Positions 1 to 45,766 of a stretch of DNA of 45,766 nucleotides are shown here, in pieces. Origin of the DNA: Peloplasma aerotolerans (GTDB lineage: Bacteria > Bacillota_I > Bacilli_A > Acholeplasmatales > Acholeplasmataceae). The stretch spans positions 1 to 45,766 of the forward strand of contig NZ_JASCXW010000016.1 of the NCBI RefSeq assembly GCF_030012175.1, given 5' to 3'. The notes beneath the pieces are model-generated. The model did no database searches, was not told where the DNA came from, and saw nothing but the letters and a program-made list of their open reading frames with translations. The position numbers and the translations under genes are program-made. The number at the start of each line of letters is the position of its first letter. Within the stretch, counting starts at the first letter, position 1.

Positions 1-592
1 GCATATAGAGACCCCAAAGTGTATAATCTAGACCAATTGCTTTTTCAAATGTTTTATCGCTCAAAGTCATATTTTCATATTCAACTCGTAGAGATACATA
101 GTAATGCTTCCCATCTTTCTTGATTGTAGCTGCTTTAATCATAGAACATTGAGGTAAGGCTCTATGAAGTTTGATCTTAACCAGTCCTAGTTTAGGCAGT
201 TTAAGATAAGAACCTTCTATACGAATATTATTATTGGTTGTATGCGTTGTATAAGACTGTCTGGGGTTATGTCTGGATTTATAATTGGGTTCATCATGAG
301 ATTAGTTAAAGAAGTGACTATAGGCTTGTTTCAGATGTAGCCATGCAGTAGTCAAACTTTGAGAGTCGACATCATACATATATGGAAATTGTTCCTTAAT
401 GGTTTTAGGATTCATATACTGATGACTGTTTAGTAGTTCTGGATACTTCCCGTAGAGTTCATAGATGGACTTTCGTTCTAAAAGGAGTAGATTCCACATT
501 TTTCTAACACAGCCAAATGTTTGGTTGATGAGATTGATTTGTTTGGTTGTAGGTTTCAGTCTATAGACATAACCTTTCACGGTTTCATTCAT
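1..592 (-). pseudogene. TnpB (IS200/IS605 OrfB) relic with in-frame stop, cut by window edge
   Basis: On the minus strand the reading frame begins at 592 with the TnpB N-terminal helix-turn-helix region (MNETVKGYVYRLKPT, then FGCVRKMWN), and runs to a TAA at 302-304. The same frame continues past that stop as SHDEPNYKSRHNPRQSYTT and, near the window edge, IGLDYTLWGLY, the start of the RuvC-like nuclease part. Known family role: RNA-guided nuclease carried by IS200/IS605-type elements. Only one stop codon and no frameshift is visible in the 197 codons present, so decay is recent or the stop is a sequencing error. The RuvC catalytic region and the reRNA end lie outside the window. Confidence 0.8.
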
Positions 593-627
593 CTCCCACT
601 TAATCCTTTAAAGAGGGAGTTTTCTGA

Positions 628-1049
628 AACATATTAGATAAAATCATATTGTTTGGATCTTATGCAAAAGGTCAAGCTTATCCTTAAGTGATATTGACTT
701 GGCAATTGATGGCTATTTCAAAGGTTTATCCTACTTTGGCCTTTTAGAAGAACTTAATGAGTTAATTGTTAAAGATATTGATTTAATATATATCAAGGAA
801 GTTAATGAAGTTTCTGATACTTTAAGTGAGATTAACGCTGGGATTGTCTTTAGTCTTTTACAAATTTGAGAGTTATCGAATAATAAACCTACTGATGATT
901 TCAAAAAAGCACACAAGCTTATACTTTGGAAACAAATATATGGCTTAAGAAATCGAATTGTACATGGATATGACTCCATTTATGCTCGTTTAGTTTGCCA
1001 AACAATTACAAAAACCTTTTCGAATTTGCAAAAGAAGTTGAATGCTTGA
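628..1049 (+). pseudogene. MntA nucleotidyltransferase plus HepT HEPN relic (degenerate type VII toxin-antitoxin)
   Basis: Three broken stretches read as one decayed pair. Bases 628-683 give IILFGSYAKGQAYP, the GS motif of a minimal nucleotidyltransferase. After a one-base frameshift, 687-869 gives SDIDLAIDG, the metal-binding D-x-D motif, and runs to a TGA. The same frame after that stop (870-1049) gives the end of a HEPN domain with LRNRIVHGY, the R-x4-6-H RNase motif, ending in TGA at 1047-1049. In intact systems MntA AMPylates and silences the HepT RNase. Here the N-termini of both proteins are missing, so neither can be functional. The HEPN half has only about 60 codons. Confidence 0.65.
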
Positions 1050-1178
1050 TTAAATAATCATTCAAATCGTAAAACCAATGATTAAGACATGAACCATCAA
1101 TCATTATACCTTTGAAGACATCGAGTGGTTTGAAATATATTTTAACGATATATTGGTGACCCATATTATTGTTTGATT

Positions 1179-1187
1179 TGATATAAT
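1179..1187 (+). promoter_or_regulatory. Extended -10 promoter of the esterase gene
   Basis: TGA directly precedes TATAAT (1182-1187), forming an extended -10 element 35 bases before the ATG. No good -35 hexamer is present, which fits extended -10 promoters. The SD is AAGGAG about 6 bases before the start. Confidence 0.45.
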
Positions 1188-1222
1188 AAGTTTAAGATCA
1201 TAAAGGAAGATAAGGAGTTGCC

Positions 1223-2095
1223 ATGCCAAGTAAGCAAGCCAAAATGGTTGAAAAAGTCATACGTCTTTTAAACTATAAAGAAAATCTAGCCAAAGCACTT
1301 TTGAGCCCGCCTTATCGAAATGATAAAGCAATGCCTAAAAAAAGCATGCTTAAATCCTATGATATCAAAACTAAAGGTATGCTCACACGTGAGATTTTAA
1401 TCTTAAAACCCAAAGAAAACGTCAAAAACGTCGTCGTTTTATATCTTCATGGTGGTGCTTATTTACATGGATTTCAATCGATTCACTGGACATGGATCAA
1501 TCATCTTTTAAAACAAACTCATGCAACCATTATCGCCCCTGATTACCCTTTAATTCCAAAGACAGTCAATGATGCCTATGATCTTTTAATACCCCTTTAT
1601 GAATCTATTATAGAAGATTATCCCAATCATAAAATCATCATCATGGGTGATTCCGCTGGTGGCGGACTTGCGTTAGGACTTACTCAAGTTTTAGTTCAAA
1701 AGATCATTCAACTACCAGATCATATCATCTTGTTATCCCCATGGCTTGATGTGACACTTGAAGACCTCAGAGTTTTAGAGATTGACAAAAAAGATCCTAT
1801 TTTAAACATCAACGCTTTAAAAAAAGCAGGCAAACTTTATCAAGGTACCCTAGATCTTAAAGATCCTAAACTCAGTCCAATTTATGGAAATTTCAAGAAT
1901 TTTCCAGGAATCACTGTATTTTCAGGCACTCATGATTTATTATATCCTGATACATTAAGACTTATTGAGACACTAGGGGATAAAATCACGACCCATCTTT
2001 ATGAAGAAATGATGCATGTATGGATGTTTTTTGGACTCCCTGAGTCTAAAAAAGCTTTAAAAGAAGTGATTGATATCATTCATAAAGCTCATTAA
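1223..2095 (+). CDS. HSL-family alpha/beta hydrolase (esterase/lipase)
   Basis: The 290-residue protein is a complete member of the hormone-sensitive-lipase (group IV) esterases, which hydrolyse carboxyl esters of short to medium acyl chains. The oxyanion-hole motif HGGAY is at residues 76-80. The nucleophile Ser144 sits in GDSAGG (142-147), the acid Asp238 in GTHDLLYPD and the catalytic His265 in MMHVW, so the triad is intact. There is no signal peptide, so it is probably cytoplasmic. ATG at 1223 follows a clear AAGGAG. It stands alone between two tracts of decayed mobile DNA. The natural substrate cannot be read from the sequence. Confidence 0.88.
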   Translation: MPSKQAKMVEKVIRLLNYKENLAKALLSPPYRNDKAMPKKSMLKSYDIKTKGMLTREILILKPKENVKNVVVLYLHGGAYLHGFQSIHWTWINHLLKQTHATIIAPDYPLIPKTVNDAYDLLIPLYESIIEDYPNHKIIIMGDSAGGGLALGLTQVLVQKIIQLPDHIILLSPWLDVTLEDLRVLEIDKKDPILNINALKKAGKLYQGTLDLKDPKLSPIYGNFKNFPGITVFSGTHDLLYPDTLRLIETLGDKITTHLYEEMMHVWMFFGLPESKKALKEVIDIIHKAH

Positions 2096-2144
2096 ATAAT
2101 ACATATAATAATAAAGAATTTTGTTACCAAATGAACCGCTCTTG

Positions 2145-2410
2145 TCAAGTAGAGAGTAAAAATAATTGAATATTTAGTTGATTTAAGACTTGATTTCGAT
2201 ATTCAATCGGAGTTAAGTCTTTTAATTTCTCTTGATATCGTTGTTCATTGTAAAAAATGATGTATTTGTTGATAGCTTCTTTGAGTTAATCGATATCATG
2301 AAACTTATTCGAATACTACATCTCTGATTTGAGTGTATCCCAAATATTTTATTTCGGTCCTTTGTCAATACATTTACCCGTTCTAGATACGTTGAGTCTA
2401 TCACACTGCT
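2145..2410 (-). pseudogene. IS3-family transposase OrfB relic (C-terminal end)
   Basis: On the minus strand an integrase-core C-terminus is readable: KYIIFYNEQRYQEKL, then LTPIEYRNQ, ending in TGA at 2145-2147. Upstream in the same frame are recognisable but stop-interrupted pieces such as LNVSRTGKCIDKGP, matching the S-x-S-R-x-G-N-C-x-D-N stretch of IS3 OrfB. At least three in-frame stops are present and no inverted repeats can be assigned. It is a dead fragment. Confidence 0.65.
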
Positions 2411-2815
2411 TTCATTAAAAAGCGCATAACAAAGCTATTCTTATTGTAGTAACAGAAGCATCTAATCCTCTGAAATGTGGTTAAATGCCTCTTTTTTACT
2501 TTATGTCCAATATGGAAACATCAATTTCTTAAAAAAATATATGATTGCAATCTAATGTTTCAACCTAGTTAAGCCATTTTTTGTGTGATATGTTCCCACA
2601 ACGATTGATGCATTTTTTAAAAACTCTAAATGGCGTTCATTGAACTCTTTGTCGAAATAATTCTTGGGTTCCTGTGATACAATAAACAATCTCATTTGGC
2701 CTTACAGAGATTATTTTGTATATGATTGAACGCAAAATGTCTAGCTCTAATTCATCAATCACAAGATGCTTTTGTCCTAATATTTCATTGATCTTACCCA
2801 TGGTTTACTTGAAGT
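2411..2815 (-). other. Decayed coding-like DNA, perhaps the end of a serine recombinase
   Basis: Around 2630-2810 the minus strand reads MGKINEILGQKHLVIDELEL and then IVYCITGTQ. A frameshift follows, after which comes KEFNERHLEFLKNASIVVGT. This style of sequence resembles the region after the zinc ribbon in large serine recombinases, but the match is weak and from memory. No intact gene is present in 2411-2815 on either strand. Confidence 0.25.
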
Positions 2816-2830
2816 CATAGTTTTTAACTG

Positions 2831-2877
2831 TTACAAATGTAAAAAGTGTTGCAAATGTAACATCTGAATGATATAAT
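2831..2877 (+). promoter_or_regulatory. Sigma-A promoter with two palindromic operators for the ABC/DegV/TetR operon
   Basis: A -35 TTGCAA (2849-2854) is followed after exactly 17 bases by TATAAT (2872-2877). Two copies of one 12-bp palindrome occur as direct repeats 18 bases apart: TTACAAATGTAA (2831-2842) and TTGCAAATGTAA (2849-2860). The second overlaps the -35, so a bound protein would block RNA polymerase. The TetR gene at the end of this operon (7232) is the obvious candidate binder, which is inference. Confidence 0.6.
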
Positions 2878-2945
2878 GCTAATAGAAACTTTACTGACTA
2901 CAGTAGAGTTTCTGAAGATAAGATTATAATAGGAGAATTTAAAAA

Positions 2946-3845
2946 ATGATAGAAGTGAAAAATCTAACAAAAGATTTTGGATTTAATAGAGGTGTTTTTG
3001 ATATATCATTTGAAGTTAAGAAAGGCGAAGCATATGGTTTTCTTGGACCGAATGGAGCTGGGAAAACAACTACTATGCGAATGCTCATGGGCTTTTCTCA
3101 ACCCGGAAAGGGTATTGCAACAATCAATAATAGCGATTGTTGGAAAAATTACTATGATATTTTAGGTGAAGTTGGATATATTCCTGGAGAAGTTGCTTTG
3201 CCTGAGGGATTGAGCGGACTAGAGTTCATAGAAATGATGAAAAAAATGAAACATGCAGATGATTCTCGAATCAGTTATTTGCTTGATATGTTTGAATTAA
3301 ACCCGGATCAAAGTATGAAGAAAATGTCGATTGGTGACAAACGTAAATTAGCCATTGTTTCAGCGTTTATGTCAGATCCTAACATTTTAATCCTTGATGA
3401 ACCCACAAGTGGGTTGGATCCAATCATGCAGAATAAATTTATTGAATTAATTAAAAGCGAGAAAAAAAGAGGAAAAACTATTTTACTTTCAACACATATA
3501 TTCGAAGAAGTTGACGCGTGTTGTGATCGATTATCAATTATCAAGGATGGAAAAATCATTTCAACGACTGATACTGATACGATAAGAAATAACGAAAACA
3601 AGGTTTATAAAATTGAATTTTTGCAAGATGAAGATTTTAATCAATTTATGAAATCAAATATGAATATAGTTTACAGTAATAAAACCAAAAGAAAAGTAAG
3701 GGTTGCAATTAATGACAAAGAAATAAATCGGTTAATCAAGATTATTTCTACATATCAAATAAAATATTTCTCTGAATCACAATTTACTCTTGAAGACTAT
3801 TTTCTAAAATACTATAAAGACAGAAAGGGTGAATCATCATTATGA
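2946..3845 (+). CDS. ABC transporter ATP-binding protein (ABC-2 exporter type), first of pair
   Basis: This 299-residue protein powers an ABC-2 type membrane exporter. Walker A is GPNGAGKT (34-41). The signature is degenerate (MSIGDK, about 127-132, in place of LSGGQ). Walker B with its catalytic Glu is NILILDEP (146-153), followed by the D-loop SGLDP, and the switch His is in LSTHIFEE. The usual Q-loop glutamine region reads GYIPGE, as in its neighbour. The start ATG follows AGGAG. The stop overlaps the next gene by 4 bases, so the two ATPases are translationally coupled and probably form a heterodimer on the permease at 4737. The substrate is unknown; the DegV and HAD genes in the operon hint at lipid or fatty-acid handling. 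Confidence 0.88.
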   Translation: MIEVKNLTKDFGFNRGVFDISFEVKKGEAYGFLGPNGAGKTTTMRMLMGFSQPGKGIATINNSDCWKNYYDILGEVGYIPGEVALPEGLSGLEFIEMMKKMKHADDSRISYLLDMFELNPDQSMKKMSIGDKRKLAIVSAFMSDPNILILDEPTSGLDPIMQNKFIELIKSEKKRGKTILLSTHIFEEVDACCDRLSIIKDGKIISTTDTDTIRNNENKVYKIEFLQDEDFNQFMKSNMNIVYSNKTKRKVRVAINDKEINRLIKIISTYQIKYFSESQFTLEDYFLKYYKDRKGESSL

Positions 3846-4744
3846 GTATTATTGAAGTTCGGAACTTGACGAAAGATTATGGATTATCGAAAGGTATTTT
3901 TAATATTAATCTTGAAGTTAAACAGGGTGAAATATTTGGCTTTGTTGGGACAAATGGAAGTGGAAAAACAACAACAATCAGAAACTTGATGGGGTTTATC
4001 AGACCAAACTCTGGAAATGTATATATTTTAGACCAAGAAGTGAACTACAACACAACACAAATTATGAAGCATATAGGCTATGTCCCTGGAGAGATATCAT
4101 TCCCTGATATCGGTGATGGTGATGTTTTTATAAAAAGTCAGGCCGAAATGATTGGGTTAAAAAATATGGATTATGCCAATTATTTGATCAAGAAATTCGG
4201 ATTAGACACAACAGCAAATTTAAAACATATGAGTAAAGGTATGAAACAAAAAACAGCTATTGTATCTGCGTTTATGGCTAAACCAGATATTTTGATTCTT
4301 GATGAACCATCTACTGGACTTGATCCTTTGATGCGAGAGATTTTTGTTGAGGTGTTAATTGAAGCAAAGCAAAGAGGTTCAACCATTTTTATGAGTAGTC
4401 ATGTATTCGAAGAAGTGGAGAAAACATGTGATCGCATAGCACTTTTACACAATGGTAGAATTGTTGATGTCGTTGACATGAAAAAGATCCGTCACAACGA
4501 GTTAAAGACATATAAAATAGGATTTGAAAATGAAATAGATTATCAAAAATACATGAATGAGAATATCTATTTGACTTCTAAAAATAATAAATATTTACAA
4601 ACAACAGTTGATGTTAAGGATGAACAAATTAATGAATTTATGAAAGAATTATCTCAATATAAAGTGAAATACATCAAAGAGGTCAAATATACGCTTAAAA
4701 AATATTTTTTAAAAAAAATAAGTGAGGATAAAAAAAATGATTAG
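3842..4744 (+). CDS. ABC transporter ATP-binding protein (ABC-2 exporter type), second of pair
   Basis: The 300-residue protein is a paralogue of the preceding gene, sharing the GYxPGE stretch and overall layout. Walker A is GTNGSGKT (36-43), the degenerate signature is MSKGMKQK (130-137), Walker B is DILILDEP (149-156) and the switch His is in MSSHVFEE. It starts in a 4-base ATGA overlap with the upstream stop. Its own end overlaps the permease start by 8 bases. Two different ATPases with one permease suggest an asymmetric dimer. Both have lost the canonical LSGGQ, which sets this pair apart from standard exporters and should be borne in mind when classifying it. Confidence 0.88.
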   Translation: MSIIEVRNLTKDYGLSKGIFNINLEVKQGEIFGFVGTNGSGKTTTIRNLMGFIRPNSGNVYILDQEVNYNTTQIMKHIGYVPGEISFPDIGDGDVFIKSQAEMIGLKNMDYANYLIKKFGLDTTANLKHMSKGMKQKTAIVSAFMAKPDILILDEPSTGLDPLMREIFVEVLIEAKQRGSTIFMSSHVFEEVEKTCDRIALLHNGRIVDVVDMKKIRHNELKTYKIGFENEIDYQKYMNENIYLTSKNNKYLQTTVDVKDEQINEFMKELSQYKVKYIKEVKYTLKKYFLKKISEDKKND

Positions 4745-5624
4745 TATTCCATTATTAAAACAAACAATTAAATCAAATTGGGGGCTATGGTTAGCAACAA
4801 CACTTACTTTAACCTTGCTCTATATCGTTATTAAAATTGCTATGGGATTGATAACTGTTTCAGGAGATACTGATCCAAATATTTTAATTCCATATATCAT
4901 AGCGTTAAATGAAGCTGGATTAACGCTGGATGGGCTTTTTGTTGCAATCGGAATCAATCCTGATATCTTAACTGGATTTGCATCAATGGATTCAAATGTT
5001 TTGATTAGTTTCATTTTTTATCCAGTCGTATCGGTATTAATGCCTTTGGTCTATACGGTCATAGTTGGAAATAAATTGTTTGCAAATCAAATTGATAGAG
5101 GATCTATGGCGTTTGTTTTATCCACTTCGATTAAAAGATCAAAGATAGCATTGACGCAAATGTTCTTTTTGGTTATGTCATTGGTACTAATGTTTTTCGT
5201 TACTACCTTAGTAGATGTTACATTAGCATTAACCATTGAAAATTCTTTAGCCATTGATCAAGTTTTATTACTCAATGTGGGTTTATTATTATTCTCTGTT
5301 GCGATGGGATCTATTACGTTTATGTTTTCTGCGGTTTTCAACTACACCAAACACTCTATATCTTTAGGTGGAGGAGTTGCCTTAATATTCTTTATTTCAA
5401 AAATATTAGGATTGTTTGGCTCCGATCTTTTTATGAATATGGGCATTGGAATTGAACCGATGGGATACTTTAATAATATCACGATGATAACACTGTTTAA
5501 CACGCAATCAATTCTTGATGGATCAACATCTTACTTGGTACAATTTGCAATATTGCTAATCATTTCAATAACCTGTTTCACAGTTGGCTCTATTTGGTTC
5601 ACAAAGAAAGATATTCCGGTTTAG
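4737..5624 (+). CDS. ABC-2 type transporter permease
   Basis: This hydrophobic protein of 295 residues has about six membrane segments (roughly 17-40, 92-111, 142-165, 176-200, 208-228 and 266-288). Before the third segment lies DRGSMAFVLSTSIKRSK (120-136), matching the coupling-helix motif D-R-G-x-x-A-x-x-L-S-T typical of ABC-2 permeases. An upstream in-frame GTG at 4722 is possible, but its bases are part of the GTGAGGA ribosome binding site for ATG 4737, so ATG is preferred. It is the membrane partner of the two ATPases upstream. Confidence 0.85.
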   Translation: MISIPLLKQTIKSNWGLWLATTLTLTLLYIVIKIAMGLITVSGDTDPNILIPYIIALNEAGLTLDGLFVAIGINPDILTGFASMDSNVLISFIFYPVVSVLMPLVYTVIVGNKLFANQIDRGSMAFVLSTSIKRSKIALTQMFFLVMSLVLMFFVTTLVDVTLALTIENSLAIDQVLLLNVGLLLFSVAMGSITFMFSAVFNYTKHSISLGGGVALIFFISKILGLFGSDLFMNMGIGIEPMGYFNNITMITLFNTQSILDGSTSYLVQFAILLIISITCFTVGSIWFTKKDIPV

Positions 5625-5667
5625 GTTTCTCTTGATTACTAGATTACATAAAAGAAGAAGGTAAAAA

Positions 5668-6294
5668 ATGAAAAAAATAGTTATTTTCGATTTAGATGGG
5701 ACATTGAGTAATAATGTAAATCAATCTGAAATTATATATCAACGCATTTCTGAACGCTATAATATGAAGAAACTATCAAAAGAAGAGATTCGTGAACTCA
5801 AGACGAACCCAGGATTAAAACGATTGTTTGAGCTGGGAATTCCAATCCATAAGTTACCTAAAATGTACAAAGAATCGCGTGAAATAGCTTCTGAGTTTGT
5901 CGATGAATGCAGCCTAATTCCTGGCATGAAGGAACTTTTAATTAATCTGAATGATAAAAAAATCAAATTAGCAATTGTTTCTTCAAATAGCGTTTCAAAT
6001 ATCAATAAAATTCTGGCTAATAATGAGATCAGCATATTTTCCTTCATAGAGGGGAAAGCTAAAATGAAAGGTAAAAAACGCAAGATAAAGAAGTTGTTAA
6101 AAAAGAGTGGGTATAAAACAAATGACGCCATCTACATCGGTGATGAAGTCCGCGATGTGTTAGCTTGTCAACCTATCCCCCTAGAAGTAGCAGCGGTAAC
6201 ATGGGGATTTGAAACGAAAACGAAATTAGAAGAATCAAATCCAAATTATATTGTAGAATCTATAGATGAACTTTCTCAATTGCTTTTGAATTAA
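5668..6294 (+). CDS. HAD-superfamily hydrolase (phosphoglycolate-phosphatase-like)
   Basis: The 208-residue protein has all HAD motifs: I, FDLDGTLS with nucleophile Asp8 and acid Asp10; II, IVSSNS with Ser105; III, a lysine in the GKKRK stretch around 135-139; IV, GDEVRD with Asp159 and Asp163. A helical cap domain lies between motifs I and II, as in the PGP/Gph-like subfamily, so a small phosphate monoester is the likely substrate. It lies 43 bases after the permease and 53 before the DegV gene, in the same direction. A clear SD (GAAGGT) precedes ATG. The specific substrate is not evident. Confidence 0.82.
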   Translation: MKKIVIFDLDGTLSNNVNQSEIIYQRISERYNMKKLSKEEIRELKTNPGLKRLFELGIPIHKLPKMYKESREIASEFVDECSLIPGMKELLINLNDKKIKLAIVSSNSVSNINKILANNEISIFSFIEGKAKMKGKKRKIKKLLKKSGYKTNDAIYIGDEVRDVLACQPIPLEVAAVTWGFETKTKLEESNPNYIVESIDELSQLLLN

Positions 6295-6347
6295 TGTCTG
6301 AAGTTGTAAAAATAAAATAAAAATGATACTAGAAAGGTTGATAAAAT

Positions 6348-7235
6348 ATGGAAAAAAGAATCGTAATTGACACATCAACTGGAGGATTAGATTATTATCC
6401 AGTTGAACATGGAATTGAAATTTTACGCATCAAAATTTATATTGATGGGAAAGAGTATGAAGATGGTTCGACACTTAAAGCTGATCAATTCTACGATATG
6501 TTAAAAAACGATAAAGATTTATTGCCTAAGACTAGTCAACCATCTGTTGGCGAAGTGATGGCATTATTTCAAAAATACTTAGATGAGGGTGTTGAAGAAA
6601 TCTTGGTGGTTACGATTTCAGCAAAGATGAGCGGAACATACAATTCCTGCATCATGGCAGCTCAAGAATTTGAAGATAAGTTAAAAATTAAGGTGTTTGA
6701 CTCAAAGACAGTTTGTTTTTCAGAAGGTATTTTTGCTTTGGAAGCAAAAAGAATGATTGATGAGGGATTTTCACTTGAAGCAGTTGAAAACAGGCTCAAT
6801 AATATGATATACACCAACACAATCTATTTTGCTGTAAACTCTTTGAGCTATCTCGTTAAAAATGGTCGTTTGAGCAATGCGAAGGGATATATTGGCAAGC
6901 TCTTAGACATCAAGCCTGTTCTGCAAGTAAAAGAATCTGGAGAAATCGTTTCAATTGGGAATAGACGAACAATTAAGTCGGTTTTGTTATCAATAACAGC
7001 ATTGGTAAAGGAGTATGTAAATAATCAGCCTTATCAAGCCTATTTAATTTATACAGGAAATCCTAATTTGAAACAGTATTTTGTGAGCATTATTAAAGAT
7101 AATCTAGGATTAGAAAATTTATATGAGTCACCATCTACTCCAGTTGTAGGTGCACATGTAGGTCCAGATGTAATTGGAATTGGTATTTTTCTTAATGACG
7201 ATGAGAATTTAAATATAAATGGGAGAAACGTATGA
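6348..7235 (+). CDS. DegV-family fatty-acid-binding protein (FakB-like)
   Basis: At 295 residues this has the length and layout of DegV/FakB proteins, which hold a fatty acid so that the kinase FakA can phosphorylate it for phospholipid synthesis. Visible family features are the N-terminal IDTSTGGL (the usual D-S-x-x-D/G-L region), TSQPS (62-66), SAKMSGTYNS (91-100), and a C-terminal PVVGAHVGPDVIGIG matching the H-x-G-P/T-G-G-x-G region. It is cytoplasmic. Its stop overlaps the TetR start by 4 bases. The coupling of a fatty-acid-binding protein to a regulator suggests acyl-chain sensing, which is inference. The cognate FakA is not in the window. Confidence 0.85.
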   Translation: MEKRIVIDTSTGGLDYYPVEHGIEILRIKIYIDGKEYEDGSTLKADQFYDMLKNDKDLLPKTSQPSVGEVMALFQKYLDEGVEEILVVTISAKMSGTYNSCIMAAQEFEDKLKIKVFDSKTVCFSEGIFALEAKRMIDEGFSLEAVENRLNNMIYTNTIYFAVNSLSYLVKNGRLSNAKGYIGKLLDIKPVLQVKESGEIVSIGNRRTIKSVLLSITALVKEYVNNQPYQAYLIYTGNPNLKQYFVSIIKDNLGLENLYESPSTPVVGAHVGPDVIGIGIFLNDDENLNINGRNV

Positions 7236-7762
7236 AAGAAAATATTCAAGTCACTAGAAGCAAAGAATGGCTATATAATGCATTGATATACTTGCTCAAA
7301 AAAAATGCGTTCAGAAAAATTTCAATTGAAGATATTACAAAAAGAGCGGGCGTCGCAAGACCAACATTTTATCGTAATTTTGGATCAAAAGAAGATATTT
7401 TGATTGATCAGGGACGAAAGATATATGAAAGATTGATGATTGATCTTGAATCAGGCATGAAAGAAGGTAACGTTACATATAATTCAATTAATAAAATGAT
7501 TCAAGTTTTCGATGAGTACTCTGAATTATTCGAAGTGCTTATAAAGAACAATTTGGAATATCTTATCTTTCAATCTTTTGAAGTCGAGATTTCTCATTTG
7601 CTAAAAAAAATATTTGGTGTTGATAAAGAAGATAAATATAAAACCAAATTTTTTGAAGGAGCGCTTTTTTCTATAGTGGTTGAATGGATTAAAAACTCAA
7701 AGGCTGAATCCGTTGAAGAAATGACTGAAATCATTTATAATCTCGTCACATTCAATAAATAG
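7232..7762 (+). CDS. TetR/AcrR-family transcriptional regulator
   Basis: This 176-residue regulator has the N-terminal TetR helix-turn-helix at about 31-52 (ISIEDITKRAGVARPTFYRN), including the standard T/P-x-F-Y-x-x-F recognition helix, followed by a divergent helical ligand domain with no hallmark. It starts in an ATGA overlap with the DegV gene and closes the six-gene operon. The paired palindromes overlapping the operon promoter at 2831-2860 are its likely operators, giving autorepression. The inducer is unknown. Confidence 0.87.
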   Translation: MKENIQVTRSKEWLYNALIYLLKKNAFRKISIEDITKRAGVARPTFYRNFGSKEDILIDQGRKIYERLMIDLESGMKEGNVTYNSINKMIQVFDEYSELFEVLIKNNLEYLIFQSFEVEISHLLKKIFGVDKEDKYKTKFFEGALFSIVVEWIKNSKAESVEEMTEIIYNLVTFNK

Positions 7763-8069
7763 TTCATAGAATTAAATCATGTGATAAGTATTGAAAATGT
7801 TATATGGGATTGAATCACTGAAAAAAAAGCGCGATCTTGACTTACCCGAATTATATTGTTCATACATGATCAACAATATCATCATTCTCGATTAGTGTAG
7901 CAAATACATTGTTGCAACTACTTATTTTATAGAGATAATAATGTGAATTTCGAAGTATTCTGAGTTAACAATCGTCATAACAATATTATACATATTTAGA
8001 GTTCTTCGTAGATATATAATAAATAATTTCGTAGGATGGTAAATCTGAGGTTTCTGAAAGGATATTATT
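7763..8069. promoter_or_regulatory. Intergenic region before patatin gene: inverted repeat and possible promoter
   Basis: No gene is visible. An 8-bp perfect inverted repeat, ATATTGTT (7853-7860) and AACAATAT (7872-7879), has an 11-base centre and no T-run, so it reads as an operator or an RNA hairpin rather than a terminator. A possible promoter for the downstream gene is TTGCAA (7912-7917) with GATAAT (7934-7939), 16 bases apart. Confidence 0.3.
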
Positions 8070-8885
8070 ATGAAAAAAATTGGAATTTGTTTATCGGGAG
8101 GCGGCGCAAGAGGTGCATATCAAATTGGTGCTCTTAAAGCGCTAGAAGAATTAGGTATATTGCAAAAAGCGAGTGCATTTTCTGGAACTTCAATTGGAGC
8201 GGCCAATGTTATTTTTGTGGCAACAGGTGCAATGGATGTTGCTAAAGAGATATGGTTTAATGTTCCAGAAAACCCTTTAGGTGATAATCCATCAATTGTT
8301 AAGACGCTAAGAGATCAAAAGCTAAAAGTAATTGACAGTGGATTGTTTTCAATTAAGAAATTGAATCAATTACTAGATGAAAATATTGATTTTGAATTGT
8401 TAAAAAATCAGGATGTTTTCATTGCAATAGCAGACAGCGGAGACTCTGACAAAGGAATAATTGATTTATTAAAGTCTACTTTTTCTCATTATATTCAAAA
8501 AGATTCTCAAGTCCAATATATTTCACTTAAAGAATTAAATAAGGATTTACAAATTGATACAGTGGTTGCGTCCTGTTCAATTCCAGTTTTTTTCCCTCCG
8601 GTAGTAACAAACAGCAGGAAGTATCGTGATGGAGGGTATTTTGACAATACACCCATTAAACCATTAATTGATTTTGGTTGCGACGAGATTATATGCATTA
8701 CAATTTCAATGCTGTCATCAATACGATCTATAAAACAGAAATACAAAAACGTTAAGATTCATGAAATTAAAGCTACTAGAAGATTAGGGAAAGTACTTGA
8801 TTTTTCATCAGAGCATTCAAAAAGAATCTATGAGTATGGATATAGAGACGCAATGAAGTATTTTGCTAAAATGAGTTTAGAGTAA
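8070..8885 (+). CDS. Patatin-like phospholipase
   Basis: The 271-residue protein is a bacterial patatin, a Ser-Asp dyad acyl hydrolase acting on phospholipids or other acyl lipids. The glycine-rich oxyanion loop is SGGGARGAYQ (9-18), the nucleophile Ser41 is in GTSIG (39-43), and the catalytic Asp187 is in DGGYFDN. All elements are intact. There is no signal peptide, so it acts inside the cell, perhaps in lipid turnover. It lies alone, 307 bases after the TetR gene, with its own SD (GAAAGGA) before ATG 8070. Confidence 0.88.
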   Translation: MKKIGICLSGGGARGAYQIGALKALEELGILQKASAFSGTSIGAANVIFVATGAMDVAKEIWFNVPENPLGDNPSIVKTLRDQKLKVIDSGLFSIKKLNQLLDENIDFELLKNQDVFIAIADSGDSDKGIIDLLKSTFSHYIQKDSQVQYISLKELNKDLQIDTVVASCSIPVFFPPVVTNSRKYRDGGYFDNTPIKPLIDFGCDEIICITISMLSSIRSIKQKYKNVKIHEIKATRRLGKVLDFSSEHSKRIYEYGYRDAMKYFAKMSLE

Positions 8886-8921
8886 TTCAGGGTAATAAAG
8901 CAAGTCCGAAAATGAGATATA

Positions 8922-8949
8922 TTGTTATAGTTCTAAATAAAAATATAAC
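8922..8949 (+). promoter_or_regulatory. Candidate promoter of the LtaS-like gene
   Basis: TTGTTA (8922-8927) and TATAAC (8944-8949) are 16 bases apart, about 80 bases before the gene. GTTATA and TATAAC also form an inverted repeat across the spacer. Confidence 0.4.
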
Positions 8950-9028
8950 TGTATGATACAAAGAAATATAAACGTTTCGCATAATAGTTTAAGAAAAGAC
9001 ATTGATGTGAATTATTGAGAGGTATTTT

Positions 9029-11146
9029 ATGAATCAAGATACTGTTTTATTGTATAGCCTTTATCTCGGGTTAAATCTATTTAACACATTTATAGTTTCT
9101 CATAAAGCATTGAACAAGTATATTGTTCCCTTTAAGCATACGCTAAAAGGAGAGTTAAACGCATTTTTGGGTAACCTATTTACACTAAATTTATTTGGAT
9201 TTATAATCTTGTTTTTTGTTAATAACCTTTATTGGTATTCCATTGCGCTTGTAATACTTTCGGGAACTCTTAATTTATTGTTATTTGCACTTAACATCTT
9301 TAATTTATATTTTGGCAATGCATTCACTAGAGACAGTATCGATATATTCAAAAACCCTGTTAATGGAATTTCTAAAGGACTCTCAAAGGAGATATTTAAT
9401 GAGCTTTTTGGCTATTATCGTATTATATTATTTATACCATCAATTATTCTAATCTTGTTCATTTCATTCATAGGTCAATCAAATTTGAATCAAGTGGTAA
9501 TTCCGATTAATGACTTGTGGATATTCATTACGATTTTTGTTTCACTTTTCATAATATTTTTAGCATGGATTAATTATGAAAAAATGTATCTCAAAGATTT
9601 AACTATAAAAGCTGTCAAATCCACATACGGAATTCAAAACTTTGGAGTTTATCCGTTTTATTTGACCATACTATTTAAATTTACATCAATACCAGAATTG
9701 TTAGTTAAATCTAAAAAGAATAATTTTACTGAGCTATCAAAAGAATATATTTTATACAATAAGAACGCTTTACGCTATACAAATTTCATAAATAATAAAG
9801 AATATGGTAATGATTTGGTTTATAGCAAAATGCCTAAAAGTATTAGGATTGATTCGTCTCTTTTCAATGCCGATAAGTCACTTAACGGTATTTTTGCGGG
9901 CAAAAACCTTGTATTAGTTCAAATGGAATCAATGAGTCGTTTTTTATTAGACATACCTGCTCTTAAAAATGAATTTCCTTTTATCAGAGTTTTACTTGAA
10001 GAGAGTGTTGATTTTACTGAATTTTATTCTAGCGTTGGGTTGGGGGTAAGTTCAGACGCAGAAATAACTACTTTGACTGGACTCTATCCCACTGGGTATA
10101 ATTCATTATATTGGTCGAATTTTAATTATTTTGAAAAACGCTATAAAATAAAAATGGATTTAGCAACATTGCCAAAGCACTTTAACAATCATGGATACAA
10201 TACAAAAGCTATACATGGTGATTATAAGCGGTTTTATAATAGAGAATTTGCATATCCTGATATCATGGGATTTCAAAAATTCTTCGGATTAGAAGATTTT
10301 CCAGATAAGAAAGCAAGTAAGAGAGATGGAATAATTGAGATGTTTTCATATGAATATTCTTGTGATAAACATCATATAACTCCGTGGATTAGTGATTATC
10401 AACTTGCTGATAAAGTACGTAATGAAATTAATACTTTTAATAAACCAACCTTTCTTTTCCCTATTACAATGATGCCGCATACACCATTTGAATTTTATCC
10501 CAAAAAAGATAAAGCATACATTGAGGAGTATGATTTAAAAGAACTCACAAAAAAATATCTAAGGTTTTCTGATTATTATGATGAAGTCATAAAACGATTT
10601 TTTATTGATGAAAATGATAATTTAATGATTGATAGTAACACAGTTTACTTATTCTATGGGGATCATGGGTGTGGAATAAAAAATGGTGATATTTCTAAAT
10701 TGTTTCAAAGAAAACTTTCATTAATTGAGGAAAGAAAAATATTACAGCAGTTGGTTTGTTTTTTATATGTGCCTGGAAGTAAAGAGATTATCAAAAATGG
10801 TACTATCATAAAAGAAGGACTAGTTAAGGGAAAGCAAAATCTTGTAAGAGGACATATGGATATTTACCGTAGTCTCATAGAACTTTTTGGTTTGATCACA
10901 AATAAAGATGCATATTTTGGAGTTCATCTTTTAAGTAATGAACCAACATTCGTATTGGATAACAAATTGCAAGATGTAATTATGGATCAGTCAATGTTCT
11001 CAATGAGAAATAGAAAAATAAAATTTCCTAAGTATAATGTGATTGATGATAAGATATTTGAAAACATCAAGAAATTTAAAATATTGAATGATATTTTGAT
11101 TGAAGAGAATGGGGTTCAAAAGGAGCTTGATTCAACTTGTCAATAA
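9029..11146 (+). CDS. LTA-synthase-type membrane sulfatase (phosphoglycerol transferase)
   Basis: This 705-residue protein has about five N-terminal membrane segments (between 5 and 182) and a sulfatase-fold domain from about 285. LtaS-type features are the metal-binding Glu300 in LVLVQMES, IHGDYKRFYNRE (395-406), TPWISD (451-456), His484 in MMPHTPF, and Asp545-His546 in GDHG. The family transfers glycerol phosphate from phosphatidylglycerol onto a glycolipid or polymer outside the membrane. The usual nucleophilic Thr in G-K-T-S-D-A-E is Ser341 here (GVSSDAE). It may make lipoteichoic acid or, in a wall-less cell, a glycerophosphoglycolipid; the acceptor cannot be told. ATG follows GAGAGG. 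Confidence 0.85.
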   Translation: MNQDTVLLYSLYLGLNLFNTFIVSHKALNKYIVPFKHTLKGELNAFLGNLFTLNLFGFIILFFVNNLYWYSIALVILSGTLNLLLFALNIFNLYFGNAFTRDSIDIFKNPVNGISKGLSKEIFNELFGYYRIILFIPSIILILFISFIGQSNLNQVVIPINDLWIFITIFVSLFIIFLAWINYEKMYLKDLTIKAVKSTYGIQNFGVYPFYLTILFKFTSIPELLVKSKKNNFTELSKEYILYNKNALRYTNFINNKEYGNDLVYSKMPKSIRIDSSLFNADKSLNGIFAGKNLVLVQMESMSRFLLDIPALKNEFPFIRVLLEESVDFTEFYSSVGLGVSSDAEITTLTGLYPTGYNSLYWSNFNYFEKRYKIKMDLATLPKHFNNHGYNTKAIHGDYKRFYNREFAYPDIMGFQKFFGLEDFPDKKASKRDGIIEMFSYEYSCDKHHITPWISDYQLADKVRNEINTFNKPTFLFPITMMPHTPFEFYPKKDKAYIEEYDLKELTKKYLRFSDYYDEVIKRFFIDENDNLMIDSNTVYLFYGDHGCGIKNGDISKLFQRKLSLIEERKILQQLVCFLYVPGSKEIIKNGTIIKEGLVKGKQNLVRGHMDIYRSLIELFGLITNKDAYFGVHLLSNEPTFVLDNKLQDVIMDQSMFSMRNRKIKFPKYNVIDDKIFENIKKFKILNDILIEENGVQKELDSTCQ

Positions 11147-11379
11147 GATTTTCTTTTCTTAATACGATGATGCTTAAAGCTGTAAGCTTATAGATCACAA
11201 ATATAAATGCGAATATAAGAATACCCAATAGTGTGCAGATAAGAATCCCCAATTCTAATCGCTAAAGGTATTCTTTTTTATAGGCATATTGAAAAGAAAG
11301 TTTGAAATGAGGGACATAGGGTCTTTGAATTCCAAGTTCGTAAAAAAAGTGTCTTTTTGTTATAAATCGTATAGAAACT

Positions 11380-11420
11380 TGATTCATATCAAGGAAATTA
11401 TCACGATTTCTTGATATATT
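11380..11420 (+). promoter_or_regulatory. FNR-type box and -10 of the HMA/P-ATPase/FNR operon
   Basis: TTGATTCATATCAA (11380-11393) matches the FNR consensus TTGAT-N4-ATCAA perfectly, and its outer bases C and G extend the palindrome. A -10 TATATT (11415-11420) predicts transcription from about 11427, putting the box centre near -41, the class II activation position. No good -35 is present, as expected for an activated promoter. The rest of 11147-11442 holds no convincing gene. Confidence 0.6.
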
Positions 11421-11442
11421 TAGGTTAGAAAGGGTGATAAAA

Positions 11443-11658
11443 ATGAAAAAAACAATGATACAACTAGAAACTTTAACATGTCCATCATGCATTAAAAGGA
11501 TTGAAGGAACACTTGAGAAAACAAAAGGTGTAAATCGTGTAGAGGTTAAATTTAACTCATCAAAAGTTGAGATCGATTATGATGAAGAAAGTATTTCTGT
11601 AGATAATTTAAGTCATATTCTAGTTAAATTAGGGTACAAGGTGTTGAGTGCAAAATGA
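11443..11658 (+). CDS. Free-standing heavy-metal-associated (HMA) domain protein
   Basis: The 71-residue protein is a single HMA domain (ferredoxin-like fold) with the metal-binding motif TCPSC (C-x-x-C), as in copper chaperones and the N-termini of P1B-ATPases. The preferred start is ATG 11443, since AAGGG lies 8 bases upstream. A GTG at 11434 would sit inside the SD. Its stop overlaps the ATPase start by 4 bases (ATGA). The ATPase lacks its own HMA domain, so this protein probably supplies or regulates that pump as a separate subunit or chaperone. The metal is not determined by the sequence. Confidence 0.85.
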   Translation: MKKTMIQLETLTCPSCIKRIEGTLEKTKGVNRVEVKFNSSKVEIDYDEESISVDNLSHILVKLGYKVLSAK

Positions 11659-13547
11659 AATGGTTAAAGCATAATTACTATATCGTCATAATATCTATAT
11701 TGTTCGTAATCTTAATTGTATCAAATGAAATAAATTCAACACATATTGTATCTATTTCATTAATGAGCTTATTAACAATATTAGCGGGCTTTCATATATT
11801 TAAGAAAGCATTCATGGATGTTAGATATAAGATTTTTGGCATTGATTTGTTAGTAACTATAGCAGTGGTTGCTGCATTCATTATTGGTGACTTATTTGAA
11901 GCAGCAGCTGTTACTTATTTATTTACATTAGGTCATGTCCTAGAAAAAAAATCTCTAGAAAAAACAAGAAGCGCTCTAAGTGCACTCATTGATCTAAAAC
12001 CTACTTTTGCCAGAGTCATCAAGGGAAATAAAGAAGAAATGGTTGCTCTTGATAGGTTAAAACCAGAAGACATATTACTAGTTAAACCAGGCGAGAAAAT
12101 TCCAACAGATGGCATTATTATTGAAGGCTCTGTGATGATTGATGAACAAATGATGACAGGTGAATCAATGCCTGTCCATAAAAAGATTCAAGATCAGGTT
12201 TTTGGTGCGACACTCCTACAATCAGGATACATAAAAATAAAAGTAACAAAAGTGGGTAGTGATACAAGGTTAAGCCAAATAATACACATGGTTGAAGAAG
12301 CTCAGGACAAAAAAGCGCACACACAAAAATTTATGGAAGTGTTTTCTAAATACTATACACCTTTAGTTGTTTTGTTTGCGATAGTAATTTTTATTGTTAC
12401 ATTAGATATTAGACTAGCAATTACGATGCTTGTTATCGCATGTCCAGGGGCTCTAGTAATTTCAACGCCTGTGTCCTTTGTTGCAGGTATAGGAAATGCT
12501 GCAAGAAAAGGTATATTATTTAAAGGTGGAGATGCCGTAGAAAATTTATCAAAAGGTAACATAGTATTTTTTGATAAGACAGGTACATTAACTTTAGGAA
12601 AACCTGTGTTAAGTGATATAAAAACATTTGGTATTGATGAATACGAGTTACTAAATATTGCTGCTATAGGAGAATCTTTTAGTGAACATCCATTATCAAA
12701 CGCAATCATTGATGCTGCTAGAAAAAAAGACATTTTGATTGACGAAGAACCTAAAAATGTGAACATGGTAATTGGTAAAGGTATTATCTTTGAGTACAAA
12801 GATGTCAAGTACTCAATTGGAAATCAAAAGTTGTTATCTTTCAACGTATCAAAAGAAGTAGAAAAACATATATTACATATGGAAGAAAATGGAATGACTA
12901 CTTTAATAATGGCAAATGAAGACAAAGTGTTGGGGCTTTTTGGTATCGAAGATGGTGTAAGAAGTGAATCCATGAATCTTATTAAGAGTTTAAAAAAAAT
13001 AGGTATTAAAAAGACAATTATGCTTACAGGTGATCAAAAACGAGTCGCTAAACATATAAGCAATCAGTTAGACATCGATCAATACTATGCAGGTTTACTA
13101 CCAGAAGATAAAGGATCCATTATAGAATCATATAATAAAGATTACCATACAATTTTTGTTGGAGATGGAATTAATGATGCCCTAGCACTATCAACTGCTA
13201 AATCATCAGTTGCAATTGGTGGGAAGGGTAAAGATATAGCCATGGAGACAGCTGATGTAGTTCTGCTTAGCGAAAACATAGGAAAATTGAAGGATGCAAT
13301 TAAAATTAGCAAAAAGGTTAAACTCAATATGATACAAAATGTAACATTTTCGTTATTTGTGGTATTATTTCTAATAATAGGTGTAATATTTAGACAAGTA
13401 ACGATGTCGATTGGTATGCTTGTTCATGAATTCTCTGTATTATTAGTGATTATGAATGCGATTAGATTATTAAGGTATCAATCTGGAGGTTTAAATGAAA
13501 AAAAATCTAGAACCAAGCAATTGCATAAAATCAGTCCCAATATTTAA
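11655..13547 (+). CDS. P1B-type heavy-metal translocating ATPase with unusual CPG motif
   Basis: This 630-residue pump has the P-type layout: A-domain TGES (168-171), phosphorylated Asp307 in DKTGTLT, SEHPL (343-347), TGD (458-460) and GDGIND (503-508). The transmembrane metal site reads ACPGAL (262-267) rather than CPC, CPH or SPC. The last membrane helix reads MLVHEFSVLLVIMNAIRLL, close to the H-E-x-S feature of the P1B-4 (Co/Zn/Fe) group. There is no N-terminal HMA domain; that function is the separate gene just upstream. Metal specificity is therefore open, with divalent metals (Zn, Co, Fe, Cd) more likely than Cu by inference. Its 3' end overlaps the FNR-like gene by 53 bases. Confidence 0.88.
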   Translation: MKWLKHNYYIVIISILFVILIVSNEINSTHIVSISLMSLLTILAGFHIFKKAFMDVRYKIFGIDLLVTIAVVAAFIIGDLFEAAAVTYLFTLGHVLEKKSLEKTRSALSALIDLKPTFARVIKGNKEEMVALDRLKPEDILLVKPGEKIPTDGIIIEGSVMIDEQMMTGESMPVHKKIQDQVFGATLLQSGYIKIKVTKVGSDTRLSQIIHMVEEAQDKKAHTQKFMEVFSKYYTPLVVLFAIVIFIVTLDIRLAITMLVIACPGALVISTPVSFVAGIGNAARKGILFKGGDAVENLSKGNIVFFDKTGTLTLGKPVLSDIKTFGIDEYELLNIAAIGESFSEHPLSNAIIDAARKKDILIDEEPKNVNMVIGKGIIFEYKDVKYSIGNQKLLSFNVSKEVEKHILHMEENGMTTLIMANEDKVLGLFGIEDGVRSESMNLIKSLKKIGIKKTIMLTGDQKRVAKHISNQLDIDQYYAGLLPEDKGSIIESYNKDYHTIFVGDGINDALALSTAKSSVAIGGKGKDIAMETADVVLLSENIGKLKDAIKISKKVKLNMIQNVTFSLFVVLFLIIGVIFRQVTMSIGMLVHEFSVLLVIMNAIRLLRYQSGGLNEKKSRTKQLHKISPNI

Positions 13548-14178
13548 AAATCTTAGTGAACAGGAACTAAATCAGATTATAATGATTTCTAGCCATCGAA
13601 AGTTAGAAAAAGGCCAATTCATTTTCACTGCTGGCGACTATATTCAAAATCTATATGTCATTCATCAAGGAAAAATAAAGATTACTAGATATACAGAATC
13701 AGGTAAAGAACAGGTTATTAGAATTCTTTCTCATGGAGATTTTTTAGGTGAACTTGCGTTGTTTAATGACTCTAAAGTTAATACTTACGCAGAAGTACTT
13801 GAGCCTGCTATAGTATGCTTAGTCGAACATAAAGATTTAAAAAGTCTAATGGCGAACAGCCCTACATTATCGTTTAAAATGTTGGATGAATTATCTAATA
13901 GACTAGAAAAAGCTGAAGCGCTAATTGAGCATAACAATTTATATTCTGCTATAGCTAAAGTCTCAAAACTTCTACTAGATTTACAAAAAAATGGTATAGT
14001 GAGATTCCATACAACAAAAGTAAACTTGTCCTCACAAATCGGGATAACACCTGAGACATTCAGTAGAAAACTTAAAGAGCTAGAAGAACAAGAATACATT
14101 GATATCATTAATAATAAACTCATCAGAATCAAGGATTCATATAGCCTTGAACTATTAATTAATCCTGATCATATTTAA
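13495..14178 (+). CDS. Crp/Fnr-family regulator with FNR-type recognition helix
   Basis: The 227-residue protein has a cyclic-nucleotide-binding-like beta-barrel (about 15-120), a long dimer helix, and a winged helix with NLSSQIGITPETFSRKLKEL (177-196). The recognition residues E187-T-F-S-R191 match FNR (E-T-I-S-R), which reads TTGAT. A perfect TTGAT-N4-ATCAA box lies at the promoter of its own operon (11380). It lacks FNR's N-terminal cysteine cluster (only Cys10 there), so it cannot hold an FNR-type 4Fe-4S cluster and probably senses by another route, as in the FLP subgroup. ATG 13495 has a perfect GGAGG and lies inside the end of the ATPase gene. Confidence 0.85.
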   Translation: MKKNLEPSNCIKSVPIFKNLSEQELNQIIMISSHRKLEKGQFIFTAGDYIQNLYVIHQGKIKITRYTESGKEQVIRILSHGDFLGELALFNDSKVNTYAEVLEPAIVCLVEHKDLKSLMANSPTLSFKMLDELSNRLEKAEALIEHNNLYSAIAKVSKLLLDLQKNGIVRFHTTKVNLSSQIGITPETFSRKLKELEEQEYIDIINNKLIRIKDSYSLELLINPDHI

Positions 14179-14263
14179 AAATAACTGTATAGTAGTATTT
14201 ATACAAATATTGATAAGATTATTTTGGCATTACCAACATAGAGAAAAATAAAGGAGAAAAAAA

Positions 14264-15142
14264 TTGGAGAAATATATTTTACCTGCGCTAATTGCAAATG
14301 CTTCAACACTGGGTATACATTGGATATATGACCACAAATATATCGAAAAAATCGCATCAAAGCAATCCATACTATTTTTAACTCAAGACCCAAAACACTA
14401 CGAAGAAGCAGAAAACGCTTATTATAGTTATCCTAACCATAATTTAGGTGATGTGACTGTCCAAGGACAAATATTGAAATGGCTATATCACGCGATGAAA
14501 GAAAAAAGAGGTTTTACACAACTTGATTATTCAAAACTTCTATATCAAAAATTCAAATTTGGTGGAACATACCAGGGCTATGTGGAAAGTTATGCCAAAA
14601 AACACGCATTAACAATATCAGCAAAGAGTTTGGATGTTGATATACCAGTATTGCCAGTTATGGATGATCACTTGGTAGGCTTTATGCCATATTTGGTTTG
14701 TAAAGAGCTAGAAATAGATACAAAAAAAGCTTGGGAATTGACACAAGTCTATTCCCAAGATGAAGATTATTATATTTATTTTAAAATGTTTGATCAATTA
14801 TTTGAACTGCTACCTATAATAGGTCTTAAAAAAGCCATCGAAAAAGTTATCAATCTAGGTCCCCAAAAATATCAATTGCCACTCCATAAAGCAATAGAAA
14901 TCAACGATCCAAATGTATTTATTCAAGATTATTCAGGAAGAGCTTGTGCGATCAAGTATTCGATACCTTTAGTTATTCACATATTATATCACACGAATTC
15001 TTACAGGGAAGCGATTTTATATAATGCCTTACTTGGAGGTGCTATTTCAGATAGAAATATGCTTATTGGCGCGGTATTTGCTCAAATAACTGAGGTTCCT
15101 AAAGATTGGAAAGACAAAGTTATTCACCAATTGATGCTTTAA
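14264..15142 (+). CDS. ADP-ribosylglycohydrolase-family protein, metal site altered
   Basis: This 292-residue all-helical protein starts at TTG 14264, six bases after AAAGGAGA. It matches the ADP-ribosylglycohydrolase (DraG/ARH) fold in the N-terminal ANASTLGIHWIYD (helix 1 region with a GxHWxYD variant) and in the C-terminal LGGAISDRNMLIGAVFAQI, followed by EVPKDW. Standard enzymes remove ADP-ribose from proteins using two Mg ions. The usual C-terminal G-G-D-x-D/N site reads G-G-A-I-S-D-R here, so a metal-binding Asp is replaced by Ala and catalysis may be changed or lost. It runs convergently into the flavoprotein at 15120, overlapping by 23 bases. Confidence 0.65.
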   Translation: MEKYILPALIANASTLGIHWIYDHKYIEKIASKQSILFLTQDPKHYEEAENAYYSYPNHNLGDVTVQGQILKWLYHAMKEKRGFTQLDYSKLLYQKFKFGGTYQGYVESYAKKHALTISAKSLDVDIPVLPVMDDHLVGFMPYLVCKELEIDTKKAWELTQVYSQDEDYYIYFKMFDQLFELLPIIGLKKAIEKVINLGPQKYQLPLHKAIEINDPNVFIQDYSGRACAIKYSIPLVIHILYHTNSYREAILYNALLGGAISDRNMLIGAVFAQITEVPKDWKDKVIHQLML

Positions 15143-16460
15143 TCTGATTTGCTGCAACAAGTAATGGATCCCATACAGGTGAAAATGGTGGTGCATATGC
15201 AAAGTCTAGTTGTGAGAATTCACTTGCAGTTAGACTTTTTGTTATGGCTAAAGCCATAATATTGATTCTATCTGATACACCTTTTTCACCAACGAGTTGT
15301 GCACCTTTTAAAACCCCAGTTTTTTTCTCATAGACAATGCGCATGAAAAGATCAGTTGCACCAGGATAATATGACGTTTGATGTTTGGCAGTTACATCTA
15401 CATAAGCGTAATCTAAGTTTAATTGCAATGCTTGATCAATACCAAGACCTGTCTTTGCAAACGCAAGATGCCCAACCTTAATGATATTTGATCCAACAAT
15501 ACCAGGAAAAGCGGTTTTTAATCCAGCGATATTTTCAGCAACAATTCTTCCTGTTTTATTCGCATGTGTACCGAGCGGTACATAGACATAATCTTTTGTA
15601 ATCTGATGGTAATAAGCTGCACAATCACCAGCTGCATATATGCTTGGTAACGAAGTTTCACAAAACGAATTGATTAAAATTGCTCCATTTTTGAGCATCT
15701 TTAATCCGGTGTCCTGTAAAAACATTGTATTGGGTCTTACACCAATCGATTCAATTACAAAATCCACAGTAAATGTTTGCTTATCAGTTATTACAACAAT
15801 TTGATCGCCTGATGTCTCATAAGCTTGCAGTTTTTCTTCTAAATGTACTAAGACACCCATGTTTTCTAATTCAACTCTGGCTTTTTTGGCAACATCATAA
15901 TCATAAACACTTAACAGTTGGTTGCCACGTTGAATGATATGAACAACAAGACCTTGATGGATTAAGTTTTCAGCAACCTCGACTCCAATATATCCGCCGC
16001 CAATGATGGCTACTTGTCTACCTGATACAACTTCAGGCTTAATATGTCGCATATCGGGTAACTGATTGAGTACATAGATATGGGCTTGCTTACTCCCAAG
16101 AACATTGGTTTTGTTTGCAGTCGTTCCTGTTCCAATGACAAGGTAATCATATGAGTCAACAAAAGTTACTCCAGTCTTAAGGTTTAAGACAGTAACTTGC
16201 TTGCTTTTGGGATTCACTTTAGTCACTTCGTGAGACAAAAACACATCAATTCCTTGTTTTTTGAAATCACTTTGATATCTAGCGATGAGTTTACTTTCAT
16301 CTGTGACTATATCTCCCAGAAAATAAGGCATACCGCAACCACTGTAACTTAAATCAGTGCCTTTTTCATAAACATGTATGATATGTTTGGGATCTAGTCT
16401 TTTTAACTTTGCTGCTGAAGTCATACCAGCAGCAACTCCACCAATAATTATTGTTTTCAA
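15120..16460 (-). CDS. CoA-disulfide-reductase/NADH-oxidase-like flavoprotein
   Basis: The 446-residue protein is a single-cysteine member of the pyridine-nucleotide disulfide oxidoreductases. It has an FAD-binding GGVAAGMTSAAKLKR (7-21), a redox Cys42 in SGCGMPYF (as in CoA-disulfide reductase, S-x-x-C-G-x-P-Y), an NAD(P)-binding GGGYIG (154-159), a second FAD motif YAAGDCA, and a C-terminal dimer domain with YAPPFSPVWDP. The Y-A-P-P-F-S motif supports CoA-disulfide or persulfide reductase rather than water-forming NADH oxidase. Likely role: NAD(P)H-driven reduction of CoA disulfides or polysulfides in redox defence. SD TGGAGG lies ahead of ATG. Confidence 0.82.
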   Translation of the reverse strand: MKTIIIGGVAAGMTSAAKLKRLDPKHIIHVYEKGTDLSYSGCGMPYFLGDIVTDESKLIARYQSDFKKQGIDVFLSHEVTKVNPKSKQVTVLNLKTGVTFVDSYDYLVIGTGTTANKTNVLGSKQAHIYVLNQLPDMRHIKPEVVSGRQVAIIGGGYIGVEVAENLIHQGLVVHIIQRGNQLLSVYDYDVAKKARVELENMGVLVHLEEKLQAYETSGDQIVVITDKQTFTVDFVIESIGVRPNTMFLQDTGLKMLKNGAILINSFCETSLPSIYAAGDCAAYYHQITKDYVYVPLGTHANKTGRIVAENIAGLKTAFPGIVGSNIIKVGHLAFAKTGLGIDQALQLNLDYAYVDVTAKHQTSYYPGATDLFMRIVYEKKTGVLKGAQLVGEKGVSDRINIMALAITKSLTASEFSQLDFAYAPPFSPVWDPLLVAANQIKASIGE

Positions 16461-16481
16461 TGTTTATACCTCCAATAATAT

Positions 16482-16511
16482 AATATGATTATTATAACAC
16501 ATGGATGTCAA
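16482..16511 (-). promoter_or_regulatory. Promoter of the CoA-disulfide-reductase-like gene
   Basis: On the minus strand a consensus -35 TTGACA (complement of 16506-16511) is followed after 17 or 18 bases by TCATAT/CATATT. AT-rich sequence follows, then GGAGG and the start codon. Confidence 0.4.
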
Positions 16512-16597
16512 AGATAGAAAGATACACGATATGACGCATGAAAGTATTAATGTATACTCTCATCTTTTTTTCGATGAAAAAAATGACTCAAATAGTG

Positions 16598-16603
16598 TAT
16601 AAT
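16598..16603 (+). promoter_or_regulatory. -10 element before the DsrE gene
   Basis: TATAAT, preceded by GTG, lies 32 bases before the chosen ATG 16635. No convincing -35 is visible. Confidence 0.35.
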
Positions 16604-16634
16604 AAAAATAGAAAACATGAAAAGGAGACAAAAG

Positions 16635-16970
16635 ATGAAACATTTAGTTGTCCTATGGAAGACAAGTAATCTCACAGATATCAATGAACTTGTATTCCCA
16701 TATATTTATAATTCAAAAATAAAAAAATGGTGGGATGAAGTAGAAGTCATTATATGGGGAGACTCACAAAGAGCCATTTATGAAAATGTAGTTGTGCAAA
16801 ATAACATAAAAAAAATGATGGAAGCAGGCGTTATGTTCCATGCATGCAAGAAATGTGCTGAAGATCTTTGTCTTATTGATTTTTTAGAATCTCAAAACAT
16901 TGATGTTCAATATACAGGTGTATTGTTAACAGAAAGATTACAAAGTGATGCGAAAGTCATCACATTTTAA
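16635..16970 (+). CDS. DsrE/DsrF-like family protein
   Basis: This 111-residue protein has the alternating strand/helix pattern of DsrE-like proteins, with HLVVLWK at the start, VEVIIWGDSQR (36-46), GVMFHACKKCAED (65-77) and VQYTG (91-95). Cys71 and Cys74 form a C-x-x-C in the position of the DsrE active cysteine. The family transfers sulfur or works in thiol redox chemistry. ATG 16635 is chosen because AAAGGAGA at 16619-16626 is its SD; the ATG at 16617 overlaps that SD. It is co-directional with the AhpD-like gene 10 bases later. Confidence 0.7.
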   Translation: MKHLVVLWKTSNLTDINELVFPYIYNSKIKKWWDEVEVIIWGDSQRAIYENVVVQNNIKKMMEAGVMFHACKKCAEDLCLIDFLESQNIDVQYTGVLLTERLQSDAKVITF

Positions 16971-16980
16971 GGAGAAAAAC

Positions 16981-17511
16981 ATGGCATGGATTAAAGAAGT
17001 TTCAAGAGAAGAAGATGAATTACTTAAAAGTATCTACGAGAGTGCAGAAAAAAGAACAGGTGAAAAGACAGCAAATGTATTAAAAGTGCATAGTCAAGAT
17101 CCAAAAACATTAGAAATTCATATGAATTTATATGAAAGACTCATGTTTGAAGAAGGTGAGTTATCAAGAAAAGAACGAGAAATGATTGGTGTTGTTGTAT
17201 CCAAATCAAATGAATGTTCTTATTGTGTCACACATCACGGGCAATCACTTGCTCATGTGACTGAAAACATTGAGCTTATGAAAAAGATTTCTGAGGACTA
17301 CCATCTAGCAGAACTTAGTGACAAAGAATTAGAAATATGCAAGTATGCTGAAAAATTAACAAAATATCCATATCGCATGGAAGAAGAAGATATCATTGCA
17401 TTAAGGTCATTTAATTTAAGCGATTTAGCTATTTTTCAGATCAATCAGATTTGTGCATACTTTAATTACGTTAATCGTATAGTTTTCGGACTTGGTGTAG
17501 AACTAGAATAA
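16981..17511 (+). CDS. AhpD-like peroxidase-related protein (carboxymuconolactone decarboxylase family)
   Basis: The 176-residue all-helical protein carries the AhpD-type redox centre ECSYCVTHH (78-86): Glu78, Cys79, Cys82 and His86, the set used for alkyl hydroperoxide reduction and proton relay. The C-terminal half (KLTKYPYRMEEEDI, then FNYVNRI) matches the peroxidase-related subgroup. ATG 16981 follows AAGGAG by 6 bases. With the upstream DsrE gene it forms a two-gene redox operon ended by the terminator at 17522. E. coli ynjA belongs to the same superfamily and sits beside ynjB, as this gene sits near the YnjB-like gene here. Confidence 0.8.
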   Translation: MAWIKEVSREEDELLKSIYESAEKRTGEKTANVLKVHSQDPKTLEIHMNLYERLMFEEGELSRKEREMIGVVVSKSNECSYCVTHHGQSLAHVTENIELMKKISEDYHLAELSDKELEICKYAEKLTKYPYRMEEEDIIALRSFNLSDLAIFQINQICAYFNYVNRIVFGLGVELE

Positions 17512-17521
17512 AAAAATGATT

Positions 17522-17564
17522 AACCCCTAACTTAGCAAAACTAAGTAAGGGGTTCTTTTTTTTA
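17522..17564. terminator. Bidirectional rho-independent terminator
   Basis: Stem 17522-17535 pairs with 17541-17554 (14 positions, one mismatch) around the loop CAAAA. The plus strand continues in a T-run; the minus strand also meets a T-run five bases on. It separates the convergent AhpD-like and Lpd-like genes. Confidence 0.85.
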
Positions 17565-18983
17565 TTTTTTAAATAGTATTTTCTTAAGTAAGTTAGCTTT
17601 CCAAGGCTTAAATGAATCACGAAGCAATTGCAATGAAGCTGTTTTAAATATTTCTGATTCTGTAGGATATGAAAAAATAATATTCATAAAAACGTTAGGC
17701 TTCAATTTTTGTTGAATAGCTAAAGATGCTATAGGAATCATTTCACCTGCTTTTTCACCTACAAGTGTCGCTCCAATGAGTGTGCCTTTTTTACCAATAA
17801 TCAATTTTAAAAATCCAATGACATCATTTTCAGCCTTTGCACGATCATTACTTTCTAAAGGAACATGAATAGTTTTTTTGAAAAGGTTTAACTCTTTAGC
17901 TGTTTGCTCTGTATAACCGACATGCGCAACCTCTGGTTTTGTATAGGTTGTCCAAGGCACGTTATAATAGTTAACTTTCGAACCAAGGTGAAAGATAGCA
18001 TTTCTAATGACTAGTCCAGCTTGATATCCAGCCATATGCGTAAACTGATATGGACCTACAACATCACCACAAGCATAGATGTTTTTCACATGAGTTTGTA
18101 GTTTTTTGTTTGTTTGAATATAACCTCTTGCATTTAGTTTAACACCAATTTCTTCTAATCCAAGATCTTGTGTATTGGGAATTCTACCTAAAGCAACTAA
18201 TAACTCGTCACCAATAATCTCAATTCTGTTATTGTCTTTTTCAACGATAACTTTAATCGCTTCATTTTCTTTTATAATCTCAATGATTTTACTATTGAGT
18301 AACAATTGAACACCATCTTTTAGTAATACTTTTTCCATCAATGGACCGACCTCATTATCGTCTTTCGTGAATAAAGACTTACTTTGGTCTATCATCGTTA
18401 CTTCAACACCAAGATGTCTAAAACCTTGACCCAGTTCTAAACCAATTGGGCCAGCGCCTAATACAATTAAGTGCTTTGGTGTGTGGTTCATCTCAAAAAT
18501 ATTGAGGTTTGTTAAATAAGAAACTTGATCTAGTCCTTTAATTTTTGGAATATATGGTTTTGATCCTGTGGACACAACAATGTTTTTAGCAGTTAGTGTT
18601 TTACTACCGACAACAACTTCATGTTTGCTTTTGATTTTTGCTTCACCTATTACAACCGATACACCCAATCCTTCATATCTTTCTATCGAATCATGTGGGG
18701 CAATTTGATCGATGACTCCATGCACACGATGCATGAGTTCACCTATTTCGATGGATTCAATCGTTGAATGTATGCCAAATTGATCAGCATCCTTCATTTC
18801 TTTAGCAAGATGAGCACCTTTAAGAAAGCTTTTACTAGGAACACATCCTGAGTTTAAACAATCGCCACCCATTTTTTCTTTTTCAATGAGCGTTACTCGC
18901 GCACCTAATGCCGCAGCACCTGATGCGACTACTAATCCACCGCTACCAGCACCAATTACAATTAAGTCATTTTGATATTTCAT
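17562..18983 (-). CDS. MerA/Lpd-like pyridine nucleotide-disulfide oxidoreductase
   Basis: This 473-residue flavoprotein has FAD motif GAGSGG (11-16), the redox pair Cys42/Cys47 in GGDCLNSGCVPSK, NAD(P) motif GAGPIGLELGQ, a second FAD motif YACGDV, and a dimer domain ending YPTESE. The dihydrolipoamide-dehydrogenase catalytic His (H-P-T-x-S-E) is Tyr here, so it is probably not a true Lpd. It fits the mercuric-reductase-like group often linked to TVP38 membrane proteins, two of which are encoded nearby. Start: ATG 18983 has GGAG 13 bases upstream. A TTG at 18995 is only one base from that SD and less likely. It overlaps the CRP-like gene by 17 bases. Confidence 0.8.
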   Translation of the reverse strand: MKYQNDLIVIGAGSGGLVVASGAAALGARVTLIEKEKMGGDCLNSGCVPSKSFLKGAHLAKEMKDADQFGIHSTIESIEIGELMHRVHGVIDQIAPHDSIERYEGLGVSVVIGEAKIKSKHEVVVGSKTLTAKNIVVSTGSKPYIPKIKGLDQVSYLTNLNIFEMNHTPKHLIVLGAGPIGLELGQGFRHLGVEVTMIDQSKSLFTKDDNEVGPLMEKVLLKDGVQLLLNSKIIEIIKENEAIKVIVEKDNNRIEIIGDELLVALGRIPNTQDLGLEEIGVKLNARGYIQTNKKLQTHVKNIYACGDVVGPYQFTHMAGYQAGLVIRNAIFHLGSKVNYYNVPWTTYTKPEVAHVGYTEQTAKELNLFKKTIHVPLESNDRAKAENDVIGFLKLIIGKKGTLIGATLVGEKAGEMIPIASLAIQQKLKPNVFMNIIFSYPTESEIFKTASLQLLRDSFKPWKANLLKKILFKK

Positions 18984-19662
18984 AGTTTTGTTCAAACTCC
19001 TTCAGTTCATTTTTCTTAATACTTATTTTCAGTCTTCCAGAAACGATGATACCTTCTCTAGCAAGTTCTTTAAGGGTAACTGAAACCGATTCTCTTGTTG
19101 CTCCTATCATATTTGCGAGTTCTTGATGACTTAAATGTAGGTCAATGGAAACATAATCTTTTTCATCCTGACCATAATCAACCGCAAGTTTTCTTAGCCA
19201 ATAAATGATGCGATCTCTAATACTATATAAAGCAAGTTGCTCTAGCATTTTATTTTGTTCTTGTATTTTTTTACCTAAGTCTCGGAGTATCTTAACAAGC
19301 AAATCAGGTTTTGACATTAAAAATGTCTCAAGATTCTCTTGATCAAACCTGCAGATCAGTGTATCTTCTAAGGTTTCTATATAAACATCTTGTGTACCAA
19401 AAGATAAAAGCGAAGTGTTTCCAAAAGTATTGCCACTTCCAATAATGCCGAGTGTATACTGTTTTCCATCCTCACTCAATTGATAGAGTCTAAGTTTTCC
19501 TTCTTTGACTAAAAAAACACCTTGTGATTGGTTATAAGGAGTTTGAACAATTGTTTCTTTTGGGATGGTCGACATTTTTGTAATCTTATGGATATATTGC
19601 ATATCCTTATGATCTAGACCATCAAACATCTTTACTCTAGATAAATACCATAGTTTTTGCAT
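18967..19662 (-). CDS. Crp/Fnr-family regulator with CRP-type recognition helix
   Basis: The 231-residue protein has a cNMP-binding-like barrel (about 10-115), a dimer helix, and a winged helix HQELANMIGATRESVSVTLKEL (179-200). Its recognition residues R190-E191 match CRP's R-E-T-V, which reads TGTGA. A perfect TGTGA-N6-TCACA box lies in its own upstream region at 19729. The barrel lacks the CRP phosphate-binding R-S motif (GNTSLLSFGT in that place), so cAMP is unlikely to be the ligand. ATG 19662 is chosen because GAGG sits 7 bases ahead; TTG at 19674 overlaps that SD. It overlaps the flavoprotein gene and probably controls it and the divergent 13-gene operon. Confidence 0.82.
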   Translation of the reverse strand: MQKLWYLSRVKMFDGLDHKDMQYIHKITKMSTIPKETIVQTPYNQSQGVFLVKEGKLRLYQLSEDGKQYTLGIIGSGNTFGNTSLLSFGTQDVYIETLEDTLICRFDQENLETFLMSKPDLLVKILRDLGKKIQEQNKMLEQLALYSIRDRIIYWLRKLAVDYGQDEKDYVSIDLHLSHQELANMIGATRESVSVTLKELAREGIIVSGRLKISIKKNELKEFEQNYEISK

Positions 19663-19701
19663 AATTCGCCTCAACTTTCACCAATTTTTTTATATGTACT
19701 T

Positions 19702-19707
19702 ATTATA
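19702..19707 (-). promoter_or_regulatory. -10 of the CRP-like regulator gene
   Basis: TATAAT on the minus strand predicts a start near 19695. The CRP-type box centre (19736.5) would then lie at -41.5, the classic position. No good -35 is present. Confidence 0.45.
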
Positions 19708-19728
19708 TATCAAAAAAAACTGTTTCTT

Positions 19729-19744
19729 TGTGAAATACTTCACA
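19729..19744. promoter_or_regulatory. CRP-type operator TGTGA-N6-TCACA
   Basis: TGTGAAATACTTCACA is a perfect match to the CRP half-site arrangement, midway between the divergent CRP-like gene and the 13-gene operon. It could serve both directions: -41.5 to the minus promoter, and about -50 to the plus promoter. Confidence 0.65.
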
Positions 19745-19774
19745 TAAATAAAAACTTTATTTTGATAGACTACA

Positions 19775-19780
19775 TATAAT
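19775..19780 (+). promoter_or_regulatory. -10 of the 13-gene operon
   Basis: TATAAT lies 38 bases before the first ATG. The -35 region (19752-19757, AAACTT) is weak, which fits dependence on an activator at the 19729 box. Confidence 0.45.
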
Positions 19781-19817
19781 CATCCTAAAATGATGGATAG
19801 AAAGTGGAGTGGATTAA

Positions 19818-20465
19818 ATGAAGTCATTGAATGATAAAATAGAACAACTCAAAAATATTTCTAATAAAAAACTTGATCCAGAAAAAGAAAAACTCTTTTT
19901 ACAAGCGATTAAAGAATTAGAAATGTCTGAGCAAGCCAAAGGCATTAAGGTTGGAGATAAAGCTAAAGATTTTATACTACCAGATCAAAATCAGAAACAG
20001 GTGCGTCTTTTTGATCTACTTAAAAACGGACCTATTGTTTTAACTTTTTATCGTGGAGGGTGGTGTCCTTATTGTAACCTTCAGCTAAGAGCATATCAGG
20101 AAATTCTAGATAAGATCCATGAGTTAGGTGCAAGTTTAGTTGCAGTTAGTCCGCAAAAACCAGATAGACATACCTATAAGAGTCTAATTGATGGGCTTAC
20201 TTTTACGGTTTTAAGTGATGAGAATAATGAAGTTTCAAAGCTGTATCATGTACTCTATGAACTTCCTGAATATCTGGTTAAACCTTATCAAGAACTGGGT
20301 ATCAATTTGGAACTTGAAAACATTAACCGCAAATGGATATTGCCATCACCAGCAACTTATATTATTGATCGAACAGGTTTAATTGTACATGCGAATATTC
20401 ATTCTGACTTTAAAAAACGCATGGAACCAGAACATATATTATCAATACTAGAGATTTTGAATTAA
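19818..20465 (+). CDS. Peroxiredoxin-like protein (AhpC/TSA, BCP-like)
   Basis: This 215-residue protein has a thioredoxin fold from about residue 45, with YRGGWCPYCNLQL (78-90). Cys83 is in the peroxidatic position and Cys86 makes a C-x-x-C, as in the peroxiredoxin-like group close to bacterioferritin comigratory protein. VAVSPQKPD and the TYIIDRTG region complete the family pattern. An N-terminal helical extension of about 45 residues precedes the fold. It reduces peroxides in the cytoplasm. It is the first gene of a 13-gene operon that ends with Ohr, so peroxide enzymes bracket the operon. Confidence 0.85.
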   Translation: MKSLNDKIEQLKNISNKKLDPEKEKLFLQAIKELEMSEQAKGIKVGDKAKDFILPDQNQKQVRLFDLLKNGPIVLTFYRGGWCPYCNLQLRAYQEILDKIHELGASLVAVSPQKPDRHTYKSLIDGLTFTVLSDENNEVSKLYHVLYELPEYLVKPYQELGINLELENINRKWILPSPATYIIDRTGLIVHANIHSDFKKRMEPEHILSILEILN

Positions 20466-20478
20466 GGAGTATTCATTT

Positions 20479-21096
20479 ATGATTGATACTAAATTAAGAA
20501 AATATGTCCAACCAGTCTTTAATCAAGTGGGTAAAGGGTTTGTTAGATTGAAAATGACACCTAATATGATTACTGTAATGGCATTTATCATTGGTGTATC
20601 AGCTGGTGTTTTTATCGCATTTGGACACATTGTGATTCCTATTGTTTTATTATGGACATCGGGATTACTCGATGTTGTTGATGGAACAGTTGCTAGATTG
20701 ACAAATAAACATTCTAAAATTGGAGCATACTTAGATCTTATCTTTGATCGCATGGTAGAAGCAGCAATCATTTTAGGCTTTTATTTCTTGTTTAAAGAAT
20801 ATGCACTTGCTTATTTATTATTCTTTATTTCCGTTATTTTTAATTTCACAACATTTTTGGTTGCTGCAAGTCTGTTTAAAAATGAGGGTGAAAAAAGTGT
20901 GCATTATGATATAGGCATCGCTGAACGAACCGAGACATTTATTGTTTTCACACTGATGATGGTATTTAGTCAGCATGTATTTATTATATTGATGGTATTT
21001 AATGTAATCATCTTTTTAACAGGTATTTTAAGATTTATACGCACAATAAGGTATGCTTCAAAATTAAACAAGCAGGTACAACTCCATGAAGCATAA
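20479..21096 (+). CDS. CDP-alcohol phosphatidyltransferase (YnjF-like)
   Basis: The 205-residue membrane enzyme carries the complete CDP-alcohol phosphotransferase motif: Asp65, Asp68-Gly69, Ala72-Arg73, Gly82, Asp86 and Asp90 in D-x2-D-G-x2-A-R-x8-G-x3-D-x3-D. It joins a CDP-linked lipid to an alcohol, as in phosphatidylglycerophosphate or phosphatidylinositol phosphate synthesis. About six membrane segments follow. The acceptor is not determined. It lies 13 bases after the peroxiredoxin gene and overlaps the TVP38 gene by 11 bases. E. coli YnjF is the same kind of protein in a cluster of similar content. Confidence 0.85.
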   Translation: MIDTKLRKYVQPVFNQVGKGFVRLKMTPNMITVMAFIIGVSAGVFIAFGHIVIPIVLLWTSGLLDVVDGTVARLTNKHSKIGAYLDLIFDRMVEAAIILGFYFLFKEYALAYLLFFISVIFNFTTFLVAASLFKNEGEKSVHYDIGIAERTETFIVFTLMMVFSQHVFIILMVFNVIIFLTGILRFIRTIRYASKLNKQVQLHEA

Positions 21097-21778
21097 AAAT
21101 TTACTGATTTTTACAATCATTGTCTTTATTTTTATAGCTGTTTATTTTATTTGGAAAACAGAAATAATTCATCTTTATCATACACTTAATCAAGGTGAAG
21201 CATCAGATATTGTATCAATCATACAATCTTGGGGTATTTGGGCGCCAATTCTGAGCATTCTACTCATGATTTTACAAGCTATCATCGCTCCCATTCCTTC
21301 CTTTTTAATTACAGGAGCAAATGGTATTGTATTTGGTGTATTTTGGGGCATCATCATCTCATGGATAGGTGCAATGTTCGGTGCAGCTATTACATATTAT
21401 TTAGCGAGATTGCTTGGTGAAGAATTTGTTAAGAAAAAAGAAAAAAATTCAAATCTCTTAAAAACGGTTAGTGAGATGAGCGACAAAAAAGGATTCAAAG
21501 TTGTATTTATAGCAAGATTACTACCTTTTATTTCATTTGATTTCATTAGTTATGCAGCTGGATTAAGTACCATGAAGGCATGGAAGTTTTTCATAGCAAC
21601 AGCACTTGGTATGATACCAGGAACTATTTTATATGTATTTTTTGGTAGACAGATAGTTTTATTAAGCCAATATTCCCTACTTTTCACACTAATATTTATC
21701 GGGTTAATCATCATTTATATAGCCATATCATTTTATAAGAATCAAAAATTAAAGGAGAAAGAAAATGAAAATAAATAA
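21086..21778 (+). CDS. TVP38/TMEM64 (DedA-like, VTT domain) membrane protein A
   Basis: This 230-residue membrane protein has a first TM at about 6-24 and a VTT domain from about 50 to 190. Family features are GANGIVFGVFWG (78-89), ARLLPF (143-148, with the conserved Arg), the AAGLS loop, and GMIPGT (175-180). DedA/TVP38 proteins are proposed lipid scramblases or proton-dependent transporters that keep the membrane in order; the substrate here is unknown. A close paralogue lies at 26862 in the same operon, with the ABC genes between them. E. coli YdjX and YdjZ are also a TVP38 pair beside ynjBCD. Confidence 0.85.
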   Translation: MKHKNLLIFTIIVFIFIAVYFIWKTEIIHLYHTLNQGEASDIVSIIQSWGIWAPILSILLMILQAIIAPIPSFLITGANGIVFGVFWGIIISWIGAMFGAAITYYLARLLGEEFVKKKEKNSNLLKTVSEMSDKKGFKVVFIARLLPFISFDFISYAAGLSTMKAWKFFIATALGMIPGTILYVFFGRQIVLLSQYSLLFTLIFIGLIIIYIAISFYKNQKLKEKENENK

Positions 21779-23006
21779 AGTTTTAATCAGTGTAATAGTG
21801 GTATTAATTATAACTATTTTATCTGCATGTCAGAACAATGATGAAGTAATCGATATAAGTTCTCTTCAAGATTGGGACGAGGTCCTAGAATTTGGGAGGA
21901 ATAAAGAAGTCAATATATTGATGTGGGGCGGTAATGAGAGCATCAATCAATATATGGATACGTATGTTTCTGACAATGTTATGGAACTATATGGTATCAA
22001 ATTAGTAAGAACACCCATGAACGCACCAGAGTTTTTAACGAAATTAATTAATGAGAAAAAAGCAAATCAATCAAGAGGGACAGCAGATTTATTATGGATT
22101 AATGCTGAAAATTTTCTAACTGCAAAAGAAGGTAATCTTCTTGATGGACCATTTACTGATTTGTTACCTAATTTAAATACATATTACGATCTAGAAGCAT
22201 CAGACTTAAATTATGATTCCGGTATACCTATCGATGGGTATGAAGGTATTTGGGGACGCGCTCAGCTTGTATTTAGTTATGATGAAGCTGTGATAACAAA
22301 TCCACCTAAAACCTATGAAGAACTCAAAACATGGGTAATCGCAAATCCAGGTAAATTCACCTATCCAAGATTACCAGATGATTTTGTTGGTGCAGCATTC
22401 GTTCGTAATGCTTTTTATGAACTAACTGGTGATTCCAACATATTTCAAACTGATGTAAGTGAAGCTCAGAGATTTGCATTATCACAAAACGTTAAAGACT
22501 ATTTCATATCTTTAAATCCATATCTTTGGAATCAGGGTACATCATTTCCAGCGACACAAGCTCAACTAGATGCTTTATTCAAAAACGGTGAAGTTACATT
22601 GACTATGGGATTTGAAATAGGAAAGACAGCTGGACTCATTCAATCGGGGGTTTATCCAAATACGGTCAAATCATATGTTTTTGATTCAGGTACAATTGGC
22701 AATTCTCATTATTTAGCTATCCCGTTTAATTCACCAAAAAAAGCTGCTGCGCTACTTGTCATGGATTTTCTTCAGAGTCCTGAAGCACAAATTGAGAAAA
22801 TGAAAGCAAATGTTTGGGGAGATATGCCGGCTTTTGATGTCAGTCTTTTAACAGAAGCACAACAAATTGAGCTATCAGCAATTCAAAGTGTTTCAGGTAT
22901 GATTTCGCTTGATGAACTAACTTCGAAAAGATTACCCGAAATGAATGCGCTATGGATTTCATGGATTAAAGAATTGTGGGTGAATGATATTGCAGGAAAG
23001 TCATAA
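21765..23006 (+). CDS. ABC transporter substrate-binding lipoprotein (YnjB-like)
   Basis: The 413-residue protein begins with a lipoprotein signal (hydrophobic 6-20, lipobox LSAC, lipidated Cys22) and is anchored outside the membrane. The mature part resembles E. coli YnjB: MWGGNESINQYMD, then VMELYGIKLVRTP and a DLLWINAENF stretch. It is a type of extracellular solute-binding protein related to iron/spermidine binders, with unknown ligand. It overlaps the TVP38 gene (14 bases) and the flavoprotein gene (23 bases). Its partners are the two permeases and ATPase at 24116-26865. Confidence 0.85.
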   Translation: MKINKVLISVIVVLIITILSACQNNDEVIDISSLQDWDEVLEFGRNKEVNILMWGGNESINQYMDTYVSDNVMELYGIKLVRTPMNAPEFLTKLINEKKANQSRGTADLLWINAENFLTAKEGNLLDGPFTDLLPNLNTYYDLEASDLNYDSGIPIDGYEGIWGRAQLVFSYDEAVITNPPKTYEELKTWVIANPGKFTYPRLPDDFVGAAFVRNAFYELTGDSNIFQTDVSEAQRFALSQNVKDYFISLNPYLWNQGTSFPATQAQLDALFKNGEVTLTMGFEIGKTAGLIQSGVYPNTVKSYVFDSGTIGNSHYLAIPFNSPKKAAALLVMDFLQSPEAQIEKMKANVWGDMPAFDVSLLTEAQQIELSAIQSVSGMISLDELTSKRLPEMNALWISWIKELWVNDIAGKS

Positions 23007-24105
23007 GATAAAAACACTCGTTTTAGTCGGTGGTGGGCATGCTCATATTCACATATTAAATAAATATAATAAAAAAAGATATCAAAACATAAAAATCATA
23101 TTAATCTCATCTGATACATATCAGTATTACTCTGGTATGGCTTCTGGGTATTTAGAAGGTATTTATCAACAAGATGATTTTAGGTTTAATCTTAAAGCAA
23201 TATGTAACGAAAGGGGTATCGTTTTCATTGAGGACTCTGTCGTAAAAATTGATTATGAGAACCAAGTTTTGCACACAAAAGGTAATCAAAAAATAGAATA
23301 TGACTTTCTTTCATTGAATACAGGATCAATTGTTAAAGTAAAAAAGAAAGAATTAGGACCAAATGTGTTTTCCGTCAAACCATTAAGTAACTTAAAAAAG
23401 ATTAAAAATGCTATCGAAAGTCTAGTGAAATTGGATAAGTCAATCGTTATTATGGGTGGTGGAGCTGCTGGCATCGAAATTGCACTAGCACTTTCTATGT
23501 ATCAACAAAATGATTCAAATATTCATTTGACATTAATTGATCGTCATAACACACTTTTGAACGGGAGTCCAAAACGAGTTCAAGAAATTGTGACATCTAG
23601 AATGAAAGAAGTGGGCATCGAAACATATTTAGGTGGTTTTGTAACAGATATAAATGAAAACTATGTATATTTAGAAAATGGACAAAAAATAGCGTTTGAT
23701 GTTTTAGTTCTTGCATCTGGGGTTGCTCAAACCTCACTCTATAAGGACAGCAACTTTATTGTTGACGATTCTTCGAGTATGTTGGTTAATGACAATTTAC
23801 AATCTTTATCAGCAGATAATGTATTTGGTGCTGGAGATTGTATTCAAATAAGGAATAATAACTTAGTTAAGAAAAATGGTGTATATGCAATTAGACAGGC
23901 ACCAATCTTATGGAAAAACATACTTAAAGTCATTAAAGGAAAATCTTTAAAGCGTTTCAAAGCACAAAAAACATATCTTCAAATCATTTCACTTGGCCAA
24001 AAGAAGGGTATATTGATCTATGGAAAGCTAGTCATATCAGGTTATTTCGCATGGAAAATAAAAGATCTTATTGATACAAGTTATATGAAGAAAAATAAGA
24101 AATAA
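22984..24105 (+). CDS. FAD/NAD oxidoreductase of the type fused to SelD / NDH-2-like
   Basis: This 373-residue flavoprotein has a two-dinucleotide-binding fold. The first is LVLVGGGHAHIHIL (12-25), where G-G-G-H-A-H is the signature of the oxidoreductase domain found fused to selenide water dikinase (SelD) in many bacteria. The second is IVIMGGGAAGIEIA, and the FAD motif is VFGAGDC. No cysteine redox pair is visible, so it resembles NDH-2/SQR-type enzymes that pass electrons from NADH or sulfide to quinone. The C-terminal region is weakly hydrophobic (LVISGYFAWKI), suggesting membrane contact. The start ATG has only a weak SD and overlaps the preceding gene. No SelD is in the window. Confidence 0.78.
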   Translation: MILQESHKIKTLVLVGGGHAHIHILNKYNKKRYQNIKIILISSDTYQYYSGMASGYLEGIYQQDDFRFNLKAICNERGIVFIEDSVVKIDYENQVLHTKGNQKIEYDFLSLNTGSIVKVKKKELGPNVFSVKPLSNLKKIKNAIESLVKLDKSIVIMGGGAAGIEIALALSMYQQNDSNIHLTLIDRHNTLLNGSPKRVQEIVTSRMKEVGIETYLGGFVTDINENYVYLENGQKIAFDVLVLASGVAQTSLYKDSNFIVDDSSSMLVNDNLQSLSADNVFGAGDCIQIRNNNLVKKNGVYAIRQAPILWKNILKVIKGKSLKRFKAQKTYLQIISLGQKKGILIYGKLVISGYFAWKIKDLIDTSYMKKNKK

Positions 24106-24115
24106 GGAGTTTGAC

Positions 24116-25012
24116 ATGAGTGATAAAAAGCATCATCTAAGAAAATATAATATCCACCCAATGTGGCTTTTATCACCAGTCATCATCCTTTACGCTATAT
24201 TTATTTTTGGTGGGATTGTACTTACATGGATTGAAAGCCTAGGTCATATCCCAACACTTGGTCTTTACTATCAAGGATTTGCAGCATATATCCAAGTGTT
24301 TCAAATGAATGATATTTGGTTAAGTATTGTTTACTCAGTAGGTATAGCACTGATATCGACACTGATATCGACATTCATTGGAGTCAAACTTGCGTATGGT
24401 CTTGCTAATAACACGCACAAGTTTTCTATAATCATTCAAAAAAATATGCTTCGCCTAGGACTTATCTTACCCTACTTACTGATCTTGTTTATGATCATAA
24501 TACTTGCATCAAGAACAGGGTTTCTCTCTAGACTGTTATTTCAATCACATTTCATTTCAAGCAGTCAACAATTTCCGCAACTTGTATATGACCGCTTGGG
24601 TATTGGTATCATGCTCACATTTATATTAAAAGGCATACCTTTTGTTGGACTATTTACTTATTATACGATGTCACAAATAACTGAAAATTTTAAAGATGTA
24701 GCAAAAACACTCGGAAGCAACGAAAAAGTCATTTATAGAAAACTATATATTCCATTGTCAGCAAATACTATTATTTGGACTTCTGTTATCATTTTCGCTT
24801 ATTATCTTGGTTCATTTGAAATTCCATATTTATTAGGCAGTGTGGACCTTCAGACCATATCTTCTCGTGTTTATAGTCTTTATGTGCAAGCAGGTATTGA
24901 TAAGATTCCTGTTTCAATGGCCATGCATATGGTTTTGCTTGTTATTGGGATGATAAGCGTAGGTATATATGCATATATTCTTAAGCGTTATTTGGTGGGG
25001 TATCAATCATGA
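24116..25012 (+). CDS. ABC transporter permease (YnjC-like, first half)
   Basis: The 298-residue inner-membrane protein has about six TM segments, a binding-protein-dependent permease core, and an EAA-type loop (FKDVAKTLGSNEKVIYRKLYIPL, split here by position 196-218) that docks on the ATPase. E. coli YnjC carries two such domains in one chain; here they are two genes overlapping by 4 bases. SD AAGGAG precedes ATG. A short tandem duplication, ACTGATATCGAC repeated at 24351-24372, lies within the coding sequence and stays in frame. Confidence 0.83.
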   Translation: MSDKKHHLRKYNIHPMWLLSPVIILYAIFIFGGIVLTWIESLGHIPTLGLYYQGFAAYIQVFQMNDIWLSIVYSVGIALISTLISTFIGVKLAYGLANNTHKFSIIIQKNMLRLGLILPYLLILFMIIILASRTGFLSRLLFQSHFISSSQQFPQLVYDRLGIGIMLTFILKGIPFVGLFTYYTMSQITENFKDVAKTLGSNEKVIYRKLYIPLSANTIIWTSVIIFAYYLGSFEIPYLLGSVDLQTISSRVYSLYVQAGIDKIPVSMAMHMVLLVIGMISVGIYAYILKRYLVGYQS

Positions 25013-25797
25013 AAACACTAAAAAACGGCATTGTCTTAGTCTTGTTGTTAATCCCTATAGTCATCATGGTGTTGCTTTCTCTTTTTAGTTACTATCGTTA
25101 TCCAATTTTGTTTCCAAGATCTTTTAATTTGATTTACTGGGAAACACTATTCTTAAGAAATCAGTTATTTATTCAAGCAATCAAACAAACCTTAATTGTT
25201 TCAACATTAACTGCCTTTTTTTCAACCCTCGTTGGATTTACTTCTGCCAAAGCACTTGTCGATCAAAGGTTAAAAGCAAATAAAATTTTAATGGTCTTCA
25301 TATCGTTACCTCTATTTATTCCCGCAATTGCTCTTTTCATCGGTGTTCATCACATTCTGATTCGTATGAATCTAGCAAATACGTATACAGGAGTTATTCT
25401 AGCACACGTTCTTATTTCGTTACCATATACTACAAGTATAGGTATAACATTTTTTAAAGGCATTGATCCCAATTATACAAAAATAGCGCAAACATTGGGG
25501 GCTAAACAATCTAGAATTATTACTAAAATCATGGTTCCACTTTTGTTGCCGGGATTAATCTTATCTTTTTCAATTGGGTTTTTATTGTCAACTTCAGAAT
25601 ATTTTTCAACCTTTATTATCGGTGGAGGTCGTGTGATTACCTTATCCACAATCTTATATCCCTATATTGAAAATGCTGATGATGGGAATGCAGCTGCAGT
25701 CAGTGTTGTATTTATCTTATTTAATATTTTGGTATTTGTTTTTGCTGATCGATTAAGTAGAAGATTAACAAAAGGTAGAAAATACTTATATGAGTAA
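25009..25797 (+). CDS. ABC transporter permease (YnjC-like, second half)
   Basis: This 262-residue permease has about six TM segments (the first at about 8-27) and an EAA loop (YTKIAQTLGAKQSRI, about 153-167) followed by MVPLLLPG. It pairs with the upstream permease to form the channel for the YnjB-like binding protein. Start/stop overlap with the first permease is 4 bases; the ATPase gene follows after 12 bases with an AAAGGAG SD. Confidence 0.83.
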   Translation: MKTLKNGIVLVLLLIPIVIMVLLSLFSYYRYPILFPRSFNLIYWETLFLRNQLFIQAIKQTLIVSTLTAFFSTLVGFTSAKALVDQRLKANKILMVFISLPLFIPAIALFIGVHHILIRMNLANTYTGVILAHVLISLPYTTSIGITFFKGIDPNYTKIAQTLGAKQSRIITKIMVPLLLPGLILSFSIGFLLSTSEYFSTFIIGGGRVITLSTILYPYIENADDGNAAAVSVVFILFNILVFVFADRLSRRLTKGRKYLYE

Positions 25798-25809
25798 AGG
25801 AGAAAGCCT

Positions 25810-26865
25810 ATGATTTTAGAAATCAATCAAGTTTCACAATCATATGATCAACACTCGGTTTTAGATCATATCACTTTCGGAGTAGAAAAAGGTCAACTAT
25901 TAACAGTGTTTGGACCATCAGGAAGCGGAAAAAGCACGTTGCTTAAATCAATTACAGGTTTACTAGAAGTCGATAAAGGTAGTATCTTGCTTAATGGAAA
26001 AGATATTACTGATCAAAAACCACATGAGCGAGGTATTGCATATGTCTTTCAATCACCTTTATTATTTCCTCACTTAACGGTCAAAAAAAATATAGCGTTT
26101 GGTCTTGAAGTTAAAAAGTTAAACAAAAAAGAGATTGACATGAAAGTCAATACATTATTAGGTTTACTCAAAATTGAAGATATCAAAGATCATTACCCCA
26201 ATCAAATTTCAGGTGGACAGCAGCAACGTGCATCGATTGCACGCGCGCTTGCAGTTGATCCAGCGGTTATACTGATGGATGAACCGTTTTCCGCACTAGA
26301 CTCAGCTTTAAGAACCAAAATGGGTGAGCTCATTAAATCTTTGCAGAAAAAACTTGGATTAACCATTGTATTTGTTACACATGATTTAAATGAGTGTTTA
26401 TACTTATCAGATGAAATTGTTTTATTAAATCATGGAAAAATAGTAGATCAAGGCGCAACACATGATGTTTATTATCATCCGAAAACTATAGAAAGTGCAA
26501 AGCTTATGGGTGAAATGAATTGGATTCACGGGAAAAAAATAGATCAACAGTTTGTAACTCCGATTGGATCTTTTCCGTGTGATTTTCCATATGATCAAGA
26601 AGGTCTTTTATCATTTCGTCCTCAATCGATAAAAATAGTAAAAAATAAGGATGACAATATATTCAAAGTAATCTCAATCGATATAATCGGTAGAGAACAC
26701 CGAGTTGTACTTCGCTATGACAATTTAGAAATCATTGTTTACACATATCCTGATCACTTTTTGCAAATAGGGGATGAGGTAAGTTTATTATTTCCTAAAG
26801 ATTATTTGCATTATTGTGTTGATGACACAAATAAAACAAATAAGTTAGGAGAAAACTCAGGATGA
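25810..26865 (+). CDS. ABC transporter ATP-binding protein (YnjD/PotA-like importer)
   Basis: The 351-residue ATPase is complete: Walker A GPSGSGKS (35-42), Q-loop Gln81, signature ISGGQQQR (133-140), Walker B VILMDEP (153-159), D-loop SALD, and switch His in VTHDLNE. A C-terminal domain of about 110 residues (from about 240) resembles the TOBE-type regulatory domain of the PotA/FbpC importers (LSFRPQSIKI). It energises import of the unknown ligand of the YnjB-like lipoprotein. The last 4 bases overlap the second TVP38 gene, so transporter and TVP38 are translated together. Confidence 0.87.
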   Translation: MILEINQVSQSYDQHSVLDHITFGVEKGQLLTVFGPSGSGKSTLLKSITGLLEVDKGSILLNGKDITDQKPHERGIAYVFQSPLLFPHLTVKKNIAFGLEVKKLNKKEIDMKVNTLLGLLKIEDIKDHYPNQISGGQQQRASIARALAVDPAVILMDEPFSALDSALRTKMGELIKSLQKKLGLTIVFVTHDLNECLYLSDEIVLLNHGKIVDQGATHDVYYHPKTIESAKLMGEMNWIHGKKIDQQFVTPIGSFPCDFPYDQEGLLSFRPQSIKIVKNKDDNIFKVISIDIIGREHRVVLRYDNLEIIVYTYPDHFLQIGDEVSLLFPKDYLHYCVDDTNKTNKLGENSG

Positions 26866-27578
26866 AATTTAAATTTAAGATTTTAGTTATCTTATCTTTA
26901 ATGATGTTGATTGTTCTTTATGTCATCAATTTAGAATCAGTTAAAATTTTTTTTCACACAATTTCAAATGCAAGTCTTGATGAGTTAACTTCAATCATCC
27001 GAGCATGGGGTATATGGGGTCCTATCTTGAGTATTATCCTTATGATTATTCAGTCATTTACAGCTTTTGTACCTTCATTTATTCTGACAGGAGCAAATGG
27101 CATCATATATGGTCTTTTCTGGGGTTCTGTTATTTCTTGGTCAGCAGCAATGATTGGTGCTACAATTACTTTTTCTATGACCAGACTCATTGGAGAATCT
27201 TTTATAAATCATCGTATCAAAGACTCAAAATTTAAAAAATACGTTGATGAAATTAGTCAAAAACAAGGATTTAAAGTCGTTTTGATTGCTAGATTATTAC
27301 CTATTGTTTCTTTTGTGATGATTAGCTATGCATCAGGATTAAGTACGATTCGATTTAGAAAATACATATTAGCAACCGGTGTTGGTATGATTCCAGGGAC
27401 CATAGCTTATGTGTATTTTGGGAGTCAGATTATTGAATTCACACGGTACTCACAGATTTTTAGTTATTTATTCTTAAGTTTTATAGCAGTCTACATTGGT
27501 TTATCCATAGTAAGAAAATACAAAAAAAATAAATTAGATAATACATTAATAATTAAAGAAAAAGGAGATTTATTATGA
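26862..27578 (+). CDS. TVP38/TMEM64 (DedA-like, VTT domain) membrane protein B
   Basis: A paralogue of the protein at 21086, 238 residues long. It shares the same elements: a first TM, IRAWGIWGPILSI, GANGIIYGLFWG, ARLLP, ASGLST and GMIPGT. It ends in a longer Lys-rich tail. The paralogues are clearly distinct in sequence, so this is not a recent duplication, and both kept the family's conserved Gly, Arg and Pro positions. The gene overlaps the ATPase upstream and gnd downstream by 4 bases each. A heteromeric TVP38 pair working with the ABC importer is inference. Confidence 0.85.
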   Translation: MKFKFKILVILSLMMLIVLYVINLESVKIFFHTISNASLDELTSIIRAWGIWGPILSIILMIIQSFTAFVPSFILTGANGIIYGLFWGSVISWSAAMIGATITFSMTRLIGESFINHRIKDSKFKKYVDEISQKQGFKVVLIARLLPIVSFVMISYASGLSTIRFRKYILATGVGMIPGTIAYVYFGSQIIEFTRYSQIFSYLFLSFIAVYIGLSIVRKYKKNKLDNTLIIKEKGDLL

Positions 27579-28471
27579 ATATAGGATTGATTGGTCTTGG
27601 AAAAATGGGTTTAAATTTAGCTAGACATATGATTGATGATGGCTATGGAGTCGTAGGATACGATAAGTATTTAAAAGATGATGTTAAATCATTATATCCA
27701 GACATTACATTTATTGATCAACTCGAATCATTACTTATCAAATTAGAAAAGCCACGTGTGATTTGGTTAATGGTGCCATCTGGAGATGCGACTGAACAAT
27801 TGATTAACGAGTTAAGTGCGATTTTAGAACCTGGCGATATCATGATTGATGGTGGTAATTCAAGATATACCGACACCACTAGAAGATTTAATGAACTTAA
27901 GAAAAGGGAAATTAACTTTATCGATTGTGGAACGAGTGGCGGCACAGAAGGTGCACGATATGGTGCATCACTGATGGTTGGTGGCGAAAAAACAGTCGTT
28001 GAAAGTATCAAACACTTGTTTGAAGCATTAGCAGTCAAAGATGGATATGCATACATGGGGAGTTCAGGTAGTGGACATTTTGTTAAGATGGTTCATAATG
28101 GCATTGAATATGGCATGATGCAAGCAATAGGTGAAGGATTTGACCTACTCAATGCCAGTCAATACGACCTTGATTATAAAAAAGTTGCTAGAGTATGGGC
28201 AAATGGTTCAATCATTAAAGGATTACTGATGGATACAGTTTTGAGTGCATTTACAAAAGATCAAACATTAGATGATATTGTCGGTAAAATAGATGACTCT
28301 GGAGAAGGTCAATGGACGATTGAAGAAGCACTGTTACTTAAAGTATCAATACCCGTCATTGCGCATGCTTTATTTACACGATATAAATCCAAAGATGATG
28401 ATAAATTTTCAGAAAAGGTGGTTGCAGCGATGCGTAATGAGTTTGGTGGTCATAAGGTATATAAAAAATGA
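27575..28471 (+). CDS. gnd: 6-phosphogluconate dehydrogenase, short (GndA/YqeC) form
   Basis: This 298-residue enzyme is the short type, compared with about 470 residues for the classical form. It oxidises and decarboxylates 6-phosphogluconate to ribulose 5-phosphate. Motifs: coenzyme loop GLIGLGKMG (4-12), substrate loop GTSGGTEGA, and active-site HFVKMVHNGIEYG with the catalytic Lys and the H-N. Asp30 at the end of the second strand (GYD) would bind the adenosine ribose hydroxyls and disfavours NADP, so NAD use is likely (inference from known short-form enzymes). It overlaps zwf by 4 bases. The gluconolactonase step has no gene here. Confidence 0.9.
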   Translation: MNIGLIGLGKMGLNLARHMIDDGYGVVGYDKYLKDDVKSLYPDITFIDQLESLLIKLEKPRVIWLMVPSGDATEQLINELSAILEPGDIMIDGGNSRYTDTTRRFNELKKREINFIDCGTSGGTEGARYGASLMVGGEKTVVESIKHLFEALAVKDGYAYMGSSGSGHFVKMVHNGIEYGMMQAIGEGFDLLNASQYDLDYKKVARVWANGSIIKGLLMDTVLSAFTKDQTLDDIVGKIDDSGEGQWTIEEALLLKVSIPVIAHALFTRYKSKDDDKFSEKVVAAMRNEFGGHKVYKK

Positions 28472-29841
28472 TTAAGAAAATCATTACTATTTTTGGATCT
28501 ACAGGAAATTTAATGTATAAAAAGCTTTTTCCTGCACTTGATGCACTCATCAAAAAAGGACTTATTAATCAAGATGTGAAAATATTATGTATTGCACGTA
28601 AGGATTGTACATTAGAAGATTATGTTGAAGAGGCTAAAAAGGAAGTTAAGGAAAACTTGGATTGGGATAGCATAATACCTTATTTGACTTATATTAAGAT
28701 GGATTTATTTGAAATGACAGATTATATAATGTTAAAAGATATGATTCATGCTGAAGGAAAAGATTTGGATGTTATGTTTTACTTAGCAGTTCCTCCCACT
28801 TTATTTGAACCGATTGCTAAAGGGTTAAGCATATCGAAAATTATGACAAAAGCACAGGAAAACCGACGTATCTTATTTGAAAAACCATTTGGTTCAGATT
28901 TTGAGGATGCTAAACATATTAATCAAACACTACAAGAACTATTTGACGAGAAGCAAATCTATCGAATCGATCACTATTTAGGAAAAGAAATGATTCAGAA
29001 CATATTCATCATGCGATTCGCAAATAGTTTATTTAAACATCAGTGGGATAATAAAAGAATTAAAAGTATTACTGTTTTAGCCAAAGAAAGTGAAACAGTA
29101 ATGATGCGTGGTGGTTATTATGATGGTGTTGGGGCACTTAAAGATATGGTTCAAAGTCATCTTTTGCAAATGGTCTCACTGATCACGATGAACCAACCCA
29201 TTGAAAATAAATCCAGTGCCATTAAAGATTCGAAAGTTGATATCTTAAATAAAGTAGAGTTTGATCTAAATTCAAGTATTTTTGGTCAATATGATGGCTA
29301 TCTTGATGAAAGTGGAATTCAAAAAGATTCAAATACAGAAACATTTGTTTTTTTGAAAGCTCACATCAATCATAAAAATTGGAAAGGTGTTCCTATTTAT
29401 TTCTTGACAGGCAAAAAGCTAAATGAGAAACGTTCTGAAATAATCATAGAGTTTGAATCTGATGATATCAATCAAAAAGGCTGGGAATTCAATAATTTAG
29501 ATTATAATCAACTCATCATCAGAATTGCTCCAGAAGAAGGAGTCACTCTAAAGATGAATGTAAAAACACCAGGCTTAAATGCATCCATCATACCAGCAGA
29601 ATTAACGTATTGTCATGCGTGTCAATCCGTTGGAAATACACCTGAAGCATACGAAAAACTGCTACTAGACTTACTTAATAAAGATGATACACTTTATACA
29701 AGGTGGGACGAGATTGTTGCTAGCTGGCAAACCATTGCAAAACTAAAAGATAAATCACACGAGTTAGTTAACTATCAGTCGTTTGAGGAGCTTAAACAGC
29801 TTATTTTGGAAACACATGTAGATGTGTATAAAAATATATAA
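28468..29841 (+). CDS. zwf: Glucose-6-phosphate dehydrogenase
   Basis: The 457-residue protein catalyses the first oxidative step of the pentose phosphate pathway, usually making NADPH. The coenzyme motif is FGSTGNLMYKKLFPAL (9-24), EKPFG is at 138-142 and the signature active site RIDHYLGKE at 166-174 (catalytic His169 with the substrate-binding Lys173). It is slightly shorter than typical (about 480-500) but complete. Placing zwf directly after gnd and before talC gives a compact pathway block in an operon otherwise devoted to peroxide and thiol chemistry, which suggests it supplies reducing power to those enzymes. Confidence 0.93.
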   Translation: MIKKIITIFGSTGNLMYKKLFPALDALIKKGLINQDVKILCIARKDCTLEDYVEEAKKEVKENLDWDSIIPYLTYIKMDLFEMTDYIMLKDMIHAEGKDLDVMFYLAVPPTLFEPIAKGLSISKIMTKAQENRRILFEKPFGSDFEDAKHINQTLQELFDEKQIYRIDHYLGKEMIQNIFIMRFANSLFKHQWDNKRIKSITVLAKESETVMMRGGYYDGVGALKDMVQSHLLQMVSLITMNQPIENKSSAIKDSKVDILNKVEFDLNSSIFGQYDGYLDESGIQKDSNTETFVFLKAHINHKNWKGVPIYFLTGKKLNEKRSEIIIEFESDDINQKGWEFNNLDYNQLIIRIAPEEGVTLKMNVKTPGLNASIIPAELTYCHACQSVGNTPEAYEKLLLDLLNKDDTLYTRWDEIVASWQTIAKLKDKSHELVNYQSFEELKQLILETHVDVYKNI

Positions 29842-29857
29842 AACATAGGAGGATCAC

Positions 29858-30508
29858 ATGAAATTATTTATAGATTCAGCAAATTTAGAAGATATTAAAA
29901 ATGCAAGCAAATGGAAGATTATCGAAGGTGTAACAACCAATCCATCACTGATTGCAAAAGAAGGTAAAGACCTTGTTGATGTCATCAAAACTATAACCAC
30001 ACTAATCGATGGACCGATTAGTGCAGAAGTTAAAGAAGGTTTAGTAGATGATATGGTTGATGAAGCATTTGAATATGCCAAAATACATCATAATATTGTC
30101 ATCAAAATACCTATGACATTTGAAGGACTTAAGGCAGTCTCAATTTTGAATGCCCATCGAATTAAAACCAATGTTACTTTGGTTTTTAGTGTTTCACAAG
30201 CCATGATGGCAGCAAAAGCTGGTGCTACTTATGTCTCTCCATTTATGGGACGCTTAGATGATTTTCATAATCAAGAAGATAAAGGGCATGAACTCATCAG
30301 TCATATTCGTAAAGGTTTCGACAATTATGGCATAAAAACAGAAATCATTGCTGCATCAATTCGTTCACCTCGCCATGTCGAACAAGCAATTTCAGCAGGT
30401 TCAGATATAGCAACAATCCCATACAAAATATTTTCAGAAATGATTAAACACCCACTGACAGATAAAGGGTTAGAGATTTTTAGAAATGCACAGTTAAAGG
30501 AGAAATAA
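29858..30508 (+). CDS. talC: Transaldolase (TalC/FSA type)
   Basis: This 216-residue protein is the small transaldolase / fructose-6-phosphate aldolase form. The N-terminal [13 protein letters not shown] and [13 protein letters not shown] (24-36) are signature segments, and Lys83 in IVIKIPMT is the Schiff-base lysine. FGGR is replaced by the PFMGRLDD segment typical of TalC. It returns pentose phosphate carbon to glycolysis, so with zwf and gnd the operon can cycle hexose for reductant. SD AGGAGG lies 8 bases before ATG. The distinction between transaldolase and F6P aldolase activity cannot be made by eye. Confidence 0.9.
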
Positions 30509-30511
30509 AAC

Positions 30512-30922
30512 ATGAAAAAAATATTAGAACGCAGTGCAACAACATTCCATGGTAGAGATGGATTGATTAAAGATACAGATTCAGGATTAGAATTAAAGCT
30601 TAGTAAACCTAAAGAAATGGGTGGACTAGGTGAAAATGGAACAAACCCGGAGGAGTTGTTTGCTGCAGGTTATAGTTCATGTTTAGCAAGTTCAATGGAA
30701 TATCTACTAAAAAATGACAAGATTGATTATAAAGATTTGCAGGTTAGTGCAGTTGCTAGTCTTGTTATGCATCAAGAAAAAGGGTTTTTGTTTCAATTAG
30801 TAGTTGATGCTCAGATTCAAGGAGTAACAAAAGAAGTAGAAAAAGAATACATTGAAAAGGCTTATAACTTTTGTCCGTATTCAAAAGCTATAAAGGGTAA
30901 TGTAGAGGTAAGATTTATGTAG
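30512..30922 (+). CDS. ohr: Ohr/OsmC organic hydroperoxide reductase
   Basis: The 136-residue protein has the Ohr hallmarks: Arg15 in FHGRDG, Glu49 in the NPEELFAAGYSSCLAS stretch, and catalytic Cys57 and Cys121 (FCPYSKA). It detoxifies organic hydroperoxides, normally recycled by a lipoylated protein. It starts three bases after the talC stop and is the last gene of the operon; no clear terminator hairpin follows. Length and motifs favour Ohr over the wider OsmC group. Confidence 0.88.
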   Translation: MKKILERSATTFHGRDGLIKDTDSGLELKLSKPKEMGGLGENGTNPEELFAAGYSSCLASSMEYLLKNDKIDYKDLQVSAVASLVMHQEKGFLFQLVVDAQIQGVTKEVEKEYIEKAYNFCPYSKAIKGNVEVRFM

Positions 30923-31238
30923 TTTTATTTTAAGTTTCATTGCAGATAGATTTTATCGTATGAATGGCATATAATTTGTATAATTGTAAGGGGATAATCG
31001 GTATCAACTGATAAAAGAAATTTACTTAGTATAGGGGTGCTAAAATTATTCTAAGGGTGCTAATTTGTATTAGATTAGGTAACATCACACAGTAAAGGAT
31101 AAACAGGCTTCCAATTATTGGAAAATGGTATTATTAGTATACCTATTTTGATTGAAGGGAACTGTTTTTTTTCGTAATAACCATATTCATATAAATCGTG
31201 ATAGAATAATTTTGAAGTAAACAGAAAGGAAAAAACAC
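30923..31238. promoter_or_regulatory. Intergenic region with paired GGGTGCTAA direct repeats
   Basis: No gene is present in these 316 bases. GGGTGCTAA occurs at 31035-31043 and 31055-31063, 20 bases apart (about two helical turns), about 180 bases before the EFR1-type gene. This spacing suits a protein binding side by side. No convincing promoter pair was found; TATAAT-like sequence is at about 30970. Confidence 0.3.
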
Positions 31239-32069
31239 ATGAAAATTGCAATCTTCTTATTTAGTGGTACAGGAAACACCTATTTTATAGGAAAGAAACT
31301 TCAAGATGGATTTAAAGAAAAAAGTATTTTCTGTGATCTTTTTACTATCGAAAAGAAACGTAATGATAATCAATTAATAGAGGATTATGATGTCATAGGT
31401 TTAGGTTATCCAATCTATGGATCTGATGTACCTTTATTGATTAAAAAGTGGATTGATGGATTGAAAATGCAAAATCATAAAAAGGCTTTTGTTTTTTGTA
31501 CACAAATGATGTATTCTGGTGATAGCGCTGCTTATGGTGGAAGATTGCTGGAAAAGAAAGGCTTTATTATTCGACAGCAAGCTCATTTTAATATGCCTAA
31601 TAACATTACAGATTACAAGATTTTAAGACCTTTCAATAAACATAACTTAAAAAAAATTGAACAAAGGAAAAACAAACAAGTCAATCGATTCGTAAAAAAA
31701 ATTTTGATTGACAAAAAAAGTAGAAAAGGATCAAACTTGATATCTTTATGTCTTGGTCTTTTGCAAAGAATCCCATATCAGAAGATAGAAATGAAGTGGA
31801 TATCTGACACAATCAAAATTGAGGATCAATGCATTTTATGTGAAAAATGTATTGAATTATGTCCTACAGAAAATTTTGAAATTAAGGATGGCATTCTCAA
31901 GACAAAAAATATGTGTATTGCATGCTATAGATGTATCAATCATTGCCCTGTTAATGCACTTCACAGCAGTAAAAATGCTCTTGTTAAATATCCTTATAAA
32001 GGTCCAGTTGAGAATTTCAACATCAAAGATGTGATGGAAGATTGCATAACAACCCATGAAATGAATTGA
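31239..32069 (+). CDS. EFR1-family protein: flavodoxin domain plus 2x[4Fe-4S] ferredoxin domain
   Basis: This 276-residue fusion has an N-terminal flavodoxin-like domain with the FMN phosphate loop FSGTGNTYF (8-16), a YPIYGSDVP loop (57-65), and a C-terminal bacterial ferredoxin domain with two clusters: Cys198, 201, 204, 208 and Cys226, 229, 232, 236 (C-x2-C-x2-C-x3-C twice). Such proteins move low-potential electrons in anaerobes or facultative anaerobes; the physiological partner is unknown. It is monocistronic with SD AAAGGA. A Lys/Arg-rich linker (about 135-165) joins the domains. Confidence 0.87.
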   Translation: MKIAIFLFSGTGNTYFIGKKLQDGFKEKSIFCDLFTIEKKRNDNQLIEDYDVIGLGYPIYGSDVPLLIKKWIDGLKMQNHKKAFVFCTQMMYSGDSAAYGGRLLEKKGFIIRQQAHFNMPNNITDYKILRPFNKHNLKKIEQRKNKQVNRFVKKILIDKKSRKGSNLISLCLGLLQRIPYQKIEMKWISDTIKIEDQCILCEKCIELCPTENFEIKDGILKTKNMCIACYRCINHCPVNALHSSKNALVKYPYKGPVENFNIKDVMEDCITTHEMN

Positions 32070-32387
32070 GTCGAAATAAAAATAATGGTTGATCTAAGTT
32101 TTAGATGCTTATACTAATTCTTGAAATATATAGATTATATAAGAATACATTAAGAGATATCTTGATTTTTCTTGTAATATGGTAAATAGTGGTGAGAATG
32201 ACATCAAATCATTCATATTCACATATTTGGTGAAATATAGCGAATTATATAGTAATTCTAACCATGCGATGGCTTAATTGTCTCTATTATGCACAAATAT
32301 TAGGGTTTTCACTAATAAAAGTGTATACTTATATATGGTTAAGTCAGCAATGACTATAGATCATAATAAAAAAAAGGAGTAATCGAC
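32070..32387. promoter_or_regulatory. Leader region of the cold-shock gene
   Basis: No gene is present. Inverted repeat ATATTCAC (32215-32222) and GTGAAATAT (32230-32238) has a 7-base centre. A weak promoter candidate is TTTTCA (32306-32311) with TTATAT 17 bases on (32329-32334); TATACT (32324-32329) is an alternative -10. The AAAAGGAG SD is strong. Confidence 0.3.
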
Positions 32388-32585
32388 ATGACAGGAACAG
32401 TAAAATGGTTTAATTCAGACAAGGGATATGGATTTATCTCTACAGAAGAAGGCAAAGATGTATTCGTACACTTTAGCGCAATTCAAACTGATGGATACAA
32501 ATCACTTGATGAAGGTAGTAAAGTTGAATTTGATGTTGTAAATAGCGATCGCGGCGAAACAGCTGCAAACGTTATTAAAATATAA
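32388..32585 (+). CDS. Cold-shock protein (CspA family)
   Basis: This 65-residue single cold-shock domain binds single-stranded RNA and DNA and acts as an RNA chaperone. RNP1 is KGYGFI (12-17) and RNP2 is VFVHF (25-29), with the other aromatic positions (Trp7, Phe8) intact. The C-terminal [11 protein letters not shown] is close to the family standard RGPQAANVxKL. It stands alone. It marks the last ordinary chromosomal gene before the accessory region on the right. Confidence 0.95.
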
Positions 32586-32713
32586 TATTCAATGAGTCTA
32601 TAGGTAAGCTCTAAAAAAAGTGGTAAATCAACTTATTATGAATAGGCATATATATCTACTACTCAATTTTTAATTATCTATAAAAACATAAAAGCTCTTC
32701 TCATTCTGATATG

Positions 32714-32770
32714 ATCCCCTTAAAGTAGACACTACAAATAATTAATTGTAGATGTTTATAGAAAGGGGAT
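32714..32770 (+). repeat. Left end of an IS3-like element with nested inverted repeats over the SD
   Basis: ATCCCCTT (32714-32721) pairs with AAGGGGAT (32763-32770), and inside it CTACAA (32732-32737) pairs with TTGTAG (32746-32751). The distal arm contains the SD AAGGGG for the GTG start at 32781. Position and sequence fit the left terminal region of an IS3-family element. No matching right end was found. Confidence 0.45.
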
Positions 32771-32780
32771 TTTTTCTTTT

Positions 32781-33194
32781 GTGGGAAGAAAACAAAAATA
32801 TAGTAAAGAGATCAAATTATTAGCAATCCAGAAATATCAAGATGGGTTTAAATCGAAGTGCGAGTTAGCAATTGAACTTGAGTGTAGCATAAAATCGATA
32901 GATCAATGGATAAGAAATTATAAGTCGATAGGAGAGTCTGCATTCAATAATAAACCAAGAAACCAAGCCTATACAAAAGAGCTAAAGACTGAAGTTATTT
33001 TAACTGGTGGATTGTTAGCTGAAAATACATATTGGGTTGTTGCTGACACAGTGGCAATTGGAGTTGGTTCAACTTTCCAAGGTGTTATTCTAACAGCAAT
33101 GAATGTAAGTATGAATACAGGATCATCAATTGTAGGGATGATTTATGCACAAACAAGTGTATCGTTTGATGCAACTACAGCAGCGAAGGCTTAA
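32781..33194 (+). pseudogene. Chimeric ORF: IS3 OrfA N-terminus joined to the end of a DUF3494 (ice-binding type) domain
   Basis: The 137-codon frame opens at GTG 32781. Residues 1 to about 72 are an IS3 OrfA-type helix-turn-helix (GRKQKYSKEIKLLAIQKYQ, then ECSIKSIDQWIRNY). From about residue 73 the sequence changes to a beta-solenoid style, LTGGLLAENTYWVVADTV and GVGSTFQGVIL, then MIYAQTSVSFDATT, which matches the last part of DUF3494 ice-binding/adhesin domains. The join (about 32997) is in frame. The transposase lacks its leucine zipper and OrfB, and the DUF3494 part lacks its signal peptide and most of its fold, so neither is likely to work. A terminator follows at 33255. Confidence 0.7.
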
Positions 33195-33254
33195 TTAGAA
33201 GAAATAAATAGTAAGAAGTAAGAAAATAAGAAGATAATGTAATATTGAAAAGAT

Positions 33255-33283
33255 ACTATTTCTATTAGAAGTAGTGTTTTTTT
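33255..33283 (+). terminator. Rho-independent terminator after the chimeric ORF
   Basis: ACTATTTCT (33255-33263) pairs with AGAAGTAGT (33267-33275), with one G-T pair and a 3-base loop. It is followed by G and seven T. Confidence 0.7.
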
Positions 33284-33812
33284 AGTGTTTTGCTACACTT
33301 TTTTTGATGGATAGTGTGGTGGAATGAAAGACACGCATGTTTAAAGATACATGTGGCTGAATAGTAGTGTGAGTATAAATCACATAGACACACCAACTTT
33401 TTGTTGAATTAGATATCTCATGTAAATTTTTTTATGCTAGAAGAATTGCATAGGTCAATTTTGTAACTATTTAGACAATACATCATCTACAGGTTTTATG
33501 CAAGGAGGTGTTTTTCATTTGGTGAGTTGAAATCAATTCTGGTAGAGAACAACGGATTTTAGATGTTTTCAAGTGATTTGGTAATTTATACTATGTGCAA
33601 TAATAAATACACATTCTTTTTCTTTTTTTATATGTGAACTGAAAAATTCCATAATAACTATTTTAATTTAGAAAAAATCTGGAATAAAAGCCTGAAGAAA
33701 GTGTTCATTGATCATCACCTCATCAATATATCTAATCCTAAAGTAGAAGTCTTGCTCTTTATGTCAACTAAACTATTTTTACATCGATTTTCTATCAAAA
33801 ACAAAGATAAGC

Positions 33813-33841
33813 AATGAAACACTTCATTAATATGTTATAAT
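33813..33841 (+). promoter_or_regulatory. Promoter of the defence operon with inverted repeat over the -35 region
   Basis: TATAAT (33836-33841) lies 52 bases before the TTG start. Directly upstream, AATGAA-ACAC-TTCATT (33813-33828) is a perfect inverted repeat that covers the -35 position, where no good hexamer exists. It may be an operator for a host regulator; the operon encodes no obvious one. Confidence 0.4.
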
Positions 33842-33893
33842 TTTTTACATAGACAGTAATAAAAACGTTTTCTTATAGATAGGAGGGGCAGTT

Positions 33894-35600
33894 TTGATAC
33901 ATGATTACTTATCTAGATTAGATGATGATGTTTTTTTTGAGTTGTTTAATTCTGAGTTTAGCATAAAAGAATTATCAATCCTTGATATCGATGACTCGGC
34001 AAAATCAAAACTGCATGACAAGAAATTTATAATTAGCAATGCAGGGAACTATTTACAAGAGAAAATAATTAGTAATAACAAATACTTAACATTAATTTGT
34101 ACTATACTAGATTCGAATGAACAATCTGATTTATCATTGAAACTATTTCAGCGAAATTTGACTGCACAACAATTTTTGGCAGATGTTTATAGTTTAGATT
34201 TAAATGATAAAAAAATTATAAATATACTTAACTCATTTTTTGGATTGCACCACAATCCAAAATCTGACTCTATTGAATATAAAACTCACTTTCAACATAA
34301 TAAGGGTAATTTTTATGAACTACTAAATTACCAGTTTATTGCTAAAGAGCAGATAATATCAATATTAGACACTAACAAAATTTTACCTAGAATGATTTTA
34401 CACATGCCAACTGGGACAGGGAAAACAAAAACAGCAGTACATACAGTTATACATGATTATGTTTTTAACAAACAAGGTAAAGGGATTATAATTTGGTTAG
34501 CTCATACACATGAGTTACTTAAACAGGCATATAAAGCATTTGAGAATGCATGGAATGTACTAGGCAAAAAAGATATTAATGTCCATTTTAATGATATAGA
34601 TTCAATTGACACAGAATACAGTGTATATTTTATTAGTTATCAAAAACTAATATCAACACAAAAAAATAAAACTGATTATTTCAAAAATATCAGGAAAAAT
34701 GCTGTTGCTATAGTAGCGGATGAGGCACACAAATGTTTAGCTGATGAAACTAGAAAATCTATTGAGCAGTTGATGAGGATGTTTGAGTTTGATAACAACA
34801 AATATCTGCTTGGATTGACCGCAACGCCTGGTAGACAACTTTTTAATTTTGATGAAAATATGGAGAATCAAATACTGTCAGAAATGTTCGAGAAACGTAT
34901 TATTAGCATCAATCCTGAAAAGATTGAATCCATCAGAATTGATGAGAGTCTCTTGATAACAGACTCAATTAAAAATATTTTTGATAACGATACTAAAGTT
35001 ATTCATTATTTTCAAAAAAATAGAATTCTTGCAAAAATAATCAGAGAAGAAATAGAGTATCGAGAGTCTGTTGTGGAAGTCGATAAAGCTAAATTAAAAA
35101 AGAGTGCATCTGGTGATTTCAGCCGTATAGTTTTAGATAAAATATCTAAATATTCATCTAGAAATAATACAATTATAAGAAGGCTTATTAAGTTACATAA
35201 TGAAAAAGTTCCAACTATATTGTTTGCATGTTCTGTTCAACATGGACAATATTTGGAATTAATTATGTCATTATTAGGTATCTCTGCTGTAGGGGTATAT
35301 GGACATACTTCACCAATTACAAGGGATAAAATAATTGATGGTTTTAATAATGGAGAGTTTAATATCCTTATTAACTGTGAAGTTTTGACTACAGGTTTTG
35401 ATTCTCCAAGAATAAAATGTGTTTTTATAACTCGACCCACCAATTCAATTGTCCTTTATAGTCAAATGCTTGGAAGAGGACTAAGGGGACCGCGAATGGG
35501 TGGAAACGAGACATGTTTATTGATTGACATAAAAGATAATCTTGGCAAATTTTCTGATGAAAATCAAGCTTTTTCATATTTTGAGGAATACTGGAGGTAG
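33894..35600 (+). CDS. SF2 DEAH-box helicase, first gene of the putative defence operon
   Basis: This 568-residue helicase starts at TTG 33894, five bases after AGGAGGGG. The first 165 residues are helical and of unknown family. Then come motif I MPTGTGKT (171-178), motif II DEAH (276-279), motif III TAT (309-311), TTGFD (499-503) and motif VI QMLGRGLRGP (524-533). The layout resembles ResIII-type helicases of restriction and anti-phage systems rather than replicative or repair enzymes. There is no nuclease motif. The GHKL gene follows after 9 bases. Likely role: translocating on or unwinding incoming DNA together with the DUF262/HNH protein. Confidence 0.85.
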   Translation: MIHDYLSRLDDDVFFELFNSEFSIKELSILDIDDSAKSKLHDKKFIISNAGNYLQEKIISNNKYLTLICTILDSNEQSDLSLKLFQRNLTAQQFLADVYSLDLNDKKIINILNSFFGLHHNPKSDSIEYKTHFQHNKGNFYELLNYQFIAKEQIISILDTNKILPRMILHMPTGTGKTKTAVHTVIHDYVFNKQGKGIIIWLAHTHELLKQAYKAFENAWNVLGKKDINVHFNDIDSIDTEYSVYFISYQKLISTQKNKTDYFKNIRKNAVAIVADEAHKCLADETRKSIEQLMRMFEFDNNKYLLGLTATPGRQLFNFDENMENQILSEMFEKRIISINPEKIESIRIDESLLITDSIKNIFDNDTKVIHYFQKNRILAKIIREEIEYRESVVEVDKAKLKKSASGDFSRIVLDKISKYSSRNNTIIRRLIKLHNEKVPTILFACSVQHGQYLELIMSLLGISAVGVYGHTSPITRDKIIDGFNNGEFNILINCEVLTTGFDSPRIKCVFITRPTNSIVLYSQMLGRGLRGPRMGGNETCLLIDIKDNLGKFSDENQAFSYFEEYWR

Positions 35601-35609
35601 TGTTTAAGA

Positions 35610-37376
35610 ATGAATAACAAATCTAACAATAGAAAAGAAATTTATAATGTTAAAGGTATGGCTGAAAGTGCAAGGTACACAGAATACAAACACCTAGAGA
35701 GTGCTATTTCAGAAATAGTGGATAATTCAGTTGAAGCAACTGCAGATAGAATAATAATAATTATTTCAAATAAACTTAATCCATTGACTGGTAGGAAAGA
35801 AATTAGTGACATCGCTTTTCTTGATAATGGATTAGGAATGGATGTTGACACTTTACATGCATCGTTAGCATATGGAGAAGGTAGTAGAAAAGCTAGAAAA
35901 GGTATGGGAAGATTTGGAGTTGGACTTGCACAAGCATCACTTTTTGCTTGTCCTAGGGTTGAAGTTTACTCGTGGCAGCAACCAGATGAAGTTTATAGTG
36001 TATTTTTAGACAGTGATTTGATGAAAAGTGGTGAGCAAGAATACTTAGATGAACCTAAGCTAACCAATCTTCCTGTTGATTATACAACTTTTAAATCTCA
36101 TTTTAGGTTTAATACAGGAACAATGGTTCTTTGGAAATCAGTTGATAAGTCCTCTGTAAAAACTGTTTCAGCATTAATGAATAGATTAGAGATTGAGTTG
36201 GGAAAGACTTATCGTTACTTCATAACAGGTGGGAGAGTTTCTATATCTATTGTTGATAATGAAAACAAGTCAAATATTAAGAAGATTAAACCGCGCGATC
36301 CACTTTTTCTTATGGAAGATGATTATGCTCTTGCAAACCCTAATAATCCAGGAGAACTATTTAAAGGTGGGAAAAAAGGTGAGCCAATATTCGAAAGATT
36401 CATACCAAAATATACTGCTAATAGTGTAATTGAAAAAGAAATCACTTACTTAAATAGTTATGGTACACAGCTAGAAGCAAAAGTTAAGGTTAAGTTTTCT
36501 ATAGTAAAAGAAAAGTTTTATGTCCTAGGTAAGAGATTCAATAATCCTGGTGACAGTCCTATTGGTAAATACATAAAAGATTACACTGGGATATCTATAG
36601 TTAGGGCAGAACGAGAAGTGGATTGGGGAAAATTTGGATTTTTCGACATACAAAATAGTCCATATCATAGATGGTGGGGAGTAGAAATACAGTTTGAACC
36701 ACTATTAGATGAAATATTTAAGATAAGCAATAATAAACAACATGTTGAGCTAAAAAAACCTAGTTCTTCTGAGATTGCTGAAGCAGAATCCAACCAAACA
36801 GAATTGTTATGGGTTGAGTTGAATAAAATTATACAACCAGGAATAACTGAAATGGTCAATCTAAATAAGGCTAGACAAAAGGGAACAAGACTAAGATTTG
36901 AAGAAGATAGTAAACAAGGTAGCTTAAATGAACCCAAAACAACATCTAATGAACTTAAGGAGAAGCAAATTGATGAAAAACCTACAGGATTGATTGATAG
37001 AGTAATTGATGATGTAATTGGTGAAAATCACAAAAATATTCATAGGAATAAGCTGTTAAGTATACTATCAGAATACACTAATGATTATGGGAAATATTTA
37101 GAGGTAGTTGAAGATAATAAATCGAAAGAACTTCTTAAAGTGTATTTTGAAACTGATCACTTCGTAATTCGAATCAATTCAAGTGTATTAACTGAAGTGG
37201 AATCAAAAAAAATGCTTGATATAAGATACACATCAGGTGTGTTGTTAAAATCCCTCTGTGAGACATATTCTCAACAGAGTGTACCTAAGGAAAGTTACAT
37301 GTTTATTCGTGGATTCACAGAAATGATTAATAATGAGATGCAATTATCACAAAAAAAAGAAGGTGATTTAGATTGA
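35610..37376 (+). CDS. GHKL-type (HSP90/MutL-like) ATPase
   Basis: The 588-residue protein has an N-terminal Bergerat ATP fold: N-box SEIVDNSVEA with Glu35 and Asn39, G1 box DNGLGM (72-77) and G2 box GRFGVGL (100-106). All ATP and Mg contacts are present. Residues about 130-420 form a transducer-like region and the C-terminal 150 residues are charged and unassigned. GHKL ATPases recur in anti-phage operons, where ATP-driven clamp closure is proposed. It ends in a 4-base overlap with the DUF262 gene. It is not MutL or HSP90 proper, since no further family motif is visible. Confidence 0.82.
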   Translation: MNNKSNNRKEIYNVKGMAESARYTEYKHLESAISEIVDNSVEATADRIIIIISNKLNPLTGRKEISDIAFLDNGLGMDVDTLHASLAYGEGSRKARKGMGRFGVGLAQASLFACPRVEVYSWQQPDEVYSVFLDSDLMKSGEQEYLDEPKLTNLPVDYTTFKSHFRFNTGTMVLWKSVDKSSVKTVSALMNRLEIELGKTYRYFITGGRVSISIVDNENKSNIKKIKPRDPLFLMEDDYALANPNNPGELFKGGKKGEPIFERFIPKYTANSVIEKEITYLNSYGTQLEAKVKVKFSIVKEKFYVLGKRFNNPGDSPIGKYIKDYTGISIVRAEREVDWGKFGFFDIQNSPYHRWWGVEIQFEPLLDEIFKISNNKQHVELKKPSSSEIAEAESNQTELLWVELNKIIQPGITEMVNLNKARQKGTRLRFEEDSKQGSLNEPKTTSNELKEKQIDEKPTGLIDRVIDDVIGENHKNIHRNKLLSILSEYTNDYGKYLEVVEDNKSKELLKVYFETDHFVIRINSSVLTEVESKKMLDIRYTSGVLLKSLCETYSQQSVPKESYMFIRGFTEMINNEMQLSQKKEGDLD

Positions 37377-39433
37377 AATCTTCAGCGTTTACAATAAATG
37401 AATATATAAGTAAAATAAAAAACAAAAAAATCATTATTCCAAATTTTCAAAGAGAATATGTTTGGAGTAATGATGATATAAAATTTTTAATTTCTTCATA
37501 CTTTTATAAACTGCAAATTGGAGCTGTCCTTTTCTATAGAAATGAGAAACACAGTGGCGATTTGGATGAAAAAATCCTTCCTTATTTGACATTTGATAGT
37601 ACTGAAATTAAGAATAGTATTGAAGGTTTACCTGATGGGATTAAACACACTTATTATGTGATTGATGGGCAACAAAGATTAACATCAACAATGATTTCAT
37701 TTACTGACTATTTTGACGATAAAAGCACATTAGCAAGAAAATATAAGAGAAAGTATTTTCTGAGTATTCCTTATAAAACTGAAATGTTTGGTTTACGTAA
37801 TCTTGAATTTAAACCTCTTTCTATAGGTGGGGATTATGACTATGAAGATTTCGCATTAAATAACATTGACTATATTTCGGCTAATGAAAAAAATTATCCT
37901 CAAAAACCGAATGCATACATTATACCATTAGAAGATCTTTATAATGATGAGGAGAAAATTAGAAACAACAACATTAGAAAACATGGAGTAAAATTGGCAA
38001 CAGATTCATATTTCAATTTGATTCATGGACTTGATTCGAATGATCCCAAATTTACTGAATATACTGACAAATATGAGCAATGGAAAACAGAGTTTTTCGA
38101 TTATCTTAGGGCTATATTAGAACATGAAATTACATATATCGAAGTGAACGACAATTTACTCGAGGCAATAAAAACTTATGAAATACTAAATAAAAGCGGG
38201 AAACCTTTGACAGATTTGGATATTTTAGCAGCAAGCTATTCGGGAGATTACACATCTAAAGCGTCAAAGGACATGAGACTTTATGACGTAATTCGAGCTG
38301 AGTTTAAGAAACCTATGGGAAAAGGTGAAATCGAAGGTGTTGATATCTATCGTATGTTGAAAAAAACATGCAATCAGCATAAGAATGAACTTGAGACCGA
38401 GCATGAAACAAAAGGGTGGGATTTTTATCGATTTATGATTGATGTAAAAGGTGAGAAAGATATTCCTGCAAGGGTTCTTGAACAGCTAATAAAACTTTTA
38501 AAATACATGAGTCTATCTGAAAAACATTCGAATTCCAGAGAGAAATTTAATATTTCAAAATATAAGTCAAATGAGATTTTGAAGTTAACTGGGAGTGAAA
38601 TAGATCAATATATAAAGAAATCTATTGATAGTATAAGTTGGGCAGCTATGTTGCTTCAAATAAGATGTGGGTTAAAAGACATAAATAAACTCAATTATTT
38701 TTGGCAACTGTTCGTAATTGCTGCTTTAAAATTTGAAAAACCTAAAATGTCAAATGATGATATTGATACTATAATTGCTTGGTATTTTTTATCGAGATTT
38801 AGCGGTAGATATAGAATTGATCAAAACTCTAATGCCTTAAATGACCTTGAAGGTTTAATCTTACATATAAAAGAAAATACACCATATATAAAGTTAACTG
38901 AAATGTTAAAAGAGATTAGAATTAACACTAATAATATAGATTGCAGAGAATTAAGAAGAGAGATGTTAATTCCTAAAAGCGATTTAATTGAGCCTTATGA
39001 TAAAATTGGTGACTTTATATGTGAGTATTCTATAAGAAATGGCTATGACAGCAAGATATTGATTCAAAACGGTATAGAAATGTTTGTGTCAACATTACTC
39101 TATCCTGTTACAAGTAATGAAAATTTTGCACTGAATATACATCATATTTTCCCGCTAGATCAGAATAAAACAATTGGTGAAAATACAGAATATTTGCGAA
39201 ATGACAAGAAGAATATATACAATTCACCACTAAATAAAACTTATTTAACGTTTAGTGAGAACAATTATATTGGCACAAAAAAATTATCTGACTATTTTGG
39301 AAAACTGAGCAATACATTTATCAACGAATCAAGTATTTCTAACGGGTCTTTGTTAAATGATTGGTTGGATGAGAGATATTTGATGTTTTTTAACAAATTA
39401 TATAATGAACTTAAACTTAATTTAAAAATATAG
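37373..39433 (+). CDS. DUF262/DUF1524-type (GmrSD/SspE-like) protein with HNH motif
   Basis: This 686-residue protein starts at TTG 37373 in a TTGA overlap and has SD GAAGGTGA. The N-terminal DUF262 domain shows PNFQREYVW (23-31) and the nucleotide-binding DGQQRLT (98-104). The C-terminus has HHIFPL (His590-His591) and NSPLNKTYL (617-625), fitting the DUF1524 HNH nuclease. GmrSD cuts modified phage DNA, and SspE uses the same pair of domains to nick DNA while sensing phosphorothioate. This is therefore the likely effector nuclease of the cluster. The middle (about 200-560) is helical and unassigned. Confidence 0.83.
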   Translation: MKSSAFTINEYISKIKNKKIIIPNFQREYVWSNDDIKFLISSYFYKLQIGAVLFYRNEKHSGDLDEKILPYLTFDSTEIKNSIEGLPDGIKHTYYVIDGQQRLTSTMISFTDYFDDKSTLARKYKRKYFLSIPYKTEMFGLRNLEFKPLSIGGDYDYEDFALNNIDYISANEKNYPQKPNAYIIPLEDLYNDEEKIRNNNIRKHGVKLATDSYFNLIHGLDSNDPKFTEYTDKYEQWKTEFFDYLRAILEHEITYIEVNDNLLEAIKTYEILNKSGKPLTDLDILAASYSGDYTSKASKDMRLYDVIRAEFKKPMGKGEIEGVDIYRMLKKTCNQHKNELETEHETKGWDFYRFMIDVKGEKDIPARVLEQLIKLLKYMSLSEKHSNSREKFNISKYKSNEILKLTGSEIDQYIKKSIDSISWAAMLLQIRCGLKDINKLNYFWQLFVIAALKFEKPKMSNDDIDTIIAWYFLSRFSGRYRIDQNSNALNDLEGLILHIKENTPYIKLTEMLKEIRINTNNIDCRELRREMLIPKSDLIEPYDKIGDFICEYSIRNGYDSKILIQNGIEMFVSTLLYPVTSNENFALNIHHIFPLDQNKTIGENTEYLRNDKKNIYNSPLNKTYLTFSENNYIGTKKLSDYFGKLSNTFINESSISNGSLLNDWLDERYLMFFNKLYNELKLNLKI

Positions 39434-39436
39434 TAC

Positions 39437-39536
39437 TGGAGATGTCTTCTCCAATAAAAAAATGTTATAATAGTGGTAATTAAAAATGTTGCTGCTATTT
39501 TTTTATAAAAAATGCATCATGGAGATTAGTTCTCCA
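39437..39536 (+). promoter_or_regulatory. Internal promoter flanked by two copies of hairpin TGGAGA-N5-TCTCCA
   Basis: TGGAGA-TGTCT-TCTCCA (39437-39453) and TGGAGA-TTAGT-TCTCCA (39520-39536) share both arms exactly and differ in the centre, 83 bases apart. Between them lies TATAAT (39466-39471). The first copy covers the -35 region and the second lies in the leader, just before the SD of the DUF4007 gene. Neither is followed by a T-run, so these are operators or RNA elements, not terminators. Confidence 0.6.
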
Positions 39537-39551
39537 TAAGAAAGGTATGTT

Positions 39552-40409
39552 ATGAGCTACGGAAGACATCAAAGTTTTTATTTGAAAAATCATTGGATCA
39601 ACAAAGGACTGAAAGCATTAAAATTAGAAGAAAACTGGCAAGTTTTGATTGATAAGCATGGGTATAAGGATTTAGGGATTGGAAAAAACATGCAACAATC
39701 CTTGAGATATTGGCTTGAAGCAACAAAAATCATTGAACTATCGGATGATAAGAAGTCACATAAGTTAACTCACTTTGGAGAACAAGTCGATAAGTTTGAT
39801 TCTGGATGCACATACTACTTCACACTATTATTGATACACTACTTTTTGACAACATCAGTTGAAAATAGTGGAGAACCTATATCTCACTGTTTCTATTGGT
39901 TTTTTATTGAAAACAAAGATCATTTCTTGACAAAAGAGAAAATCAAAGAGGGATTATTGAATTTTAGTAGTCACAATATAGCTGATAATACGATTAATAA
40001 AGATGTGGATTGTTTGATTCAAAGTTATACTAATAAAGAAAAAAATCATCCCGAGGACAAGAATGTATCACTATTAGCGGATTTAGGTCTTATTAAACGT
40101 GATAAAACATTTTATGTAAAGTCTAGAATTCATATAAATAGGCAAAGTGCTTATGCATTTTATTATGCATTAGTATTATCAAAAGATGATTTTATTTATA
40201 CAGTTGATTTAGTCACACAAAATATAGGAAGTGTTTTTAATTTAAATCGTACAGAAGTTATCGAACTGATTGAAATACTTCTTGAAGAGTCTTTCCCGAT
40301 AAATTTGACTCGAACTAATAATTTGGACACTGTACAAATTAAAGAAATTAGAAGTAACAAAGAGTTGTTACAATATATTTATGAAAGGGCTATAAAGCAT
40401 GAGAACTAG
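39552..40409 (+). CDS. DUF4007-family protein
   Basis: The 285-residue protein matches DUF4007 at its start: YGRHQSFYLKNHWINKGLKAL, read here over 3-23, corresponds to the family pattern H-E-T-F-x-L-R-x-x-W-x-x-K-G, and LGIGKNMQQSLRYWLEA (41-57) to its G-V-G-K-N-M-x-x-S-I-R-Y-W segment. DUF4007 genes are known to sit beside PAPS-reductase-like genes, as here. The K-N-M-x-x-S-I-R-Y-W segment resembles a DNA-binding helix, so it could bind the duplicated hairpins upstream, but that is speculation. Biochemical function is unknown. It overlaps the ATPase gene by 11 bases. Confidence 0.75.
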   Translation: MSYGRHQSFYLKNHWINKGLKALKLEENWQVLIDKHGYKDLGIGKNMQQSLRYWLEATKIIELSDDKKSHKLTHFGEQVDKFDSGCTYYFTLLLIHYFLTTSVENSGEPISHCFYWFFIENKDHFLTKEKIKEGLLNFSSHNIADNTINKDVDCLIQSYTNKEKNHPEDKNVSLLADLGLIKRDKTFYVKSRIHINRQSAYAFYYALVLSKDDFIYTVDLVTQNIGSVFNLNRTEVIELIEILLEESFPINLTRTNNLDTVQIKEIRSNKELLQYIYERAIKHEN

Positions 40410-43400
40410 TATAAATATTAAGTATGATATAGGGAATGCTGAATTAGTTAAAAGTTATTATGCAACAAATACTCACTCTGAGATTATATCAGGAGTTTTA
40501 CAAGGTTTATTAGGTTCTAAAACAACTAAAGCGCACATCGCTTATGGTCCTTATGGAAGCGGAAAATCATATATAGCATCAATTTTAGCAAGCTTACTAA
40601 GTAAAAATTTCACTGCAGGCGATCTCAAAACGATAACCCAAAAATTTAGTCTTGTTGATGATTCCACAACTAAAAATTTCCAACAGTACTCAAGACACAA
40701 TATCAAGTATCTCCCTGTCATATTAAATGGATATGAAGGAAATTTTAATGATGCAATAATTAAAGCATTAGAAAAAACGATTGTAAAATATAATACTAAA
40801 ATACTATTACCAGGTATTCATAATTCAATTCTAAAAGTAATTAAAAGGTGGGAAAAAGAGTATCCTCACACATATTTTTTGTTTGAAAGAGAAATTAATG
40901 CTATAGATTTAAACCTCGAAGGGTTCTATAATTTAATAGAAGTACGAGATGAAAATATTGTAGATGTTTTCTATACCATTCACAGTAAACTCACAGCAGG
41001 AGCTGAGTTTTCATCCTATGAAGGATTGAATTTTATTGAAATCATTGAAAACGTTTCTACTCAGCTCTATAGCAAAAAAATGGGGTTATTCTTTATATAT
41101 GATGAGTTTGGGAGAATGTTGCAAAACATAAATTCAGAAAACATAAATAATTTCATGCAATCATTACAAGATTTAGCGGAACTCGCTAACAATGGGAGTA
41201 AAAATTTGTCTGTTTTGTTTATCGCACACAGACCAATTAATTACTACTTTACTTTTGCGAGTAAAGAGTTAAGATCTGAATTTGCAAAAGTCGAAAAACG
41301 TTTCTCAGTTTATGAAATCAAGAGTGATTATATAACTTTTTTACAGATAACACACGGGTATATTGATTCTAAATTGAAAAATAAAAATGTTGTTTCACAT
41401 GACTTGATTAATGCAACACTTAAATTCAATGTCTTTTATGGGATACTCTCTGATACTGAGGTGGAAAACATAATAATAAATAAGTTATATCCATTGCATC
41501 CCATTTCGACATATCTGTTACCAAGAGTATCAAGTGTTTTTGGTCAAAATGAACGAACACTATTCTCTTTTTTGTCGGATCAATCTTCATATGGGTTAGA
41601 CAAATTCTTAATTAATAATAACGAACTTTATTATCCCGATTATTTAGTAGATTATTTTATCAATGGGATTGATGATTCATATGTTGAAGATGTAAAAGAA
41701 TATGGAATATTTAGAAAAAACTATTCAAATATCTCCACATTAATAAATAGGAAATATGTGGATAGCGCAAAAAGAATATACAAGTTTCTCCTTATATGGA
41801 AGATAACAAAAAGCACGTCTGGAGTAAAATTGTCATCTGAATTTGTTGCCTATTCTCTAGGTATTGATATAGATAATGTTGAAGTTGCACTGCAAATGCT
41901 TTCGGATAAAAAAATTGCGCGATTTAATATTATACAAGATCAATGGGAGCTTTTTGAAGGAAGTTCTTTGGATATTAACAAAGAGATTAAGAAAAAGAAA
42001 CAACTAGATGTATTTACAGAAAAAAATTTCATTGACATTCTAGAAAAATCAAACCCATATCATTATGTATTTCCAAATGAATACAACGCTCGGCATGAAA
42101 TGACACGTTTCGCTACAATTCAATTCATAACTGAAGAGTATGCTGAAGAATTTCAAATTGTTGATAAAACGGATTATTCAATTGTTGTCTCATTAGGAGA
42201 AAATTGTCACGTTGAATGTGATAAAAATATAATTAAACCAAAAGAGTCCTTAAAGTTGAGAAGTCAAATTCATCGATTGAAAATAATAAACGAACTCCTT
42301 AAGGATAATGCTTTGCTGAGTGAATATCCAAATGTAGATATTGAGTTGGATTATGAGAAGAATAAAATCATTTTTAATTTAAACAAGTTTTACGAAAATC
42401 TTATTTTTTCTGAATTTAAAAGTCATAATCAATTATCACGGTTTTTAAGTGATGAAATGGAAAGAAAATATTATAGAACTTTACATATAGTTAATGATCA
42501 AATTAACATGTTTTATTTGACTTCAATCCAAGCAAATGCAGTAAACCTTGTTCTAGAAAAAATACTTGAAAATCTTTCAGTTGATTTAGGAAATTTATTT
42601 ACAGGCACAAAACCCGCTGATTTAGTCTTTTATACTGTGATTGAGAAAATGCCTCGAATGAGTAAAAACAGAGTTTCATACGAAGACTTGAGTAAAGATT
42701 TAGATGATTTTTTATTAAAAAACACATCAGGTGATCTATCAGAGTTAATAGAAATAGCAATAAAAGAGCCTTACGGAATAAGACCTAGACTTGCTATTTT
42801 GGTTACTTTCATGATTATCATTGATAAATGGAAAGATGTATTATTATTCAACAAAGGTAACTTTATTCCTCGAATTAATACTGTAGAATTAGTAGATGGT
42901 ATACTATATAACTCTGGAATGAGGTATGTATTCAGTAGATTTGATAACACACACAGAGAATACCTAGAGGGGTTAAATGACTTGTTCGGTGAATCTGGTG
43001 AAAATGTTAAAGCAAGGACCCTTTCTGTCAGAGTTTGCAGCAGCATGTATAACTGGTATCTTAATTTGCCTGTTATAACTCAGCAAATGCAAGATTTGAG
43101 TTTATCTGAGCAAAAGCTCTTAGGCATAATTGCTAAGGCAAGAATTAACCCAAAAGAATCCATAGATGATTTAATAGTTACTTTTGGTGAAATAAATGAC
43201 ATTGTGCAGTTTAAAAACAATCTAGAGAATCATTTTGAAGATTATAAAAATAGGTTCCTTAAGCTTACTTTTAAAAAAATTGGAATACATAATCCTATGG
43301 ATTGGGCAAGAGAACAGCAAGAGATTCATAGAAAAAATAACAGATTAGTTAGAACTATTCTTGCAGGAAGAGACATCTATGATGAATATGCTACAGATGT

Positions 43401-43674
43401 AGAGAACATTGATATTTCAAGATGGACAGTAAGTAGCTTTAAGTCGTTGCAGAGTAGGATTACAGAGGATTTTAATAAGCTTGATAGAAATAACTCTTAT
43501 CAAACTATTGTTGTCAACGGTATCAGCAAATTCGTACAGGATGTTGAGCTTTCGTTAAAAGCGGAAACAACCTTAAAAAATTTGGAAGCAACTATTGACG
43601 CTACAAAAAGATATTATAGTGATGAAGAATTGGAATATGTAATATTGAGTTTAATAGATAAGTATATAAAATAA
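40399..43674 (+). CDS. Large P-loop ATPase of the putative modification module
   Basis: This 1091-residue protein has Walker A YGPYGSGKS (49-57) and Walker B LFFIYDEFG (230-238, Asp235-Glu236). A sensor-like AHRP comes shortly after, then RSEFAKVEKRF, which may contain an arginine finger. The remaining 750 residues are helical and charged with no recognised domain. Size and the isolated N-terminal ATPase recall the large ATPases of BREX (BrxC) and related DNA-modification systems, but I cannot assign a family. Placed between DUF4007 and the PP-loop gene with overlap or short spacing, it is likely a target-selecting or remodelling motor. Confidence 0.78.
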   Translation: MRTSINIKYDIGNAELVKSYYATNTHSEIISGVLQGLLGSKTTKAHIAYGPYGSGKSYIASILASLLSKNFTAGDLKTITQKFSLVDDSTTKNFQQYSRHNIKYLPVILNGYEGNFNDAIIKALEKTIVKYNTKILLPGIHNSILKVIKRWEKEYPHTYFLFEREINAIDLNLEGFYNLIEVRDENIVDVFYTIHSKLTAGAEFSSYEGLNFIEIIENVSTQLYSKKMGLFFIYDEFGRMLQNINSENINNFMQSLQDLAELANNGSKNLSVLFIAHRPINYYFTFASKELRSEFAKVEKRFSVYEIKSDYITFLQITHGYIDSKLKNKNVVSHDLINATLKFNVFYGILSDTEVENIIINKLYPLHPISTYLLPRVSSVFGQNERTLFSFLSDQSSYGLDKFLINNNELYYPDYLVDYFINGIDDSYVEDVKEYGIFRKNYSNISTLINRKYVDSAKRIYKFLLIWKITKSTSGVKLSSEFVAYSLGIDIDNVEVALQMLSDKKIARFNIIQDQWELFEGSSLDINKEIKKKKQLDVFTEKNFIDILEKSNPYHYVFPNEYNARHEMTRFATIQFITEEYAEEFQIVDKTDYSIVVSLGENCHVECDKNIIKPKESLKLRSQIHRLKIINELLKDNALLSEYPNVDIELDYEKNKIIFNLNKFYENLIFSEFKSHNQLSRFLSDEMERKYYRTLHIVNDQINMFYLTSIQANAVNLVLEKILENLSVDLGNLFTGTKPADLVFYTVIEKMPRMSKNRVSYEDLSKDLDDFLLKNTSGDLSELIEIAIKEPYGIRPRLAILVTFMIIIDKWKDVLLFNKGNFIPRINTVELVDGILYNSGMRYVFSRFDNTHREYLEGLNDLFGESGENVKARTLSVRVCSSMYNWYLNLPVITQQMQDLSLSEQKLLGIIAKARINPKESIDDLIVTFGEINDIVQFKNNLENHFEDYKNRFLKLTFKKIGIHNPMDWAREQQEIHRKNNRLVRTILAGRDIYDEYATDVENIDISRWTVSSFKSLQSRITEDFNKLDRNNSYQTIVVNGISKFVQDVELSLKAETTLKNLEATIDATKRYYSDEELEYVILSLIDKYIK

Positions 43675-43687
43675 AAGAGGAAACAAT

Positions 43688-44503
43688 ATGAAAAATAGAA
43701 CAGATAAACATGTAATTATGTATAGTGGTGGTGCGTCAAGTGCATACGTAGCAAAATGGGTTGTAGACAAATATGGTAAGGAAAACTGCATATTGTTTTT
43801 CACAGACACTTTATGGGAAGATAAAGACAACTATCGGTTTCTCGAAGAATGTGCTGACTATATAGGTATTGAAATAACAAAACGGATTGATGGTAGAACA
43901 CCAGAAGAAGTATTTTTTGAACAAAAATTTCTTGGTAATGCGAGGTTCGCTCAGTGTTCCGAAGAACTAAAAGTAAAACAAACATTAATATATATAGAAG
44001 ACTTGAGGATGGAAGACTTTGAACCAATATTATATTTTGGTATTGATCCGAAAGAAAAACATCGGGCAGATAGTCTTACTAGGCATTATGAGCATTTTCC
44101 ACTTGAACCAGTTGAATGTAGATTTCCAATGATAGATTCAATTAGTGGTGACATTAAAGCGAAACAAATAATAGAAAATGAATGGAAGATTAAATTGCCC
44201 AGAATGTATGAGCTTGGATTTCATCATGCTAACTGTTCTGGAAGATGTGTTAGAGCTGGATTTCACCATTATGCAAATCTATACTTGGTATGGCCAGAAA
44301 CATATAAACTTCAAGAAGATATGGAAGAGAAATTCAGAACAGAGTTCAATATGGATGTTTCAATGATGAAAAAAGACGGAAAACCTTATACATTAAAAAG
44401 ACACAGAGAAGATGTGTTAGAAAAGATGAGTAAGGAAGAACTTACAGAATACGCTAAAAAGAAAGATGATGATGGTATTCCATGTTTTTGTTCGTTTTCA
44501 TAA
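43688..44503 (+). CDS. PAPS-reductase-like PP-loop protein (DndC/SspD-like sulfurtransferase)
   Basis: The 271-residue protein carries the PP-loop YSGGASSAY (12-20), which binds ATP pyrophosphate in the adenosine-nucleotide alpha-hydrolase family. FFTDTLWEDKDNYRFLEE follows, as in DndC/CysH relatives. Eight cysteines include Cys90, Cys183 and Cys187 (NCSGRCV), and Cys266/Cys268 at the very end (PCFCSFS); several could hold a 4Fe-4S cluster, as in DndC. DndC and SspD activate DNA for sulfur insertion. No cysteine biosynthesis genes surround it, and its neighbours are defence genes, so a DNA (or RNA) thiolation role is favoured over CysH. It is the last gene before the terminator. Confidence 0.82.
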   Translation: MKNRTDKHVIMYSGGASSAYVAKWVVDKYGKENCILFFTDTLWEDKDNYRFLEECADYIGIEITKRIDGRTPEEVFFEQKFLGNARFAQCSEELKVKQTLIYIEDLRMEDFEPILYFGIDPKEKHRADSLTRHYEHFPLEPVECRFPMIDSISGDIKAKQIIENEWKIKLPRMYELGFHHANCSGRCVRAGFHHYANLYLVWPETYKLQEDMEEKFRTEFNMDVSMMKKDGKPYTLKRHREDVLEKMSKEELTEYAKKKDDDGIPCFCSFS

Positions 44504-44522
44504 AAAAGTTAACATAATATAC

Positions 44523-44558
44523 AACATCACAGGTTTGCTCTCTCGTGATGTTTTTTTT
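44523..44558 (+). terminator. Rho-independent terminator of the defence operon, with IS inserted at its T-tract
   Basis: AACATCAC (44523-44530) pairs with GTGATGTT (44545-44552) around a 14-base loop, followed by T to 44558. The IS1595-like element begins at the next base. Confidence 0.75.
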
Positions 44559-44696
44559 CTGACGTTTGATGTTAAGTGTTGGAAACACTCTTCAGCGCTT
44601 CTCCAAAATGTCAGTGATACCTCGATCATTGAGGTAAGTTTTATAAGTAATTGATTTAGTTGTTTTCAGTACTCTTTTATATAAATCTAAGATCAT

Positions 44697-45491
44697 TTAA
44701 TTTTTTGCTTGAAGTTGTTCAGTTTTGTTTTTAGAGTCTGATAGTATAAGTTGATTATATCGATAAACAAAAAAATTTAGATAATGTTGTAGATATTTCA
44801 ACCGAAATCCTGCATGTTTGAACAAATAGCGTTTGATGTTACTATGCAGCGAGTCAACGATGATGGTAGAATATTCCTCACTATCATTTCTACGCGCATT
44901 AATCTTTTCAATGTCAAACTGATTCATAAATTGTACTTGCTTGGGATTTCCATCATGTAGAAATTTGTTAACTGATCCTATGTTTTGATTGAACAATCTG
45001 ATAAAATCACCAGGGCTTGCCATGCCTCTTGAAGACACTTTGGCTAAGCATAATCCTCTCAGGTTAATCATGGTGATTACACATAACTGATTAAAGGATA
45101 AACCTCTAATATCCTTTCCATCAAGCCGTAAAATCTTATATTTCTTTTCTCTTATACTCAAGAATGTCTCATCAATCATGATACTATCTGAGAGTTCAAT
45201 CTCATCCTGATAGTTGAGAAGCGTGTGAAATACAATATAACGATAATAATGAGCTGTTTTGATATTGATTTCTAAGTTTCTTGCTGCGACATCTAGTGTA
45301 ACATCATCAATCATATAACCAATAAACTTCTTAATTAGTTTTGAACTGTTCTTGAAGTGTTTGGTTGGTGATTGATCAGACATGAATGTTTTTAGGCATA
45401 ATTGGCATCGATATCTTTGAACACCTGATTTAGTCTTTCCATTCTTATAGATATGATTCCCACATAAAGGGCATTTGATTCTATTTGACAT
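44697..45491 (-). CDS. IS1595-like (ISXO2-type) transposase
   Basis: This 264-residue transposase has an N-terminal zinc ribbon (Cys7, Cys10, Cys29, Cys32) and a DDE-type core: Asp107 in MIDETF, Asp180 in FLHDG, then VDSLHSNIK (212-220) and KYLQHYLNFFVYRYN (232-246), the conserved end of the IS1595/ISXO2 group. Length and ends are intact. Translation probably starts at ATG 45489-45491, after a structured leader. SD GGAACG lies 6 bases upstream and is part of an RNA hairpin arm. Confidence 0.85.
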   Translation of the reverse strand: MSNRIKCPLCGNHIYKNGKTKSGVQRYRCQLCLKTFMSDQSPTKHFKNSSKLIKKFIGYMIDDVTLDVAARNLEINIKTAHYYRYIVFHTLLNYQDEIELSDSIMIDETFLSIREKKYKILRLDGKDIRGLSFNQLCVITMINLRGLCLAKVSSRGMASPGDFIRLFNQNIGSVNKFLHDGNPKQVQFMNQFDIEKINARRNDSEEYSTIIVDSLHSNIKRYLFKHAGFRLKYLQHYLNFFVYRYNQLILSDSKNKTEQLQAKN

Positions 45492-45494
45492 ATT

Positions 45495-45612
45495 GACGTT
45501 CCTAGATTACAAAAGCGAGCACTTTATCCCAAGGAACGTCGCCAAACAATTCAAGGATAAAATACTCGCTTTTGTAGTTCCTTTTACATTGTTTGGCAAT
45601 ATTATTATATCA
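45495..45612 (-). promoter_or_regulatory. Transposase promoter and structured leader with interleaved inverted repeats
   Basis: An extended -10 TGATATAAT (complement of 45604-45612) predicts a start near 45597. The leader holds ordered arms: TACAAAAGCGAG (45508-45519) with CTCGCTTTTGTA (45565-45576), GCCAAACAAT (45541-45550) with ATTGTTTGGC (45588-45597), and GACGTTCC (45495-45502) with GGAACGTC (45533-45540). The last pair covers the SD. The first two interleave, so they cannot nest and may form a pseudoknot or compete. Confidence 0.55.
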
Positions 45613-45766
45613 TAATTTGGGTATGCACTTTATGTTGAATTTATGAATGGTTTATTCTCAGCCTAAAAAAAGTGTAATTATATACTTTCACCAACACTTA
45701 ACACCAAACGTCAGTTTTTTTTTACAAATAAGGAATATTTGGGTTATGATGTGAACAATGATATAA

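Follow-up and report, generated by a model that had tools for sequence, protein, structure and literature searches.

Insertion sequences (IS) of the IS3 family with an IS150-like layout possess a separate orfA with helix-turn-helix motifs (HTHs) and an orfB with an rve integrase core, together with short imperfect terminal repeats and a 3-bp target duplication. OrfA of IS3 elements binds the IS ends, and the end hairpins of other ISs are known to block expression from outside transcription. Some IS3-family elements, namely IS1397, ISKpn1 and ISPsy8, insert into extragenic palindromes, the REPs (PMC1525189), and ISs are also known to bring terminators (PMC9208149). In Acholeplasmataceae, the DUF3494 or Ice_binding domain (PF11999) is found in lipoproteins, often together with Big_2.

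In Peloplasma aerotolerans, parts of an IS3-family transposase and of a DUF3494 protein are joined in a single open reading frame (ORF). It is located in the window, the whole stretch of 45,766 nucleotides that was analyzed, which is contig C8 of the host assembly G000, a 2.04-Mb draft of 88 contigs with a completeness of 99.6%. Use of the standard stop codons agrees with a place in Acholeplasmataceae. The ORF is best explained, with a probability of about 0.88, as the relic of an IS3-family IS that was cut short by deletion, most likely without function.

Structure of the open reading frame

The ORF has the coordinates and frame first described, 32781-33194 on the forward strand, with a GTG start codon and a length of 137 aa. 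An initial annotation had read residues 1-72 as a transposase HTH and the sequence from residue 73 onward as the C-terminal end of a DUF3494 domain. HMM searches of the two halves bore this out, each exceeding its Pfam cut-off (24.1 bits for PF01527, 28.7 bits for PF11999). HTH_Tnp_1 (PF01527) was matched at residues 1-67 with 27.0 bits and Ice_binding (PF11999) at residues 68-133 with 52.4 bits, and the DUF3494 tail scored separately gave 48.9 bits. In the protein, the initial third of a transposase OrfA is followed by the final third of a DUF3494 domain.

Only the first of several OrfA HTHs is kept, and of the DUF3494 domain, about 205 residues when complete, only profile positions 140-206 of 208 are present. 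The last 65 residues resemble the DUF3494 lipoproteins of Acholeplasmataceae and are 51-74% identical to the nearest full-length genes, but the signal peptide, Big_2 and the N-terminal two thirds of the solenoid are missing from the chimera. It has no export signal, its N-terminus being the HTH. The product predicted from the sequence would have one DNA-binding HTH and an incomplete beta-solenoid and would lack both a catalytic part and a signal peptide.

The orfB with the DDE integrase core, present in the relatives in G005 and G015, is absent behind the window orfA, and the window element is therefore a remnant and not an intact IS. The right IS end is also absent from the window. Whereas the relatives have the complete IS150-like arrangement, the window holds only the left end and the initial third of orfA, and is likened to this group by layout.

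The ORF had also been credited with a Shine-Dalgarno (SD) sequence and a terminator of its own. Both signals are present, an SD-like AAAGGGG at 32762-32768, about 12 nt from the start, and downstream of the ORF a hairpin with terminator character (-21.7 kcal/mol, z -9.0), which was not listed by a stricter terminator pattern scan and was probably inherited from the DUF3494 gene. The SD, however, is buried in the IS hairpin, and for this reason the ribosome-binding and terminator-like signals do not prove a working gene.

Table 1. Features of the window (positions counted from its first nucleotide)
Feature	Position	Strand	Basis
Cold-shock protein (csp) gene, 65 aa, terminator split by IS	32388..32585	+	Alignment to G014, G017, G018
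Left half of csp terminator, AAAACATAAAAGCTCTTCTCATTC, then IS left end	32683..32706	+	Empty sites in G014, G017, G018
IS left end, TGATATGATCCCCTTAAAGTAGACACT...	32707..32780	+	Boundary equals that of the G005 intact IS and of copies in G015, G087 and own C56/C3
IS left-end hairpin, then T-run; 3' arm holds orfA SD	32713..32771	+	MFE -26.4 kcal/mol, z -6.0
5' part of IS3-family orfA (first HTH only)	32781..32998	+	PF01527, 27.0 bits; about 50% aa identity to the 239-aa orfA of the G005 and G015 IS
Junction microhomology GAAGTTAT	32991..32998	+	Alignment of orfA and DUF3494 relatives in same frame
DUF3494/Ice_binding C-terminal third with own stop codon	32991..33194	+	PF11999 140-206/208, E 7e-14; aa identities over residues 65/70-136
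Terminator-like hairpin 3' of ORF	33254..33283	+	Fold of 33235-33290
SspB-like DUF4007	39552-40409		Defence island
SspC-like ATPase	40399-43674		Defence island
SspD-like PAPS reductase	43688-44503		Defence island

Insertion of the IS into the csp terminator

The csp gene and its 3' flank, up to 32683-32703, align at 87-89% to G014, G017 and G018. These three genomes have empty sites with an intact terminator hairpin, CGCTCTTCTCA..TGAGAAGGGC, and a T-run. In the sister species G005 an intact IS is present in the same csp terminator, in the orientation opposite to that of the window relic. The halves of the G005 terminator were recovered on two contigs, with TGG as the 3-bp target duplication. 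This intact relative is 1.7 kb long with the ends TGATATGATCCCC... and ...CAGGGGGCAGTTCA, which form short imperfect terminal repeats, and encodes an OrfA of 239 aa with several HTHs and an OrfB of 284 aa with an rve core; its match to an NCBIfam IS3 transposase model was 274 bits. Insertion into an extragenic hairpin-forming sequence is shared with IS1397, ISKpn1 and ISPsy8, but the targets proven here, among the few sites checked, are not REPs but intrinsic terminators, namely that of csp in G005 and, in the host, its left half. A precedent for targeting of REPs was found in the literature, and no direct description of IS3 elements targeting terminators.

A search of the host assembly yielded no intact IS copy. 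Besides the copy in the window only truncated left ends are present, with 133 bp on C56 (99% identical), about 70 bp on C3 and 39 bp on C1. The C8 and C56 copies differ most clearly in their start codon, GTG versus ATG, and ATG is also the start in the sister IS copies. The C56 copy (G000:C56:8039-8171, locus L104) keeps about 21 orfA codons and is then followed, in another frame, by an AI-2E transporter gene without its N-terminus and start. This join differs from that of the chimera but has the same outcome, and a similar deletion would have produced it.

The initial annotation had left open whether the IS captured the DUF3494 end by deletion or by insertion. That the IS had inserted into a DUF3494 gene was rejected, since it is the csp terminator that flanks the IS on the left, and upstream there is no N-terminal part of a DUF3494 gene; deletion is the part of the proposal that stands. 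It counts against this history that the original DUF3494 gene adjoining csp was seen in no relative.

Origin of the DUF3494 tail and the junction

The chimera had been taken to show that the lineage once had a DUF3494 protein. It did, but 'once' is too weak, since the search for intact genes elsewhere in the genome found two, on C17 (276 aa) and on C6 (455 aa, with Big_2). Both are lipoprotein-like and start with lipoprotein-like signal sequences, read by eye. Neither is the donor. Over residues 65/70-136 the chimeric tail has an amino acid identity of 74% to G010, 69% to G011 and 67% to G001, and of 61% and 57% to its own paralogues on C17 and C6. In a tree of the 67-residue tails the chimera groups with genes of G001, G010, G011, G045, G076 and G078 with a support of 100/99, apart from the C17 and C6 paralogues, which belong to another type and are thereby ruled out as donors. 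The C6 gene adjoins a GlsB-type gene, as do the DUF3494 genes of G010, G011 and G001. This neighbourhood is thus held by C6, and the donor was therefore an additional copy. The donor was a third DUF3494 gene, whose type is now known only from other species, and the tail is its sole trace in the host assembly. It may be either an old paralogue or an acquired gene. In another genome, a short stretch that resembles DUF3494 and contains an in-frame TAG (G002:C12:80647-80796, L026) is perhaps a decaying DUF3494 remnant.

A clean in-frame junction at residue 73 (32997-32999) had been proposed, and the join does fall within the 8 bp GAAGTTAT, over which it is ambiguous and assignable to either parent. 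At the junction the G005 orfA reads GTGAAGTTATCC and a second OrfA relative CACGAGGTTATAAG. DUF3494 relatives aligned in the same frame read GAAATCACTTTAAC and AAAGTAACCTTAAC at the microhomology, in the contexts GTTGAAATCACTTTAAC and GTCAAAGTAACCTTAAC, and the window reads ACTGAAGTTATTTTAAC. Because GAAGTTAT fits both parents and finer placement is impossible, a microhomology deletion is the simplest and likely cause of the join. The true length of the shared sequence is inferred, relatives standing in for the exact donor sequence.

Probable decay of the IS and alternative explanations

Three steps would account for the locus. The IS would first have entered the hairpin of the csp terminator with its left end beside csp, an insertion shown by the empty sites and by the sister species with an intact IS at this place. 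A later deletion would have run from within orfA, at about codon 71-73, into a DUF3494 gene, taking away the remainder of orfA, orfB and the right end together with the N-terminal two thirds of the DUF3494 domain. The ends would have been joined at or near the 8 bp that fit both sides. The two frames would then agree by chance, giving an open frame of 137 aa from the start site of the IS orfA, now GTG, to the DUF3494 stop. As the similar event on C56 is out of frame, the in-frame join is regarded as luck, with a chance of about 1 in 3; an in-frame and an out-of-frame deletion within the same genome are compatible with chance.

The ORF is judged to be an ordinary by-product of IS decay, given the chance agreement of frames and a start right behind a strong hairpin with the SD in the 3' arm, and its product is most likely little expressed and functionless. 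Against decay, the frame runs uninterrupted through all 137 codons. The DUF3494 tail shows slightly more amino-acid change than its relatives, with a pN/pS of 0.21-0.44 versus 0.15-0.32 among them, and it departs at two positions that are invariant in 15 other sequences; these two results neither prove nor exclude loss of constraint. With an open frame and few odd changes in the tail, the decay is either recent or not proven.

The same open frame and the intact HTH could belong to a young functional gene, such as that of a small repressor that still recognises IS left ends through its OrfA HTH, or of a DNA-binding protein that was domesticated. The known binding of IS ends by OrfA provides a precedent, and remnant left ends do persist in the genome. 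We consider such a gene very improbable, however, as it is known from one genome only, the host has no intact IS to repress, and the DUF3494 tail has no plausible cytoplasmic role. The change from ATG to GTG, the SD within the hairpin and the strong hairpin separating csp from the ORF also speak against it.

A mis-join of short reads, in which an IS end was attached to a DUF3494 fragment, was weighed in view of the draft state of the 88-contig host assembly, the 133 bp of IS left end (32707-32839) repeated on C56, and the intact IS copies that interrupt contigs in G005. The join at 32991, however, lies about 150 bp within single-copy sequence and is not spanned by any repeat. Since single-copy sequence surrounds the join, a repeat-driven misassembly is unlikely. 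The csp flank agrees with the genus, and if flanks had been exchanged at the 133-bp repeat, the assignment of csp to the IS would change but the fusion would be unaffected. An assembly artefact is accordingly given very little weight.

The HTH and DUF3494 were found in one frame in no other of the 88 family genomes (20 of them in the genus), all other matches covering one half. A scan of 84,980 species genomes, which finds close relatives only, returned one OrfA relative and no combined protein, and a scan of viral contigs, likewise detecting close relatives only, returned nothing. Given this absence from the family genomes and the wide scan, the chimera is a singleton and not a two-domain family. 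Combined homologues in many genomes, which would have contradicted the chimera proposed in the initial annotation, were thus looked for and not found. Although the clean in-frame join and the signals on both sides of the ORF would suit a genuine HTH-DUF3494 family with the chimera as one member, this has a negligible probability, as there is no second member and the halves match separate proteins, the DUF3494 half only over the terminal third.

Decay of the IS by deletion would make this locus a case of accidental in-frame gene fusion, matched by an out-of-frame sister event in the same genome. Such ORFs should not be taken for new protein families.

The left-end hairpin as a possible terminator

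A model of the left-end hairpin and T-run was built from 10 copies and searched in the 88 family genomes. Matches were obtained in 19 of these genomes, and about 20 matches were strong. A recognisable orfA follows the hairpin only in G000 C8, G000 C56, G005, G015 C10 and G087, and the other copies break off right behind the T-run or trail off into a few decayed codons resembling orfA. For the 16 strong copies that lack a recognisable orfA, the closest ORF upstream, picked mechanically, has the same direction and lies 7-142 nt before the element. Pairing was found in 93% of cells over 20 copies, and 7 pairs had two-sided changes, a number reached in 0 of 500 shuffles and one that shared descent can inflate. 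No Rfam match was obtained for the window copy, and a known RNA family was rejected at this site.

In many Acholeplasmataceae genomes, hairpins of about 60-75 nt with a T-run and compensatory changes stand alone behind genes of the same direction, at G000:C3 41662, G008:C21, G010:C35, G011:C82, G013:C10, G001:C84, G086:C30, G003:C138 and others.

Solo hairpins are perhaps reused as terminators. We tentatively propose, at somewhat less than even odds, that ISs of this group tend to insert into intrinsic terminators and bring their own terminator-like left-end hairpin, and that after the death of the IS the hairpin of about 60 nt is kept by selection as the terminator of the host gene. This candidate role would extend the known behaviour of ISs, both insertion into palindromes (PMC1525189) and the carriage of terminators (PMC9208149). 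In the surroundings of the chimera, the possible reuse of IS ends as transcription terminators in Acholeplasmataceae could be put to the test.

Other features of the window

Between the chimera and a defence island, a degenerate tRNA-Leu-like sequence is present at 33316-33405, with 82% identity to a C43 region holding tRNA-Leu(GAG); ARAGORN called no tRNA in the window. The sequence might mark an old integration site. A short repeat at 33503-33576 recurs at several G017 contig ends and was also noticed by eye next to the IS remnant of the host's own C1; it is probably the end of another mobile element. The defence island, at 33894-44503, has Ssp-type parts (Table 1), preceded by a RadD/ResIII-type helicase, an MzaB-like ATPase and a GmrSD_N protein that matches SspE weakly. 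Within the island no SspA-like gene was recognised. Past the island, near the contig end, an IS1595-type transposase gene is located at 44697-45491 on the reverse strand.
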